From Alcaligenes aquatilis (lineage in GTDB: Bacteria; Pseudomonadota; Gammaproteobacteria; Burkholderiales; Burkholderiaceae_B): a DNA stretch of 64,000 bases. The stretch is taken from assembly GCF_003076515.1 (NCBI RefSeq), contig NZ_CP022390.1, positions 3,480,572 through 3,544,571 on the forward strand, in the 5' to 3' direction. The notes under the pieces are model-generated. The model saw only the letters and a program-made list of their open reading frames with translations. It was not told the origin of the DNA and did not search any database. Shown here one piece after another: positions 1 through 64,000 of the stretch (within the stretch, counting starts at the first letter, position 1; the number at the start of each line of letters is the position of its first letter). Made by a program: the position numbers and the translations under genes.

Positions 1-468
1 GTGCGCTACAAGACAGCCAAACTGTTTGAGGCGGCCGCGCAAGTTGGCGCGATTGTGGCCGGAGCTTCGCCCGAGATGGAAGAGGCCATGGCTGCGTATG
101 GTCGTCACCTGGGTACGGCCTTTCAACTGGTTGATGATGTGCTCGATTACACCGGTGATGCCCAGGCATTGGGCAAGAACGTGGGTGACGATCTGCGCGA
201 AGGCAAGCCCACCATGCCACTGATCCGTGTCATGGAAGTGGGGACACCCGAACAAGTCCAGTTGATCAAGTCCGCCATTGAAACCGGTGATGCGGATTTT
301 GCGGCAGTGGCCCAGGCCATTGAGCAAACTGACGCGTTGGCGTACACCCGCGAAGCGGCCAAGGCGGAAGCCCAATTGGCGGTGCAGGCTCTGGCGGATG
401 TGCCTGAGAGCGAATTCAAGCAGGTATTGCTCAGCTTGTGCGCGTTTTCCATCGAACGCGATCGCTAA
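1..468 (+). CDS. ispB: Octaprenyl diphosphate synthase, C-terminal part (5' end outside window)
   Basis: Class I trans-isoprenyl diphosphate synthase that builds the C40 side chain of ubiquinone from FPP and IPP. The visible 155 residues contain the second aspartate-rich motif (DDVLD within AFQLVDDVLDYTGD) and the GKNVGDDLREGKPT block that follows it in IspB. The C-terminus ends in ERDR like E. coli IspB. By comparison with the usual length of about 320 residues, roughly the first half is missing because the window starts inside the gene; the GTG at position 1 is not a real start. A strong terminator follows. Homology is certain; the exact prenyl length is inferred. Confidence 0.93.
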   Translation: MRYKTAKLFEAAAQVGAIVAGASPEMEEAMAAYGRHLGTAFQLVDDVLDYTGDAQALGKNVGDDLREGKPTMPLIRVMEVGTPEQVQLIKSAIETGDADFAAVAQAIEQTDALAYTREAAKAEAQLAVQALADVPESEFKQVLLSLCAFSIERDR

Positions 469-486
469 GCATCACCTTTTCCCCAA

Positions 487-509
487 CCCGCCGGCAGGCG
501 GGTTTTTTT
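487..509 (+). terminator. Rho-independent terminator of ispB
   Basis: A CCCGCC stem pairs with GGCGGG across a GGCA loop and is followed by seven T residues, directly after the ispB stop codon. Confidence 0.9.
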
Positions 510-721
510 GTAATAAGGCGGGCCGATTAACGGAAATAGGCGTCATTAGGCGTCTGTTCATGTTATTTTTCTCGGTTTTGCTACGCTGTTGGTGGTCATG
601 CCTTTGTCCCACAAGGACGAAGTAGCAACGATAGACACGCCTATTTGAACAAACTGGTTTGAAGCCTCTGTCAGACACATAGGTGCAGGCCCCTTATTCC
701 AAAGATGTAAGGAACGGATAG

Positions 722-1951
722 ATGAATATTCAGCTCGATATAGCGCAAACGGTCGGTTTAGCGGCTGTTTTTCTCGTGCTGGGAGAATATATAAAGAATC
801 GCGTTGCTGTGCTGGCCCGCTATTTCATTCCCAGCCCCATTATTGGCGGTTTGATTTTTGCCTTGATTGCCCTGGTGGGTCACGAGACGGGTTCGTTTCA
901 CTTCTCTTTCAACGACGATATACGCAACTTCTTGTTGATGGCCTTTTTTACCACCATTGGCTTTTCAGCAAGTTTCGAGCTGTTGAAAAAGGGGGGGCTG
1001 GCAGTGGCCCTGTTTTTGGGCTGTGCGGTTGTCCTGATTATTCTGCAAAACGTGATGGGTGTCACCCTGGCCGCTTTGATGGATGCCAATCCCTTGCTGG
1101 GCCTGGCGGCCGGTTCGGTCGCCATGACAGGAGGTCACGGGACCTCCGCCGCTTTTGGCCCCTTGCTGGAGAACGCAGGTGCTGTGGGGGCCTTGCCCGC
1201 TGCCATTGCCGCGTCGACCTGGGGGCTGGTGATGGGGTGTGTCATTGGTGGTCCTTTGGGCCGACGCCTGATGAAAAAACACAAGATTGACGGCCCTGCA
1301 CCACACCGTCGTCATCGTCGCCAGCATGAAGGTGCAAACGTACCCCATGCTATGCAAGCCCAGGTTAAAGAAACCGTTCAGCTTGATGACGGTGGCTTTG
1401 AAATGCCGGTCTACGCGGTCGTTCTGCTGTCCATTGCGATTGGGGTGGGCAGTGTCATCATCGAATGGTTGGGTGAGCGCGGCATCGTGCTGCCTGCCTA
1501 CCTGGGGTCCATGCTGGTGGCAGCCGTTATCCGTAATGTGATTGATTGGCGTCGTTACCGCTTGCCGGAAAAAGAGTTTGAAATTATCGGCAACGTGTCG
1601 CTGGCTTTCTTCCTGGTCATGGCATTGATGGTGATGAAGTTGTGGGAACTGGCTCAAGTGGCCGGTCCCTTGCTGGTGATCCTGATTGCCCAGACCGTGA
1701 TGATGTACTTCTTTGCCCGATATGTGACCTTCAATGTCATGGGCAAGGACTATGACGCTGTTGTGATGTCGGCCGGGCATTGTGGTTTCGGCATGGGGGC
1801 AACGCCGAACGCCATGGCCAATATGCAGGCTTTCACGGAAGATAATGGCCCCTCGCGCAAGGCCTTTTTTGTGATTCCCTTGGTGGGCTCCTTGTTCATC
1901 GATTTTTTCAACGCCGTGATTATCACCGGCTTTGTGAACTTTCTGACGTAA
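722..1951 (+). CDS. gltS: Sodium/glutamate symporter GltS
   Basis: Inner-membrane Na+-coupled glutamate importer (ESS family), 409 aa, the normal length. The protein starts MNIQLDIAQTVGLA and has about ten hydrophobic segments. The family's glycine-rich re-entrant motif appears twice, as SVAMTGGHGTSAAFGP near residue 135 and as the inverted-topology repeat SAGHCGFGMGATPNAMA near residue 350. The central loop (about residues 190-215) is rich in His and Arg, a common variable region. The ATG at 722 follows AAGGAACGGATAG. The gene stands alone: a terminator lies upstream and an oppositely oriented operon downstream. No operator was recognised in the 210-bp upstream region. Confidence 0.95.
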   Translation: MNIQLDIAQTVGLAAVFLVLGEYIKNRVAVLARYFIPSPIIGGLIFALIALVGHETGSFHFSFNDDIRNFLLMAFFTTIGFSASFELLKKGGLAVALFLGCAVVLIILQNVMGVTLAALMDANPLLGLAAGSVAMTGGHGTSAAFGPLLENAGAVGALPAAIAASTWGLVMGCVIGGPLGRRLMKKHKIDGPAPHRRHRRQHEGANVPHAMQAQVKETVQLDDGGFEMPVYAVVLLSIAIGVGSVIIEWLGERGIVLPAYLGSMLVAAVIRNVIDWRRYRLPEKEFEIIGNVSLAFFLVMALMVMKLWELAQVAGPLLVILIAQTVMMYFFARYVTFNVMGKDYDAVVMSAGHCGFGMGATPNAMANMQAFTEDNGPSRKAFFVIPLVGSLFIDFFNAVIITGFVNFLT

Positions 1952-1966
1952 GCGCGCAAGGCTCAG

Positions 1967-1986
1967 GCCGCGCCGAACGGCGCGGC
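1967..1986 (+). other. GC-rich hairpin after gltS
   Basis: GCCGCGCCG and CGGCGCGGC form a perfect 9-bp inverted repeat around AA, 15 bp after the gltS stop. No T-run follows, so it is not a classical terminator. It may protect the mRNA 3' end or act together with Rho. Confidence 0.5.
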
Positions 1987-2134
1987 AGTGTCTCGTGGCC
2001 GGACGCTTGGACGTCACGGACAGGAGGTGTGTGAATTTTGCTCGGGACGGCTTGGGCCAAGGCGATGTCCGAACCTTAGCGTCCGCCGTTTTTTGATGGG
2101 CAAGATGGCAAGACCACCTCTGTAAACGATCCGT

Positions 2135-3037
2135 TCAGGCTTTGTTAAGCACATCCCTTAAGGCCTCGGACAGTTCAGGGTGACGCCAACTGAAACCCGC
2201 TTGCTGGGCGCGTTGCGGAATCAGTCGTTGTCCGCCCAGCAGCAGAACAGACATCTCTCCCAATGCCAGCCGTAGCACCCAGGCCGGGGCATGAAACAGG
2301 GCTGGCTTGCCCAGCTCTTGCGCCAGGATGCGGGTGAACTCCGCATTGCGCACAGGCTGTGGCGCACACGCGTTATAGGGGCCTTCACAGCTTTGATTGT
2401 GCAAAAGGTAGTCGATGAGAGCGACCTGGTCTTCAATGTGTATCCATGGCATCCACTGCTGACCATCACCTAGTCTGGCACCCAATCCCAGCTTGAACGA
2501 GGGCAGGAGCCGAGCCAATATTCCTGCATTGTTGGCCAAGACGGGTGCGGTGCGTAGCAAGACCACGCGTACCCCCCATTGGCGTGCCTGTTCGGCCTCT
2601 TGCTCCCAGGCCACACAAAGTTGGCTGCCGAAGTCTTTGTGGCTTGGTGCACTGTCTTCGGATAAAGGCTGTTGCCCACCGTCTCCGTACCAGCCTGTGG
2701 CTGAGCCCGAGATCAATATGGGCGGCACCGACGCTTGCTGCCCCATCCAGTCCACCAGGCGGCGAGTCAGATCTACACGACTACGCCACAGAAGCTGGCG
2801 GCGTGAATCAGTCCAGCGTTGATTGGCAATCGGGGCCCCAGCCAGGTTGATGACGGCGTCAAATGGCGCGTTGCCATTTAGCTCTTCAAGAGTGGCTACG
2901 CCTTTTGCGCCCGGGCATAACTGGGGAACTTGCTGCGGGGTGCGGCTCCATACCCAGAGTTCATGGCCCTGAGCTTGCCATTGTTGGCAAAGGGCCTGTC
3001 CAATGAGGCCGGTGCCCCCGGTCAGAAGGATGCGCAT
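2135..3037 (-). CDS. TIGR01777-family NAD(P)-binding epimerase-like protein (YfcH type)
   Basis: An atypical short-chain dehydrogenase/epimerase of 300 aa. The Rossmann motif GGTGLIG is at residues 7-13, and INLAGAPIANQRW, VLLRTAPVLA and the C-terminal DUF1731-like helix region (WRHPELSEALRDVL) are all typical of the YfcH/TIGR01777 family. The substrate is not known for this family. The ATG at 3037 is chosen because GGAGAATCCG precedes it and the Rossmann strand starts immediately; an upstream in-frame start would add 18 unrelated residues. It is the last gene of the minus-strand lipid-type operon, 37 bp after the SDR gene, so probably co-transcribed. Confidence 0.85.
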   Translation of the reverse strand: MRILLTGGTGLIGQALCQQWQAQGHELWVWSRTPQQVPQLCPGAKGVATLEELNGNAPFDAVINLAGAPIANQRWTDSRRQLLWRSRVDLTRRLVDWMGQQASVPPILISGSATGWYGDGGQQPLSEDSAPSHKDFGSQLCVAWEQEAEQARQWGVRVVLLRTAPVLANNAGILARLLPSFKLGLGARLGDGQQWMPWIHIEDQVALIDYLLHNQSCEGPYNACAPQPVRNAEFTRILAQELGKPALFHAPAWVLRLALGEMSVLLLGGQRLIPQRAQQAGFSWRHPELSEALRDVLNKA

Positions 3038-3074
3038 CGGATTCTCCGTGTTTAACAGTGAGCCGCCGGTGAAA

Positions 3075-3866
3075 TTACATGCCGGTGACACGGCGTACCG
3101 CCCAGAAATACCAGCTATCTGGCAAGCATCGCATGAGTTTGACCCAGCCAGTGAAACGGCGAGGAAAGTTCATTTCAAACTGTCCCTGTTTCCAGCCGTG
3201 CAAGATATGCTGCGCCGCTTCTTCGGGGGTGATCAGTGCGGGCATCTTGAAACTGTTTTGTGCAGTTAATGGGGTGTCCACAAACCCCGGGTTGATAATG
3301 GAAACACCCAGCCCTAAAGGGTGCAGGTCCAGATAGAGGTTTTCGGCCAGGTTGTTCAGCGCCGCTTTGGTGGGGCCGTAGGCCAGGGACATCGGCAGCC
3401 CTCGATAGCCGGCCACGCTGCCGACTAAAGCCAGGTGACCGCGTCCGGCTGCAAGCAACATCGGCAGAACCGTGTCCAGCAGGTGCAGTGCGCCGACATA
3501 GTTAACGGCCAGATGTCGCTGCATTTCAAGCAGATCGAAGTGCGTCGCTCGTTGAGGCTGGTATCTGCCAGCGCAATACAGCACCAGGTCCGGGGCCTTG
3601 TCCGCGTAGGCTTGAACCATTGTTTTGGCCGCCACCATGGAGTCGAGTTGGGTGACATCCAGCGGTACGGCCAGAAAGCCATCTCGGCCATCAGCCAGAG
3701 TGTGCAGTGCATCGGCATCTCTGGCCGAGATGATGACACGTGCCCCTTGGGCATGGAGTGCTTGTGCGGTGGCTTTGCCTATGCCCGATGAGGCGCCGAC
3801 AATCCAGGCGCATTTGCCTTGCCATTGACTGATCGGCGGATTGAGTTTCGTGTGCAGCAGTGCCAT
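3075..3866 (-). CDS. Short-chain dehydrogenase/reductase
   Basis: Classical SDR of 263 aa. The cofactor motif GASSGIG is at residues 24-30, the CAG turn near 98-100, Asn in NYVGA near 122, and the catalytic Ser150, Tyr163 and Lys167 in the Y-x3-K motif (AYGPTKAAL). Such an SDR recurs in lipid-modification clusters of this kind, where it may reduce or oxidise a fatty-acyl intermediate; the substrate is unknown. The ATG at 3866 has AAGGAG eight bases upstream, favouring it over the GTG one codon earlier. It follows the DUF3833 gene by 5 bp. Confidence 0.9.
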   Translation of the reverse strand: MALLHTKLNPPISQWQGKCAWIVGASSGIGKATAQALHAQGARVIISARDADALHTLADGRDGFLAVPLDVTQLDSMVAAKTMVQAYADKAPDLVLYCAGRYQPQRATHFDLLEMQRHLAVNYVGALHLLDTVLPMLLAAGRGHLALVGSVAGYRGLPMSLAYGPTKAALNNLAENLYLDLHPLGLGVSIINPGFVDTPLTAQNSFKMPALITPEEAAQHILHGWKQGQFEMNFPRRFTGWVKLMRCLPDSWYFWAVRRVTGM

Positions 3867-3871
3867 CACAC

Positions 3872-4432
3872 TTACTCCTTAGTGAAGGACAAGGTTACGT
3901 CACCAAGATGAAAACCAAATTTGCTCATGGCGGCGCGGTTGAGCATGGTGCGACCATCCATCAAATACATCCAGTCGTCCATGTTGACGTTCCAGACTTT
4001 GCCGTCCACGGGCAGTGCCAGCACATAATTCCAATGGAAGGCGTTGCCCGCGGTCTGCCCTTGTGCTTGTCCCACCACGTCGTCCGCGCGCCCGGTGTAA
4101 TGGCCGTCACCCAGATATTTCAAATGCCAGATCCGTTGCTGTGTGGTGCCATCACTGTAGACAAAGTGCTCATCGAGCACGCCTTCATCGCCATTCCAGG
4201 TGCCTGTCATGCGCACGGTGAAGCGTTTGACCACTTTGCCGGAGCGGTCTGTGAACAAGCCGTGGGCGGTTAAGGGCCCGTTGAAATACTGACGCAGGTC
4301 CAGTTTGGGGCGCTCCTGGGCATAGTCCTGTACGGTGGGCCCTACACACCCAGCCAGCAATCCGGTGAGAGTCAGTCCCAGAATGGCGCGCCGCCAGGGC
4401 AGGGTCGAGACACGGCATGTTGTCAATTTCAT
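3872..4432 (-). CDS. DUF3833 family lipoprotein
   Basis: A 186-aa protein with an Arg-containing N-terminus, a hydrophobic segment and the lipobox LLAGC (Cys29), so probably a membrane-anchored periplasmic lipoprotein. The mature part has the DUF3833 pattern (YFNGPLTAHGLFTDRSGKVVKRF, then WHLKYLGDGHYTGRADDVVG and NMDDWMYL). The family has no known activity, but its beta-rich, lipocalin-like composition would fit lipid handling (inference). The ATG overlaps the stop of the upstream MFS gene in an ATGA arrangement, implying translational coupling. Confidence 0.85.
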   Translation of the reverse strand: MKLTTCRVSTLPWRRAILGLTLTGLLAGCVGPTVQDYAQERPKLDLRQYFNGPLTAHGLFTDRSGKVVKRFTVRMTGTWNGDEGVLDEHFVYSDGTTQQRIWHLKYLGDGHYTGRADDVVGQAQGQTAGNAFHWNYVLALPVDGKVWNVNMDDWMYLMDGRTMLNRAAMSKFGFHLGDVTLSFTKE

Positions 4433-5724
4433 ATCAGTCTCCAGGAGGTGTGAAGGTGCTCAGCGCGCCATAGGCATGCCCACGCCAGCAGTTTGAACAG
4501 GCAGGGAAGGCCACCATAGGTCCAGGCCAGCGCCTGCAGGCCTGCCGGGTCGGTCGTGCCGCTGTGGTAACCCAGAAAGGCGAGCAGCGGCAGACACAGC
4601 CCGGCGGCTAAAGCCAGATTGAGCTTGGTGGCACAGGCCCACCAGCCCAGATATCGTCCTTCGCCCGAGCCACCGTGACCGGACTCATGGATGACACCGG
4701 TCAGCAAAGCGCCTGGCAGTGCCAGATCCGCGCCAAGGGCAAGCCCGCTTGCCAGGCAGATAAGGATGAAGACCTTGCCGTCACCAGCATCAAGCCAGGG
4801 TGTTAGCGAAAAGGCGATGATGCTTGCCAGCATGCCAGCGCGCCAACTGGGGGCGAGGCCCCAGCGCGAAACGGCCTTGATCCACAGTGGCAGCCCGGCC
4901 GCCGCAGCACCGAAATAACACAAGAGGAAAAGTGGTTGCATATCGGCTGCCTGCAGACGGTCCGTTACGAAAAACGGGAGCAGGGTGGCGGGTATGGCAG
5001 CGGCCACACCGTTGAGCATGAAGACTGATAACAGCCGGCGGAAACTGGCATCTGCCCAGGGGGAGGCGGCCTGAGCAGGTTTGATGTGACGATGTCCGTA
5101 ACGTGTTGGGCTTGCTGTGAATCGTTGCAGACTATGCAGTCCGAGCAAGCCTAGGGCAAGAGCCAGAAAGAGCACGATACTGGTCGCGTCAAAGCCCAGC
5201 CAGGTAGGCAAGATGCTGGCCAGCAGGACACCGGCAAGCGTGGCGCCTTCTCGCCATGCCGTCACGCGTGCGCGCCAATGGGGGTCACCTCCCCAACGGG
5301 TACCCCAGGCCTGATGCAGTATGCTCACGGCGCTATAGGCCAGGGTGCATACCAGTAGGCTGACCGCCAGCCAGACTAGCGCCCCCTCTTGAACAGCCAG
5401 GGGAGGATGCCACAAGGCGGCAAACCCCAAGACCATGATGACACTGCCCAGCACGGCTGCCAGCCAGGCTTGACGTTGTCCTCGATGCAAAAGGCGATCG
5501 GCCAGGCGTCCCAATGCGGGATCGAGCACCGCGTCAATGGCTCGAGTGGCAAGCAGTACGGCACCCAGACTGGCCAGAGGCACGCCCGCCACCGCTGCAT
5601 AGTAATGAGGCAGGTTGACGTATAAAGGCAGCGACACAAAAGCCAGCGGTAGGCCAAGACTCCCGTAAGAGAGCCCTGTACGCCAGTGCAGCGGTGTGGA
5701 GGGGCCAAGGTCTTGGGAGGGCAT
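4429..5724 (-). CDS. MFS transporter (GPH-like) of the lipid-modification operon
   Basis: A 431-aa polytopic membrane protein with about 12 hydrophobic segments. RAIDAVLDPALGRLADRL near residues 60-78 resembles the loop 2-3 motif of glycoside-pentoside-hexuronide-type symporters (D-x-x-x-DP-x-x-G). The transported compound is unknown; in this operon a lipid precursor, sugar or product exporter are all possible. It lies 15 bp after the chalcone-isomerase-like gene and overlaps the DUF3833 gene by 4 bp, so it belongs to the operon rather than being an independent sugar transporter. Confidence 0.82.
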   Translation of the reverse strand: MPSQDLGPSTPLHWRTGLSYGSLGLPLAFVSLPLYVNLPHYYAAVAGVPLASLGAVLLATRAIDAVLDPALGRLADRLLHRGQRQAWLAAVLGSVIMVLGFAALWHPPLAVQEGALVWLAVSLLVCTLAYSAVSILHQAWGTRWGGDPHWRARVTAWREGATLAGVLLASILPTWLGFDATSIVLFLALALGLLGLHSLQRFTASPTRYGHRHIKPAQAASPWADASFRRLLSVFMLNGVAAAIPATLLPFFVTDRLQAADMQPLFLLCYFGAAAAGLPLWIKAVSRWGLAPSWRAGMLASIIAFSLTPWLDAGDGKVFILICLASGLALGADLALPGALLTGVIHESGHGGSGEGRYLGWWACATKLNLALAAGLCLPLLAFLGYHSGTTDPAGLQALAWTYGGLPCLFKLLAWACLWRAEHLHTSWRLI

Positions 5725-5739
5725 GGTGTCGTGCCTTTC

Positions 5740-6309
5740 TTAGCGTTTGCTCAGCAATGCCGCGCGCAGACCGGGCGCCGACGTTTGCTCAGACAACCAG
5801 ATTCCAAAAAACAGGCGCGCGTACTCTGCGTCCTGAATACGTGCTGTCTCGCGTCCATTGTGGAAAAAACGTACATCGCCGGCCCCGTCGGTTACCCCCA
5901 GCAGCCGATCCTGAGCCAGCACATCAGGAAAGGCTTTTGTCATCAGGAGCAACCATTGGCGTGCCTGTTGTTCAGAGAAGCTGCCGACGCGTCGCATTTC
6001 GGCTATTGAGCGCTCGGCAATCGCCTCTCCTTCCAGCTTGCGGTCGTAGATCAGTTCCAGCGCGAAAGGCTGGCGTGCATACTGTGCTGGCTCGAAGTCC
6101 GGCAGCGCCCACAGGCGCGCCTCGTAAACCCGCAGTCCAAAAAAGCGCATGGGGCCGCTGCCAAGCAAATGGGCAGCGGGCAGGGTGGAGCGCAGCTCCT
6201 GGGGGGCAGCCGGTGTGGCCGCCAAGACAGTATTGGTCATGGCAGTAAGGGTAGGAGCGAGAAGACTGATGCCCCAGATCAGGGTTTTGCGTCGTCGAAG
6301 ATCAGGCAT
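5740..6309 (-). CDS. Chalcone-isomerase-like periplasmic protein
   Basis: A 189-aa protein with an N-terminal signal-like region (MPDLRRRKTLIWGIS, then a hydrophobic stretch ending in VLAATPAAP). The following domain matches the bacterial chalcone-isomerase-like fold: LLGSGPMRFFGLRVYEARLW near 49-68, LELIYDRKLEGEAIAERSIAEM near 84-105, and a C-terminal FFGIWL. Bacterial members generally lack chalcone isomerase activity, and the fold binds fatty acids in plant relatives, which fits the lipid context. It overlaps the end of the Cfa-like gene by 8 bp. The precise function is unknown. Confidence 0.85.
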   Translation of the reverse strand: MPDLRRRKTLIWGISLLAPTLTAMTNTVLAATPAAPQELRSTLPAAHLLGSGPMRFFGLRVYEARLWALPDFEPAQYARQPFALELIYDRKLEGEAIAERSIAEMRRVGSFSEQQARQWLLLMTKAFPDVLAQDRLLGVTDGAGDVRFFHNGRETARIQDAEYARLFFGIWLSEQTSAPGLRAALLSKR

Positions 6310-7573
6310 GGTCGGGCCTTCTCAATGTGAACTGGACCACATCGGTGTTGCCCATATCAAAGGCAGCCTCGCAGTAGGCCAGATAAAATCGCCAGATGCG
6401 TACAAAGCGTTCGTCAAATCCCTGGCTTCGTACAGCATCGAGCTTGTGCTCAAAAGCCTGACGCCAGCGTCTGAGCGTTTCGGCATAGTCCTTGCCAAAG
6501 CTCATCTTCTTGACTATTTCCAGGCCTGCTCGTTGCGCCTCGCGCTCGAAGGCCGTGACACTGGGCAACAGTCCTCCCGGAAAAATGAACTGCTGAATGA
6601 AGTCGGAAGAGTGCAAATAGCGCTCAAAAAGGTCTTCGCGCAGGGTGATCGATTGCAGGCAAGCATGGCCCCCCGGTTTGAGGCAGTCATGTAAGGTCTG
6701 GAAGTAGGTGCGCCAGTATTCATGTCCGACCGCTTCAAACATTTCAATGGACACAATGGCATCGAATGGCTGCGCCGCGTGTTCGGCAGCTAAGTCCCGG
6801 TAGTCCTGATAACGCAGATCCACCTGTGTTTGCAGGCCTGCTTGGGTGATGCGCTGCGTGGCCCAGTGAAGTTGTTCACGCGACAAGGTCACACCGCTGA
6901 CCTGTGCGCCGAACTCCGTGGCCGCTGTCTGGGCAAGTGCCCCCCAACCGCAGCCGATTTCCAGCAGGCGTTGACCTGGTTGCAGCCTTGTCTCGCGCAA
7001 CGCACGTCGTATTTTGTTCTGCTGGGCCTGCTCCAGATCTGCCTCTTGCAAGGCGCTGCCGCTGAGACCTTCAAACCACGCAGAGCTGTAACTCATGGTC
7101 GGATCCAGCCACAGCTGATAAAAATCGTTGCCCAGATCGTAGTGGGCATGGATGTTTTTGGCGCTGCCTGCCCGTGTGTTGCGGCGAAGCATATGCCGTA
7201 GCCTGAAGCCCAGACGGCCCCACCAGTGACCATATACCAGTTGCTCCAGGTGGTCGCGGTTGTCGATGCACAGGCGCAAGAGTCCGCTAAGGTCGTCACT
7301 GTCCCATAGGCCGTCTATATAACCTTCGGCAAAACCAATATCGCCCGAGCTTAGAACGCGCTCCAGCGCTTCCCAGTGCTTGATTGTGCAGCGTGCGTCT
7401 GCATCCGGGGCGCTCTGTTTGGGGCAATGCCGCAGTTGCCCATCGGGCAATTGAAGCTCCAATTGGCCATGAGGCAGATGCGTCAACAGCTTCAGGACGC
7501 GGTTCGCGCTAGGTGGCAAGACGCGTTTTGCATCGGCGGACTTGCGCAAGAGGGTGGCGGTGCTTGTATTCAT
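6302..7573 (-). CDS. Cyclopropane-fatty-acid-synthase-like SAM methyltransferase
   Basis: A 423-aa class I SAM-dependent methyltransferase of the Cfa family. HYDLGND is at 144-150, MSYSSAWF at 160-167, and the SAM loop LEIGCGWG at 204-211. By comparison with E. coli Cfa, the bicarbonate-site residues Glu239, Ile268 and Tyr317 are kept as Glu280, Ile309 and Tyr363. Cys139 is replaced by Ser164 and His266 by Gln307. This suggests C-methylation of an unsaturated acyl chain (as in UfaM-type enzymes) rather than ring formation; that is inference. The ATG at 7573 forms an ATGA overlap with DUF1365; a longer 443-aa start is possible but lies inside that gene. Confidence 0.9.
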   Translation of the reverse strand: MNTSTATLLRKSADAKRVLPPSANRVLKLLTHLPHGQLELQLPDGQLRHCPKQSAPDADARCTIKHWEALERVLSSGDIGFAEGYIDGLWDSDDLSGLLRLCIDNRDHLEQLVYGHWWGRLGFRLRHMLRRNTRAGSAKNIHAHYDLGNDFYQLWLDPTMSYSSAWFEGLSGSALQEADLEQAQQNKIRRALRETRLQPGQRLLEIGCGWGALAQTAATEFGAQVSGVTLSREQLHWATQRITQAGLQTQVDLRYQDYRDLAAEHAAQPFDAIVSIEMFEAVGHEYWRTYFQTLHDCLKPGGHACLQSITLREDLFERYLHSSDFIQQFIFPGGLLPSVTAFEREAQRAGLEIVKKMSFGKDYAETLRRWRQAFEHKLDAVRSQGFDERFVRIWRFYLAYCEAAFDMGNTDVVQFTLRRPDHA

Positions 7574-8322
7574 CGTGTGACAGAGCGCTTGGGCGCTGGT
7601 GGTTTGCGATGGAAAGGAAGCCGCTTTGCCCACAGGCGCAGTGCTTGCCAGTGGATGCGGAAAATGACCCCAAGGGTCATGAGCGGCGTGCCAAAAAAGG
7701 CCCGGCGCACGGTCGTGGTGCTCAAGGGATGCAACACTCCTTGAACGCCCGTACGCAGCACGGGGCCTGCGTCGTCGTAAAGATCAATGAGTGCCAGGTT
7801 GGCGCGGTCACTGCGTTTGAAGCGGAAGCGATACTCTCCCTGAGTCTCGCAAAATGGAGACACATGAAATTGCTTGCTGGCCACTTGCTCACAGTCCCAG
7901 TCCAGATCCGGTCCGGCAAGAAGATAGGCATGGCGCTCACCAAAGGTGTTGTTGACCTCAGCCAGAATCGCCGCCAGCGAGCCGTCTGCCCGATGTGCGT
8001 ACCAAAAGCTGACGGGCTTGAAGACATAGCCCAGGACACGGGGGAAGGTATGCAACCAGATTTCCCCATCGGCGTCCTGTATGCCTTCTTCTTGCAGCAA
8101 GGCCTCGAACCAGGCCAGAGCGTCATTGCTGCCGTCGCCGTGATCACTATCGTGAAAACTGATCCAGCCGCGCCGATTGCGACGTAGCACAGCAACGGGG
8201 TGCTCACGCAGGCTGCGCATGGGAAGCAGCAGGAAATAACCAGGGTAACGAAAGGCGTGATCGACCGGCCGTAGCCGGCGGTGCCAAATATGGCCAAAGC
8301 CAATAAGAGGGACGGTGCTCAT
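7570..8322 (-). CDS. DUF1365 family protein
   Basis: A 250-aa protein with the family's N-terminal signature GHIWHRRLRPVDHAFRYPGYFLLLP and the later FPRVLGYVFKPVSFWYAHRADG, NNTFGERHAYLL and KQFHVSPF blocks. DUF1365 has no proven activity but is repeatedly found beside a Cfa-like methyltransferase and an FAD amine-oxidase-like protein, as here, so a role in the same fatty-acyl modification is likely. The gene overlaps both neighbours by 4 bp (ATGA), so the three form a translationally coupled core. Confidence 0.88.
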   Translation of the reverse strand: MSTVPLIGFGHIWHRRLRPVDHAFRYPGYFLLLPMRSLREHPVAVLRRNRRGWISFHDSDHGDGSNDALAWFEALLQEEGIQDADGEIWLHTFPRVLGYVFKPVSFWYAHRADGSLAAILAEVNNTFGERHAYLLAGPDLDWDCEQVASKQFHVSPFCETQGEYRFRFKRSDRANLALIDLYDDAGPVLRTGVQGVLHPLSTTTVRRAFFGTPLMTLGVIFRIHWQALRLWAKRLPFHRKPPAPKRSVTR

Positions 8323-9668
8323 ACCGTTTCCTCCTCGTTGATCTCGATGGGGGGCGCTGGCTGTTCGTGCTCAAGAGACAGCAGGACCTTGTCGGCCGCA
8401 TTCAGGCCAGAGCGCAAGCCGTCCTCATGGAACCCGTAGCCACACCAGGCGCCGCAAAACCAGGTGCGGCGTTGGCCTTGCAGTTGCTCGACAAGCGGTT
8501 GTGCCTGGATGGCGGCCTGGTCAAAGACCGGATGGTGGTAGCCAATACGGGCATGCACCTTGTCCGGGTCTATTGGGCGGACTGGATTCAGGGAAACCAG
8601 CACGGCTTGTTGCCAGGGCAGGGGTTGTAATCGGTTGATCAGGTAGTGGAGGCAAACCCCCGCCTCTTCTGAATTCACGCAGGAGCCGCGCTCGTAGTTC
8701 CATGCCGCCCAAGCCGCTGTGCGTTGTGGCAAGACGGAGGTATCGGTATGCAAAACCGCTTCATTGGCCTGATAGCGGATGCTGCCCAGTACGGCTTGTT
8801 CCTGTTGTGTCGCGTCTTTGCCAAGCAAGTGCAATGCCTGGTCACTATGGCAGGCCAGTACGATGGCATCGAACTGTTCCGACCCGTGGGGCATTTCTAC
8901 TAAAACCCCCTGTGGCAGGCGTTTGAGGCTGAGCACCGGGGTATTCAAGCGTGTTTCATGGCGACCGTCTTGTTGCAGCCGTTCAATCATGCGACGCACA
9001 TACTGTTGCGATCCCCCTCGAACGGTGTGCCACTGAGGCCGATTAGTGATCTGTATCAGCCCATGATTGTGGCAAAAGCGAATCAAGGTAGTAACGGGAA
9101 AACGCAGCATTTGATCTGTCGGGCAAGACCAGATACTGCCAATCATGGGTAGTAGATAGTGGTGGCGAAAGGCGCTGCTAAAGCCGTGCTGATCAAGAAA
9201 GGTTTCTATCGAGGCACTGAGCTGCGACTCGACCTGGCGCTGGGCAATGTCCGTGGTCAGACGATTGAAACGCATGATCTCGAGCAGCATGCCAATGAAG
9301 CGTGGGCGCAGCAAATTTTTGCGTTGTGCAAAAACCCCGTTCAAGGAGCTGCCGCTCCATTCCATACCCGGTCTGCCGTGGGCGTCGGGCACCTGCACTG
9401 AAAAAGACATTTCGGACGGTGCCGTTTCCACATCCAGCTCTTTGAACAGTTGCGTGAGCATGGGGTAGGTGCGGTGATTGAATACGAGAAACCCGGTATC
9501 TACACCATGACAAATTCCGTCCAGGCTTAGTTGGACGGTATTGGCATGTCCGCCGAAATAGCTGTTTGCCTCGATCAAGCACACGCGATGAGAGGTCTGC
9601 GTGCTGGCCAGACGAAAGGCAGCGGCCAGACCGGAAATGCCCGAACCTATGACAGCGATACGACGCAT
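8319..9668 (-). CDS. FAD-dependent amine-oxidase-like oxidoreductase
   Basis: A 449-aa flavoprotein. The dinucleotide motif GSGISGLAAA is at residues 8-17, followed by the glutamate of IEANSYFGGHANTV, which contacts the FAD ribose in this superfamily. A C-terminal FAD-contact region is visible around TWFCGAWCGYGFHEDGLRSGL. It resembles NAD/FAD-binding desaturase- or amine-oxidase-like proteins encoded next to Cfa-like enzymes, including proteins linked to furan fatty-acid formation in Rhodobacter; an acyl desaturase or oxidase role is inferred. It is the first gene of the eight-gene operon, reading from the promoter region shared with the TetR gene. Confidence 0.88.
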   Translation of the reverse strand: MRRIAVIGSGISGLAAAFRLASTQTSHRVCLIEANSYFGGHANTVQLSLDGICHGVDTGFLVFNHRTYPMLTQLFKELDVETAPSEMSFSVQVPDAHGRPGMEWSGSSLNGVFAQRKNLLRPRFIGMLLEIMRFNRLTTDIAQRQVESQLSASIETFLDQHGFSSAFRHHYLLPMIGSIWSCPTDQMLRFPVTTLIRFCHNHGLIQITNRPQWHTVRGGSQQYVRRMIERLQQDGRHETRLNTPVLSLKRLPQGVLVEMPHGSEQFDAIVLACHSDQALHLLGKDATQQEQAVLGSIRYQANEAVLHTDTSVLPQRTAAWAAWNYERGSCVNSEEAGVCLHYLINRLQPLPWQQAVLVSLNPVRPIDPDKVHARIGYHHPVFDQAAIQAQPLVEQLQGQRRTWFCGAWCGYGFHEDGLRSGLNAADKVLLSLEHEQPAPPIEINEEETV

Positions 9669-9811
9669 GGCAGCTCCTTGAGTATTGCTATAGTGCTCAA
9701 TAGACCATAAGGATTAAAATGTGAACTGCTTAGTTCAAACTATAAACCCTAAATATTATTTTTGCACTATCTAGTGTTCAAGATAGTCCCATTCGTCCTA
9801 AAATGTGATGT
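9669..9811. promoter_or_regulatory. Divergent promoter/operator region between lipid operon and TetR
   Basis: An AT-rich 143-bp spacer with repeated operator-like sequences. TAGTGCTCAA is at 9691-9700 and TAGTGTTCAA at 9772-9781. A perfect inverted repeat TGAACT-GCTT-AGTTCA lies at 9722-9737, and CACTA-TC-TAGTG at 9765-9776. TetR regulators often bind such palindromes between themselves and the genes they control, so autoregulation plus control of the operon is likely. Confidence 0.6.
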
Positions 9812-10468
9812 ATGAACGCTCGATCCTCAATCAAACAACAAATCCAGCGGGTGCGCGAAGAAGCTATCGTGACCGCTGTGAACCGGCTATTGGCTACCAA
9901 GGGCTACGACGCCATGACGGTCGACGAAGTTGCCGCCGAGGCGGGCATGGCCAAGGCCAGCCTGTATAAGTTATTCACGTCTAAGGAAGAGCTTGCTGCG
10001 GCCGCAATGGTTGGCGTCTTGGATCGCGCCTTGGCTTTTGTGGACGAGTTGCGTAGACAGGCCAAGAGCGCGGCTGACTTGGGTGCGCCGATTGCAGCAA
10101 TCGATCAGCTCAAATCAGTGGTGCGCTGGACGATGCACACCCAATTGCAAGGGGAAATGCCGTCGTTGCCCGCGCAGAACTCGAACCTTAGCACCTCGCT
10201 CCAATCGAATGACGAGTATATGGATCGTCTGATCGCCTTGAGTAATCGTCTGAGCACCTGGATTATCGAGGCACAGACAGCAGGCGGCCTCCAAACGGGT
10301 CTGCCCGTTGAGCTTGTGCTCTATACCCTATTTGCGCGCGCTTGCGATCCTGTGGTGGGTTTGCTCAAGGAGTCCGGCCAGTACACCCATGAGCAAATCA
10401 TTGAATGGGTGACCAGCACCACGTTTGATGGTTTGGCAGGATCTGGCCTGAAGCCCCCCACTCCGTAG
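9812..10468 (+). CDS. TetR/AcrR family transcriptional regulator
   Basis: A 218-aa regulator. The N-terminal helix-turn-helix is at about residues 14-60 (AIVTAVNRLLATKGYDAMTVDEVAAEAGMAKASLYKLFTSKEEL in pattern), followed by an all-helical ligand domain of the usual size. It is divergent from the lipid-type operon with a 143-bp shared region containing repeated palindromes, so it probably represses that operon and itself. In other bacteria comparable clusters are controlled by an ECF sigma factor with ChrR; neither is present here. The ligand is unknown. Confidence 0.9.
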   Translation: MNARSSIKQQIQRVREEAIVTAVNRLLATKGYDAMTVDEVAAEAGMAKASLYKLFTSKEELAAAAMVGVLDRALAFVDELRRQAKSAADLGAPIAAIDQLKSVVRWTMHTQLQGEMPSLPAQNSNLSTSLQSNDEYMDRLIALSNRLSTWIIEAQTAGGLQTGLPVELVLYTLFARACDPVVGLLKESGQYTHEQIIEWVTSTTFDGLAGSGLKPPTP

Positions 10469-10521
10469 GGTGATCTCCAAACGCAAGCAGGGGCTTGTGT
10501 GTGTTCCGATTGCTTGTTGTC

Positions 10522-10986
10522 TCAAGAGGTAGCAAGCTTGCGTCGCAGCCAGCGCATCAATACGTCCAGTAGCGGCAGTTTTGCGTAAAGCTCCTCGGCC
10601 GCATCCCAATAATCGCGATGATGAGACACCCGTCCCTGTTCATCAAAGGACAGGAACGAAGCCCCCTTGATGCATTGTTCAACGTCCGGCTTCCACCGAC
10701 GGAGTCGAAAACGGAACTCCCATTCCAGAAAGGCCCGGTGATCTTGGACGATCTGCTGCGTAATGACAAATCGTGGTGCTTGTAGCGCCGTAAACATATG
10801 TTCGAAGATGCGTCGAATGGCCGGCACGCCACGCACTTCGTTAAAGGGGTCCTTGAAATAGGCATCAGGCGCGTAACAGGCCTCAAGCTCGGAGAGCCGG
10901 TCTGGTGCCAGCTCTTGATAGAGCTGGACGATTCGGCGCACTGCCGCCGCACTATCATCGGAACCTGCGGGCAAGTCAGTCTTCAT
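10522..10986 (-). CDS. NTF2-like/SnoaL-like protein
   Basis: A 154-aa protein of the nuclear-transport-factor-2-like fold: IVQLYQELAPDRLSELEACYAPDAYFKDPFNEVRG near 19-53, GVPAIRRIFEHMF, then a beta region with FLSFDEQGRVSHHRDYWD. Members are small enzymes or binding proteins with a cone-shaped pocket. A similar NTF2-like gene often accompanies the SDR/FAD/DUF1365/Cfa cluster in other proteobacteria, so it is probably functionally linked although it lies beyond the TetR gene and converges with it. The activity is unknown. Confidence 0.8.
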   Translation of the reverse strand: MKTDLPAGSDDSAAAVRRIVQLYQELAPDRLSELEACYAPDAYFKDPFNEVRGVPAIRRIFEHMFTALQAPRFVITQQIVQDHRAFLEWEFRFRLRRWKPDVEQCIKGASFLSFDEQGRVSHHRDYWDAAEELYAKLPLLDVLMRWLRRKLATS

Positions 10987-11159
10987 GGGTGTCAGCCTGA
11001 GGATTCAAGGGACGATGAGGAAACAACAAGTATAAGGCTCAAGCAACAGGCCAAAGAGCGGGTTGGATAATTTGACTTCTTATAGACGCTGTTTGCCTTG
11101 GAGCAAGGACGCAATGTTCTCGCTACGTTTCAATGGTGATTGTCTCTAGGGAGTTCATA

Positions 11160-11963
11160 ATGCGAAGCCATGTAGTGGGATCCGTGCTGTTAGTGGCCAT
11201 ATTGGCCGGATGTTCGGCTGGCGAGTCCAGCAATCCGTCCGCTTTGCCCGAGCTGGTGGAAGTGGCTGGCCCGGCACGTGAGCTCATGCAGGCTGGCGAG
11301 TACTTGCTCGATGGCCGCTTGGTCGCGTCCGATACGGTGATGTATGCCCCGGCCCCGACCCTGAAAGCGATGAAATATCAAGTCAGCCAGTACGAGTACG
11401 ATCAGTGCGTTCGTGCAGAACGTTGCAAGGCTGCAGACGCAGTGGGTCGAGGGCAGGCCAAGAATATGCCGGTTGTCGGGGTGAGCTGGCAGGACGGACA
11501 GGATTACGCTGCCTGGTTAAGCGAGCGTACAGGCAAGACATTCCGTTTGCCGCAGTATCTGGAATGGAGCTATTTCGCCGATCAGAAAGTACCTGAATCG
11601 GCGCAGGGTGGGCTGGATGAGAATGAGCAGGCCGCTTTGTGGCTGCAGGAATATCAGGAAAGCTACAAGCGCAAACAGGAGCAAGAGGTGCCCTTAGCGC
11701 CCTTGGGGCAGGGCGTGGCCAATGCTTATGGGGTATTTGATGCTGGTGGGCAGGTGGCCGAATGGACCAATACCTGCCACGTACGGGTACACCGCATCAG
11801 CATGCCTCGTGCAGAATCACGCCTGGAAAACTGCGGTGTACGCACCTTGGGGGGCGAGCATATTGCGGTGATGCCCGACTTTATCCGCGATCCTAAAACC
11901 GGGGCGTGTTCGGTTGGTGTGCCACCGCGTTATCTGGGGCTGCGTCTGGTCACTGACGATTAG
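11160..11963 (+). CDS. NirV-like SUMF1/formylglycine-generating-enzyme-fold lipoprotein
   Basis: A 267-aa exported lipoprotein. MRSHVVGSVLLVAILAGC gives a lipobox ending at Cys18. The rest has the FGE-sulfatase fold: YQVSQYEYDQCV, MPVVGVSWQDGQDYAAWLSERTGKTFRLPQYLEWSY, then AYGVFDAGGQVAEWTNTC. The C-terminal arrangement does not show the paired active-site cysteines of true formylglycine-generating enzymes, so catalysis is doubtful. NirV proteins of this fold accompany copper nitrite reductase in denitrifiers; the location beside the Crp/Fnr-norR-norB genes supports that assignment. The ATG at 11160 follows AGGGAG; an upstream in-frame ATG would hide the signal sequence. The lipid anchor is unusual compared with the NirV proteins I know of. 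Confidence 0.78.
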   Translation: MRSHVVGSVLLVAILAGCSAGESSNPSALPELVEVAGPARELMQAGEYLLDGRLVASDTVMYAPAPTLKAMKYQVSQYEYDQCVRAERCKAADAVGRGQAKNMPVVGVSWQDGQDYAAWLSERTGKTFRLPQYLEWSYFADQKVPESAQGGLDENEQAALWLQEYQESYKRKQEQEVPLAPLGQGVANAYGVFDAGGQVAEWTNTCHVRVHRISMPRAESRLENCGVRTLGGEHIAVMPDFIRDPKTGACSVGVPPRYLGLRLVTDD

Positions 11964-11971
11964 GCTGGCAC

Positions 11972-12670
11972 TTAGCCACGCTCCAGAACGGCTTGTGCAA
12001 ACTTGTCCAGGTCTGCAATCGTAATTTGTTTGCGGCCTGCCAGAATCAAGCCCTGGTGATCCCAGCTACTGACGACACGGCTGGCCGTGTACAAGGTGGT
12101 CCCGGCCAGGTCAGCCAGATCTTGCCGGGTCACCGGAATGCTCAAGGATGTGCCTTGTGCGCCGCTTTGGCCCACTTGGCGAATCAAACGCAGCAGGCTG
12201 TGAGCAAGCCGCTGCTCCACTTCCAGACTATGAATTTCCAACAGGCGATCATCCGCATCGCTGAGTCGTTGTGCGACGGTATCTTGCGCAGAATTGAGCA
12301 GGCACGGAAAGCGTTGCGTCAGGCTGTCCCAGGATTTCTCCGGCCAGGCCAATGCCGCGCTGGTGGTCACGCTGATAGCCGTAGCCGGGTAGTTGCGGCG
12401 GCGCAGTGCTGGGGCAATGCCAATCACATCGCCCGGTAAGGCAAAACGTACCAGCAGTTGCGAGCCATTGGGCATGGTGCGCACGACTTTGATCAGGCCT
12501 TGGAGCAGGACGAAAAAATGGTCGCTGCTTTGTTCCTGGCGAAAGACCTGGCTGTCCTTGTCGTAGTGGATCAGGCGTCCTTCTTGCCACAGCTCATCGA
12601 TGCCGCTTGCGTCCAGCGTGGAGAAAACGGGCAGGTTGGCTAACAAGGAGGGGTAGGAGATGTCAGTCAT
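11972..12670 (-). CDS. Crp/Fnr family regulator, probably DNR/NnrR-like
   Basis: A 232-aa regulator with an N-terminal cyclic-nucleotide-fold domain (LLQGLIKVVRTMPNGSQLLVRFALPGDVIG) and a C-terminal winged helix with recognition region TRQDLADLAGTTLYTASRVVSSW near 180-202. The N-terminal cysteines that bind the iron-sulfur cluster in FNR are absent, so it fits the NO-responsive DNR/NnrR side of the family better than oxygen-sensing FNR. It starts 8 bp before the end of norR, so the two are co-transcribed and probably coupled. A TTG-N8-CAA site upstream of nirK is a plausible target. Its assignment to a named subfamily is inferred. Confidence 0.85.
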   Translation of the reverse strand: MTDISYPSLLANLPVFSTLDASGIDELWQEGRLIHYDKDSQVFRQEQSSDHFFVLLQGLIKVVRTMPNGSQLLVRFALPGDVIGIAPALRRRNYPATAISVTTSAALAWPEKSWDSLTQRFPCLLNSAQDTVAQRLSDADDRLLEIHSLEVEQRLAHSLLRLIRQVGQSGAQGTSLSIPVTRQDLADLAGTTLYTASRVVSSWDHQGLILAGRKQITIADLDKFAQAVLERG

Positions 12671-14204
12671 CACTTAAGCTTTCTGAGCGGGTTTTTAGCC
12701 CTAGTTTGCTGGCCAGCTTGTGTAGATTGCTGGGGTCTATGCCTAGCTGCCGGGCAGCCTGGCTCCAGTTACCGGTGGTATCCTCCAAAGCCTGTCGGAT
12801 CAGTTGGCTCTGTAGTTGCTCAACGGACTGACGCAAGGATTGGCGGGGGGGATCAACCGCCATACTGGCCGCTGCGACAGGCTGGTGGATAGAAGGTAAC
12901 AAATTGAGATTATCAGCGCTAAGTGTAAATATTTGGTTACGTTCTGGCGTGTCGACCAGCAGGCGGATAGTTGCCCGGCTGATCAAATGTTCCAGTTCAC
13001 GAACATTACCCGGCCAATGATAAGCCAGTAAAGCGGCTTCTGCGTCGGGAGACAAGCGAATTCCGCGTAATCCCAAACGGGATCGGTTGATTTCCAAAAA
13101 ATGGCCTGCCAGCAGCAAGATGTCCTGATGGCGCTCGCGCAGGGCAGGGATGGTAAGTGGAAAAACCGACAGGCGGTGAAACAGGTCCGCCCGGAAACCG
13201 CCTTGGGCGATCTGCTGACTCAGGTCACGGTTGGTGGCGGCAACCAGACGCACATTCAGCTTGATGGGGTGGTCCGCCCCCAAGCGTTGAATCTCGCCAT
13301 TTTGCAAGGTACGCAGCAGCTTGGCCTGAATCGTCAAAGACAACTCACCGATTTCATCCAGAAACAGGGTGCCGCCCTGGGCTGCTTCAAAGCGCCCGGC
13401 GCGATTTTCATGCGCCCCGGAAAAGGCCCCCTTTACATGTCCAAATAATTCGCTTTCCGCCAAAGACTCGGGCAGGGCAGCACAGTTCACGTAGATCAAG
13501 GGACTGTTGTGACGTGGTGAGCGTTGATGCAGGCGCTGTGCAAACAGCTCTTTCCCTACCCCCGTCTCGCCCAGTAAAAGTACAGGCAGCTCTGAGGAGG
13601 CCACCGTGTCCAGCAACTGAATGACTTCCTGCAGCGGTTTGCTGTTGCCAATGATGGCGGCCGAGTTATGGCGTGACAAATAATCGGGCGGCAAGGTGGA
13701 GAGCAGTCGTAGACTGCGGTTCTCTTCTTCCAGTTCGCTGATGCGGATCGCGCTCTCCAGCACCAGGCACCAGTGCTTCAGTTCTATCAGCATGGAGGTT
13801 GAAAACGTCCCTGGCCGCAAGGCATCCAGCGTCAGAATGCCCCAGGGTGTGCCCTGGGCTTGCAAGGTAATCCCTACGCAATCGTGTACCGGCAAAGGCT
13901 GGCCCAGTTTGTCATCAAGCAAGCCGTCGTAAGGGTCGGGCAGGCCACAGTGGGGTTCAAAGCGGGTCAGGTTGGATGAGCTCAAAATTCGGTTCAAACG
14001 GGGGTGGTCTGCAATCACGAAGTGACGCCCCAGGGTGTCATGGCCCAAGCCGCTGGCTGCAACAATACGCAATACGGTGTCATCCAGTTTCAGCAAACCC
14101 GCTGCATCACAGCCAAAGTGCCTAGCCAGCAAATGCACCATGCGCTGTAGACGTAAGGGCCCGGGAATCTCGGTGGCAAGGTCGGCAATCAAAAGATCTA
14201 GCAT
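12663..14204 (-). CDS. norR: Nitric oxide-responsive sigma-54 activator NorR
   Basis: A 513-aa enhancer-binding protein. The N-terminal GAF domain (about 1-150) carries the NorR-typical LPDPYDG and PVHDC segments near the non-haem iron site. The AAA+ domain has Walker A GETGVGKE at 212-219, the sigma-54 contact loop GAFSGA at 259-264 (usually GAFTGA), and [12 protein letters not shown] Fis-type helix-turn-helix lies at the C-terminus ([26 protein letters not shown]). NO binding relieves GAF inhibition so that it opens sigma-54 promoters. It is divergent from norB, with NorR-type GT-N7-AC sites and a -24/-12 promoter between them. Confidence 0.95.
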
Positions 14205-14224
14205 GGGTGGAGAATACCCTTATG

Positions 14225-14260
14225 GTGAAAAATACCCAGTTTTGTTGGGGTAGTTTATAC
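14225..14260 (+). promoter_or_regulatory. Candidate NorR enhancer sites
   Basis: Two GT-N7-AC sequences, the core reported for NorR binding, lie at 14225-14235 (GTGAAAAATAC) and 14250-14260 (GTAGTTTATAC). Their centres are 25 bp apart and about 45-80 bp upstream of the -24/-12 promoter. A third, off-spaced TGGT-N5-ACCA lies at 14267-14279. Spacing and position fit an enhancer for the norB promoter. Confidence 0.7.
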
Positions 14261-14301
14261 CTAGGATGGTGACAAACCATTGATCTATGTCGTCTTGGAC
14301 T

Positions 14302-14316
14302 TGGCACGGTCTTTGC
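14302..14316 (+). promoter_or_regulatory. Sigma-54 (-24/-12) promoter of norB
   Basis: TGGCACG-N4-TTGC matches the RpoN consensus exactly, with GG (14303-14304) and GC (14315-14316) separated by 10 bp. Transcription should begin near 14327, leaving a leader of about 185 nt before norB. Confidence 0.9.
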
Positions 14317-14353
14317 TTTAGAGGTCTTGTCATACATTTTTAAGGACTATGAC

Positions 14354-14518
14354 ATGACCCCCGACTTAGCAGAACATCGCTACAAGGCGTGTACTTCGGT
14401 CCGTCCCCCGTTCCGGGGCCGTACCCAAACAGGTTTTGACCAGGTAACTGGGTCCTGCCAGGACCTGTTTGGATTGGGTCGTTTGATTCATCAGCGAGAC
14501 GGAGAAGAAAATGCGTAG
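14354..14518 (+). CDS. Putative 54-aa leader ORF overlapping norB start
   Basis: This ORF starts with ATG at 14354, seven bases after AAGGA, and lies fully inside the predicted norB leader. It ends with TAG at 14516-14518, overlapping the norB ATG (14511) by 8 bp in another frame. The product (MTPDLAEHRYKACTSVRP at the start) has two cysteines, is polar and Arg-rich, has no membrane segment and matches no family I recognise. Its placement suggests translational coupling to norB or a leader peptide. It could also be a chance ORF in a structured leader. Confidence 0.4.
   Translation: MTPDLAEHRYKACTSVRPPFRGRTQTGFDQVTGSCQDLFGLGRLIHQRDGEENA
14422..14477 (+). other. Inverted repeat in norB leader
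   Basis: CCAAACAGGT and ACCTGTTTGG form a perfect 10-bp inverted repeat around a loop that itself contains short complementary stretches (CCAGG/CCTGG-like). It lies about 35-90 nt upstream of the norB start and within the leader ORF. A role in leader RNA folding is inferred. Confidence 0.5.
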
Positions 14519-16790
14519 CTATAAAAAACTATGGTGGTCCCTGGTGGCAGTCACCATGGTCACCTTTGCCATCCTGGGATGGACAGGTGTGGAGGTGTAT
14601 CGTCAGGCACCCCCCATGCCGGTCAAGGTAGTCACACCGGATGGCCGTGAATTTACCTCACAGGAACAGATACATCGTGGCCAGTCCGCCTGGCAAAGTA
14701 CCGGCGGTATGCAACTGGGCTCGATCTGGGGGCACGGGGCCTACCAGGCACCGGACTGGAGTGCCGACTGGTTGCACCGCGAGGCTCTGGCCTGGCTGGA
14801 TTTGGCTGCCCAGCAAACCTACTCGCTGAACTATGATCAGCTGACATCCAGTCAGCAGGCCACCTTGCGGCAGGAACTGCAGGACGAATACCGTCCTAAC
14901 CGCATTGATGAAGCGACGGGCGTGCTGCAGATCAGTGAACGTCGCGCCAAGGCCATCGACACTACCGCCCAGTACTACATTGACCTGTTTGGTGACGCGC
15001 CCGAGCTGAAATCCAGCCGCGAGAGCTTTGCCATGAAGGACAACACCTTGCCAGAGCTGCAGCGCCGTCAGGACATGACCCGCTTTTTCTTCTGGCTGTC
15101 CTGGGCCACGGTAACTGATCGTCCTGGCACCACCGTCAGCTATACCAACAACTGGCCGCACGAGCCCTTGGTGGATAACTATCCTTCCACGGCCAATATC
15201 GTCTGGTCCATCGTCAGTATCGTGCTCTTGCTGGCCGGTATTGGCCTGCTGGTCTGGATCTGGGCCTTTACGCACAAAGAAGAGGAAGCCCCTGTTGCCC
15301 CGGCTACCGACCCGGTTCTGGCTTTCCGTCTGACCCCTTCACAGCGTGCCCTGAAAAAATATGCCTTCCTGACGGTTGCCCTGTTTGTCATCCAGGTTTT
15401 CCTGGGGGGCTTTACCGCACACTACACGGTTGAAGGCCAGATGTTCTATGGCATAGACGTGTCGCAGTGGTTCCCTTATTCCCTGACCCGTACCTGGCAT
15501 ATTCAGGCAGCTCTCTTGTGGATTGCCAGTGGTTTTCTGACCGCCGGCTTGTTCCTGGTGCCCTTGATTAACGGGGGCGAGGATCCCAAGTTCCAGCGCC
15601 TGGGTGTGGACATCCTGTTCGGTGCTCTGGTTGTGCTCTTTATTGGTTCTTTTGCCGGTAACTTCCTGACTATCAAAAACATTCTGCCTCCCGAGCTGAA
15701 CTTCTGGTTTGGTCACCAGGGCTACGAATACCTGGATCTGGGGCGTTTCTGGCAGATCATCAAGTTCATTGGTCTGGCTTTCTGGCTGTTGCTGATGCTG
15801 CGTGGCATGTGGCCTGCTCTGCGTCGAGACAAGGGCGACAACCACTTGCTGGTTCTGTTGACCATCTCTACCGTGGCCATTGGCCTGTTCTACGGGACTG
15901 GCCTGTTCTACGGCGAGCACACCAATATCACCATCATGGAGTACTGGCGCTGGTGGGTGGTTCACCTGTGGGTTGAAGGTTTCTTTGAGGTCTTTGCCAC
16001 GGTTGCCATGGGCTTTATCTTCCTGACCTTGGGGCTGGTTTCCAAGCGTAGTGCCACCATTGCCGGTCTGGCTGCCGCCTCGCTGTTCCTGGTTGGCGGG
16101 GTGCCGGGTACTTTGCATCACATGTACTTCTCGGGTACGACCACTCCGATCATGGCCATTGGTGCTTCTTTCAGTGCGTTGGAAGTGGTGCCTTTGATCA
16201 TGTTGGGTTACGAAGCCTTCCATAACTGGAAAATGCAGAAACAAGCCGGCTGGATGAGCGATTTGCGTTGGCCCGTCATGTTCTTTGTGGCCGTGGCCTT
16301 CTGGAACATGCTCGGTGCTGGTGTGTTTGGTTTCCTGATCAACCCACCTATCTCGCTGTACTACATTCAGGGTCTGAACACGACACCACTGCATGCACAC
16401 GCTGCCTTGTTTGGTGTGTATGGCTTTCTGTCTCTGGGCTTTGTCTTGCTGGTGGTACGTTATATCTCGCCCGAGGTTCGCTATAACGACCGTGTGATGA
16501 GCTGGGGCTTCTGGGCACTGAACGGTGGTTTGGTGCTGATGATGTTCGTCAGCTTGCTGCCTGCTGGGATTATTCAGGCTTGGGCCAGCATTTCGGAAGG
16601 CATGTGGTACGCCCGCAGCGAAGAGTTCATGCAGCAGCCCATCCTGCAATCTTTGCGTTGGTGGCGCACCTTGGGTGACGTCGTCTTTATTGCCGGTGCC
16701 TTGATCGTGTTCCAGCAGGTTTGGGTACGTATCTCTGCACGGCGTCGGATAACGCCGGCCAATGCAGTCGGTGCCATCAAAACATCCTGA
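14511..16790 (+). CDS. norB: Quinol-dependent nitric oxide reductase (qNor)
   Basis: A 759-aa integral membrane enzyme that reduces two NO to N2O with electrons from quinol. The first part (an N-terminal helix, then QEQIHRGQSAWQSTGGMQLGSIWGHGAY and a periplasmic domain to about residue 220) is the extension fused to the catalytic subunit only in qNor. The heme-copper-oxidase-like core of about 12-13 helices follows, with histidine ligands in HYTVEGQMFYG, TRTWHIQ, GEHTNITIMEYWRWWVVHLWVE, GTLHHMYFSG and PLHAHAALFGVYG. The length is normal. The single-subunit qNor replaces norCB. Expression should depend on NorR and sigma-54. Confidence 0.96.
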   Translation: MRSYKKLWWSLVAVTMVTFAILGWTGVEVYRQAPPMPVKVVTPDGREFTSQEQIHRGQSAWQSTGGMQLGSIWGHGAYQAPDWSADWLHREALAWLDLAAQQTYSLNYDQLTSSQQATLRQELQDEYRPNRIDEATGVLQISERRAKAIDTTAQYYIDLFGDAPELKSSRESFAMKDNTLPELQRRQDMTRFFFWLSWATVTDRPGTTVSYTNNWPHEPLVDNYPSTANIVWSIVSIVLLLAGIGLLVWIWAFTHKEEEAPVAPATDPVLAFRLTPSQRALKKYAFLTVALFVIQVFLGGFTAHYTVEGQMFYGIDVSQWFPYSLTRTWHIQAALLWIASGFLTAGLFLVPLINGGEDPKFQRLGVDILFGALVVLFIGSFAGNFLTIKNILPPELNFWFGHQGYEYLDLGRFWQIIKFIGLAFWLLLMLRGMWPALRRDKGDNHLLVLLTISTVAIGLFYGTGLFYGEHTNITIMEYWRWWVVHLWVEGFFEVFATVAMGFIFLTLGLVSKRSATIAGLAAASLFLVGGVPGTLHHMYFSGTTTPIMAIGASFSALEVVPLIMLGYEAFHNWKMQKQAGWMSDLRWPVMFFVAVAFWNMLGAGVFGFLINPPISLYYIQGLNTTPLHAHAALFGVYGFLSLGFVLLVVRYISPEVRYNDRVMSWGFWALNGGLVLMMFVSLLPAGIIQAWASISEGMWYARSEEFMQQPILQSLRWWRTLGDVVFIAGALIVFQQVWVRISARRRITPANAVGAIKTS

Positions 16791-16802
16791 TCTTTTTTAC
16801 TG

Positions 16803-16827
16803 GCGCTCTCTTTTTCTATGAGAGCGC
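16803..16827 (+). other. Hairpin after norB
   Basis: GCGCTCTC pairs with GAGAGCGC across a 9-nt loop, just upstream of the norB terminator. It may be a second 3' stem or an mRNA stabiliser. Confidence 0.45.
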
Positions 16828-16836
16828 ATCGACAAG

Positions 16837-16861
16837 AAAACCGCCTTCGGGCGGTTTTTTT
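16837..16861 (+). terminator. Rho-independent terminator of norB
   Basis: CCGCC and GGCGG close a TTCG tetraloop, flanked by AAAA and a run of seven T residues. Confidence 0.92.
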
Positions 16862-16971
16862 ATGTTGGAGGGACTGGTGTGCTCCGAGTACGAGCGCCAA
16901 GCTGGTGGCCGTTTTGTCAGGCTGTGTGGATTGTGTTTGCGAACACCTAGGGTTAACGCTGTATTGTGATG

Positions 16972-17006
16972 ATCAATAATAGTTATTTATCATAATAATT
17001 ATTGAT
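16972..17006 (+). promoter_or_regulatory. Candidate MarR operator upstream of ech
   Basis: ATCAATAAT-N17-ATTATTGAT is a perfect 9-bp inverted repeat in an AT-rich stretch 49 bp before the ech start, and the 10-bp palindrome AATAATTATT sits in its right half. MarR repressors of hydroxycinnamate operons bind such AT-rich palindromes near the promoter, so it is a good candidate for the MarR encoded at the operon's end. Confidence 0.55.
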
Positions 17007-17054
17007 TCAAATTAATTGGATAGAGATCCAGTTTCACAAGAGCAAGGAAGGCTG

Positions 17055-17894
17055 ATGAATATTGAACGCACAGAAGAGCAAACCGTGTCTTGTACGGTAG
17101 AGAACCGTATCGCCTGGGTGAAATTCAATCGTCCCGAAAAACGCAATGCCATGAGTCCGCAACTGAATCGTCAGATGATGCGTGTACTCGATGAACTGGA
17201 GTTCCGTGAGGACGTGGGTGTCGTGGTGCTCAGTGGCGAGGGCTCGGCTTGGACTGCCGGCATGGACTTGAAAGAGTATTTCCGGGAGACCGAGGCCACA
17301 GGCCTGGAAGGGACGCGCAAGGCGCAACGTGAAAGTTACGGTTGGTGGCGCCGGTTGCGTTGGTTTCAGAAACCGACGATTGCGATGGTCAATGGCTGGT
17401 GCTTTGGTGGAGGCTACGGCCCCTTGTTTGCCTGCGACCTGGCGTTTGCCGCTGATGAGGCCACGTTTGGCCTGTCTGAAATCAACTGGGGTATTTTGCC
17501 CGGTGGTGGTGCCTCGAAGGTTGCGGTCGAGCTTTTGTCGTTCCGTAATGCGATGTATCACGCCATGATGGGTGAGAACATCGACGGGCGTACGGCAGCC
17601 CAGTGGGGGCTGGTCAATGAGTCCTTGCCCTTGGAGAGCTTGCAAGAGCGCGTGACGCAGGTTGCGCAAACCTTGCTGCAAAAGAACCCGATTGCCTTGA
17701 AGGCAACCAAAGATGCCATTCGTCGTGTGCGGGAAATGACTTACGACAATGCTGAAGATTATCTGGTGCGAGTTCAGGAAGCAGCCAACAGTTTCGATAA
17801 CGAAGGCCGCAAAGAGGGTATGCGTCAGTTCCTGGACGATAAAACATACAAGCCTGGCCTGGGAACCTACGACCTTTCCAAACAAAAAGCCTGA
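17055..17894 (+). CDS. ech: Hydroxycinnamoyl-CoA (feruloyl/p-coumaroyl-CoA) hydratase-lyase
   Basis: A 279-aa crotonase-fold enzyme that hydrates hydroxycinnamoyl-CoA and cleaves it to a benzaldehyde (vanillin from feruloyl-CoA) and acetyl-CoA. Diagnostic blocks are NRPEKRNAMSPQLNR, WTAGMDLKEYFRE with Tyr75, VNGWCFGGGYGPLFACD, FGLSEINWGI with the catalytic Glu142, and FLDDKTYKPGL near the end, all typical of HCHL rather than generic enoyl-CoA hydratase. The Pseudomonas enzyme has a serine in the oxyanion region where this one appears to have Gly122. The ATG at 17055 follows AAGGAAG; an upstream in-frame start adds 13 residues without support. First gene of the operon. Confidence 0.9.
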   Translation: MNIERTEEQTVSCTVENRIAWVKFNRPEKRNAMSPQLNRQMMRVLDELEFREDVGVVVLSGEGSAWTAGMDLKEYFRETEATGLEGTRKAQRESYGWWRRLRWFQKPTIAMVNGWCFGGGYGPLFACDLAFAADEATFGLSEINWGILPGGGASKVAVELLSFRNAMYHAMMGENIDGRTAAQWGLVNESLPLESLQERVTQVAQTLLQKNPIALKATKDAIRRVREMTYDNAEDYLVRVQEAANSFDNEGRKEGMRQFLDDKTYKPGLGTYDLSKQKA

Positions 17895-17965
17895 TAAACG
17901 GCACAGCAGGGGAGGCAGCCTCCTTGGTCTGAAGGAGAGCTGACATCACCCAATGGGAGACAACA

Positions 17966-20107
17966 GTGATAAGGACACAGAGGGTGGCCGCTCAGCGGCC
18001 GGATATCGGACGGCTGTTAAAGCCCGGTTCCATTGCTATTGTGGGCGCGTCTGCCACACCCGGCGCACTGGGTGCATCGGTACTGGGTAATCTGGAACGC
18101 AACGGTTTTGCCGGTGAGATTTACTTGATCAATCCCAAGCGCGCCCAGATAGCAGGCCGCCCTTGCCTGGCATCCGTTGAACAGCTTCCTGACGGAGTGG
18201 ATGTGGCTGTCTTGGCGATTCCACAAACGGCCGTCCTGGATACCATTCGTGCGCTGGCCAAGCGGCGTGTCGGTGCGGCGATCATTTTCTCGGCAGGTTT
18301 TGCCGAGGCCGGAGAGCAGGGCCAAGCCGAGCAAAGCGAGATTGCTCGAATCGCGGCTGAGGCTGGCATGGTGATTGAAGGGCCTAACTGTTTGGGGAGC
18401 ATCAATTATCAGCAAGGTGTGCCACTGACGTTTGTGCAAGTGGATATTCGGGACAAGACCTGCGCGTCGCAACCGTGCATCGGGGTGGTGTCGCAAAGCG
18501 GTGCCATGATGACGGTGCTGTGCACCACCTTGTCCAGCCGTCACTTGCCCTTGTCCTACGCCGTCTCAACGGGTAATGAGGCGGCCAGTGTTGCGGAAGA
18601 TTATGTGGAGTTCTTGCTGGAACAAAGCCATACCCGCGTTATTGCGATGATTGTCGAGCAATTTCGTCATCCAGAGCGCATGCTGGCAGCCGTGGCCCAG
18701 GCACGTCGTCAGGGCAAGACGCTTGTCCTGCTTCATCCAGGCAAAAGCAGTGCGGCTCGCGCTTCTGCGGCCACACATACCGGGGTTCTGGCTGGCGACT
18801 ACTCCTTGATGCGCACCAAGATGGAGCGTGCGGGTGCTGTTTTTGCAGAAACACTGGAAGAGCTAGGTGATATCGCCGAGATTGCCATTCGTTGTCCGGC
18901 CTTGCCGGCTGCGGGCGTAGCGGTTCTGGGAGAGTCAGGCGCCTTCAAAGCCTTGACCCTGGATTGGGCCGAGGCCTTGCAACTGGATCTGCCGGTGATC
19001 AGTGACCAGGACTCGCCGCAGCTAAGGGCGGTGTTGCCCGGTTTTGTGGGTGTGAGCAATCCCTTGGACCTGACGGCACAAGGTTTGGTCGATCCGGACC
19101 TCTATTACCGTACCTTGACGGCGTTGCTGGAGGACGAACGCTTCTCCACCCTTGTCATTGGTCTGATTCAGGGCGATGCGGTGACCTGCGGCATCAAAAT
19201 GCCCCCGGTGCTGCGAGCCATACACGATTTGCGTCCCCGTAAAGCCGTGGTGCTGGCCGGATTGGATGAGGGGGCGGCTGTCCCACCCGAGTTCATTGAG
19301 CAACTGCGCAGCCTGGGCGTTCCGTATTTCCCCAGTACCGAGCGGGCCTTGCGTGCCGTGCAACGGTTGACAGCGTTGCAAGCACGCCGTTTTGAAAGCA
19401 GTCACAGTGAACCCAAAGCCTTAGCTTTGCCGGCAGATCGCACCGTTGTGCCTGAATATCAGGCCAAGCAAATCCTGGCCCAAGCGGGCATACCATTTGC
19501 TCGTGGAGAACTGGCTACTAGCCTGGAGCAGGCGGTAGAGACCGCCCAGGCGCTGGGTTGGCCTGTTGCGCTCAAGGCTCAGTCTGCGCAGTTAAGCCAC
19601 AAGAGTGATGCAGGCGGTGTCATTCTTAACGTTGGCGACAGGCCATCTTTAGAGCAAGCCTGGACGCGTCTGCATGCCAATGTGGCCAACTACGACGGCA
19701 ATATTGTCCTGGATGGTGTGCTGGTAGAGGCCATGGGACGGCGTGGCCTGGAGATGATTGTAGGGGCGCGTCAGGACCCGCAATGGGGGCCGGTCATTTT
19801 GGTAGGTATGGGAGGAGTTACGGCGGAAATCATGCGTGATGTTCGTCTGCTGGATGCTGATCTGTCCGTAAGGCAGGTATTGCATGAGCTCGATCAGTTG
19901 CAGGCAGCGGCCTTGTTGCATGGCTATCGAGGCTCCCCCAGGCTTGATCGTGAGGCATTGGCCGAGCTGATCGTCCGCCTCGGGCAGGTGTTGCGTGGCA
20001 CGCCTGCTATTCGTGAAATAGACCTTAATCCGGTGATTGTGTTGCCCGAAGCTCAAGGTGTGCTTGCATTAGATGCCCTGATGCTGATTCAGGGTCAAAG
20101 CGGCTGA
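17966..20107 (+). CDS. ferA: NDP-forming acyl-CoA ligase, probable feruloyl-CoA synthetase (FerA type)
   Basis: A 713-aa fusion of the alpha and beta parts of ADP-forming acyl-CoA synthetase. The CoA-binding domain starts at about residue 15 (IAIVGASATPGALG). Two succinyl-CoA-ligase-like domains follow, with the phosphohistidine expected at His271 in ATHTGVLAGDY, and a C-terminal ATP-grasp domain from about residue 485 (GWPVALKAQSAQLSHKSDAGG). This class matches FerA of Sphingobium SYK-6 (also 713 aa, paired with the FerB hydratase-lyase) rather than the AMP-forming Fcs of Pseudomonas. The GTG at 17966 follows GGGAGA. Next to ech, ferulate/coumarate activation is the likely role. Confidence 0.82.
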   Translation: MIRTQRVAAQRPDIGRLLKPGSIAIVGASATPGALGASVLGNLERNGFAGEIYLINPKRAQIAGRPCLASVEQLPDGVDVAVLAIPQTAVLDTIRALAKRRVGAAIIFSAGFAEAGEQGQAEQSEIARIAAEAGMVIEGPNCLGSINYQQGVPLTFVQVDIRDKTCASQPCIGVVSQSGAMMTVLCTTLSSRHLPLSYAVSTGNEAASVAEDYVEFLLEQSHTRVIAMIVEQFRHPERMLAAVAQARRQGKTLVLLHPGKSSAARASAATHTGVLAGDYSLMRTKMERAGAVFAETLEELGDIAEIAIRCPALPAAGVAVLGESGAFKALTLDWAEALQLDLPVISDQDSPQLRAVLPGFVGVSNPLDLTAQGLVDPDLYYRTLTALLEDERFSTLVIGLIQGDAVTCGIKMPPVLRAIHDLRPRKAVVLAGLDEGAAVPPEFIEQLRSLGVPYFPSTERALRAVQRLTALQARRFESSHSEPKALALPADRTVVPEYQAKQILAQAGIPFARGELATSLEQAVETAQALGWPVALKAQSAQLSHKSDAGGVILNVGDRPSLEQAWTRLHANVANYDGNIVLDGVLVEAMGRRGLEMIVGARQDPQWGPVILVGMGGVTAEIMRDVRLLDADLSVRQVLHELDQLQAAALLHGYRGSPRLDREALAELIVRLGQVLRGTPAIREIDLNPVIVLPEAQGVLALDALMLIQGQSG

Positions 20108-20176
20108 GGTCCACCAGGGCTGGCTGTTCATGCCAGCCCATTTAATTCCTTTCTCCATCCTTCACAGGAGCTTGCC

Positions 20177-21547
20177 TTGAGCCTGCCTTATTTGCCGGGC
20201 CGTGTACGCGTGCCCGCTTCCACCGAGCCTTCGACCTTGGGCTATGCGTATTACGTCACGATTGTCTTATTGCTGGCCTATACGCTGTCCTTTGTGGATC
20301 GCCAGATCTTGGGCCTGTTGGTGCAGCCCATCAAAAAGGATCTGCATCTGTCAGATTGGATGTTCAGTATTGTTCACGGTTTTGCGTTTGCCATTTTCTA
20401 TACGTTTGTTGGGATTTTTCTGGGCCGCTTGGCAGACCGCTGGAATCGCCGCAACCTGATTGTGATTGGAATGGTGGTGTGGGTGTTGGCCACTGCCGCA
20501 GGGGGCTATGTGACTGGTTTCGCATCGCTTTTTGTCGCCCGCATGTTCGTGGGCATTGGCGAGGCCGCCCTGTCTCCGGCCGCCTATTCTATGTTGGCCG
20601 ATTACTTTGCGCCCGAGCGCCGGGCCCGTGCCATGAGTATTTATACATCGGGGGTCTATATAGGATCGGCGACTGCCTTCATTGTGGGTGGGCTGGTCAT
20701 TGAGGCGACCAGCCAGTCAGGAACGCTGGTGTTTCCGCTGCTGGGCAGCTTCAAACCCTGGCAGGCGGCCTTCATCTTTGTGGCCTTGCCCGGTATCCCC
20801 CTTGTTCTGCTGATGCTAACGGTGCGGGAGCCGGTGCGGCGGGGCCTGAAAGAGGCCAGCCCAACCGCGCGTGCCGGATCGGCTTGCGCCCCGGATTGGC
20901 GCTATGTGCTGCGTCATAAACGGGCCTACTTTCCACTGCTGTTGGCTCCGGGGCTGACCGCCATGATCACGTTTGGCGTCACGGCCTGGCTGCCCGCTAC
21001 CTTTATCCGCCAGTGGGGCTGGACTCCGGGTGAAATTGGCCCAGCTTACGGGGTCATTATTTTGACATTTGGGATTGGGGGCATGCTGGTCAGTGGCTTT
21101 CTGGCTGATCATCTGACCGCACGCGGCAAGCTGGTAGGCTCGATCCTTATTTCCTTGATCGCCACCAGCGTTCTGATCGTGACTGGCGTGGCGCTGGCCT
21201 TTGCCCCTTCTGCTGAGTTTGCGTTGGTAGCGGTGGCAGCAACGACCTTCTTTCTGGGGATGCCCGTTGCCTTGGCTCCTCCTATCTTGCAGGCGATTAC
21301 GCCCAATCAATTGCGGGGGCAGGTCACGTCGATTTATCTGCTTCTGATCAATTTGATTGGCTTGGGCATGGGCCCGTTTCTGGTCGCTTTTTTCACGGAT
21401 TTTATTTTTTATGACGAGCAGAAAGTAGGGTTGTCATTGGGTTTGGTCTCAGCCTTGGCGGCCTTGCTGTCAGTCGTGTGCCTGGCCCGGGCGATTGGCC
21501 CTTATCGTCAATTGGTCGCCGGTTTGGCGCAGCAAGAGAGGACTTAA
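20177..21547 (+). CDS. MFS transporter, probable hydroxycinnamate importer
   Basis: A 456-aa polytopic protein with 12 predicted helices. The loop 2-3 motif appears as GIFLGRLADRWNRRNLI near residues 81-97, and the first helix pattern (LLLAYTLSFVDRQILGLLVQPIKKDL) resembles the spinster-like branch. It sits between the CoA ligase and the acyl-CoA dehydrogenase, so uptake of hydroxycinnamates or related aromatic acids is likely. The annotated start is TTG at 20177 with AGGAG six bases upstream. The downstream gene starts 2 bp after its stop. Confidence 0.83.
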   Translation: MSLPYLPGRVRVPASTEPSTLGYAYYVTIVLLLAYTLSFVDRQILGLLVQPIKKDLHLSDWMFSIVHGFAFAIFYTFVGIFLGRLADRWNRRNLIVIGMVVWVLATAAGGYVTGFASLFVARMFVGIGEAALSPAAYSMLADYFAPERRARAMSIYTSGVYIGSATAFIVGGLVIEATSQSGTLVFPLLGSFKPWQAAFIFVALPGIPLVLLMLTVREPVRRGLKEASPTARAGSACAPDWRYVLRHKRAYFPLLLAPGLTAMITFGVTAWLPATFIRQWGWTPGEIGPAYGVIILTFGIGGMLVSGFLADHLTARGKLVGSILISLIATSVLIVTGVALAFAPSAEFALVAVAATTFFLGMPVALAPPILQAITPNQLRGQVTSIYLLLINLIGLGMGPFLVAFFTDFIFYDEQKVGLSLGLVSALAALLSVVCLARAIGPYRQLVAGLAQQERT

Positions 21548-21549
21548 GT

Positions 21550-23325
21550 ATGCAAGCATTACATTATCAGCCCCCCTTGGAGGATTTCCGGTTTGTGCAG
21601 CAGTATTGCTTACAGGCGGAAAAAGAGTGGTGCCGTTTGTCGGCGCACCAGGGGCTGGATCAGGAAACGGCAGATAGGGTGCTCGAGGCGGCCGGACGCT
21701 TCTGTGCTGACGTATTGGCGCCGCTCAATGGGCCAGCGGACTTGCAAGGCTGTCGTCTGGAGCACGGACGGGTCTTGACGCCAGACGGGTTTGCTAAAGC
21801 CTATGCCGATTTTGTGGAAGCGGGCTGGCCTGCTTTGGCCTGCGATCCCAGCGTGGGCGGCCAGGGTCTGCCTCAGTTGCTGGATACGGCCTTGCATGAA
21901 ATGCTGGCATCGGCCAATCACGGCTGGGCCATGTATCCGGGAATTTTGCATGGTGCGTACGCCTGCTTGCATGCTCATGGTGATGATTACATTCGTCGCA
22001 CCTATCTGCCGCCTATCGTTAGCGGGCGTTGGTTGGCCACGATGTGCCTGACAGAACCACAAGCCGGTTCCGATTTGGGTTTGTTACGTACCCAGGCACT
22101 GCCCGAACAAGATGGTTCCTACCGCTTGCATGGCAACAAGATTTTCATCTCTGGTGGCGATCAGGATATGAGCGAGAACATCGTTCATCTGGTGCTGGCA
22201 CGTCTGCCCGATGCCCCTGCCGGTACACGGGGGCTGTCCTTGTTCCTGGCCCCACGCCTGATTCCCCAGGAACAGGGATTGGTTCCCAATACGATTTATT
22301 GCGATGGTATTGAGAAGAAAATGGGTATCAAGGGCAGTGCTACTTGTACGATGCGTTTCGAGGCTGCCCAGGCCTGGTTGCTTGGCAAGCCGCATCAAGG
22401 TCTGGCTGCCATGTTTGTCATGATGAATTCGGCTCGTTTGCATGTTGGCTTGCAAGGCTTGGGCCATGCAGAAGCCGCATGGCAATTGGCACGCACTTAT
22501 GCTCATGAACGTCATCAGATGCGGGTGCAACCTCGCCCGGCAACGGCCAAGGGAGCAGCGGACCCTATTGCCCATCATCCTGCCATGCAACGCATCCTTG
22601 CCGACTTACGCGTCTGGACGGAGGGTATGCGGGTGATGGCGGCGTGGACAGCGCATCAGCTTGATTTGGCGCAGAGCCTGCCAGAGGGCGACGAGCAGGC
22701 TCAGGCGCTGAGTCTGGCCTCTTTGCTGACACCGGTCGTCAAGTCGTTCTTTACAGAGCGGGGCTTTGCCCTGGCCAGCGACGCACTACAAGTTTTTGGC
22801 GGCTATGGGTACGTGCATGAGTATCGTATTGAGCAAACGCTTCGGGATGTGCGTATTGCCATGATTTATGAAGGAACCAACCAGATCCAGGCGCTGGATC
22901 TGCTGCAGCGCAAGATTGCTGCCGTGGGCCCCGAGGCCTTGCAACCTTTGCTCCAGACCTGGCGCGGGGAGGCGGATGCTTGCCTGAGTGCGATGGCGGA
23001 CTGTCCGTGGGGCAAAGCGTTAAGGCAGTGGAGCGACCATCTGCACGAAGTGACGACCCATTTGTGCTCCCGTGCTCAACACGATACGCAAGTGCTGGCG
23101 TGGTGTGCGGAGGATTATCTGCGCTTGGTCGGTACCGTGTGTATGGCATTTGCCTGGGCACGGGCAGGGCGGGTCAGTCGCTTGCAGGCCGATACCAGCT
23201 TGTGTGAGCGTAAGGTGGCCAGTGCTGATTATTTCTTTGATCATGGCTTGCTGGACGCCCGCTATTATTTGAGCAGGATAGAGGCGACAGCGGCACGCAC
23301 AGTGCCCATGCAAAAGCTCGTCTGA
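21550..23325 (+). CDS. Acyl-CoA dehydrogenase of the hydroxycinnamate operon
   Basis: A 591-aa flavoprotein, longer than standard acyl-CoA dehydrogenases (about 380) because of N- and C-terminal extensions, as in the DmdC-like/long ACAD branch. Visible motifs include MCLTEPQAGSDLGLLRT (FAD and substrate contacts), GNKIFISGGDQD, and the catalytic glutamate in MIYEGTNQIQALDLL. In Acinetobacter hca and comparable operons a dehydrogenase lets saturated (dihydro) phenylpropanoyl-CoA enter the cinnamoyl-CoA route; that role is inferred here. The ATG at 21550 is chosen because an earlier start lies inside the MFS gene. Confidence 0.85.
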   Translation: MQALHYQPPLEDFRFVQQYCLQAEKEWCRLSAHQGLDQETADRVLEAAGRFCADVLAPLNGPADLQGCRLEHGRVLTPDGFAKAYADFVEAGWPALACDPSVGGQGLPQLLDTALHEMLASANHGWAMYPGILHGAYACLHAHGDDYIRRTYLPPIVSGRWLATMCLTEPQAGSDLGLLRTQALPEQDGSYRLHGNKIFISGGDQDMSENIVHLVLARLPDAPAGTRGLSLFLAPRLIPQEQGLVPNTIYCDGIEKKMGIKGSATCTMRFEAAQAWLLGKPHQGLAAMFVMMNSARLHVGLQGLGHAEAAWQLARTYAHERHQMRVQPRPATAKGAADPIAHHPAMQRILADLRVWTEGMRVMAAWTAHQLDLAQSLPEGDEQAQALSLASLLTPVVKSFFTERGFALASDALQVFGGYGYVHEYRIEQTLRDVRIAMIYEGTNQIQALDLLQRKIAAVGPEALQPLLQTWRGEADACLSAMADCPWGKALRQWSDHLHEVTTHLCSRAQHDTQVLAWCAEDYLRLVGTVCMAFAWARAGRVSRLQADTSLCERKVASADYFFDHGLLDARYYLSRIEATAARTVPMQKLV

Positions 23326-23391
23326 GACGGTTTACAGGTCTATGTTCTATGATTGATGTCTGCACCGATCAACGGTGTGCCGCTCAGGATG

Positions 23392-23412
23392 GTGTCGATA
23401 GTATGTCGACAC
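23392..23412 (+). promoter_or_regulatory. Palindrome upstream of marR
   Basis: GTGTCGA-N7-TCGACAC, a perfect 7-bp inverted repeat, lies 43 bp upstream of the chosen marR start. It may be an autoregulatory operator. If MarR actually begins at one of the upstream ATGs, the palindrome would be coding. Confidence 0.4.
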
Positions 23413-23454
23413 TGTCTTGCTGGCGTTTTTCTCTTTTTAGTCAGACACCAACTC

Positions 23455-23919
23455 ATGGACAGTGCTCTCGAATCCGCTGTTGACCAGTCGCGCCTTCTGC
23501 GCTTTCTGGGCTATCGCCTCACGCGTACGGAAATTCATATTCATAAGCTGTTTGCGCATCGTGTTGCCGAGCATGATCTCAAGCCCAGCGAGTTTTCTAT
23601 TTTGATCTTGCTCGATGCCAATCCGGGAATCTATTTACGCCAATTGGGTGAAACGCTGGATATCTCGCCGTCCAATCTGGTGCCGGTGGTCGAGCGTCTG
23701 GTCAAGCGTGGTTTGATCCAACGCCATTCAGACCCGCGTGATCGACGTTTGCAGCAATTGCATCTGACTGCTCAAGGCCAGACTTTGCTCTTGCCTGCTG
23801 AAGAGCAGGTCGGAAAATTGGAGGAGGAATTGGAACAGATTCTCACCGCTACCGAGCGGCGCCATTTGTTCTCGGCCCTGGACAAACTGATGGCCGTCCA
23901 AGAGAGTCGCGAAAGCTGA
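23455..23919 (+). CDS. MarR family regulator (HcaR/FerC-like)
   Basis: A 154-aa regulator with the winged helix centred on LRQLGETLDISPSNLVPVVERLVKRGLIQRHSDPRDRRLQQLHLT (about 55-100) and flanking dimerisation helices. Position at the end of the ech-ferA operon fits the repressors HcaR and FerC, which release DNA when hydroxycinnamoyl-CoA accumulates. The start at 23455 gives the normal family length but has no clear ribosome-binding site; upstream in-frame ATGs would add a hydrophobic, cysteine-bearing tail. The start is therefore uncertain. Confidence 0.83.
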   Translation: MDSALESAVDQSRLLRFLGYRLTRTEIHIHKLFAHRVAEHDLKPSEFSILILLDANPGIYLRQLGETLDISPSNLVPVVERLVKRGLIQRHSDPRDRRLQQLHLTAQGQTLLLPAEEQVGKLEEELEQILTATERRHLFSALDKLMAVQESRES

Positions 23920-23990
23920 TCAGTTGCAGAATGGCTGAGCAGACGATCCTTGCGGATCGGGTTGCGGCGTATCGTTAACAGGTATTTTTT

Positions 23991-24017
23991 AAAACCGCCG
24001 TTGAGGCGGTTTTTTTT
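23991..24017 (+). terminator. Rho-independent terminator of the hydroxycinnamate operon
   Basis: AAAACCGCC and GGCGGTTTT close a GTTGA loop and continue into a run of eight T residues. Confidence 0.92.
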
Positions 24018-24034
24018 GTGCGCATCGCCAATGC

Positions 24035-24048
24035 TTGCGCTGCAACAA
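24035..24048 (+). promoter_or_regulatory. Candidate DNR/FNR box of nirK
   Basis: TTG-N8-CAA (TTGCGCTGCAACAA) keeps the outer half-sites of the FNR/DNR box and lies 100 bp before the nirK start. If centred at -41.5, transcription would begin near 24083. The Crp/Fnr protein encoded at 11972-12670 is a plausible binder. Confidence 0.5.
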
Positions 24049-24148
24049 AGATGGCGTAGATTAAGTGCGTTCAAATACATCCTGTAACTGTTAGAGCAAT
24101 CAACTATTTAATCAGCAGGCATTACGCCTGGATCAAACCGGAGGTAGT

Positions 24149-25294
24149 ATGGAACGTCGTCATTTCTTGAAAAGTGCTGGCCTAGGTGTGGCCGCAGGAA
24201 CCACTTTGTTGGCGGCGCAAGTACAAGCCCGCGAAACAGCCGCCCCCAAAAAGAATGCGCCCTGGCTGGCTGCACGTACAGAAGAGCAGATCGCCAAGCT
24301 GGAACGGGTCAAGGTGGATCTGGTTGCGCCTCCCATGGTCCATAAACACGAGCAAAAAGTGGGTCCCGAGCCGCGTGTCGTGGAATTTCGCATGACCATC
24401 TCCGAGCGCGAAATCGAGGTTGACCGTGACGGCACCACCATGCACGCCATGATGTTCGACGATTCCATGCCCGGTCCTACCATGGTGGTTCATGAAGGCG
24501 ACTACCTGGAGCTGACCCTGGTGAACCCGGCCACCAACACCATGCCGCATAATATCGACTTTCATGCCTCGACCGGTGCGCTGGGCGGTGCCAAGCTGAC
24601 CAACGTGAACCCTGGGGAGCAAGCCACACTGCGTTTCAAGGCCGACCGCAGCGGTACCTTCATTTACCACTGCGCACCAGAAGGCTCGGTTGCCTGGCAC
24701 GTGGTTCAGGGCATGCACGGTACCGTCATGGTGCTGCCACGCGACGGCCTGAAAGACTCGGCTGGTAACCCCTTGCATTACGACCGTGTCTACAGCATTG
24801 GTGAGTTTGACCTCTACATCCCTCGTGATGAAAAGGGTAACTTTAAAAAGTATGGTTCATCGGCGGAAAGCTACGGTGATACCTTGGAAGCCATGCGTGG
24901 CCTGATCCCCAGCCATGTGGTGTTCAACGGTAAGGTCGGTGCCTTGATGGGTGACGGTGCCATGAAGGCCAAAGTGGGTGAAACCGTGCTGTTCATTCAC
25001 TCGCAGGCCAACCGCGATACGCGACCCCACCTGATCGGGGGGCACGGTGACTGGGTTTGGGAACTGGGTAAATTTGATGACCCACCCGCCAAGAACCTGG
25101 AAACCTGGTTCATTCGTGGCGGTTCGGCCGGTGTGGCGCTCTACACCTTCAAGCAGCCTGGAGTGTACGCCTACGTGAACCACAACCTGATCGAAGCCAT
25201 GGAGCTGGGTGCCGCAGGTCACGTCCTGGTCGAAGGCGACTGGAACGATGACTTGATGAAACAAGTCAGCCCTCCCGGCCCGATCAAGGCTTAA
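24149..25294 (+). CDS. nirK: Copper-containing nitrite reductase
   Basis: A 381-aa periplasmic trimeric enzyme reducing nitrite to NO. The N-terminus has a twin-arginine signal (RRHFLK) and a hydrophobic segment ending near AQVQA. Two cupredoxin domains follow. The type-1 copper ligands are in MPHNIDFH, the Cys-His of [12 protein letters not shown] and the Met of QGMHG; type-2 copper histidines include those of DFHAS, YHC and the C-terminal NHNLIEA region, with [10 protein letters not shown] between. The length is normal. Electrons probably come from the small cytochrome c encoded next. The gene lies about 7 kb from norB, separated by the hydroxycinnamate operon. Confidence 0.96.
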
Positions 25295-25307
25295 GGCAGG
25301 AGTTGGT

Positions 25308-25358
25308 GCCCGGAGCGCGGAATTGAGGAACAGGAGTACGAATCAATTCCGTCCGGGC
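25308..25358 (+). other. Long hairpin between nirK and cytochrome c
   Basis: GCCCGGA + CGGAATTGA pairs with TCAATTCCG + TCCGGGC. This gives 16 bp with a 3-nt bulge and a 16-nt loop, starting 14 bp after the nirK stop. No T-run follows. It probably stabilises or processes the nirK mRNA and sets the ratio to the downstream cytochrome. Confidence 0.6.
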
Positions 25359-25486
25359 TTGCAGGCAGTATCGTAAACAAGCCAAGAACAAGCAGGGGGT
25401 ATGGACTTTGAAAACCAGGTCCCTTGTTCTGCAAACGAAGTATCAGCCGGGCATGCGTTCATGCCGACTGTTTAAAGGGTAAAACC

Positions 25487-25816
25487 ATGAGAATCTATAG
25501 CCCCGCCACCATGATGTCATCTGCAATGGCCGCTTTACTCTTGTTGGCCGCTGTTCCTGCAGCACATGCCGATTCCGACGAAGCCCTCAAACTATATAAA
25601 TCGTCGTGTATGGTCTGCCACGCATCCGGTATGGCCAATGCGCCCCGTCTGGGTGATAAGGCTCGTTGGGCGCCCTTGATTGCTCAAGGCGAAGACGCCC
25701 TGATGGAAGTGGTTATCAATGGCAAGGGCGCCATGCCACCGCGTGGTGCTGCCCCCAAAGCCACGGACGAGCAATTGCGTAGTGTGGTGCGCTATATGAT
25801 TGAGAAGGGCAGCTAA
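25487..25816 (+). CDS. Small periplasmic cytochrome c (c5-like)
   Basis: A 109-aa protein with a signal peptide (hydrophobic stretch ending AAHA), one haem site CMVCH (Cys-Met-Val-Cys-His) near residue 41 and a methionine ligand likely in AMPPRG near residue 85. The size and the SSCMVCHASGMANAPRLGD pattern match cytochrome c5/c555-type class I cytochromes. Its position after nirK suggests it donates electrons to the nitrite reductase. The ATG at 25487 follows AAAGGG; an upstream start would add unrelated residues. Confidence 0.87.
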   Translation: MRIYSPATMMSSAMAALLLLAAVPAAHADSDEALKLYKSSCMVCHASGMANAPRLGDKARWAPLIAQGEDALMEVVINGKGAMPPRGAAPKATDEQLRSVVRYMIEKGS

Positions 25817-25840
25817 GGCGCTGACCTTCTCAGACTGGGC

Positions 25841-26635
25841 TTACAAGCTCCAGTCGTAATCAACCGTCAAGGGCGCATGGTCACTGAAACGCTCTTCTTT
25901 ATAGACCGTGGCATGACGCGCCTTGGCAGCAATACCTGGGGTGGCAATTTGATAATCAATGCGCCACCCCACATTTTTGGCCCAAGCCTGGCCGCGGTTG
26001 CTCCACCAGGTGTAGCACTCGTCGGTGGTATCGGGATGCAGGCTGCGATACACGTCTACCCAGGACAGCTCGTCCAGCACTTTTGTCATCCAGGCACGTT
26101 CTTCAGGTAGAAAGCCGCTGTTTTTCAGATTGCCTTTCCAGTTTTTCAGATCGGCTTCGTGGTGTGCAATATTCCAGTCACCACAAATGATGAATTCGCG
26201 GCCAGTATCACGGTGCTCCTGCATCAAGCCATTAATCCACTGCTCAAAATGATCCAGAAAGCGGTACTTGGCCGTTTGACGCTCGTCGCCCGACGAACCG
26301 GAGGGCAGGTAGGCGCTGATGACACTCAGGTCATGCCAGTCGGCGCGAATGATACGGCCTTCGGCATCAAACTCCTCGCAGGCCATCCCTTCGACCACAT
26401 TTTCCGCTTTGTGATTCAGATACAGGCCTACGCCGCTATAGCCTTTTTTCTGCGCGTGGTGGAAATGCCCGTGATACTGACCGGGGTGGGTCAGATCGGG
26501 GGTCAGATCAGGCTCGCTGATCTTGATTTCCTGCATGCAGACAATATGAGGTTTCTGGGCTTCCAGCCAGGCGGGCAGACCTTTACGAAAAGCAGCCCGA
26601 ATACCGTTGACGTTTAACGAGGTGACGCGTAACAC
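25841..26635 (-). CDS. xth: Exodeoxyribonuclease III family AP endonuclease
   Basis: A 264-aa metal-dependent nuclease of the ExoIII/APE family acting in base-excision repair. LNVNGIRAA at the N-terminus, the metal-binding Glu in MQEIKI near residue 36, ICGDWNIAH near 150-158, and the C-terminal SDHAPLTVDYD carrying the catalytic Asp-His are all present. The gene converges with the cytochrome gene and has its own start with AAGGAGAATT upstream. Confidence 0.94.
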   Translation of the reverse strand: MLRVTSLNVNGIRAAFRKGLPAWLEAQKPHIVCMQEIKISEPDLTPDLTHPGQYHGHFHHAQKKGYSGVGLYLNHKAENVVEGMACEEFDAEGRIIRADWHDLSVISAYLPSGSSGDERQTAKYRFLDHFEQWINGLMQEHRDTGREFIICGDWNIAHHEADLKNWKGNLKNSGFLPEERAWMTKVLDELSWVDVYRSLHPDTTDECYTWWSNRGQAWAKNVGWRIDYQIATPGIAAKARHATVYKEERFSDHAPLTVDYDWSL

Positions 26636-26707
26636 GTGGCAATTCTCCTTATAGCGTCAGCACTGTAACCCGTAACCTGCCTGTATGTCAGTGGCCGTCA
26701 GAGCTTG

Positions 26708-27517
26708 TTACGTGGCCGAGCCAAAGCGGTAGCTGGACACGGTCAAGCCACCAAAGGCGTGTGTTTCATGGTGAAAGCGATGCGCGGTATCGCCACGTGC
26801 GGCCCCGGCAGCCACCATGACGGGGACCAGGTGATCCTCGCGCGGATGGGCAATACGTGCTGCCGGAGCTTGTTCCCAATCCATCAAGGCCTGACGGCGA
26901 ACAGCGGGATCCTCCAGGCTTAGGCTCTGGTGTAGCCAGGCATCAAACTGGGCCGAGGGCTCCACACCACCGGGTCCCATATTGCGCAGGTTGTGGTAGC
27001 TCAGGCCGCTGCCAATAATCAGCACATCCTCGTCCCGCAAGGGGGCCAGGGCTTGGCCCATGGCGTAGTGCAGGGCCGGGTCATAGTTGGCGTGAATGGA
27101 CAACTGAACCATGGGCACTTTGGCCTGCGGGTAGATGACATAAGCCGGTACGAAGGCGCCGTGGTCAAAGCCGCGTTGCATATCCAGATGAGTGGGCAGG
27201 CCAGCGCCTTCCAGCAGGTTACAGACCTGCTGGGCCAATGCAGGATCGCCCGGTGCAGGGTAATGGATCTCGTAGGTATGGGGTGGAAAGCCATAGTAGT
27301 CGTACACCATGCTCGGTTGTGCTGCGGCTGCGACCAGCAAATGTGCCTGTTGGGCTTCCCAGTGGGCGGAGACCATCACGATTGCTTTGGGCGTGCGGCC
27401 CAGTTGGCGTGGAATGTCCTGCAAGGCAGTACGCAGCGGGGCGTACATGGTTTGTGCCTCGGAGATCCAGGGCCAGGGTCCGCCACCGTGCGAAATGAAA
27501 TAGGTGGGCATTGTCAT
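26708..27517 (-). CDS. DODA-type class III extradiol ring-cleavage dioxygenase
   Basis: A 269-aa protein of the LigB/4,5-DOPA-dioxygenase (YgiD) family. N-terminal FISHGGGPWPW and MVSAHWE contain candidate metal-binding histidines, with further His in RGFDHGAFVPAYVIYP and a C-terminal HRFHHETHAFGG. Members cleave catechols or DOPA; the substrate here is unknown. It is the second gene of a DoxX-dioxygenase pair, 58 bp downstream of DoxX and opposite a divergent LysR gene, an arrangement seen in many proteobacteria for LysR-controlled stress genes. Confidence 0.88.
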   Translation of the reverse strand: MTMPTYFISHGGGPWPWISEAQTMYAPLRTALQDIPRQLGRTPKAIVMVSAHWEAQQAHLLVAAAAQPSMVYDYYGFPPHTYEIHYPAPGDPALAQQVCNLLEGAGLPTHLDMQRGFDHGAFVPAYVIYPQAKVPMVQLSIHANYDPALHYAMGQALAPLRDEDVLIIGSGLSYHNLRNMGPGGVEPSAQFDAWLHQSLSLEDPAVRRQALMDWEQAPAARIAHPREDHLVPVMVAAGAARGDTAHRFHHETHAFGGLTVSSYRFGSAT

Positions 27518-27574
27518 GATGATCTCCTGCCCCCCGCCAGATAGAGGCAGGGGTTAAGGGGTTGAGTGGGGCAA

Positions 27575-27976
27575 TCAGTCTTTGCTGCGACCTGCGTCAA
27601 TGCTCCAGGGGCCCGGGCCAGCAAAAGCCAGATAGAGGAACACAAAGCAGAACAGAACCGCCGCTTCGCCGCCGTTGAGAATTGGAGTGGCAAAGGTACT
27701 GGAGGTGGCGTGACCAATAAAATAAGCAAACGCGCACAGGCCCGATGCAACAAAGGCTGCAAAGCGAGAAAACAGCCCAAGCACCAGCAAGCCGCCCAGA
27801 ACGAGTTCCAGGATGCCTGCAACCCCATACAGAGAGGTGATCTGCAGGTTGGCAAACATGTCTACTTTGGGGAAACCGAGGATCTTGGCAGTACCGTGTG
27901 TCAGCAGTAAATAGCCTGTGACAAAGCGCAGCAGGCTAAGGATGCGAGGAGTCCAGCTGGAAGTAAGGGCGCTCAT
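27575..27976 (-). CDS. DoxX family membrane protein
   Basis: A 133-aa protein with four predicted membrane helices and the DoxX signature (LLRFVTGYLLLTHGTAKILGFPK, then GGLLVLGLFSRFAAFVASGLCAFAYFIGHA). DoxX proteins are linked to thiol/redox stress or quinone-related complexes; none is firmly assigned. The ATG at 27976 follows AAAGGAAAACAC; an earlier in-frame start would add 14 residues. It is the first gene of the pair regulated, probably, by the divergent LysR. Confidence 0.85.
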   Translation of the reverse strand: MSALTSSWTPRILSLLRFVTGYLLLTHGTAKILGFPKVDMFANLQITSLYGVAGILELVLGGLLVLGLFSRFAAFVASGLCAFAYFIGHATSSTFATPILNGGEAAVLFCFVFLYLAFAGPGPWSIDAGRSKD

Positions 27977-28032
27977 GTGTTTTCCTTTGGAAAGTTGACA
28001 GTATCGGTAAAACAGCACCTGACCCGGGGAAG

Positions 28033-28051
28033 TGACATCGTTTCGATGTCA
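28033..28051 (+). promoter_or_regulatory. Perfect inverted repeat in the DoxX/LysR intergenic region
   Basis: TGACATCG-TTT-CGATGTCA, a perfect 8-bp inverted repeat, lies in the 202-bp divergent spacer 57 bp upstream of the DoxX start. A LysR or other regulator site is likely, though a DoxX leader hairpin is possible. Confidence 0.45.
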
Positions 28052-28178
28052 GCCTGGAGCTGGTCCCGCCCGTTCAAGGTCCAGACAGGCATCGGGTTGG
28101 CACTTTTTTTAGATTAATCAATTACTATCAGGAAATAAACAGGCCTATTTTCATTAGTTACTTTCTTATTAGGAAAGC

Positions 28179-29069
28179 ATGGATACGATTCAGAGTTTGC
28201 GGGTGTTCAGAGAGATCGTGGTGGCGGGCAGTTTTGCCGCGGCGGCGCAACGTCTGGACATGTCAGCGCCTATGGTCAGCAAACACCTGGCCAATCTGGA
28301 AAAACAGCTAGGCACCCGCTTGCTCCATCGCAGCAGCCGTCGTTTGAGTCTGACAGAATTGGGGCAGACTTACTTTGACTATTGCCTGCAGGCGCTCGAT
28401 ACCCTGGAACGCGGGCAGCAGGCTTTGTCGGGTTCAGGGCATCAGCCGCAAGGGGCCTTGCGGGTGACGGCTCCGGTGTGGTTTGCAAATCGCAAAGTGG
28501 CGCAGTTGTTGCACGATTACCAAACACGCTTTCCGGAAGTGACTCTGGATATGAGCCTGAGCAATCACAAAGTGGATTTGGTGGCGGAAGGTTTTGATCT
28601 GGCTCTGCGGGTGATGCGCGAGCCTGCCCCGCATCAGATTGCGCGTCTTATTTGCCCCATGCCTTTTCATCTGGTGGCCAGCCCGGCGTTTGTTGCCCAG
28701 CACGGCATGCCGCGTAACTGTGCTGAGGTGATGCGTTTGCCTGCTATCAGTCCCAGTTATTTGCAGCAGCCCAGCTTCGAGCTGTTAGGGCCGGACGGGC
28801 CGGAGTCCTTGCGCCTGAATCCTTTTATGCGCTCGGACAACACGAACCTGACCTATTACAGCGCCTTGGGCGGAGCAGGGTTGGCCTATTTGCCCCAGTG
28901 GCTGGTCATGGATGATCTGAACAGTGGTCGTTTGGTCCGCTTGCTACCTGATTACACCGAAGAGCGGCAACAACTGCATGCCGTCTATGCCAGTCGTCGC
29001 TATTTGACACCTAAAGTGCGCAGTTTTATCGACTTCTTGTTAGAAGAACTGGCCGAACCTGCCAAGTGA
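28179..29069 (+). CDS. LysR family transcriptional regulator
   Basis: A 296-aa regulator. The N-terminal winged helix ([57 protein letters not shown]) covers residues 5-60, and the effector-binding domain from about 90 matches the CrgA/DsdC-like branch. It diverges from the DoxX-dioxygenase pair and probably controls it. The ATG at 28179 is preceded by AGGAAAGC. Confidence 0.9.
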
Positions 29070-29122
29070 TGGCGCACAACACGCTAAAATGCTGTTCGTC
29101 TCTATCTTTTTCATACTCTGTC

Positions 29123-29797
29123 ATGTCGGCTACTAACGATAATCGTCGCAATTTTGTGCGCTTTTCCCTGGAACAGGGAGTGCTGCGCTTTGGGGAATTC
29201 AAGGTCAAGTCTGGCCGTTTGAGTCCTTACTTCTTCAATGCCGGCCTGTTCAATACGGGACGTAGTGTGGGTCAACTGGCCCGTTTCTATGCCCAGGCTT
29301 TACTGGATTCGGGCGTGTCGTTTGACATGCTGTTCGGGCCTGCCTACAAAGGGATTCCTTTGGCTGCCGCGACCTCGATTGCCCTGGCTGAGCATCCTCA
29401 AATTGGTGATCGTGACGTGCCCTTTGCCTTCAACCGCAAAGAAGCCAAAGACCACGGCGAAGGCGGTACCCTGGTGGGAGCACCCTTGCAAGGCAAGGTC
29501 GTGATTATTGATGACGTGATCACAGCGGGTACGTCCGTGCGTGAATCCATGCAGATCATCAAGGCGGCGGGTGCAGAGCCTGCTGCGGTGCTGATTGCTC
29601 TGGATCGCATGGAACGCGCTGGTAATGACCAGGAACTGTCCGCACATTCTGCTGTGCAGGAAGTGGAACAGACTTACGGTATTCCCGTGATCAGCATTGC
29701 TTCGCTGGCTGACATCATGGCGGTATTGGCAGACGATACGACCTTGGCCGCTCATGCTCCCCAGGTGAAAGCCTACCGTGATCGCTACGGCGTCTGA
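29123..29797 (+). CDS. pyrE: Orotate phosphoribosyltransferase
   Basis: A 224-aa enzyme of pyrimidine synthesis joining orotate to PRPP. The PRPP loop [14 protein letters not shown] is near residues 127-140, and [16 protein letters not shown] and [10 protein letters not shown] match PyrE. The ATG at 29123 gives the normal length; an in-frame start at 29066 overlaps the LysR gene and adds a low-complexity tail. It may share a transcript with the LysR gene, since only 53 bp separate them. A strong bidirectional terminator follows. Confidence 0.95.
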
Positions 29798-29830
29798 TCT
29801 CCCGCGTTTGTTAAGCAGGATTCAGTAGTA

Positions 29831-29862
29831 AAAAAAACACCAGGCCTTGGCCTGGTGTTTTT
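29831..29862 (+). terminator. Bidirectional terminator between pyrE and gatB
   Basis: AAAAACACCAGGCC and GGCCTGGTGTTTTT form a near-perfect hairpin with a TT loop, with A-runs and T-runs on opposite sides, so it serves both converging genes. Confidence 0.92.
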
Positions 29863-29888
29863 GTATCCGCTAAGCGCAGAGTCCGGAC

Positions 29889-31346
29889 TTAAGCGTCCAG
29901 CTTTTGCTTGAGCATTTCATTGATTTGCTGCGGATTGGCCTTGCCCTTGGCAACCTTCATCACCTGGCCGACCAAGGCGTTGAAGGCCTTGGGTTTACCG
30001 GCACGGTGCTGTTCGACGATGCTGGGGTTGGCGGCCAGTACTTCGTCCACCATGGCCTCAATGGCACCCACATCGTTGATCTGCTTCAAGCCACGGGCGT
30101 CGATAATGGCATCTACATCGCCATTGAGCTCGCCATCCCACTGCGCCGCAAAGACATCGCGGGCAATCTTGTTGGAGATGGTGCCGTCAGCAATACGGGC
30201 AATCAGCTGAGCCAATTGTGCCGGGCTGACTTTGGACTGTTCGATGCTGATTTCTTCACGGTTCAAGGCAGCCGACAGCTCGCCCAGCACCCAGTTGGCA
30301 GCCAGTTTGGCATTGGCGCTGGAACCTGCTTGCAAGATGGCTTCAAAGAAGTCGGAAGTGGCGCGGTCTACCGTCAGTTGCGAGGCGTCGTAACGGCTCA
30401 GTTCAAACTCTTGCTCGAAGCGGGCCTGTTTCTGGGCGGGCAGTTCAGGCATGTTCTGACGAACCTGCTCGATCCATTCTTCACTGATAAACAGAGGTGG
30501 CAGGTCAGGGTCGGGGAAGTAGCGGTAATCGTGTGCATCTTCCTTGCTGCGCATGCTGCGGGTCTCATCGCGATCTGAGTCGTACAGGCGGGTTTCCTGA
30601 ATGACCTTGCCACCGTCTTCGATCAGTTCGATCTGGCGACGTGCTTCGTATTGAATGGCACGTTCCAGGAAGCGGAAGGAGTTGATGTTTTTCAGTTCGC
30701 AACGGGTGCCAAATTCTTTCTGGCCTTTGGGGCGCACCGATACGTTGGCATCGACGCGGAACGAGCCTTCCTGCATATTGCCGTCGCAAATACCCAGCCA
30801 GACTACCAGGCTGTGCAAGGCGCGGGCATAGCCCACGGCTTCAGCAGCCGAGCGCATTTCAGGTTCGGACACGATCTCCAGCAGCGGAGTGCCTGCTCGG
30901 TTCAAGTCGATCCCGGTGCTGGACTCGCCGTAAGGACCACGGAAGTTTTCATGCAGGGATTTACCGGCATCTTCTTCCAGGTGGGCGCGTGTCAGATTGA
31001 TGGTTTTTTCTTCGCCATCCAGCATGAAGCTGACTGTGCCGCCGCTGACGACGGGGATTTCCATCTGGCTGATCTGGTAGTTCTTGGGTAGATCAGGGTA
31101 GAAGTAGTTTTTGCGCTCGAACACGGAACGTGGCGCAATGTGGCCACCAACGGCCAGACCCAGACGGATCGCCCGTTCGGCAGCACCACGGTTAAAGACG
31201 GGCAGCGCGCCAGGCAGGGCCATATCGACTTCGTTGGCTTGCGTGTTGGGCAAGGCTCCAAAGCGGGTGCTGCTGCTGGAGAAGATTTTGGATTCGGTCG
31301 AGAGCTGGGTATGGGTTTCCAGCCCGATCACAATTTCCCATTCCAT
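29889..31346 (-). CDS. gatB: Aspartyl/glutamyl-tRNA(Asn/Gln) amidotransferase subunit B
   Basis: A 485-aa subunit that amidates misacylated Asp-tRNA(Asn) and/or Glu-tRNA(Gln). The N-terminal [13 protein letters not shown], the [14 protein letters not shown] block and the C-terminal GatB/YqeY domain ([31 protein letters not shown]) are diagnostic. Its start overlaps the gatA stop by one base (TAATG), so the genes are coupled. Confidence 0.97.
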
Positions 31347-32866
31347 TATTGTTGTCCTGGTTGACGTTGATGCCAGTCGGTGACTTGCTGGAAGCGGTCG
31401 GCAAAGGCCAGCAATTGGCCTTCACGGAAGTAGTTGCCAATGATTTGCAGGCCGATGGGCAAGGGGCGCTCATCGTTACTGAAGCCGCAAGGAATGGACA
31501 TGGCGGGCAGGCCAGCCAGACTGACGCCCAGCGTGTAGACATCGCCCAGCCAGTCGGTAGTGGGGTCCTCGATGGTGGCACCCAGCTTGCGGCCCAGGGC
31601 CGGTGTGACGGGGCCAAGGATCAGGTCGCACTGTTCAAAGGCTTTTTGGAAGTCGTCCACAATCATGCGGCGTACGCGTTGGGCTTGCAGATAGTAGGCG
31701 TCGTAGTAGCCGTGCGAGAGCACGTAAGTGCCAACCAGAATGCGGCGCACCACCTCAGGGCCAAAACCTTCCGAGCGCGAACGCGAGATCATGCTGTTCA
31801 GGTCGGTGTACTGGCTGGCGCGGTGGCCAAAGCGTACACCGTCAAAGCGTGACAGGTTGGTTGAGGCCTCAGCGGGGCTGATGACGTAATACGTAGGGAC
31901 AGACAGCTCGGTCAGGGGCAGTTGCACGGTGACACGTTCTGCACCCAGGCTTTCGTAGGTTTTCAGGGCGGCTTCGATGGCGTCGGCAACGACCGGGTCC
32001 AGGCCGGGGCCAAAGAACTGGGCGGGCACACCAATACGCAGGCCTTTCAGTGGCTGACTGCCTTGGGCTTCTTGCTGCGACTGTTGCTGTTCAAATTGCT
32101 GACGAATCCGCGCGCCGTTATTGGGCTGATCGTCGCAAAATTCCAGACTGGTAGCATCTTGGGGGTCGAAACCGCACATGGTCTCCAGCAGATCGAGCAA
32201 GTCGCGGGCATTACGGGCGATAGGGCCGGCCTGATCCAGGCTGGAGCCGTAAGCAATGATGCCAAAGCGGGAAATCGTGCCGTAGGTGGGCTTGATGCCG
32301 CTGACACCGCACAGGGCGGCAGGCTGGCGAATCGAGCCGCCGGTATCGGTTGCGCTTGCACCAGCTACCAGACCAGCGGCCACCGCAGCGGCGGAACCAC
32401 CTGACGAACCACCGGGCACCATGGTGTGATCCCAGGGGTTACGTACGGGACCGAATACCGAGCTTTCGTTGCGCGAACCCATGGCGAACTCGTCACAGTT
32501 CAGTTTGCCCAGCGAGACAGCACCGGCTGCCTGCAGCTTGGTCACCACCGTCGCGTCAAAGGGGCTGACATAGCCTTTCAGCATTTTGCTGCAGGCGGTG
32601 GTCTGCCAATCCTTGGTGACAAACAAATCTTTGTGGGCGATCGGGATGCCGGTCAGTGGACCGGCCTTGCCTTGGGCAATCAGGGCATCGGCGGCATCGG
32701 CCTGTGCCAGGGTCAGGGCGGCGTCTTGCTGAACAAAGGCATTGAGCTCTTTTTGACGGGCGCTGTTGTCCAGGGCTTGCTGGGCCAGCTCGCGGGCACT
32801 GACGGTTTTGTTTTGCAGAGCGAGTCGCAGCGCTGCAATAGTCGCGAATTCAGGGGTAAAAGACAT
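31346..32866 (-). CDS. gatA: Aspartyl/glutamyl-tRNA(Asn/Gln) amidotransferase subunit A
   Basis: A 506-aa amidase-signature enzyme that releases ammonia from glutamine for GatB. The catalytic lysine region PIAHKDLF near residue 77 and the Gly/Ser-rich motif [16 protein letters not shown] near 150-165 with the cis-Ser/Ser nucleophile are visible. An insertion of polar, Gln-rich residues ([16 protein letters not shown], around 250-270) is likely a surface loop. It is 9 bp downstream of gatC. Confidence 0.97.
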
Positions 32867-32875
32867 GGTTTTGCT

Positions 32876-33184
32876 TTATTCGATGACCGTGGGCACCAGA
32901 AACAGGCCATCCTGCTCGGCGGGGGCGTTGCGCATCATGGCCTGGCGGCTTTCTACCGTTCCGCAAGGCAGGGCCTTGTCCTCGCGCAGACGCAGACTGA
33001 TCTGCTGGCGGGCGGACAAAGGGTGGGCCATCGGCTCAACGCCTTGAGTATCAACGGTTTGCAAGGTCTGGATCAGGCCCAGGATGCGCGTCAAATCGTG
33101 CTCGACCTGGGAGGCTTGTTCAGCAGAAAGATCAAGGCGCGCCAGTTGCGCTATACGGGCAACATCCTGTTCAGTGATAGACAT
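32876..33184 (-). CDS. gatC: Aspartyl/glutamyl-tRNA(Asn/Gln) amidotransferase subunit C
   Basis: A 102-aa helper subunit that stabilises GatA. The start MSITEQDVARIAQLARLDLS and the segment LRLREDKALPCGTVESRQAMMRNAPAEQDGLFLVPTVIE are typical. It is the first gene of gatCAB and diverges from mreB with a 271-bp AT-rich spacer. Confidence 0.95.
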   Translation of the reverse strand: MSITEQDVARIAQLARLDLSAEQASQVEHDLTRILGLIQTLQTVDTQGVEPMAHPLSARQQISLRLREDKALPCGTVESRQAMMRNAPAEQDGLFLVPTVIE

Positions 33185-33359
33185 GTGGGTGGGTACTGGA
33201 AAATAAGTAATAAAAAAAAGCGGAAATCTGTCAGTTAAGGACAGTTTGGCACTTTTACAGCAAATGCGGGGGTTACAGAACTTAACTGACCATTAAAACA
33301 GTCCTAATGTAGTGCAATTATAAGTTATCATTGATCGTTTTCTTTCCAGGTATTTTTGA

Positions 33360-34499
<1,140 letters not shown>

Positions 34500-34560
34500 T
34501 CCTTGCTTGGCCCCTACGGCAATGCCTGTTCGTTGGGACAAGTGATCGAGTGTTTGAGTA

Positions 34561-35442
34561 ATGCGAGAACAAGGCTCCATCCGGCTATTTAGGCGTGGCT
34601 CATCTGCTGAGCTGCGTTTGGCCGCTCTTTTGGTGCTGACAGTGGGCCTGTTGATCACTGATGCTCGTTACTCTGTGCTTGAGCCTGTACGTCAGGCGAT
34701 TGCCACCGTGCTCTACCCCTTTCAGCGCGTCATGCTCGCGCCGCGTGATCTGGTTACGTATTTCAGTAGCTGGACGGATGCGGCCTCGACCGCCCGTTCT
34801 GAAAAAGAGGCCTTGCAACGCCAGCGCATCGAGCTGGCTCAGCTCTCTACCCATGCCGCTCAGCTTTCTGCTGAAAACGAACAATTGCGTCGTTTGTTGC
34901 AAGTGGCCGATACCGTCACCCAGCCCTCGGTAGCGGTTGAAGTTCTGTACGAACCGCCCAATGGGTATGCGCGTCACCTGATTTTCAACAAGGGCTCGGC
35001 AAGTGGCATTCGTCCCGGTATGCCCGTTATTGACGAAGGCGGGGTTGTGGGGCAGGTGGTGCGTGTCACGCGTTTTACCTCGGAGGCCGCGCTCATTACC
35101 GACGACAAAGTCTCGGTGCCGGTGCAGGTGCTACGTAATGGCCTGCGTTTGATTGCCTTTGGTGGCAACCCCGGTGGCAAGGTAGAGGTGCGTTTTCTGA
35201 CCAGTGACGTGGATCTGGAGCCAGACGATACCTTGATCACGAGTGGTATCGGCGGCTTGTTCCCCGCTGGTTTGCCGGTCGGGACGGTCAGCAGTATCGA
35301 GCGCGATGATGCCTCCGGTTTTGCGCTGGCTTTGGTGACGCCTTTATCGCACCCCGAGCGTTACCGTCATTTTCTCATTTTGCTGGTGCCCGAGAGCGAA
35401 CGCTCTCTTGAACAGGACGATGCTGATGACGCGACACGCTGA
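34561..35442 (+). CDS. mreC: Rod-shape determining protein MreC
   Basis: A 293-aa bitopic protein. A single membrane helix (about 18-35) precedes a coiled coil (TARSEKEALQRQRIELAQLSTHAAQLSAENEQLRRLL, about 78-115) and the beta-rich periplasmic domain ending near VTPLSHPERYRHFLILLVPE. It links MreB to PBP2 and RodA. mreD begins inside its end. Confidence 0.95.
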   Translation: MREQGSIRLFRRGSSAELRLAALLVLTVGLLITDARYSVLEPVRQAIATVLYPFQRVMLAPRDLVTYFSSWTDAASTARSEKEALQRQRIELAQLSTHAAQLSAENEQLRRLLQVADTVTQPSVAVEVLYEPPNGYARHLIFNKGSASGIRPGMPVIDEGGVVGQVVRVTRFTSEAALITDDKVSVPVQVLRNGLRLIAFGGNPGGKVEVRFLTSDVDLEPDDTLITSGIGGLFPAGLPVGTVSSIERDDASGFALALVTPLSHPERYRHFLILLVPESERSLEQDDADDATR

Positions 35443-36007
35443 GTCCTCGGACACCCCTAGCCGCAAAGTCCGGTCTTCATCTCTAGGCAGTTTGCAGCCT
35501 ATTGATAGCAGCCCGTTTTCGCGTGCTTCCAGCCCGTGGCTGGTGTGGGGCTCAATTCTTTTGATGTGGCTGGGGTCCATGTTGCCCTGGCGCCTGCTGC
35601 CCTTTGCGCCGGACCTGTTGATGCTGGTACTGGGCTTTTGGGCCGTGCATGAGCCACGCCGTGTTCCCATGTCCCTGGCCTTCGTGCTGGGTATCTTGGT
35701 GGATGTGCATGATGGCAGTCTCCTGGGCGAGCATGCCCTGGCCTACGTGCTGGTCGTGTATGGTGCCTTGCTTTTGCGCAAGCGCATCTTGAACTTCGGT
35801 ATGTGGATTCACTTTTTGCACATGGCAGTCGTCATGTTGCTGGCACAGTTGATCGTGCAGGTGTTGCACGCCTGGCTGGTGGGGGAGTGGTCTGGCTGGG
35901 AGTGGGCGGCTGGCACCTTGCTGACAGCCGCTTTGTGGCCGCTGGCCGATAGTGTGCTGTTCTTGCCGCAGCGACGTCTGGACGAATCCGACTCCGGTTC
36001 GTCCTGA
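35426..36007 (+). CDS. mreD: Rod-shape determining protein MreD
   Basis: A 193-aa membrane protein with about five hydrophobic segments (WLVWGSILLMWLGSMLPW, FAPDLLMLVLGFWAV, LAFVLGILVDV, ALAYVLVVYGALLL, LLAQLIVQVL) and the DVHDGSLLGEHALAYVL region typical of MreD. The cytoplasmic N-terminus is longer than usual. The ATG at 35426 is preferred (AGGA eight bases upstream); it overlaps mreC by 17 bp. Confidence 0.93.
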   Translation: MTRHAESSDTPSRKVRSSSLGSLQPIDSSPFSRASSPWLVWGSILLMWLGSMLPWRLLPFAPDLLMLVLGFWAVHEPRRVPMSLAFVLGILVDVHDGSLLGEHALAYVLVVYGALLLRKRILNFGMWIHFLHMAVVMLLAQLIVQVLHAWLVGEWSGWEWAAGTLLTAALWPLADSVLFLPQRRLDESDSGSS

Positions 36008-36021
36008 TTGGTAGGGCGGCC

Positions 36022-37881
36022 ATGTTTGAATTCAAAAAAACCTCACACCAGTTGCGCCAACGCATTTTTTTTCGTGTTCTGGTGGCCGCCGTTCTGGCCT
36101 GCGTGCTGCTAGGAATTTTGGGCGTGCGCTTGTGGTACTTGCAAGTGGTGCGCTACGAAGGCTTTGCCGCTCGAGCTGATCAAAACCGTATTGCTGTCAT
36201 CCCGATTACTCCCCGACGAGGCGAGATTCTGGACCGCAATGGCGAGGTTTTAGCTCGTAATTATCGAGACTACACGCTGTCGGTGGTGCCAGCCAGTCTG
36301 GGTGAGCCCGTAGACGATATGCTGGATCGCGTGGGTGAATTGGTGGAGCTAAGTCCACGCGATCGTCGCCGATTCAAGCAGAACGCCGCCCAAAACAGCC
36401 GATATTCCGAGATTTTACTGCGCAATAACCTAAGTGATGATGAAGCGGCCTGGTTTGCTGCCCATGCTTTCAAATTCCCTGGAGTGACCTTACAGGCCCG
36501 CTGGGTGCGCGAGTACCCGCACGGCGAGTCAGCGGCGCACGTGCTGGGGTATGTAGGCCGTATTTCCGAAGGCGACCAGCAGCGTCTTGAAGAAACCGGG
36601 CAAACCGGTAACTACCGAGGCACGCAGGTGATTGGCAAAAAAGGGATTGAGAAAACCTGGGAAAAGACCCTGCACGGACGCACGGGTATTGAAGAGGTGG
36701 AAGTGGCCGCTTCAGGTCGTCCTGTGCGTACCTTGAGTCGCGTGGACCCTGTACCGGGTGCCAGCCTGCGCCTGTCGCTGGATATTGGCCTGCAAAAGAT
36801 GGCCGAAGGTTTGTTTGCCGGGAGACGTGGTGCGTTGGTGGCGATTGAACCCAGCACGGGGGAAGTGCTGGCGTTTGTGTCCGCACCGTCCTTTGACCCG
36901 AACTTGTTTATCGACGGTATCGACGTAGAGAACTGGCGCAAGTTAAATGACTCGCCCGATCATCCGCTGATTAATCGTCCCCTGTACGGTACATATCCGA
37001 TTGGTTCGACCTACAAGCCCTTCGTGGCGCTGGCGGCTTTGGAGACCGGCAAGCGCAAGGCGACCGATCGTATTTCCGATCCTGGCTATTTTGAGTTTGG
37101 TGGTCAGCGTTTCCGTAACGCGGGTGGGGCGGTTTACGGGTCTACCGATATGCACCGTGCCTTGGTGGTGTCCTCGGATACGTATTTCTATTCCTTAGGC
37201 CCGGAAATCGGCGTCGATAATCTGCACGACTTCATGAAGCAGTTTGGCTTTGGCCAGCATACTGGCATTGACCTGGATGGTGAACGCCAAGGCATTTTGC
37301 CTTCTACCGAGTGGAAACGTAAGGCTTATCGCAAACCGGCGCAACAGCGCTGGTATGCCGGGGAGAGTATCTCCGTGGCGGTAGGCCAGGGCTATAACTC
37401 TTTTACCGTGTTGCAACTGGCTCATGCCACGGCTGTGCTGGCGAGCAATGGCATTGTGCGGCCTCCGCACCTGGTCACCCAGACGCTAAGTCCCCACGAC
37501 CCGGAAATTGAGCAGCCCGTGCGTATTGATGCCAAGCTGATCCCCTTGAAGCAGGCTAATGTGGATGTGGTCAAACAGGCTTTGGTCGATGTGGTGCGCC
37601 AAGGCACGGCACGGCGCGCTTTTGCGGGAGCAGCCTATCAGGCTGCTGGCAAGACAGGGACCGCACAGGTCTTTAGCCTGCGCGGTGCCAAGTACAATGC
37701 GAACGCCATTGACGAACGGTTGCGTGATCACGCCTTGTTCATGTCTTACGCCCCGGCAGAAAACCCTAAAATTGCAGTTGCCCTGATTGTGGAAAACGCA
37801 GGATGGGGTGGTTCGGTTGCAGCACCGATTGTGCGCAAGGTCTTTGATTACTGGTTGGTAGAGCGAGGGCAGATGCAATGA
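36022..37881 (+). CDS. mrdA: Penicillin-binding protein 2 (peptidoglycan transpeptidase)
   Basis: A 619-aa class B PBP that cross-links peptidoglycan during elongation. One membrane helix (about 19-41) precedes the PBP dimer domain. The active site shows SxxK in PIGSTYKPF near 327-335, SxN-type SSD in LVVSSDTYFY near 378-387 and KTG in AAGKTGTAQVF near 542-552. It overlaps rodA by 4 bp (ATGA), and the pair acts as one machine. Confidence 0.97.
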   Translation: MFEFKKTSHQLRQRIFFRVLVAAVLACVLLGILGVRLWYLQVVRYEGFAARADQNRIAVIPITPRRGEILDRNGEVLARNYRDYTLSVVPASLGEPVDDMLDRVGELVELSPRDRRRFKQNAAQNSRYSEILLRNNLSDDEAAWFAAHAFKFPGVTLQARWVREYPHGESAAHVLGYVGRISEGDQQRLEETGQTGNYRGTQVIGKKGIEKTWEKTLHGRTGIEEVEVAASGRPVRTLSRVDPVPGASLRLSLDIGLQKMAEGLFAGRRGALVAIEPSTGEVLAFVSAPSFDPNLFIDGIDVENWRKLNDSPDHPLINRPLYGTYPIGSTYKPFVALAALETGKRKATDRISDPGYFEFGGQRFRNAGGAVYGSTDMHRALVVSSDTYFYSLGPEIGVDNLHDFMKQFGFGQHTGIDLDGERQGILPSTEWKRKAYRKPAQQRWYAGESISVAVGQGYNSFTVLQLAHATAVLASNGIVRPPHLVTQTLSPHDPEIEQPVRIDAKLIPLKQANVDVVKQALVDVVRQGTARRAFAGAAYQAAGKTGTAQVFSLRGAKYNANAIDERLRDHALFMSYAPAENPKIAVALIVENAGWGGSVAAPIVRKVFDYWLVERGQMQ

Positions 37882-39020
37882 AGCGACTTTTGCAACTGGG
37901 CCTGAAAGCTGTCACTGCCTTTGACTGGCCCTTGCTGCTGTTGCTGGTGCTAATGGCTGCGCTGGGCATGACGATCATGCATTCAGCCGTCGGGGGGACG
38001 GACTGGCGCTTTGCTGACCAGGTTCGCAATTTCCTGCTGGCCTTTGGTGTGATGTGGGTTGCGGCCTTGATTCCACCGGCGATGTGGATGAAGTTGGCCC
38101 CAGTCGTTTATTCGGTTGGGGTGGTACTGCTTTTGGGGGTGGAGTTCTTTGGCGAGACCAGCAAAGGCGCGACGCGTTGGCTGGATCTGGGGGTGGCGCG
38201 TATTCAGCCCTCGGAAATGCTCAAGATTTCTGTGCCCTTGATGCTGGCCTGGTATTTTCACCGCTATCAGCGGCCCAAGATGAGCCTGCTGGATTTTGTG
38301 GTGGCGGGTATTTTGCTGATGATTCCGTTCCTGCTGATTGTGCGTCAGCCGGACTTGGGTACCGCCTTGCTGGTGTTTGCTGCTGGCTTTTGCGTTATTT
38401 ATTTTGCAGGCCTGTCCTTCAAGCTGATTGTGCCGATTGTGGTCGTGCTGGTGCTGGGCATCAGTGCTTTGCTTTATTACGAAGACTATATCTGCGTGCC
38501 TGACCTGGATTGGGTGGTGCTGCACGATTATCAGAAACACCGGGTCTGCACGCTGCTGAATCCGGGTAGCGACCGTCTGGGCAGGGGCTTTCACACCATT
38601 CAGTCCATGATTGCGATTGGCTCGGGCGGGGTTTACGGCAAAGGCTACATGATGGGCACCCAGTCTCATCTGGACTTTGTTCCCGAACGTACCACCGACT
38701 TTATTTTTGCGGTGTTTGCCGAGGAATTCGGTTTGTATGGCGGCATCATGCTGCTGGTGCTGTATGCCTTGCTGATTCTGCGCGGCTTGTCGATTGCCGC
38801 TGTGGCTCATACTCAGTTCAGCCGTCTGCTGGCCGGTTCCATGTCCATGATGCTGTTTGTCTATGTGTTCGTGAACATAGGCATGGTAACGGGGATTTTG
38901 CCCGTGGTAGGCGTGCCTTTGCCATTTCTAAGCTACGGCGGCACTGCCTTGATGACGCTGGGTGTGGCCTGCGGAATGCTGATGAGCATCAGCAACGATA
39001 AGCCCGCGCGACCTTCATAG
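37878..39020 (+). CDS. rodA: Peptidoglycan polymerase RodA
   Basis: A 380-aa SEDS-family glycosyltransferase with ten membrane segments. GATRWLDLGVARIQPSEMLKI near 94-112, DLGTALLVFAAGF, ERTTDFIFAVFAEEFGLYGG near 272-291 and VGVPLPFLSYGGTALMTLG near 345-363 are diagnostic for RodA. It elongates glycan strands with PBP2. A weak hairpin (39080-39097) follows but has no T-run. Confidence 0.97.
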   Translation: MKRLLQLGLKAVTAFDWPLLLLLVLMAALGMTIMHSAVGGTDWRFADQVRNFLLAFGVMWVAALIPPAMWMKLAPVVYSVGVVLLLGVEFFGETSKGATRWLDLGVARIQPSEMLKISVPLMLAWYFHRYQRPKMSLLDFVVAGILLMIPFLLIVRQPDLGTALLVFAAGFCVIYFAGLSFKLIVPIVVVLVLGISALLYYEDYICVPDLDWVVLHDYQKHRVCTLLNPGSDRLGRGFHTIQSMIAIGSGGVYGKGYMMGTQSHLDFVPERTTDFIFAVFAEEFGLYGGIMLLVLYALLILRGLSIAAVAHTQFSRLLAGSMSMMLFVYVFVNIGMVTGILPVVGVPLPFLSYGGTALMTLGVACGMLMSISNDKPARPS

Positions 39021-39106
39021 TGCTTGACCTTGGGTGCTCCTGGCTTGGTGCTGCGCGTAGCCAGGGGCTGTCTCGCTTACCCCGGATGATACCGGGGGTC
39101 TTGGCA

Positions 39107-40198
39107 TCAAGGTAGAAGCAGTTGTTCACTATCTTGGTTTTGATACAAACCCAGCAGTAGCTTGCGTATAGGTGCAGGTAAAGCGGTTTGCTCCAGAGCT
39201 TCATGATCCTGCCATTGCTGGCCTGCCATTGGCTCGGCCAGGGTAGATTCGTCCACTTGCAGCAGCCACGGTGTGATGTGCAGCTTGAAGTGTGAGAACA
39301 CGTGCTGGAAAGAGGCCAGCGCAATCGCTTCTTCATGAGACCAGTGCAGTGCCGCCGTTTGCAGGCTGACGGCATCGTCAAACTGGGGCAGAGTGAGCAG
39401 GCCACCCCAAATACCTTTGTCAGGCCGTTGCTCCAGCAAGACCTGACCGTTCAGCTCCAGAATCAGCACATGCGCATAGCGCTCATCCTGGCGGATACGC
39501 TCTTTGGGGCTGGGTAGTTCGGACTGGGCCTGATGGGTATGGGCATAGCAGTTGCTTTGCAGCGGGCATAGGCTACAGGTGGGCTTGCTGCGCGTACAGC
39601 ATTGCGAGCCCAGGTCCATTAGCCCTTGGGTGTAGGCCGCCATATCCAGGCTTGCCGGAGCAAGCTCGACGACTTCATCCGCCTTGGCCCACAAGGTGTT
39701 TTCCACGGCCTTTTTCTGCGTGGGCCCATAAATTCCGAAATAGCGCGTAAACACACGTTTTACGTTGCCGTCCATGATGGGGCTGCGTTCGCCAAAACAG
39801 AAGGCGGCGATGGCACAGGCGGTGGAGCGACCTATGCCGGGCAAGGTCGCCAGATCCGTGGCATTGCCCGGGAAACGGCCGCCCCATTTTTCCATGACCT
39901 CTTGGGCACAGCGATGCAGGTTACGGGCGCGAGCGTAATAGCCCAAACCGGCCCAGTAGGGCATGACCTCGTCTTGCTCGGCAGCGGCCAGATCCTTGAC
40001 GGTAGGAAAGCGTTCCAGAAAGCGCTCGTAATAACCCAGGACAGTGGCGACCTGGGTTTGCTGCAACATGATTTCGGAAAGCCAGACGCGGTAAGGGTCT
40101 TGCGTGTTCTGCCAGGGGAGGTGGTGGCGGCCGGAGGTTCTTTGCCAGGCCACCACTTTTTCGGCCAGATTTTGGGAACAGGGTTCAGGAAGCGACAT
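39107..40198 (-). CDS. mutY: Adenine DNA glycosylase MutY
   Basis: A 363-aa repair enzyme that removes adenine mispaired with 8-oxoguanine. The catalytic Glu is in WLSEIMLQQTQV near 40-51, the helix-hairpin-helix in LPGIGRSTACAI near 117-128, the catalytic Asp in MDGNVKRVF near 141-149, and the iron-sulfur cysteines follow the C-x6-C-x2-C-x5-C pattern near 195-211. The NUDIX-like MutT domain is at the C-terminus. The ATG at 40198 overlaps the ftsX stop (TGATG). Confidence 0.95.
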   Translation of the reverse strand: MSLPEPCSQNLAEKVVAWQRTSGRHHLPWQNTQDPYRVWLSEIMLQQTQVATVLGYYERFLERFPTVKDLAAAEQDEVMPYWAGLGYYARARNLHRCAQEVMEKWGGRFPGNATDLATLPGIGRSTACAIAAFCFGERSPIMDGNVKRVFTRYFGIYGPTQKKAVENTLWAKADEVVELAPASLDMAAYTQGLMDLGSQCCTRSKPTCSLCPLQSNCYAHTHQAQSELPSPKERIRQDERYAHVLILELNGQVLLEQRPDKGIWGGLLTLPQFDDAVSLQTAALHWSHEEAIALASFQHVFSHFKLHITPWLLQVDESTLAEPMAGQQWQDHEALEQTALPAPIRKLLLGLYQNQDSEQLLLP

Positions 40199-41106
40199 CA
40201 ATATTGGGTACTACGGGTAACAGACCAGCGAGCCGCCAGTGCGCCCAAAATGGCGACCAATATAGCAGCTGTCAGCAAAAGAGAAAATTCTGGCAGCTTG
40301 AGCGCTAGCTGGACGCCATAGCTTTGGGCCAGACTGGATAAGGCCTTGTTCAGCGGAGTCAGGGCCAAGAGAGCCAGGCCACATGCCAGTGCGCTGGCAA
40401 GCAGGCCGGTTAGCGCACCCATGTACAGAAAAGGGCGGCGTACAAAGGCTTCGGTCGCGCCGACCAAACGGGCCACGGCAATTTCTTCACGCTGGTTCAG
40501 GGCTTGCAGGCGCACGGTATTGAACACGGTGGCAATCACCACCACGCCCACACCTGCCATCAATATCCATAAGCCAATGCGGATAAAACTCAGGATCGCG
40601 GCCAGACGCTGCACCCATTCGCTATCGAGCAGCACGCTATCCACGTCTTGGCGACCTTGCAGGGTTTTGGCTAAGGTATCGGCCCGCGTGACCAGATCTG
40701 GTGTTTCATGCAGGGTCAGCACAATGGCGTGGGGCAAGGGGTTGCTGGGCAAGGCGCCCAAAGCCTCTGTCCAACTGGGGTTGCTCTGCAATTGCTTGAG
40801 CGCCTGCTCCTTGCTGACCAGCCTGATATTGGCCAGTTCAGTTTGAAACTCTTTGCCCACGGCCTGGCTGAAGGCCTGGGCTTGCTCCAGCGTGCTGTTC
40901 TGTTTCATGAACACGGTCATTTCGGGCGAGGTAGGGATTTCGCGCACGACAGGCTGGGCGGCCAGCAAGATACTGGCTCCCAGCACAGGTACTGCCAGGG
41001 TCAGGGCAATGACCAGCAGATTGGACAGGGAGGAGAAGGGTTGCACTTTCAGACGGCGCAAAGCCACCAGGAAAGCATATTGGTGATGACGCAGCCAGGT
41101 TCTCAT
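40198..41106 (-). CDS. ftsX: Cell-division protein FtsX
   Basis: A 302-aa ABC-transporter-like membrane protein with four helices and an extracytoplasmic domain between the first and second (about 55-170). LQALNQREEIAVARLVGATEAFVRRPFLYMGA is the FtsX permease signature. FtsEX does not transport but couples ATP hydrolysis to murein hydrolase activation at the septum. The order ftsE-ftsX-mutY is co-transcribed. Confidence 0.94.
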   Translation of the reverse strand: MRTWLRHHQYAFLVALRRLKVQPFSSLSNLLVIALTLAVPVLGASILLAAQPVVREIPTSPEMTVFMKQNSTLEQAQAFSQAVGKEFQTELANIRLVSKEQALKQLQSNPSWTEALGALPSNPLPHAIVLTLHETPDLVTRADTLAKTLQGRQDVDSVLLDSEWVQRLAAILSFIRIGLWILMAGVGVVVIATVFNTVRLQALNQREEIAVARLVGATEAFVRRPFLYMGALTGLLASALACGLALLALTPLNKALSSLAQSYGVQLALKLPEFSLLLTAAILVAILGALAARWSVTRSTQY

Positions 41107-41774
41107 GCCAGCACTCCTGGATGATCGGAAAAGCGGCCGTCCTGAATCAGCAGGGTGCGACGCGCATAGCGTGCCATCAAATTCAGATCGTGCGAGGCAA
41201 TCAGGGTGGTGACACCCACCCGGTTAAAGTCCATCAAAACATCCATGATGCGCTTGGCGTTATCGGCGTCCAGATTGGCGGTAGGCTCGTCCGCAATCAA
41301 AATAGCCGGACGATTGACAATTGCACGGGCAATGGCCAGCCGTTGCTGCTCACCACCGGACATTTCCACCGGCTTTAAATCTTCTTTGCCGCGTAGCCCC
41401 ACTTTTTCCATGGCGGCGCGGGCACGTGCTTGGGCTGTGCCGGGCTCCAGGCCTACGACTGCCAGGGGCAGGAGCACATTGGCCAGGGCGCTGCGGTCTT
41501 GCAGCAAGTGTGTATCTTGTAAGACCACGCCCACAGCGCGTCGCAGATAGGGGCGCGCGCGGGCGGGCAGCTTGTCCAGCCTGTGCCCATTGACCTGGAC
41601 CGAGCCACGGCTAGGCAGCTCCAGCCCCCCGATCAGACGCAATAAAGTGGATTTACCTGCTCCCGATGGGCCGGACACAAAAATGAATTCGCCGTCATCA
41701 ATGCGAAAATTAATGTCGGCTAGAATATTTTTACTGCGGCCATACGATTTAAAAACGTGTTGGAACTCGATCAT
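41103..41774 (-). CDS. ftsE: Cell-division ATPase FtsE
   Basis: A 223-aa ABC ATPase. Walker A GPSGAGKST is near residues 36-44, signature MSGGEQQRLAIARA near 138-151, Walker B ILIADEPTANLD near 158-169, and the H-loop ASHD near 192-195. It overlaps ftsX by 4 bp. The ATG at 41774 gives the conserved start MIEFQHVFKSYG, but no clear Shine-Dalgarno sequence precedes it; a TTG four codons earlier is possible. Confidence 0.93.
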   Translation of the reverse strand: MIEFQHVFKSYGRSKNILADINFRIDDGEFIFVSGPSGAGKSTLLRLIGGLELPSRGSVQVNGHRLDKLPARARPYLRRAVGVVLQDTHLLQDRSALANVLLPLAVVGLEPGTAQARARAAMEKVGLRGKEDLKPVEMSGGEQQRLAIARAIVNRPAILIADEPTANLDADNAKRIMDVLMDFNRVGVTTLIASHDLNLMARYARRTLLIQDGRFSDHPGVLA

Positions 41775-41979
41775 CGCGACGCACAATTAAAGAGGAGTCT
41801 GCTTGAAAAGCCCCTAGGGAATGGCTATGGGGGCCTGCCTGAAAGTGTCGACGTAGGTAAAAGTATTCGTCAGATTGTTAGAGGGAAACCCCCGATGCGT
41901 GTTTGCACAGTCTGGTTCTACGATTGGACACCACAGCTTAGCTGCAATTGTAATCTGCATCCATTTACCAAAAGTAAAC

Positions 41980-41989
41980 AGGAGGTGAT
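41980..41989 (+). promoter_or_regulatory. Perfect Shine-Dalgarno sequence of the amino-acid transporter
   Basis: AGGAGGTGAT, an unusually complete match to the 16S anti-SD, sits five bases before the ATG at 41995, predicting strong translation of the binding protein. Confidence 0.85.
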
Positions 41990-41994
41990 ATTCC

Positions 41995-43011
41995 ATGACC
42001 TTAGTGAAAACCATTGCATGTAGTGTTGCGTTGATGGCCCTGGCCGCTAATGCACAAGCAGGTGAAACCCTGGACTCGGTCAAGAAAAAGGGCTTTGTCC
42101 AGTGTGGTGTCTCAACAGGTATTGCAGGATTCTCGCTGGCCGATAGTAAGGGAGCCTGGTCTGGTATTGACGTGGACATGTGCAGTGCGATCGCCGCTGC
42201 TGTTTTTGGGGATGCCAAAAAATACAAGGTGACGCCCTTGACCACCCAGCAGCGCTTTACCGCCCTGCAATCGGGGGAAGTGGATGTGCTAACCCGCAAC
42301 ACCACCGCGACGATCTCGCGCGACACGACCTTGGGCTTGGTCAGCGCTGGTATCAACTACTACGACAGCCAAGGCGTGATGGTGAAAAAATCCCTGGGTG
42401 TCAAAAGTGCCAAAGAGCTGGATGGAGCCGCTGTGTGTGTACAGCCTGGCACCACAACCGAGTTGAATCTGGCGGACTGGTTCCGGGGGCAGGGTATCAA
42501 ATTCAACCCTGTGGTGATCAACAATCCTGAAGAGGCGATGCGCTCCTTTACCTCCGGTCGTTGCGACGGCTTTACCAGCGATAAATCCCAGCTGGCTGCC
42601 ATGCGTGCTGCCCAGACGACACCGGACGAGTTCGATATCCTGCCTGAGGACTTCTCCAAAGAGCCGCTGGGCCCGTTCGTGCGTCAGGGTGACGATGACT
42701 GGTTCACGCTGGTGCGATGGACTTTGAACGCCATGCTGGAAGCGGAGGAATATGGCATTACCAGCGCTAACGTGGATGAAATGACCAAAAGCAATAACCC
42801 CAATATTCAGCGCATTCTGGGCGTGTCTGGCGAGCTGGGTAAAGGTCTGAAGTTGGATAACAAGTGGGCCTACAACATCATCAAACAGGTTGGCAATTAC
42901 GGCGAAAGCTTCGAGCGTAATCTGGGTAAATCGACAGCACTGAAGCTGGATCGCGGCTTGAATGCACAATGGCGTGACGGTGGGGTGATGTACGGCTGGC
43001 CAGTGCGGTAA
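41995..43011 (+). CDS. aapJ: General amino-acid ABC transporter, periplasmic binding protein
   Basis: A 338-aa binding protein with a signal peptide (cleavage near ANAQA-GE). GFVQCGVSTGIAGFSLADSKGAWSGIDVDMCSAIAAA and the blocks TLNAMLEAEEYGITSANVDEM and DRGLNAQWRDGGVMYGWPVR match the AapJ/BztA family, which binds several L-amino acids including glutamate and glutamine. First gene of the four-gene aap/bzt-type operon. Confidence 0.93.
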   Translation: MTLVKTIACSVALMALAANAQAGETLDSVKKKGFVQCGVSTGIAGFSLADSKGAWSGIDVDMCSAIAAAVFGDAKKYKVTPLTTQQRFTALQSGEVDVLTRNTTATISRDTTLGLVSAGINYYDSQGVMVKKSLGVKSAKELDGAAVCVQPGTTTELNLADWFRGQGIKFNPVVINNPEEAMRSFTSGRCDGFTSDKSQLAAMRAAQTTPDEFDILPEDFSKEPLGPFVRQGDDDWFTLVRWTLNAMLEAEEYGITSANVDEMTKSNNPNIQRILGVSGELGKGLKLDNKWAYNIIKQVGNYGESFERNLGKSTALKLDRGLNAQWRDGGVMYGWPVR

Positions 43012-43109
43012 GATTTCGGTCTTCGCTGTTTGTTTTTGCGTCTGGCTTCGGCCAGACGTGCGCCACCTCGCAGGGCTACGCGTAGTGCTGCATCCATGGG
43101 TTTTACGCT

Positions 43110-44297
43110 ATGGCACAAAATACACCTGCCGTGCCAGCGCCCCCTAAACGGCGCCTGTCCTGGAATGATCCGTTCACACGCGGCATTATCTACCAGGTGC
43201 TGATTCTGGGCGTGCTCGGTTTTTGTGTGTGGTATCTGGTTTCCAATACCTTGCACAACTTGGCTGTTCGCAATATTTCTACAGGCTTTGATTTCCTGGA
43301 CCGAGAGGCAGGCTTTGCCATTGGCGAGTCGGCTCTGGCGTATACGCCCTCGGACACGTATGGGCGGGCCATTCTGGTCGGCTTGGTCAACACGCTGAAA
43401 GTGGCGGTGATCGGCATTATTGCCGCCACCGTGTTTGGCACCTTGCTGGGCATTGCACGCCTGTCCAAGAACTGGCTGATTTCCCGCCTGGCGGGCTTGT
43501 ACGTAGAAGTGATGCGTAACGTGCCACTGCTGCTGCAATTGTTCTTCTGGTACGCCCTGATTACCGAGACCTTGCCCGGACCCCGGCAGGCTTTGAACCC
43601 GTTAAGTGGCGTATTTCTATCGAATCGTGGCTTGAAGCTGCCGACCTTGCAGGGCGATGGCATGGACTGGATCTTCATGGGTCTAGGTCTGGCCGTGGTG
43701 TTGTGGGTCCTGATGGCTCACTGGGCGCGTCGTCGTCTGGAAAAAACGGGCCGTCCTTTTCCTACCATCCGCTTTGGCATTTTGCTGCTTATTTTGCTGC
43801 CGGTTCTGGCCCTACTGCTCAGTCCCGAGCCCTTGGCGCTGGATATACCTCGTCTGCAAGGTTTCAACTTTGTCGGGGGCGCGACCTTATCGCCCGAGTT
43901 TGCCGCCTTACTGGCCGGTTTGGTCACTTATACCTCGGCCTTTGTCGCCGAAGTGGTGCGCTCCGGTATTCAGGCAGTGGGCAAAGGACAGTGGGAAGCG
44001 GCGCAGGCGCTGGGCCTGTCCCGTGGCCGCATGATGCGTCTGGTGGTTCTGCCCCAGGCCTTGCGTGTGATTGTGCCGCCCATGACCAGCCAGTACCTGA
44101 ACCTGACTAAAAACAGCTCCTTGGCCGTCGCCATTGGCTATCCCGATCTTGTGTCTGTGGTGAACACCACCTTGAACCAGACAGGGCAGGCGATTGAAGG
44201 CATTCTGATCATCATGGCGGCCTACCTGACGGTCAGCCTGTCGATCTCGGTCTTCATGAACTGGTACAACAACCGTATCGCCTTGGTGGAGCGCTAA
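43110..44297 (+). CDS. aapQ: General amino-acid ABC transporter, permease AapQ
   Basis: A 395-aa inner-membrane permease with about eight hydrophobic segments. The conserved permease region EVMRNVPLLLQLFFWY is near residue 135, and the EAA-loop pattern GQWEAAQALGLSRGRMMRLVVLPQALRVIVPPMTSQYLNLTKNSSL is near 295. The large size and insertion between helices match AapQ/BztB. Its stop is adjacent to the aapM start. Confidence 0.93.
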   Translation: MAQNTPAVPAPPKRRLSWNDPFTRGIIYQVLILGVLGFCVWYLVSNTLHNLAVRNISTGFDFLDREAGFAIGESALAYTPSDTYGRAILVGLVNTLKVAVIGIIAATVFGTLLGIARLSKNWLISRLAGLYVEVMRNVPLLLQLFFWYALITETLPGPRQALNPLSGVFLSNRGLKLPTLQGDGMDWIFMGLGLAVVLWVLMAHWARRRLEKTGRPFPTIRFGILLLILLPVLALLLSPEPLALDIPRLQGFNFVGGATLSPEFAALLAGLVTYTSAFVAEVVRSGIQAVGKGQWEAAQALGLSRGRMMRLVVLPQALRVIVPPMTSQYLNLTKNSSLAVAIGYPDLVSVVNTTLNQTGQAIEGILIIMAAYLTVSLSISVFMNWYNNRIALVER

Positions 44298-45392
44298 ATG
44301 AGTCATACGCCTACATCCACCGTAAGCGGGCCACCGCCGCTGCAGCGGGGCACATTGGGTTGGCTGCGCCAGAACCTGTTTTCTTCCCCCTTGAACGCCA
44401 TTTTGACGGCGCTGTCGGCCTGGTTGTTGTTGATGACCGTACCAGCGATGATCGATTGGTTGTTCATCAAGGCCAATTTCGATGCACAAACCGCACAGGA
44501 CTGTCGGGCCAGTGCCGGGGCGTGCTGGGCTTTCATTCGTGAAAAGCACCGCCTGATCCTGTTTGGCATCTATCCCTATGACGAGCAATGGCGGCCCTTG
44601 CTGGCCTCTATCTTGCTGACCCTGCTGATTGTGTGCAGTTGCGTGCGCTGGTTTTGGAAACCGTGGCTGCCTTTGCTATGGCTGGTCGGCCTGATCGTCG
44701 TGGGTATTTTGATGTGGGGCGGCGTGCTGGGTTTGAGCTATGTAGAAAACAGCCTGTGGGGCGGCTTGCCGCTGACCTTGATTCTGGCTACCTTCGGCAT
44801 CGCTTTCGCCTTTCCTTTGGGCTTGCTGCTGGCCCTGGGGCGTACCTCGCGCTTGCCGGCCGTCAAGGCGGTGTGCGTGGTCTACATCGAACTGATTCGT
44901 GGCGTACCACTGATCAGTTTGCTGTTCATGTCCTCGGTGATGCTGCCGTTGTTCATGCCCGAGGGCTTTAACATCGACAAACTGCTGCGTGCCCAGATCG
45001 CGATTATTTTGTTTGCGGCGGCCTACATTGCGGAAACTGTGCGGGGTGGTTTGCAGGCTATTCCCAAAGGACAGTATGAAGGGGCCGCCTCGCTGGGTTT
45101 GAGCTACTGGCGCACCATGCGCCAGATCATTTTGCCGCAGGCCCTCAAGATCGTGATTCCGCCATTGGTAGGTATCTTTATTTCCTTGTTCAAGGACACC
45201 TCCCTGGTTGTGATTATCGGTATCTTCGATTTGACTCAGGCCGCCAAAGTCGCTCTGGCCGATGCGGCCTGGCGCGGCTTTAGCCGGGAAGCCTATCTGT
45301 TCATCGCACTGATTTATTTTGTGTTCTGCTACTCCATCTCTCGCTACAGTCGTTCGCTGGAGCGACGTTTGCAAACGGGTTATGAACGCTGA
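44298..45392 (+). CDS. aapM: General amino-acid ABC transporter, permease AapM
   Basis: A 364-aa permease partner of Aap[30 protein letters not shown] near 196-224, and the EAA loop [46 protein letters not shown] near 256-301. The start follows immediately on the aapQ stop, so the genes are coupled. Confidence 0.93.
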
Positions 45393-45451
45393 CACAGGTG
45401 GCAAAGCCTTGGGTAGCACCGGGGCTTTGCTGGCCAGACAAGGAGTTTTGC

Positions 45452-46189
45452 ATGGCAGACGCCATTATTCAGCTAAAGAACGTCAATAAATGGTATGGGC
45501 AGTTTCATGTGCTGCGCGACATTACCTTGGATGTGGCCCCAGGCGAGCGCATCGTTATTTGTGGACCCTCTGGCTCGGGAAAATCCACCCTTATTCGGTG
45601 TATCAACCGCTTGGAGGAGCATCAGCAAGGGCAGATTATTGTGGCCGGTGAGGAACTCACCAACGATGTGCGTCAGGTTGAGGCCATTCGGCGTGATGTG
45701 GGCATGGTGTTTCAGCACTTCAACCTGTTTCCTCACCTGACTGTGATGGAAAATCTGACTTTGGGGCCGATGTGGGTACGTCGCAAGACCAAGGCCCAGG
45801 CTCAGGAACTGGCCATGCAATACCTTGAGCGTGTGCGTATTCCAGAGCAGGCCAACAAGTATCCTGGACAGCTTTCCGGTGGGCAGCAACAGCGCGTGGC
45901 GATTGCCCGTTCCTTGTGCATGGAGCCTAAGATCATGCTGTTTGACGAGCCGACCTCGGCGCTGGACCCGGAAATGGTCAAGGAAGTGTTGGAGGTAATG
46001 GTCGAGCTGGCGCATACCGGTATGACGATGCTGTGTGTGACCCACGAGATGGGTTTTGCACGTAAAGTGGCAGATCGGGTCATTTTTATGGATCAGGGCG
46101 AAATCATCGAGCAAAATACGCCTGATGAGTTCTTTGACTCGCCACGCAGTGAAAGAACACGCGAGTTCTTAAGCCAGATCATCCATTAA
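45452..46189 (+). CDS. aapP: General amino-acid ABC transporter, ATP-binding protein AapP
   Basis: A 245-aa polar-amino-acid ABC ATPase. Walker [10 protein letters not shown] is near residues 39-47, Q-loop [13 protein letters not shown], signature [14 protein letters not shown] near 145-158, and Walker [15 protein letters not shown] near 164-177. It completes the transporter. The ATG at 45452 follows AGGAG; a longer in-frame start lacks support. Confidence 0.94.
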
Positions 46190-46259
46190 GGGTCAGTGGT
46201 TGCTCTGTACGGGCTGCTTTACGCAGCCCATATGCATTTTTATTTCAAGGAAAAAAGTG

Positions 46260-47249
46260 ATGTTTCGTGTCTGTAAGTGGCTGCTGGCGGTCTCTGGTGT
46301 TGCGGCTGTCATGGCTGCCCCGGCTGTCATGGCAGAGGATTCCTATCCTTCCAAACCGATCCAGTTCGTGGTGCCGTACCCGCCGGGTGGCCCCTTGGAT
46401 AGCATGGCGCGCTTGCTGGCTGAACGTGTCAAAGACGATCTGGGTACGGTCGTGGTGGAGAACAAATCAGGAGCAGGTGGCAATATCGGTGCCAGCATCG
46501 TGGCCAAGGCTGCGCCAGACGGCTACACCTTGATGATGGGTGCGGTGGCGATCAACGCCATCAACCCCTGGTTGTACAAGGCGATACCGTTTGACCCAGT
46601 CGAAAGCTTTGCGCCCATCGCGCTGGTTGCCTCGGTGCCTAACATCTTGATCGTAAACAAAGAGTTTGCCGAGCAAAACAAGATTGCCTCGGTGCAGGAC
46701 CTGATCAACTACGCTAAAGAGCATCCTGGTCAAATGAACTTTGCCTCGGGCGGTAATGGCAGTGCAGGCCATCTGGCCGGTGAGGTTCTGAATACTCGTG
46801 CCCAGATCAATTCCGTGCACGTTCCTTACGCGGGTGCCAATCCTGCCAAGACAGCATTGCTGGCTGGCCAAGTGCATTTCATGTTTGACAACCTGGCTTC
46901 GGCCGCGCCGTTGATCAAGGCCGATACCGTAAAAGCCTTGGCTGTGACGACTCTGGATCGTTCCACTTTCTTGCCTGAGGTTCCCACTATGGAACAGGCT
47001 GGCGTGAAACCATTCGACCTGGGCACTTGGTTCGGTGTGTTCGCCACCGGCGGTACACCTCAGCCCGTTCTAGACAAGTTGCATGCCGCTTACGCCAAGG
47101 CTTTGATGGATCCCGCCGTACGTGAAGCCCTGGCTACCATGGGTTCGGATGTTGAGCCTGGCACCATGGCCGAGTTCAGCGAGCTTGTCAGCAATGATCT
47201 TAAGAAGTACAAAGAAGTCGTTGCTGACTCGGGTGCCGAGTTGTTTTAA
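46260..47249 (+). CDS. Bug-family (TctC-like) periplasmic binding protein
   Basis: A 329-aa extracytoplasmic solute receptor with a signal peptide (cleavage near APAVMA-ED). YPSKPIQFVVPYPPGGPLDSMAR, KSGAGGNIGASIVAKAAPDGYTL and VPTMEQAGVKPFDLGTWFGVFATGGTP are Bug/TctC signatures. These families bind carboxylates or amino acids and are strongly expanded in Alcaligenaceae. No TctA/TctB membrane genes lie nearby, so it is an orphan receptor. The ATG at 46260 follows AAGGAAAAAAGTG. Confidence 0.92.
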   Translation: MFRVCKWLLAVSGVAAVMAAPAVMAEDSYPSKPIQFVVPYPPGGPLDSMARLLAERVKDDLGTVVVENKSGAGGNIGASIVAKAAPDGYTLMMGAVAINAINPWLYKAIPFDPVESFAPIALVASVPNILIVNKEFAEQNKIASVQDLINYAKEHPGQMNFASGGNGSAGHLAGEVLNTRAQINSVHVPYAGANPAKTALLAGQVHFMFDNLASAAPLIKADTVKALAVTTLDRSTFLPEVPTMEQAGVKPFDLGTWFGVFATGGTPQPVLDKLHAAYAKALMDPAVREALATMGSDVEPGTMAEFSELVSNDLKKYKEVVADSGAELF

Positions 47250-47431
47250 GTATTCAAGGGCGTAGCCCCCAAGGCAATGGGTGACTGAAGTTGGCATGGT
47301 CGCTGGCAAGATCAAGAATTGTTAAACAAGGCAGTGAAGTCTGTTTTGAAGTACCTGCTTGGTGTGCCTCTTGCTAGTATTAGAGGCATTCAAGCGGTCT
47401 TGGTACTTAACTTAAGATTACGGAGCCAATA

Positions 47432-48094
47432 ATGACAATTTCCATTCGTTCTGCAAAATTAGCAGCATGTGCGGGTGCTCTTTCCCTTTTGGCCGCTTGC
47501 GGCACTATGGACAATATGAGCACAGGCGGTCGTACCGCAATGGGTGCCGGCGGCGGTGCTGCTGTGGGGGCGGGTATTGGGGCCTTGATCGGAGATAGCA
47601 GCAAGGCAGCCATGATCGGTGCAGGTATCGGCGCCCTGGCTGGTGGTATTGCTGCGTATAACTGGTCTGGCATCAAAAAGGATGTTCAGCAGTCTGGGGC
47701 AACTGGGCTGGGTGTGGATGTGACCGAAATGGCTGATGGCAGCTTGCGGGTCAATATTCCTAGCAGTGTGTCTTTTGATACGGGTCGCTATCAGTTGAAA
47801 CCCGCTTTGCTGCCTGTGCTCGACAGTGTTGCTCGTGCGATGAATCAGCATCCCGAGTTGCGTGCCAAGGCTGTTGGTCATACCGATAGCACCGGTTCGG
47901 CGCAAACCAACCAGACTTTGTCGGTCAACCGTGCCAGTGCGGTAACCAACTACCTGACACAGCAAGGTGTGGGGCAAGGTCGTCTGATGGTGGAAGGCCG
48001 TGGTCCGAATGCTCCTATTGGCGATAATGCCACGGCTGAAGGCCGCGCCATGAACCGCCGTGTGGAGTTGTATTTGTACGCTCCGCAGAAGTAA
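47432..48094 (+). CDS. OmpA-family peptidoglycan-associated lipoprotein with glycine zipper
   Basis: A 220-aa outer-membrane lipoprotein. The signal ends at lipobox LLAAC (Cys23). A glycine-zipper segment (MGAGGGAAVGAGIGALIGDSSKAAMIGAGIGALAGG, about 37-72) precedes the C-terminal OmpA peptidoglycan-binding domain (VSFDTGRYQLKPAL, VGHTDSTGSAQTNQTLSVNRASAV, NRRVELYLY). It resembles the YiaD/OmpA-like lipoproteins. A terminator follows. Confidence 0.92.
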   Translation: MTISIRSAKLAACAGALSLLAACGTMDNMSTGGRTAMGAGGGAAVGAGIGALIGDSSKAAMIGAGIGALAGGIAAYNWSGIKKDVQQSGATGLGVDVTEMADGSLRVNIPSSVSFDTGRYQLKPALLPVLDSVARAMNQHPELRAKAVGHTDSTGSAQTNQTLSVNRASAVTNYLTQQGVGQGRLMVEGRGPNAPIGDNATAEGRAMNRRVELYLYAPQK

Positions 48095-48130
48095 GTCTCT
48101 GCTTGCCGGCTTAAGGCGTGCTGACAAAAG

Positions 48131-48157
48131 GCCCGGTTTTTTAACCGGGCTTTTTTT
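48131..48157 (+). terminator. Rho-independent terminator of the OmpA-like gene
   Basis: GCCCGGTT and AACCGGGC form an 8-bp stem around a TTTT loop, followed by seven T residues. Confidence 0.92.
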
Positions 48158-48200
48158 GTGCTCGATCGGGGAGTAATGGAGTTTGAGGGCAGGGTCCTCT

Positions 48201-48235
48201 GCTTGTTGCTTGTTGCTTGTTGCTTGTTGCTTGTT
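48201..48235 (+). repeat. Tandem heptamer repeat (GCTTGTT)5
   Basis: Five exact copies of GCTTGTT lie 44 bp after the OmpA-gene terminator, at the edge of the non-coding island. Such short perfect arrays vary readily by slippage. Confidence 0.95.
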
Positions 48236-48331
48236 GTTAGTTGTGAGCTGCCAATTGGCGCTTATCTGTTGTCGCTGATGGCGTCACCGTTGCTTTGGGG
48301 GTAAGGCTGATTATTGAGTAGAACCCAGTAA

Positions 48332-48573
48332 TGAGCACGCCCTTGGGGGCGGTGGGGACCCGAAGGGGCTTGAGCACTTGCCGGTGCTGCGCACCGGTCC
48401 CCTTGTCGAGGTTCTCATCCGGGCGCACTCTGAACTCGCGGGGTGGTTCGTCCCCCGGACGAACCACAAGCGTCCCGCTCAAACAGCAGAGCGCTTGCAC
48501 CCCGGATCATGCCCCCGCCTGCGGCAAGTACTCTGAATCGCCCCCCCGGGTCCCCACCGCCCCCAAGGGCTCA
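48332..48573 (-). ncRNA. Structured element, copy A (candidate structured RNA)
   Basis: A 242-nt element read on the minus strand. Its ends pair perfectly over 23 bp (48340-48362 with 48547-48569), then TGAG/CTCA after a 4-nt bulge. Inside are an 11-bp hairpin (48443-48467, loop CCC), a 7-bp hairpin (48381-48397), and a GCGGG/CCCGC stem (48438-48442 with 48474-48478). Unpaired blocks such as GGGGTGCAAGC, CTGCTGTTTGAGC, GAGTTCAG, TGCGCCCG and CGACAAGGG are shared with copy B at the same spacing. Stems differ but stay paired, so structure is conserved. No convincing gene lies inside. The family was not recognised. Confidence 0.7.
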
Positions 48574-48599
48574 TACCGTGGCTATTCAAGCAATCATGT

Positions 48600-48745
48600 A
48601 TTAAGGGTCTGAGATTTGGGATCTCGGATCTGAAGTTTGAGGCTTGAGGTTTGACGTTTGACGTCGGAGGTGAAAGGACTGAGGTGAGAGGTCGGAGGTT
48701 AAAGGTCTCAGGTGAGAGGCCTGAGGTGGGAGGTCAGAGATTCGA
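48600..48745 (+). repeat. Degenerate TGAGGT-type repeat tract
   Basis: This stretch between the two structured elements is built of many imperfect 6-8-nt units related to TGAGGT, TGAGAGG and TTTGACG. It is purine-rich on the plus strand and has no ORF of note. It looks like decayed simple-sequence DNA. Confidence 0.6.
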
Positions 48746-48816
48746 CGCAGGTTAGGAAAGTGTCACACGCCATCCAGGCATGCAGTTTGAACTGTCCAGA
48801 AAAAAACGATTGTGAG

Positions 48817-49047
48817 CCAGTTGAGCCTAGCTTCAGGGTGTCCGGGCGGCTCAGAGGGTTTGCCGCGGTCGGGAGATAGCGTAGGGGTGCAAGCATCCTG
48901 CTGTTTGAGCCGGACGCTTGTACTTGGTCCGGGGGACCAAGTACCCGGTGAGTTCAGGATGCGCCCGTAGCTATCTTCCGACAAGGGCACCGGTGCGGAG
49001 CACCGGCAAACTCTCAGGCCGGACACCCTGAAGCTAGGCTCAATTGG
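48817..49047 (+). ncRNA. Structured element, copy B (candidate structured RNA)
   Basis: A 231-nt element on the plus strand, inverted relative to copy A. Its ends pair perfectly over 25 bp (48821-48845 with 49019-49043), extendable to 29 bp with one G-T pair. Inside are an 11-bp hairpin GTACTTGGTCC/GGACCAAGTAC (48920-48944, loop GGG), a 7-bp hairpin CCGGTGC/GCACCGG (48990-49006), and GCCGG/CCGGT (48909-48913 with 48945-48949). The unpaired blocks are the same as in copy A, while three positions of the 11-bp stem differ with compensating changes on the other side. Confidence 0.7.
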
Positions 49048-49092
49048 CGTCTTCTGCAACGATCTCTTTTGCCTGACAAGCTTCGCGTTCCT

Positions 49093-49128
49093 ACAAATGA
49101 AGCAACAAATGAAGCAACAAATGAAGCA
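49093..49128 (+). repeat. Tandem 12-mer (ACAAATGAAGCA)3
   Basis: Three exact copies of ACAAATGAAGCA lie between structured element B and the thiC terminator. Confidence 0.95.
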
Positions 49129-49139
49129 ACGAACCCCGC

Positions 49140-49178
49140 AAAAAAAGCCCCAGGCAGAAAAAATCCACCCAGGGCTTT
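49140..49178 (-). terminator. Rho-independent terminator of thiC
   Basis: On the minus strand AAAGCCC pairs with GGGCTTT around a 21-nt loop, and seven T residues follow. It lies about 60 bp after the thiC stop. Confidence 0.8.
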
Positions 49179-49240
49179 AACCCATCAAGGCCTGATCAAA
49201 CAACGATCATGTTCACACCAGGCCCGTCTTCAATAAAGCT

Positions 49241-51305
<2,065 letters not shown>

Positions 51306-51347
51306 ACAAGTATAGGTACTTTAGAGCTGCTTGTGGACGTATAAGGC

Positions 51348-51725
51348 TTATTTTCTTTTCATGCCGTTGAGCAGGTGACGGATGGTTTGATCCAGATGGT
51401 CACGCTCTTTGGGGGGTAAAGCCACAATCTCGTCCACGGAAAAGCGGTTGAAGGGCCAGGTCACAATGGGCGGGCCTTCGCCGGAGTCTTGCAAGGTGGC
51501 CGCATGGCTTGTGCTCAACTCCATATTGCCCAGCCCGTTCTTGAGCCATTGGGCGCTGATGTTCAGGGCTTTGGCCAGATCCAGAATCTCGCGCGCGTCA
51601 CGCCGCGTGCCACTCTCATAATTGGAGATGGCGCTTTGGCTAAGGTTACACAGGCGGGCCAGTTCGGCTTGGGAAAAGCCGCGTTGCAGGCGGGCGTGAC
51701 GGAGGCGATCAGAGAAGTGTTTCAC
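51348..51725 (-). CDS. XRE-family helix-turn-helix regulator (paralogue 1)
   Basis: A 125-aa protein. The Cro/CI-type helix-turn-helix (about 4-60) reads RLRHARLQRGFSQAELARLCNLSQSAISNYESGTR, followed by REILDLAKALNISAQWLKNG. A C-terminal region (WPFNRFSVDEIVALPPKERDHLDQTIRHLLNGMKRK) is shared with paralogue 2. The start is GTG with no Shine-Dalgarno sequence. The target is unknown. Confidence 0.88.
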   Translation of the reverse strand: MKHFSDRLRHARLQRGFSQAELARLCNLSQSAISNYESGTRRDAREILDLAKALNISAQWLKNGLGNMELSTSHAATLQDSGEGPPIVTWPFNRFSVDEIVALPPKERDHLDQTIRHLLNGMKRK

Positions 51726-51935
51726 ACTACAGATTGTTCATGGAACGCCCTGCACGATGGTTTTCAAGAAAAACCCCGTATGTGATAAAACGATCCGGCC
51801 CAATCTGCTTTGCTAGGCAAAGAGAAGGTTAGGATAGGTGTGGGCGCAGTCTGGTATCACGCTGTGTGTACTACCAGTCACTGAGTAGAGTGCGGCGCTT
51901 GGCGACAGCAGGTAGGGGGCAGAAACGAGTAGTGT

Positions 51936-52310
51936 CTAGCGCTTTTTCATGCCGTCCAGCAAATGACGCAAAGTGCGATCGAGCAAATCCCGTTCGCTAT
52001 CGGCTAGCGCAACCACCTCATCGACGGAGAACAGACGGAACGGCCAGGAGACAATCGGAGCGCCTTCCTGAGGTTCGGACAAGGTATAGCTGTCGTCCAA
52101 GAACTCCATCTGGCCGACACCTTTGCGCAGCCATACCGCGCTGACATTCAAGGCTCTGGACAGCTCCAGTATTTCGCGGGCATCTCGACGAGTACCGTTT
52201 TCGTAGTTGGAGATGGCGCTTTGAGTCAATCCGCATAGACGTGCCAAATCCGCCTGAGAAAGACCGCGGTATTGACGTGCATGGCGAAGGCGTTCGGAGA
52301 AATGTTTCAC
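51936..52310 (-). CDS. XRE-family helix-turn-helix regulator (paralogue 2)
   Basis: A 124-aa paralogue of the previous gene with the same layout: RLRHARQYRGLSQADLARLCGLTQSAISNYENGTRRDAREILELSRALNVSAVWL, then WPFRLFSVDEVVALADSERDLLDRTLRHLLDGMKKR. The chosen start is GTG at 52310, matching the GTG-AAA-CAY-TTC start of paralogue 1; an ORF extension of ten residues upstream is not conserved. About 45 bp upstream of both genes is also conserved. It diverges from the response-regulator-like gene. Confidence 0.88.
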   Translation of the reverse strand: MKHFSERLRHARQYRGLSQADLARLCGLTQSAISNYENGTRRDAREILELSRALNVSAVWLRKGVGQMEFLDDSYTLSEPQEGAPIVSWPFRLFSVDEVVALADSERDLLDRTLRHLLDGMKKR

Positions 52311-52355
52311 ACAACAGATTGTTGATGTAACTGCCAGCACGATGGTTTTGATAAA

Positions 52356-52373
52356 AAATCACAGTCGTGATTT
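52356..52373 (+). promoter_or_regulatory. Palindrome in the XRE/response-regulator promoter region
   Basis: AAATCAC-AGTC-GTGATTT is a perfect 7-bp inverted repeat immediately before a -10-like TATACT (52373-52378), so a bound protein would block transcription of the downstream gene. One of the XRE proteins is a plausible binder. Confidence 0.45.
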
Positions 52374-52422
52374 ATACTGTCCGACATAGTCATCAGATGT
52401 CATTATAGTTAAGGTTTCAACT

Positions 52423-53199
52423 ATGTCGGTTGCAAATGAAATTGCTGGCGGTCCTGTTGTGCTCTACCTGGCCACGGCTATCCCTGATCGGAATTTACTA
52501 GAACAAAAAATTCAGGCACTGGCTGAACGTGGTTATCGTCTAATTTTTTGTCCGGATGTAACGGCTTTATTGCAGTTGGCTCAAACGCGCGGGCGTCATG
52601 CCGGTTCACTATGTATTGCCTGGCTGGGAGGCACTTTGGCAGAGATTTGCTCTGCAGCCGTGCGCTTACGGATGCTGTGTCCGCAAGTCGGGATCTTGAT
52701 GCAGTCCGACGCCACGGACTCGGCCATGTTGCAAGCCTTGCACAGTGGCGGCGATCAGTTTTGTCCCAAGGATGCGTCTTTGGAGTTGCTGGCGGCCAGT
52801 TTGCAGAGTCTGCAACGGCGTTTGATGCAGATGCCCATTATTCCTGAACCCTCCTTGATTCAGGAGTGGGTGCTGGATCAGGAAGGCTGGACCTTGATAT
52901 CACCGGTTGGCATGTCATTTAGTCTGACCAGCACGGAGCGCGCCTTTATGGTCCGTTTGCTGCGAGAGGAGGATCGCCGGGCCAGCCATTACGAGCTGAT
53001 GCGGGCTGTTGCCAGTAAAACGGATGTCATCAGCAATCCGCCCGGCGCCTTGCATATCAATCGCCTGGGTGTGTTGGTCAGCCGTATGCGGCGCAAATTC
53101 AGCCAGGGTGGGACGGCTTTACCGATACGCTCTATCCATAACTGGGGCTATATGTTTGCGGCCAATTGCCAGTTGCTGGCCGAACCGGCGCGCCATTAG
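52423..53199 (+). CDS. Orphan response-regulator-like protein with degenerate receiver and OmpR-type wing
   Basis: A 258-aa protein. The N-terminal half (about 11-130) has the alternating beta/alpha pattern of a receiver, with a Lys in FCPKDASLELLAASLQSLQRRL where the conserved receiver Lys is expected. The phospho-accepting Asp is missing (SLCIAWLGGTLAEI at the third strand), and the N-terminal acidic pair is also absent. The C-terminal half (about 145-250) is an OmpR/PhoB-type winged helix (FSLTSTERAFMVRLL, HINRLGVLVSRMRRKF, PIRSIHNWGYMF). No histidine kinase is adjacent. It probably works without phosphorylation. Confidence 0.78.
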   Translation: MSVANEIAGGPVVLYLATAIPDRNLLEQKIQALAERGYRLIFCPDVTALLQLAQTRGRHAGSLCIAWLGGTLAEICSAAVRLRMLCPQVGILMQSDATDSAMLQALHSGGDQFCPKDASLELLAASLQSLQRRLMQMPIIPEPSLIQEWVLDQEGWTLISPVGMSFSLTSTERAFMVRLLREEDRRASHYELMRAVASKTDVISNPPGALHINRLGVLVSRMRRKFSQGGTALPIRSIHNWGYMFAANCQLLAEPARH

Positions 53200-53212
53200 G
53201 GCAGGGGAGTTG

Positions 53213-53249
53213 AAAAAGGCTTTGCCGGTTAAACCTGGCAAAGCCTTTG
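53213..53249 (+). terminator. Bidirectional terminator between response regulator and dadA
   Basis: AAAGGCTTTGCC and GGCAAAGCCTTT form a perfect 12-bp stem whose loop contains a further GGTT/AACC pairing. An A-run on the left acts as the T-run for dadA on the minus strand. Confidence 0.88.
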
Positions 53250-53270
53250 TTGATGCTCTAGAGCAGGGGC

Positions 53271-54524
53271 TTAGTAGTAACGCTGCACCGACAAGTCGTC
53301 AGCACGGATTGCAGGCTCTTTGTTGCTGATCAGATCAGCCAGCAATTGCGCACTGCCGGTAGCCAAGGTCCATCCCAGTGTGCCGTGGCCGGTGTTCAGA
53401 AATAGGTTGGAGTAACGGCTACGGCCCACGATCGGGGTGCTGTCCGGTGTCTTGGGACGCAGGCCGGTCCAGAAGTGCAGGTCCGCATCACTTTGGTAGC
53501 TGCCGGGGAACAGGTCATTCAAGACCATCAGCAAAGTCTGTTCACGGCGTGGATTCAGGCGCTTGTTAAAACCCACCACCTCGGCCATGCCACCCACACG
53601 AATACGATTGTCAAAGCGTGTCAGGGCGATCTTGTAGCTTTCATCCAGCAGGGTGGATTGGGGCGCACGGGAGGCGTCCGCAATCGTGGCGGTAATGGAG
53701 TAGCCCTTCAATGGGTAGACCGGAATGGCTTGCAGGTCTTTCATCAGACCCGTAGACCAAGAGCCCAGGGCTACCACATAGGCATCGGCGGTCAGCAAGC
53801 CGTCGGAGCTTTGCACGCCGCTGATCTCTGTGCCATTGCTGTGAATACGCTGAATATTCTGATTCCAGCGAAACTCCACGCCTTCCTGCTCAGCTAATTC
53901 GCTAAGACGGCGGGTGAACATCTGACAGTCGCCGGTTTCATCTTCAGGGAAACGCAGGCCACCGCTCAATTTGTGCTCTACATGCCGCAGCGCTGGTTCA
54001 ATCGTGTGCAGCTCAGACGCTGACAGCAGCTCGTAAGGGACACCGGCTTCTTTCAGCACCTCGATGTCGGCAGCAATGCCATCCAGTTGCTTTTGCGTAC
54101 GGAAAACCTGCAAGGTGCCTTGGGAGCGGTGCTCGAACTGAATATCGGTCTGGGCGCGCAACTCGGCCATGCAATGGCGACTGTATTCAGCTAGACGCAC
54201 CATGCGTTCTTTATTGGTGGCGTAGCGATCTGCCGTGCAGTTGCGCCACATGGCCAGCAGCCATTTGATTTGTGTCAGCGTGCCATCGGGGCGAATCGTC
54301 AGGGCAGGGTGCTCGTCGAACATCCACTTGATGGCCTTGCGTGGGATACCCGGCGCGGCCCAGGGGCAGGCATAGCCAAAGGAGAGTTGGCCAGCATTGG
54401 CAAAACTGGTTTCCAGAGCGGGCCCAGCCATGCGGTCAATGACCGTTACGCTGTGTCCTTGGCGGGCAAGATAATAAGCGCTGGTTACGCCTTCTACGCC
54501 AGCACCTAACACGAGGATCTTCAT
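53271..54524 (-). CDS. dadA: D-amino-acid dehydrogenase small subunit
   Basis: A 417-aa FAD enzyme that oxidises D-amino acids such as D-alanine at the inner membrane. The N-terminal dinucleotide motif is [27 protein letters not shown], then [24 protein letters not shown]. DadA's usual hydrophobic residue after GAGV is Glu here. C-terminal [26 protein letters not shown] binds FAD. The ATG at 54524 gives the conserved start MKILVLGAG. Confidence 0.94.
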
Positions 54525-54653
54525 ACGGTTCCTTGGGCGCATCGCCCGAAAGGGGAAGTGTTGCGATCAGGCACGGCAAGTTCGCACGGACCGTCGCAAT
54601 TCGATACGTTTTATCCGTCTATTTCAACAGGCGGGCAGGGCAGGGGTCAAGGC

Positions 54654-55811
54654 TTAGTCCTGATCTGGCCCACTGCGCGGGAACACCATATTGTTGCGGT
54701 GGATCAGCTCCGTATCGTGTTCGCTACCCAGCAATTCATTGATCAGGTGGCTAGGCTGGCCCATGATGCGGCGGGTGTCGTCCGAGGAGTAATTGACCAA
54801 GCCACGGGCGTACTCCACACCGTGTTTGTCCACGCAGGCAACGACATCGCCACGGTCGAATTCTCCCTCGACATGGGTGACACCTACGGGCAGCAGGCTC
54901 TTGTGGCCGTCTACCAGGGCACGTACTGCGCCTTCGTCCAGCGACACGCGACCACGCACACGTAGTTGGTCGACCAGCCAACGTTGACGGGCCGAACGTA
55001 CAGGCAGGGTGGCACGCAACTCTGTGCCTATGCGCTCACCTTGTGCCAGACGCGACAGGACTTGTTGTTCCCGACCCGAGGCAATGATGGTGTGGCCACC
55101 GCTTTGTGCGGCGCGCTTGGCGGCCAGAATCTTGGTGATCATACCGCCGGTGCCGATATTGCTGCCCGAGCCGCCTGCCATGGCTTCCAGCGTCGGATCG
55201 CCCGCTTGTCCCAGCGAGATGAATTGCGCATCGGGATTGCTGCGCGGGTCGGCGCTATACAGGCCAGCTTGATCGGTCAGAATAATCAGTATTTCGGCTT
55301 CGATCAGATTAGTGACCAGAGCGCCCAGAGTATCGTTATCGCCCACACGGATTTCATCCGTGACTACGGTGTCGTTCTCGTTCACGATGGGTACCACCCC
55401 CAGATCCAACAAGGTGTTGATAGTGCCGCGTGCGTTCAGGTAGCGATGGCGGTCGGCCAGGTCTTCATGGGTCAGCAAAATCTGGGCGGTGCGTACACCG
55501 TGGCGAGCAAAAGCCACCTCATAGGCTTGAATCAAACCCATCTGGCCTACGGCGGCCGCTGCCTGCAACTCATTCATGGCCTTCGGTCGACGCGGCCAGC
55601 CCAGGCGGGCCATGCCTTCGGCAATGGCACCGCTGGAGACCAGCACCAATTGCTTGCCTTGGGCATGCAGTTGAGCAATCTGGGTAGCCCATTGCTCTAC
55701 GGCATCCAGGTCAATCCCTTTGCCCTCGTTGGTGACCAGGGACGAACCTACTTTAATAACCAATCGGCGCGATTGTGCAACGGCCGATTCAGAATGAGAA
55801 GAGTGCTGCAT
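54654..55811 (-). CDS. proB: Glutamate 5-kinase
   Basis: A 385-aa enzyme that phosphorylates glutamate in the first step of proline synthesis. The N-terminal amino-acid kinase domain ([78 protein letters not shown]) is followed by a C-terminal PUA domain (about 290-370; [33 protein letters not shown]). It is downstream of obgE on the same strand. Confidence 0.96.
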
Positions 55812-55850
55812 GACGAGTTCAGAAATCCATCGCTTGGCGTGTAAATAGAG

Positions 55851-55900
55851 AAAATGCCAGGAGTAGGGCGGCTGGTTTAACCGCGTCTTCCGGGCATTTT
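55851..55900 (-). terminator. Possible terminator between obgE and proB
   Basis: AAAATGCC and GGCATTTT are complementary across a 34-nt loop in the obgE-proB spacer, followed on the minus strand by CTCTATTT. It is weak, and read-through into proB is possible. Confidence 0.35.
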
Positions 55901-55944
55901 GGGGTTCGGTCCTGGAGTCTAAGCCCGGGACCTATGTAGCACGA

Positions 55945-57102
<1,158 letters not shown>

Positions 57103-57257
57103 TTAAACAAAAACCCCAATTGCTTAGTGTATAGGAGATTGGCTTAGCTGCCGGTATGTGCCGTGATAGTGGCCGATTTTTAATCTCTTGCTGTGGCCGT
57201 AGGGAGACTGGCTAAGCCGGGTGGGCGGGTTTTCAGGATGGCACAGGGGCCATGCAT

Positions 57258-57291
57258 AAAAAAAGCCCTGCCTAGGGCGGCAGGGCTTTTT
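57258..57291 (-). terminator. Terminator after rpmA
   Basis: AGCCCTGCC and GGCAGGGCT form a 9-bp stem, and a seven-base A-run on the plus strand is the T-run for the minus strand. It lies 29 bp after the rpmA stop and before obgE. Confidence 0.85.
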
Positions 57292-57319
57292 CGCAGCGAG
57301 TACGCTTGGATCGGGTGGC

Positions 57320-57580
57320 TTATTCGCCAGCAACGACCGAAACGGTACGCTTGTTCAGAGCACCAGTGACGGAAAATTTGACTTTGCCATCGACCAGGGA
57401 GAACAGGGTGTGGTCTTTACCAATACCCACGTTCACGCCGGGGTGAAACTGAGTGCCGCGCTGACGAACAATGATGCCGCCAGCCGAAATTACCTGACCG
57501 CCGTAGACTTTAACGCCCAGACGTTTGGCCTGTGAGTCACGGCCGTTCCGCGTAGAGCCGCCGCCTTTCTTCTGTGCCAT
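57320..57580 (-). CDS. rpmA: 50S ribosomal protein L27
   Basis: An 86-aa ribosomal protein starting [24 protein letters not shown], with [22 protein letters not shown] and a C-terminal VSVVAGE. The family length is about 85. It is 50 bp downstream of rplU. Confidence 0.98.
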
Positions 57581-57630
57581 TTCTTTAGCTCCTAGATGAA
57601 GAAAATACCAAATTCGCTTTTAGCAACAAC

Positions 57631-57942
57631 TTAGGCGTTGATCGCTTCGATGCGGATTTCGGTGTAGTTTTGACGATGGCCTTGCGTTTTGCGGTAGTGC
57701 TTGCGACGGCGCATTTTGAAAATCTTGATTTTGTCGTGACGGCCTTGCGCAAGAACGGTAGCCTTGACCACAGCACCAGCAACGAAAGGAGCACCGATTT
57801 GCAGTGCTTCACCTTCGCCGACGGACAGAACCTGGTCAAGCGAAATTTCTTGCCCAATGTCTGCCGGTATCTGTTCTATTTTGAGTTTTTGGCCAGCAGT
57901 AATGCGATATTGCTTACCGCCGGTTTTTATAACCGCGTACAT
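57631..57942 (-). CDS. rplU: 50S ribosomal protein L21
   Basis: A 103-aa ribosomal protein: [23 protein letters not shown] at the start, [49 protein letters not shown] in the RNA-binding second half. It is the first gene of rplU-rpmA, with a consensus promoter about 110 bp upstream. Confidence 0.98.
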
Positions 57943-58058
57943 AGGGAATCCCTTAAAGAGTCAAACAGGCATCGCTTAAAAGGCCAATAACAAATAACAG
58001 CCCGCTGTAATGCCATCTAACATAAAAAAATCTTGACACGCAAAATGCCAAGCAAAAA

Positions 58059-58087
58059 ATAATAGAGTAAAAAGGCTTTGCTGTCAA
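58059..58087 (-). promoter_or_regulatory. Sigma-70 promoter of rplU-rpmA
   Basis: On the minus strand TTGACA (58087-58082) and TATTAT (58064-58059) are separated by exactly 17 bp, giving a near-consensus promoter with a start near 58052. Confidence 0.85.
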
Positions 58088-58342
58088 TGGCTTGGGCCTT
58101 CTCCTGTCAGTATTTTGCATCCAATCCTTTCGTCTCCCCTAGGCTGTAGAGGGTTGGGCAAGGACGCAGACTGTGTAAGGCAGGTCAGAGCGGGAGATTC
58201 CCCCGATCAGGGCAGAAGCGCTAACTTGTTACATTTCCCCTCAATCTGTGGCCTTTGTTTTGCCGTCCTTCCGTTACGGTAGAGGTGTTGCGTTCACAGA
58301 AGCGTAAGTCATTTATTTTTCGAACCTGACTAGGGGAAACGT

Positions 58343-58546
58343 ATGAATAAGGACACGATCGAAGGCAAATGGAAACAATTGGCGGGTAAGGCTCGCAGCG
58401 TCTGGGGTGAGATCACCGATGATGATTGGGCCAAAATCAAGGGCGATGCCACTCAGTTGGCTGGTTTGGTGCAAGAGCGCTATGGTCGTACCCGCGAAGA
58501 GGCAGAGCGCGAAGTAAAGGATTTCTACGACAAGTATGACCGTTAG
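58343..58546 (+). CDS. CsbD/YjbJ family stress protein
   Basis: A 67-aa hydrophilic, helical protein starting MNKDTIEGKWKQLAGKARSVWGEITDDDW, the CsbD signature, and ending in EREVKDFYDKYDR. CsbD-like proteins are induced by stress in many bacteria; the molecular role is unknown. The preceding 400-bp spacer holds the divergent rplU promoter and little else. Confidence 0.92.
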   Translation: MNKDTIEGKWKQLAGKARSVWGEITDDDWAKIKGDATQLAGLVQERYGRTREEAEREVKDFYDKYDR

Positions 58547-58651
58547 TGAGGCGGGAGCAGTTTTTTGTCTGATGCTTGTTTCTTGAGCCGTAAAAAACGG
58601 CCCGCCAGACAAAGCCATGATCCTGTACATACTGATAATGAGGAGAATCGT

Positions 58652-58813
58652 ATGCTTTACTACGCCGTCATCTTTTTTATTGTTGCTATTGTGGCCGCTG
58701 TGTTGGGCTTTGGCGGTATTGCCGCTGGTGCCGCGTCCATTGCCAAAATACTATTTGTTGTGTTCTTGATTCTTGCGGTGCTCTCGCTGGTCAAGGGCAT
58801 GGGCAAGAAATAG
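58652..58813 (+). CDS. DUF1328 (YtjA-like) small membrane protein
   Basis: A 53-aa protein with two hydrophobic helices ([28 protein letters not shown] in pattern, then [16 protein letters not shown]). DUF1328 proteins often sit beside CsbD genes and are envelope-stress linked. The ATG at 58652 follows GAGGAGAATCGT; an upstream in-frame start would add 29 residues not seen in the family. Confidence 0.9.
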
Positions 58814-58815
58814 AA

Positions 58816-58839
58816 CAGGCCCGCAAAGAGGCGGGCCTG
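58816..58839 (+). other. Hairpin after the DUF1328 gene
   Basis: CAGGCCCGC and GCGGGCCTG form a perfect 9-bp stem with a 6-nt loop, just upstream of a true terminator. Confidence 0.5.
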
Positions 58840-58847
58840 TCTGAACT

Positions 58848-58887
58848 GCAAAACCGTCTCCACCCATTGGGTGGAGGCGGTTTTTTT
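58848..58887 (+). terminator. Bidirectional terminator between DUF1328 gene and argJ
   Basis: AAACCGTCTCCACCC pairs with GGGTGGAGGCGGTTT (one T-G wobble) around an ATT loop, followed by a seven-T run. It lies two bases from the argJ stop and can serve both genes. Confidence 0.9.
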
Positions 58888-58888
58888 A

Positions 58889-60115
58889 TTACGAGCGGTA
58901 GTCAGCGTTGATGGTGACGTACTCGTGCGAGAAGTCGCAGGTGTAGACCGTTTCGCTGTGTTGACCACGACCCAGGGACACACGCACCAGAATCTCGGCT
59001 TCCTGCATGACGCGCTGGCCGTCCTCTTCCTGGTAGTCCGGATTGCGACCGCCGTTCACGGCGACCAGCACATCACCCAGCCATAGACGCAGCTTGTTGA
59101 CGTCCAGATCGCTAATGCCTGCGTAGCCGATGGCGCACAGAATACGGCCCAGGTTCGGGTCGGAGGCAAAGAATGCGGTCTTGACCAACGGCGAATGGGC
59201 GATCGCGTAAGCCACTTTCAGGGCTTCTTCGCTGGAACCGGCGTCATCAACCTGAATGGTCATGAACTTGGTGGCACCTTCAGCGTCCCGCACGATTTTC
59301 TGGGCCAGTTCGCGAGAGGCGTCGACCAGGGCGTCCAGCAAGGTGTTGTAGTTCGGGTCTGCAATCGATTCCACCGTGACACCGCTTTGGCCGGTTGCCA
59401 TGATGATGAAAGAGTCATTGGTGGAGGTGTCGCCATCAACCGTAATGCGGTTGAAGGAGCGATCCGCCGCCAGACGGCACATATCACGCAGCAGTTCGGG
59501 AGCGATACCGGCGTCAGTAGCCAGGTAACCCAGCATGGTGGCCATATTGGGGCGAATCATGCCCGCGCCTTTGCTGATACCGGTCAAGGTCACCGTTTTA
59601 CCCGATAGCTGGATTTGACGAGACACGATTTTGGGTTGCGTGTCGGTGGTCATGATGCTGTGAGCAGCATTGAACCAGTTGTTGTCGGACAGATCGCTGA
59701 CCGCTGCGGGCAGAGCGCCCAACAGGCGATCCATAGGCAGGGGTTCCAGAATCACGCCGGTAGAGAAAGGCAGCACTTGCTGGGGCAGGATGTTTAGCAG
59801 GCCTGCGGTTGCTGTACACGTTTGCTGGGCTTTTTCCAGGCCAAGTTGACCTGTGCCGGCGTTGGCATTGCCGGTATTGATAACCAGGGCGCGGATGCCA
59901 TCGTGAGTAGCCAGGTGCGCTTCGCACACTTGCACCGGCGCGGCGCGGAAACGGTTGGTGGTGAACACACCGGCCACGCTGGTGCCCGGGGCCAATTCAA
60001 ACACGGTCAGGTCGCGTCGGTTGGCCTTGCGAATACCGGCTTCGGCAATACCGATTTTGACACCGGCAACGGGGTGAATATCAGATTCAGAGGGGATGAA
60101 CAGATTGACGGCCAT
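58889..60115 (-). CDS. argJ: Bifunctional ornithine acetyltransferase/N-acetylglutamate synthase
   Basis: A 408-aa enzyme of the arginine cycle that transfers acetyl from N-acetylornithine to glutamate. The self-cleavage site is in [19 protein letters not shown], with Thr as the new N-terminus of the beta chain (near residue 191). [22 protein letters not shown] and the C-terminal VTINADYRS are typical. Confidence 0.96.
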
Positions 60116-60141
60116 GACGCGATCCGAAAAACAATGTTAAA

Positions 60142-60180
60142 GGCGGCTCAAAGCAATCATGATACTTGCTTTGAGCCGCC
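60142..60180 (-). terminator. Terminator of the marR gene
   Basis: GGCGGCTCAAAGCAA and TTGCTTTGAGCCGCC form a perfect 15-bp stem with a 9-nt loop in the spacer between marR and argJ, followed on the minus strand by TTTAAC. Confidence 0.82.
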
Positions 60181-60208
60181 TGAGCATAGCTTTGGTCGCG
60201 CGGCGTTG

Positions 60209-60739
60209 TTAGCTTTCGCGAGCCGCCATGGCGACGTTGTTGCGAGTGATCAGTTTGAGTTCGCCCAGGGCTTCAAACAGGTTGACCCGTGCCTTTTCCG
60301 ACAGGTTGGCAAACATCTCCTGCAACCACTGTTCGTGGGAGGCAGCCATTTTCTTGAACTGGCGCTTGCCCTTGGGTGTCAGGCGGATCAGGGAGCTGCG
60401 ACGATCGGTGAGCACCTTGATGCGCTCGACCAGGCCTTCTTTTTCCAACTGGTCCGTAATGCCGGTGATATTGCCGTTGGTGACCATCAGGTGGCGGGAC
60501 AGCTCGCTCATTTTCATGCCGGCGGGCTGACGTTGCAATTGCGCCATCAAGTCAAAACGGGGCAGGGTGGTGGTGTGTTCGGTACGCAGACGGCTGCGAA
60601 TTTCGCCCTCAACCAGATTGGTGCAAGCCATCAAGCGCAACCACAGTCGGGTGTCGAAGTGGTCGTCGCTGTGGGCACGGCTTTCCAAGTCGGGAGCGGC
60701 ATCGGCGACGGCGGAAGCGGGGATATCGTTCATGATCAT
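60209..60739 (-). CDS. MarR family regulator beside an aryl-CoA ligase
   Basis: A 176-aa regulator with an N-terminal extension of about 30 residues. The winged helix spans MKMSELSRHLMVTNGNITGITDQLEKEGLVERIKVLTDRRSSLIRLTPKGK (about 75-125). Divergent placement from the CoA ligase gene, with a long AT-rich spacer, suggests it represses that gene and is induced by an aromatic acid or its CoA thioester. The ATG at 60739 lies ten bases after AAGG. Confidence 0.88.
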   Translation of the reverse strand: MIMNDIPASAVADAAPDLESRAHSDDHFDTRLWLRLMACTNLVEGEIRSRLRTEHTTTLPRFDLMAQLQRQPAGMKMSELSRHLMVTNGNITGITDQLEKEGLVERIKVLTDRRSSLIRLTPKGKRQFKKMAASHEQWLQEMFANLSEKARVNLFEALGELKLITRNNVAMAARES

Positions 60740-61472
60740 AGATAGCTTGCCTTAATGGTGCATGTCCAAAATATTTAGCTTTGAAGGACGCAGACCGCAG
60801 CCATGAGCAAGCTGGGTTAGCTTGGAAGGTATCTTAGGGGCTGGTTCGAAGTTTGACATTGCGACAGATCAAAGTAAATTCGTTTTTAAGCTTAAATTAA
60901 TCAACTTGATAGAAAGCACTGGCAAGGGTGACAAAGCATTGAGTAAAAAAATGCAAACTCTTGTCTGCTATTTACTTTTGTAACCGTAGCTTTGATTACG
61001 CTGTAGACCGTGCTTTTACTTTGGTTCGATGCGCTAAGCTGTCTGACTGCAAGTGATTATTTAGTTGAAGTATAAGGCATTTGCTTCTGTATCGTCCGTT
61101 TGCTTAATCATTTTTCTGCTATTTACGATGTTTTTTTGGGTTTTGGGAATAATGCTTGGGGTGATTTTTCTTAATTGAAAAATTATCAGGCTACGGATTG
61201 ATTTATTTCTTATATCTTGAAATTTTTTATTAAATTTTACGATGTGCGGGCAAGGCTTTACGGATTTTCAAGCTAGTCTGGGGTGCCATCTGAAAACGAC
61301 GAGTAATGACGCGCTACTGCGGATAACCCGTAGTTGGGTTTGCGGATATTGAGGCGTTTTTTTTGCTAATATCCTTTAGAACTAAACAATATAGACCTTG
61401 CCAATTTGGCTGGCGCCTTGGATGGCACAGGGTCTACGCCTGAGTGGGGCGTAATCTACGCAGGAGATAAGG
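60740..61472. promoter_or_regulatory. Long AT-rich regulatory spacer
   Basis: These 733 bp hold no convincing ORF. They are markedly AT-rich compared with flanking genes. Seen here: a perfect 12-bp palindrome TTTAAGCTTAAA (60895-60906), two close copies of a TTTACGATGT-like segment (near 61124 and 61236), and AACCC/GGGTT with flanking direct repeats of GCGGATA (near 61319-61351). Promoters for the ligase and MarR genes must lie here, but I could not fix them. Confidence 0.55.
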
Positions 61473-63122
61473 ATGGAACGTTCAGCGCACCTTGATACCT
61501 TTGCACGCGACAATCTGCCACCCATCGAGTGGTGGCCAGAGATGTTGCTGGAAGGAAATCCGGATGTGGATTATCCCGCTCGTCTCAATTGCGCCGTGGC
61601 GCTGTTGGGTGAGCAGGTAGCAGCGGGGCATGGTGATCGCGTGGCTTTACAGTGGGCACAGGGCGATGAGAATCGCAGCCTGACCTACAAGCAGCTGGAT
61701 GTGCTGACCAACCGTATCGCTCATGTTCTGGTTGAGGACATGAAGTTGGTGCCCGGGAACCGGGTTTTACTACGAGGCCCCAATAACCCCATGATGGCCG
61801 CTTGCTGGTTGGCCAGCATCAAGGCCGGTTTGGTGACTGTTCCCACCATGCCTTTGTTGCGTGCCGTGGAGCTAAAGACGATTCTGGACAAGGCCGAAAT
61901 CCATGCTGCCTTATGTGACGAGCGCCTGCGTGAAGAATTGGAACACTGCATGGATTGCGCGCATGACTCTTATACGCCGGCTCTCAAGCAACTGCTGTGC
62001 TTTAACGATGAAAGCGCTCAGGGTTTGGAAGCCCTGCTGGCTGGCAAACCCGAGGACTTCACGGCCTGCGATACGGCGGCCGATGATGTTTGCCTGATCG
62101 CCTTCACCAGTGGCACGACCGGACAGCCTAAAGGTTGTATGCATTTTCACCGCGATGTACTGGCCATGTGCGATACCTTCTCGCGTCATGTGTTGCGGTT
62201 AACGCCTGATGATGTGGTTTGCGGTACCCCTCCTTTGGCCTTTACCTTTGGCTTGGGTGGTTTGCTGTGCTTCCCGTTGCGTGCGGGGGCATCCACGGTA
62301 TTGCTGGAGCGTCTGACGCCTTCGGATCTGCTGGGCATGATTGATCGCTTCAAGGTGACCATGAGCTTTACTGCGCCCACCTTCTATCGTCAGATGGCCG
62401 GTTTGGTGGATCGGTACTCCTTGGCCAGCTTGCGTGCCACTGTGTCGGCAGGTGAGGCCTTGCCGGACGCCACACGTCAGCTTTGGAAGCAGGCCAGCGG
62501 CATCGAGATGACGGACGGCATTGGTGGCACGGAAATGATTCACGTGTATGTATCCAGCCCACCAGAAAAAGTACGTGCCGGTGCGATTGGCCAAGTGGTA
62601 CCCGGTTATGTCGCCACGATTTTGGACGATGATCTGAATCCGGTGCCCGTTGGTACGGTGGGTCGTTTGGCAGTGAAAGGCCCAACGGGCTGCAAGTACT
62701 TGAACGACGAACGCCAGAAGCAATTTGTTCAGGGTGGCTGGAACTTCCCTGGCGACACCTTCAAGATGGACGAGGACGGCTACCTGTATTACCAGGCCCG
62801 TAACGACGACATGATTGTTTCCTCGGGCTACAACATTGCCGGCCCAGAGGTGGAAGGCACCTTGCTCAAGCACGAGGCTGTTGCCGAGTGTGGCGTGGTG
62901 GGCGCCGCCGATGAAGAGCGGGGCCAGATTGTGCAGGCTTTTATTGTGCTTAAACCCGGCTTTACCGGTAGCGACGAGCTCAAGAAAAAGCTGCAGGATT
63001 TTGTGAAGGAGAATGCGGCGCCTTACAAATACCCGCGTGCCATCGAGTTCGTGGCGTCTTTGCCACGTACCGAAACTGGCAAGCTGCAGCGCTTTGTGTT
63101 GCGTCAGATGGCACAGGACTGA
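61473..63122 (+). CDS. Benzoate/2-aminobenzoate-CoA ligase family protein
   Basis: A 549-aa AMP-forming aryl-CoA ligase. The P-loop-like motif is IAFTSGTTGQPKGCMHFHRD near 209-228, then GGTEMIHVY near 351, GGWNFPGDTFKMDEDGYLYYQARNDDMIVSSGYNIAGPEVE (A5/A7-A8), and the A10 lysine in RTETGKLQRF near the C-terminus. The benzoate-CoA ligase family start pattern (FARDNLPPIEWWPEML) points to benzoate or 2-aminobenzoate; which one cannot be told from sequence alone. No downstream pathway genes lie beside it; hemL follows on the other strand. Confidence 0.87.
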   Translation: MERSAHLDTFARDNLPPIEWWPEMLLEGNPDVDYPARLNCAVALLGEQVAAGHGDRVALQWAQGDENRSLTYKQLDVLTNRIAHVLVEDMKLVPGNRVLLRGPNNPMMAACWLASIKAGLVTVPTMPLLRAVELKTILDKAEIHAALCDERLREELEHCMDCAHDSYTPALKQLLCFNDESAQGLEALLAGKPEDFTACDTAADDVCLIAFTSGTTGQPKGCMHFHRDVLAMCDTFSRHVLRLTPDDVVCGTPPLAFTFGLGGLLCFPLRAGASTVLLERLTPSDLLGMIDRFKVTMSFTAPTFYRQMAGLVDRYSLASLRATVSAGEALPDATRQLWKQASGIEMTDGIGGTEMIHVYVSSPPEKVRAGAIGQVVPGYVATILDDDLNPVPVGTVGRLAVKGPTGCKYLNDERQKQFVQGGWNFPGDTFKMDEDGYLYYQARNDDMIVSSGYNIAGPEVEGTLLKHEAVAECGVVGAADEERGQIVQAFIVLKPGFTGSDELKKKLQDFVKENAAPYKYPRAIEFVASLPRTETGKLQRFVLRQMAQD

Positions 63123-63135
63123 CTCATCAGACAAT

Positions 63136-63163
63136 AAAAAAGCGGGCTTAGGCCCGCTTTTTT
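63136..63163 (+). terminator. Bidirectional terminator between aryl-CoA ligase and hemL
   Basis: AAAAAAGCGGGC and GCCCGCTTTTTT form a perfect stem with TTAG loop, positioned between converging genes. Confidence 0.93.
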
Positions 63164-63176
63164 GTGTCCGGCGCGT

Positions 63177-64000
63177 TTAGTTTTTAAAGTTGGCAAAAAC
63201 CTCGCGGGCCGCTTGCACGGTTGTGTCGGTAATGTCGGAGGTGTGCTGCACCGACACAAAACCGGCTTCAAAGGCTGACGGTGCAAAGTACACACCCTTA
63301 TCCAGCATGGCGTGGAAGAACTGCTTGAAGCGTTCGATGTCGCCTGCGGAGACTTCGGCCAGGGAAGTGGGGACGTTCTCGCTGAAGTAGATACCGAACA
63401 GGCCGCCCTGGTGGTCGGCGGTGAAGGGGACACCGGCTTCTTGCGCTGCGGCTTTCAGGCCCTGAATCAAGTTGGCGGTGTTGGCGGTCAGGGTGTCGTA
63501 GAAGCCGGGTTGAGCCAGTTTCTTCAAGGTGGCCAGACCCGCAGCCACAGCGACAGGGTTACCTGACAGTGTGCCTGCCTGGTAAACGCCACCGACAGGA
63601 GCCACGCATTGCATGATATCGCGGCGGCCACCGAACGCACCGACGGGCATGCCGCCACCAATCACCTTGGCCAATGTGGTCAGGTCGGGGCGAATGCCGG
63701 TCAGGCCTTGCACGCCTTGGGGGCCAACACGGAAGCCGGTCATGACTTCGTCAAAAATCAGCACGGCGCCGTATTCGGTACACAGCTCGCGTAAACCTTC
63801 CAGGAAACCGGGGGCTGGGCGAACCAGGTTCATATTGCCGGCAAAGGGCTCAACGATAATGCAGGCGATTTCGTCGCCCTTTTGTTTGAAGGCGTCGCGT
63901 ACGGCATCCAGATTGTTGTAGTCCAGTACCAGGGTGTGGGCTACGAATTCGGCCGGTACACCTGCGGAGGTGGGATTGCCAAAGGTCAGCAGGCCGGAAC
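63177..64000 (-). CDS. hemL: Glutamate-1-semialdehyde 2,1-aminomutase, C-terminal part (5' end outside window)
   Basis: A PLP-dependent enzyme making 5-aminolevulinate in the C5 haem pathway. About 273 residues are visible; the frame stays open from the window edge ([19 protein letters not shown]) through [24 protein letters not shown] and the PLP lysine in [18 protein letters not shown] to the stop at 63177. Compared with the usual length of about 427, roughly the first third is missing because of the window end. An internal ATG at 63833 is not the start. Confidence 0.95.

Follow-up and report, generated by a model that had tools for sequence, protein, structure and literature searches.

Copies A and B, two inverted elements in a 64,000-nucleotide stretch of the Alcaligenes aquatilis genome (contig NZ_CP022390.1, positions 3,480,572 to 3,544,571; hereafter the window), belong to a scattered family of ~240-letter folding repeats that has no name in Rfam. 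We consider it probable that they are head-to-head copies of an old, dispersed, gene-less, non-autonomous mobile element whose fold has been kept by selection.

A folded element in two head-to-head copies

The two copies sit in the gap between two converging genes, with their 5' ends facing each other (Table 1). The lipoprotein gene beside copy A, which we take to be OmpA-type, shares 98% identity with its counterparts in Alcaligenes sp. SORT26 and A. faecalis AU14, and the ORF beside copy B is presumably thiC. Degenerate short tandem repeats occupy part of the spacer, flanking the copies at 48590-48760 and, on the other side, at 48200-48240; comparable repeats, even (GTT)n, adjoin other copies of the family (L004, L045, L018).

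Table 1 Features of copies A and B and their neighbours, in window positions (G000 is the window's genome; R1 is the first covariance model)
Feature	Position	Strand	Basis or remark
Copy A, structured element	48332..48573	-	5' end near 48573, 3' end near 48332
Copy A conserved core, R1 positions 1-169	48370..48538	-	176.6 bits; covariance-model match G000:C1:3528941-3529109:-
Copy A outer helix P1, 5' arm, copy-specific sequence	48540..48570	-	fold
Copy A outer helix P1, 3' arm	48339..48369	-	fold
Copy A apical hairpin P6, GTGGTTCGTCC/GGACGAACCAC	48443..48467	-	exchangeable module among copies
Spacer separating the 5' ends of A and B, 242 bases	48574..48815	.	no recognised gene
Copy B, structured element, head to head with A	48816..49047	+	z -13.0
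Copy B conserved core, R1 positions 1-169	48849..49017	+	186.6 bits; covariance-model match G000:C1:3529420-3529588:+
Copy B outer helix P1, 5' arm, sequence unlike P1 of A	48817..48845	+	fold
Copy B outer helix P1, 3' arm	49019..49047	+	fold
Copy B apical hairpin P6, GTACTTGGTCC/GGACCAAGTAC	48920..48944	+	sequence, alignment
Neighbour gene, lipoprotein, convergent with copy A	47432..48094	+	ORF list; close Alcaligenes relatives
Neighbour ORF, thiC-like, convergent with copy B	49241..51244	-	ORF list

In the predicted folds, each copy forms one long stem of ~240 nt that is interrupted by conserved internal loops and bears a side hairpin on its 3' strand. From the base upwards, the stem consists of an outer helix of ~30 bp, a second helix, helices of 11, 7-8 and 5 bp and an apical hairpin of 11 bp, and the unpaired blocks that separate them are conserved. 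The minimum free energy is -170.1 kcal/mol for copy A (z -9.3) and -155.8 kcal/mol for copy B (z -13.0), and none of 200 shuffles was as good in either case; within the core, the single-sequence minimum of copy A departs from the family consensus.

The first-pass annotation had placed both copies correctly, strands included, and the blocks that it described as common to them do follow in identical order. Its further observation, that the helices differ yet stay paired, was borne out: the apical hairpin arms of A and B differ at three compensated positions, and the change from GCGGG/CCCGC to GCCGG/CCGGT is real, one pair now being a G-U wobble. The same holds for the ~30 bp outer helix, absent from that annotation, which is paired in both copies with different sequences; P1 of copy A also shows a compensated change in its counterpart in another Alcaligenes (L026).

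The copies had been described as lacking an ORF, which is right in substance, although mechanical ORFs of 93, 98 and 87 aa do overlap them. Neither the 93-aa nor the 98-aa ORF matched Pfam, and codon periodicity is lacking in the cores (codon-position entropies 0.713, 0.719 and 0.736). We therefore rejected a protein-coding reading, in which the element would be misread antisense coding sequence, and regard it as extremely improbable. A particular antisense frame stays open in 24 of the 35 cores, where shuffles predict 6.1, and two sense frames also exceed the shuffles (open in 18 and 12 of the 35). But among the copies scored, that antisense frame is open in 6 of 15 from outside Alcaligenes and in 14 of 22 from within the genus, and the substitutions are explained by base pairing.

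Copies across the class

A DNA search with copy A found 25 places in its own genome, comprising 21 long matches (A included), two partial ones and two that are copy A's own outer arms in reverse, and gave matches in 11 of 61 genomes. By covariance model the window's genome holds 25 copies. Of the 10 Alcaligenes genomes scanned, the first model (R1), made from 35 Alcaligenes cores, was positive in nine, where it counted 14, 14, 25, 28, 29, 30, 30, 33 and 81 copies; the sole genome without any was G005. The same model, run on 200 genomes of the family from 43 genera, was positive in 68 genomes and 23 genera; a second model, built from 38 copies of Alcaligenes and other genera, was run on 369 genomes from 272 genera of the class and was positive in 23 genomes and 18 genera. 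The family and class scans were run with stricter filters that lose weak matches, which applies also to the 346 class genomes scored as negative. The genus, family and class counts all include the window's own genome. The first-pass annotation had proposed such a search of related genomes, and it returned many copies with further covariation.

In one Alcaligenes genome, three equal-score matches (G002:C1:3023946, 3069196 and 3114446) are spaced at intervals of exactly 45,250 bases, owing either to triplication in tandem or to an artefact of assembly. G073 belongs to another genus, and looking for its relatives gave no second genome of that genus. The element was absent from plasmids searched by BLAST, where one match, in Embleya, is to the spacer repeats and another, in Burkholderia cenocepacia, covers 47 bases directly 3' of the L136 element, and from phages searched by BLAST and a viral pattern scan. 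Nothing like this element is described in the portions of the literature consulted, including those of PMC8632094.

Compensatory changes and the selected strand

Selection on the folded strand, as the first-pass annotation had read the two copies, is strongly supported by the family. In a plain sequence alignment of the 35 Alcaligenes cores, both sides have changed in 42 of 57 pairs (RNAalifold). In an alignment of 38 copies (A3), 96.9% of 2087 helix cells pair; the figure is 64.1% for shuffles and 31.5-44.5% with partners slid, and none of 500 shuffles or of the slid versions came as high. Both sides have changed in 50 of the 57 pairs. Among 28 matches from 19 distant loci, 90.0% of 1134 cells are paired, above all 500 shuffles (58.8%) and all slid versions (28.9-47.8%), and 48 of 57 pairs are doubly changed. 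The 38-copy and 28-copy alignments were fitted to the structure and lean towards it. The distant copies mostly lack the apical hairpin, with gaps at each of its pairs in 22-27 of the 28 rows, and one base pair of the 11-bp helix is not formed in 18 of 24. Together, compensatory change extends across most helices beyond the shuffled and slid controls, as in a conserved structured element, and stem-breaking mutations are less frequent than stem-keeping ones; equal frequency is what the first-pass annotation had named as counting against its reading.

The two strands are not equivalent. The more stable strand is the sense strand in 34 of 35 cores when both are folded, and on that strand 81 G-U cells stand against 26 A-C cells, counted over related sequences and leaving out one constitutive U-G pair. 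The G-U excess and the sense-strand stability indicate a folded single strand of that sense, either RNA or single-stranded DNA.

This asymmetry bears on the idea that the element is a palindrome at the DNA level, one arm being copied into the other by template switching at replication, without selection on RNA. Such copying would fit the outer arms, which are near-perfectly paired though different between copies, the blocks of changes that are compensated jointly in closely similar copies (L105 vs L112), and the short tandem repeats adjoining many copies. However, it predicts equal numbers of G-U and A-C cells, and it should have wiped out the conserved unpaired loops, which are still present in distant loci. 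We judge it improbable.

Exchange of helices between copies

The site of copy L002 holds the element in seven Alcaligenes genomes. The outer arms are common to six of them, those of G009 having diverged, and these six split into two inner helix sets: in G003, G006 and G007 the 11-bp helix and its neighbouring helix are different, both arms having changed together. The apical hairpin differs in G008 and is absent from G009. Across copies, the P3 arm CAGGAGATAGC is found in company with five different P6 apical arms, and single bases distinguish three of these. These comparisons show helices that have evidently been swapped between copies as modules, and gene conversion between copies would account for the exchange.

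Orientation and gene context

Nearby copies are almost always arranged as A and B are. G004 is the Alcaligenes genome with 81 copies; all but one of its 26 nearby pairs are (-,+), the exception being (+,+), and in 24 of the 26 the core starts lie 332-371 bases apart. Head-to-head orientation was likewise found in all five nearby pairs among the fetched loci of the window's genome, in all four of other genera (the partner in L056 being weak) and in seven of the eight distant pairs within 300 bases, the eighth being tail-to-tail (L137). No gene is common to the pair spacers that were looked at. Between the two copies at L084 1668-2652, a head-to-head pair of another genus, lies a toxin-antitoxin pair of the PaaA2-ParE type, and a ribbon-helix-helix protein is enclosed in the spacer at L044 722-1466.

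Solitary copies show a weak bias: among 28 examined by a simple ORF call, three of them without a called gene, 18 of 25 point their 3' end towards the 3' end of the neighbouring gene (p 0.04). Their sense strand is the C-rich strand in 55 of 77 cases (p 2e-4), namely 20 of 29 in G004, 24 of 33 in G073 (the matches listed, of 39) and 11 of 15 in the window's genome, with G073 alone below 0.05 on its own; this bias may only reflect the 3'-to-3' facing, since genes themselves are biased.

The context also bears on whether the copies are paralogues in a true non-coding RNA gene family, each with its own promoter and an RNA that binds a protein or a small molecule. The deep covariation, the conserved unpaired loops and the wobble-pair strand asymmetry are all in keeping with such a family. 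On the other hand, the sigma-70 signal upstream of 21 copies is not enriched (mean 7.49, below both the 7.60 of the opposite side and the 7.73 of shuffled sequence), copy number ranges from 0 to 81 within one genus, and a simple ORF call places many copies between genes that converge. An RNA gene family thus appears rather unlikely.

Units, ends and insertion sites

The non-autonomous mobile status of the element is supported by its dispersal, by the ends of its units and by groups of very similar copies. Ends are clearest in G004, where eight of 11 aligned pairs form ~730-bp units whose limits are marked by GGTTCTTCG...CGAAGAACC or similar sequences; the other three (L209, L224, L230) have no clear ends. 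Of the 28 unit ends found in G004, 25 are no more than 12 nt away from a run of five or more A or T, and these runs look like the T-tracts of intrinsic gene terminators. In the seven units with both ends, the flanking 8 bases agree at a mean of 6.9 of 8 (two exact, two at seven, three at six), while 42 mixed flank pairs average 3.2 of 8 with one exact; the apparent 8-bp target duplication is hence inexact in five of the seven. Insertion into terminator-like runs is shown for G004 only, and the units there resemble, in their sequence features, a derivative of a DDE transposon.

In other genera, AAGAA occurs 28-62 nt beyond the core on the 3' side of 20 of 32 copies vs the 5' side of one of 32, so that the 3' terminus resembles a G004-type end, and in head-to-head pairs such ends face outwards. 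In G073, 21 closely similar copies among the 23 examined occupy different sites and show, by eye, no inverted ends or target duplication, which suggests that the route of mobility may differ between lineages. At 18 loci of the window's genome, no GGTTCTT-type end lies beside the element, bar one lone match far out, and the window copies are best read as old residents without recognisable transposon ends.

In A. pakistanensis, A and B are missing and a trace of B's 3' end is retained, so the site reads as a deletion rather than a clean empty site. No clean empty site was found for L002 either: G001 and G004 match part of the flank and G005 none of it. In seven distant loci (L136, L140, L141, L145, L146, L150, L153) a second palindrome, of the TTTCTTTTGGTTACTTTTCTTTGG...AAAGAAAAGTGAC type, lies directly 3' of the element and is possibly another module of the same unit. 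The counterpart of copy A in G006 (L070, G006:C1:3123500-3127500, positions 1307-2486) is split near its apical hairpin by an IS110-type insertion that carries PF01548 and PF02371.

Search for a mobilising enzyme

No full-length parent transposon with the same ends was found in the fetched loci or in the ISL3 loci looked at. ISL3 was considered as the mobiliser because the G004 units begin GGTTCTTCG. Full-length matches among Alcaligenes occur in G002 and G006; in the window's genome and in G004, PF01610 gave a weak match alone, to a desaturase-like protein, and ISL3 was dropped as a candidate with its transposase missing from both. The weak match recurs in many genomes; in the five cases read (L275, L277, L279, L281 and L285) the protein concerned, ~405 aa long, is presumably desaturase-like and could mislead annotation, and these weak matches are thus no evidence for ISL3.

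The Y1 transposase (PF01797) was found in six of 15 genomes, with 5 of 14 controls detected, and in none of five Alcaligenes genomes, one of which is without the element; it is missing from G004 and from the genomes with 58 and 39 copies, and mobilisation of the REP/RAYT kind was set aside. A pattern search of the loci for a DUF559-type endonuclease beside the distant copies returned none.

One identity offered by the first-pass annotation was an ORF-less guide RNA of the HEARO/omega-RNA kind, which serves IscB or TnpB. The element is indeed structured and dispersed and lies, in one genome, inside units with mobile-type ends. But Rfam release 15 gave no family at gathering score, and laxer thresholds gave few matches, all below gathering scores and none to HEARO (the best, mir-2756 in L081, E 4.9e-6, is outside the element). 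The RRXRR/IscB domain (PF14239) was detected in none of 15 genomes, a weak result in that no control genome gave a signal either, and the Y1 transposase is missing from nine of the 15, including all five Alcaligenes tested. This identity was abandoned and is very improbable. The suggestion that the element is a folded substrate of a transposase fared better: the G004 units have inverted ends and apparent duplications, while no transposase was found. A folded element of a transposon comes closest among the identities that had been offered.

Discussion

Our results suggest a mechanistic model for the spread and retention of the element. An enzyme acting in trans at the ends of the units would move them into gene terminators, where insertion may do little harm. 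Afterwards the folded strand would come under selection, most simply as an RNA hairpin made by read-through transcription from neighbouring genes, and it could serve as a terminator or barrier; such a cellular role is one that we infer. Recombination between copies would renew the modules.

It is tempting to speculate further that this is an ancient, class-wide element whose identity is its fold, and that an enzyme unrelated to Y1/RAYT, to IscB and, in G004, to ISL3 reads the folded single strand, RNA or DNA, of the head-to-head pair and copies it into terminators while helices swap, sequences diverging under a constant shape. We hold this extended version to be doubtful, and favour the old, gene-less mobile element described above.

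The family combines a multi-loop fold of ~170-290 nt, in which most pairs are doubly changed, with up to dozens of copies per genome in several families of the class. The fold matches no family of Rfam release 15. It calls for a factor that recognises it. The copies also form a natural experiment in which selection and gene conversion hold a shape while the sequence drifts, and the open antisense frames of the element could be mistaken for genes.

Several known systems share part of these features. The HEARO/omega-RNAs of IscB are structured and of broadly similar size, but the element has no Rfam match, and the IscB domain was not found in the 15 genomes, where no control gave a signal. The ends of the G004 units share with ISL3 the start GG(C/T)TCTTC, seen at one ISL3 locus (L260), and ISL3 makes an 8-bp, AT-rich duplication; the remainder of the end differs, however, and the transposase is missing from G004 and the window's genome. 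Integron attC sites likewise retain their folding while their sequence varies, although no cassette array was seen at the element.

Intergenic repeats such as REP, ERIC and Correia sequences are short or simple palindromes. Like REP sequences and the BIMEs and REPINs, which are intergenic, dispersed, palindromic and often paired in inverted orientation, the element is intergenic, dispersed and palindromic and often forms inverted pairs. It is far longer than they are, and the Y1 transposase of the REP/RAYT system is missing from all five Alcaligenes tested.

The G004 units are like MITEs in being short and gene-less, with inverted ends, an apparent 8-bp duplication and A/T-run targets. Terminal inverted repeats and duplication are seen in these units but not in the window or G073 copies, and the window copies in particular differ from MITEs in being without such ends. 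A MITE requires conserved ends, not a conserved internal fold; unlike MITEs, the element has a conserved multi-loop interior with deep covariation.
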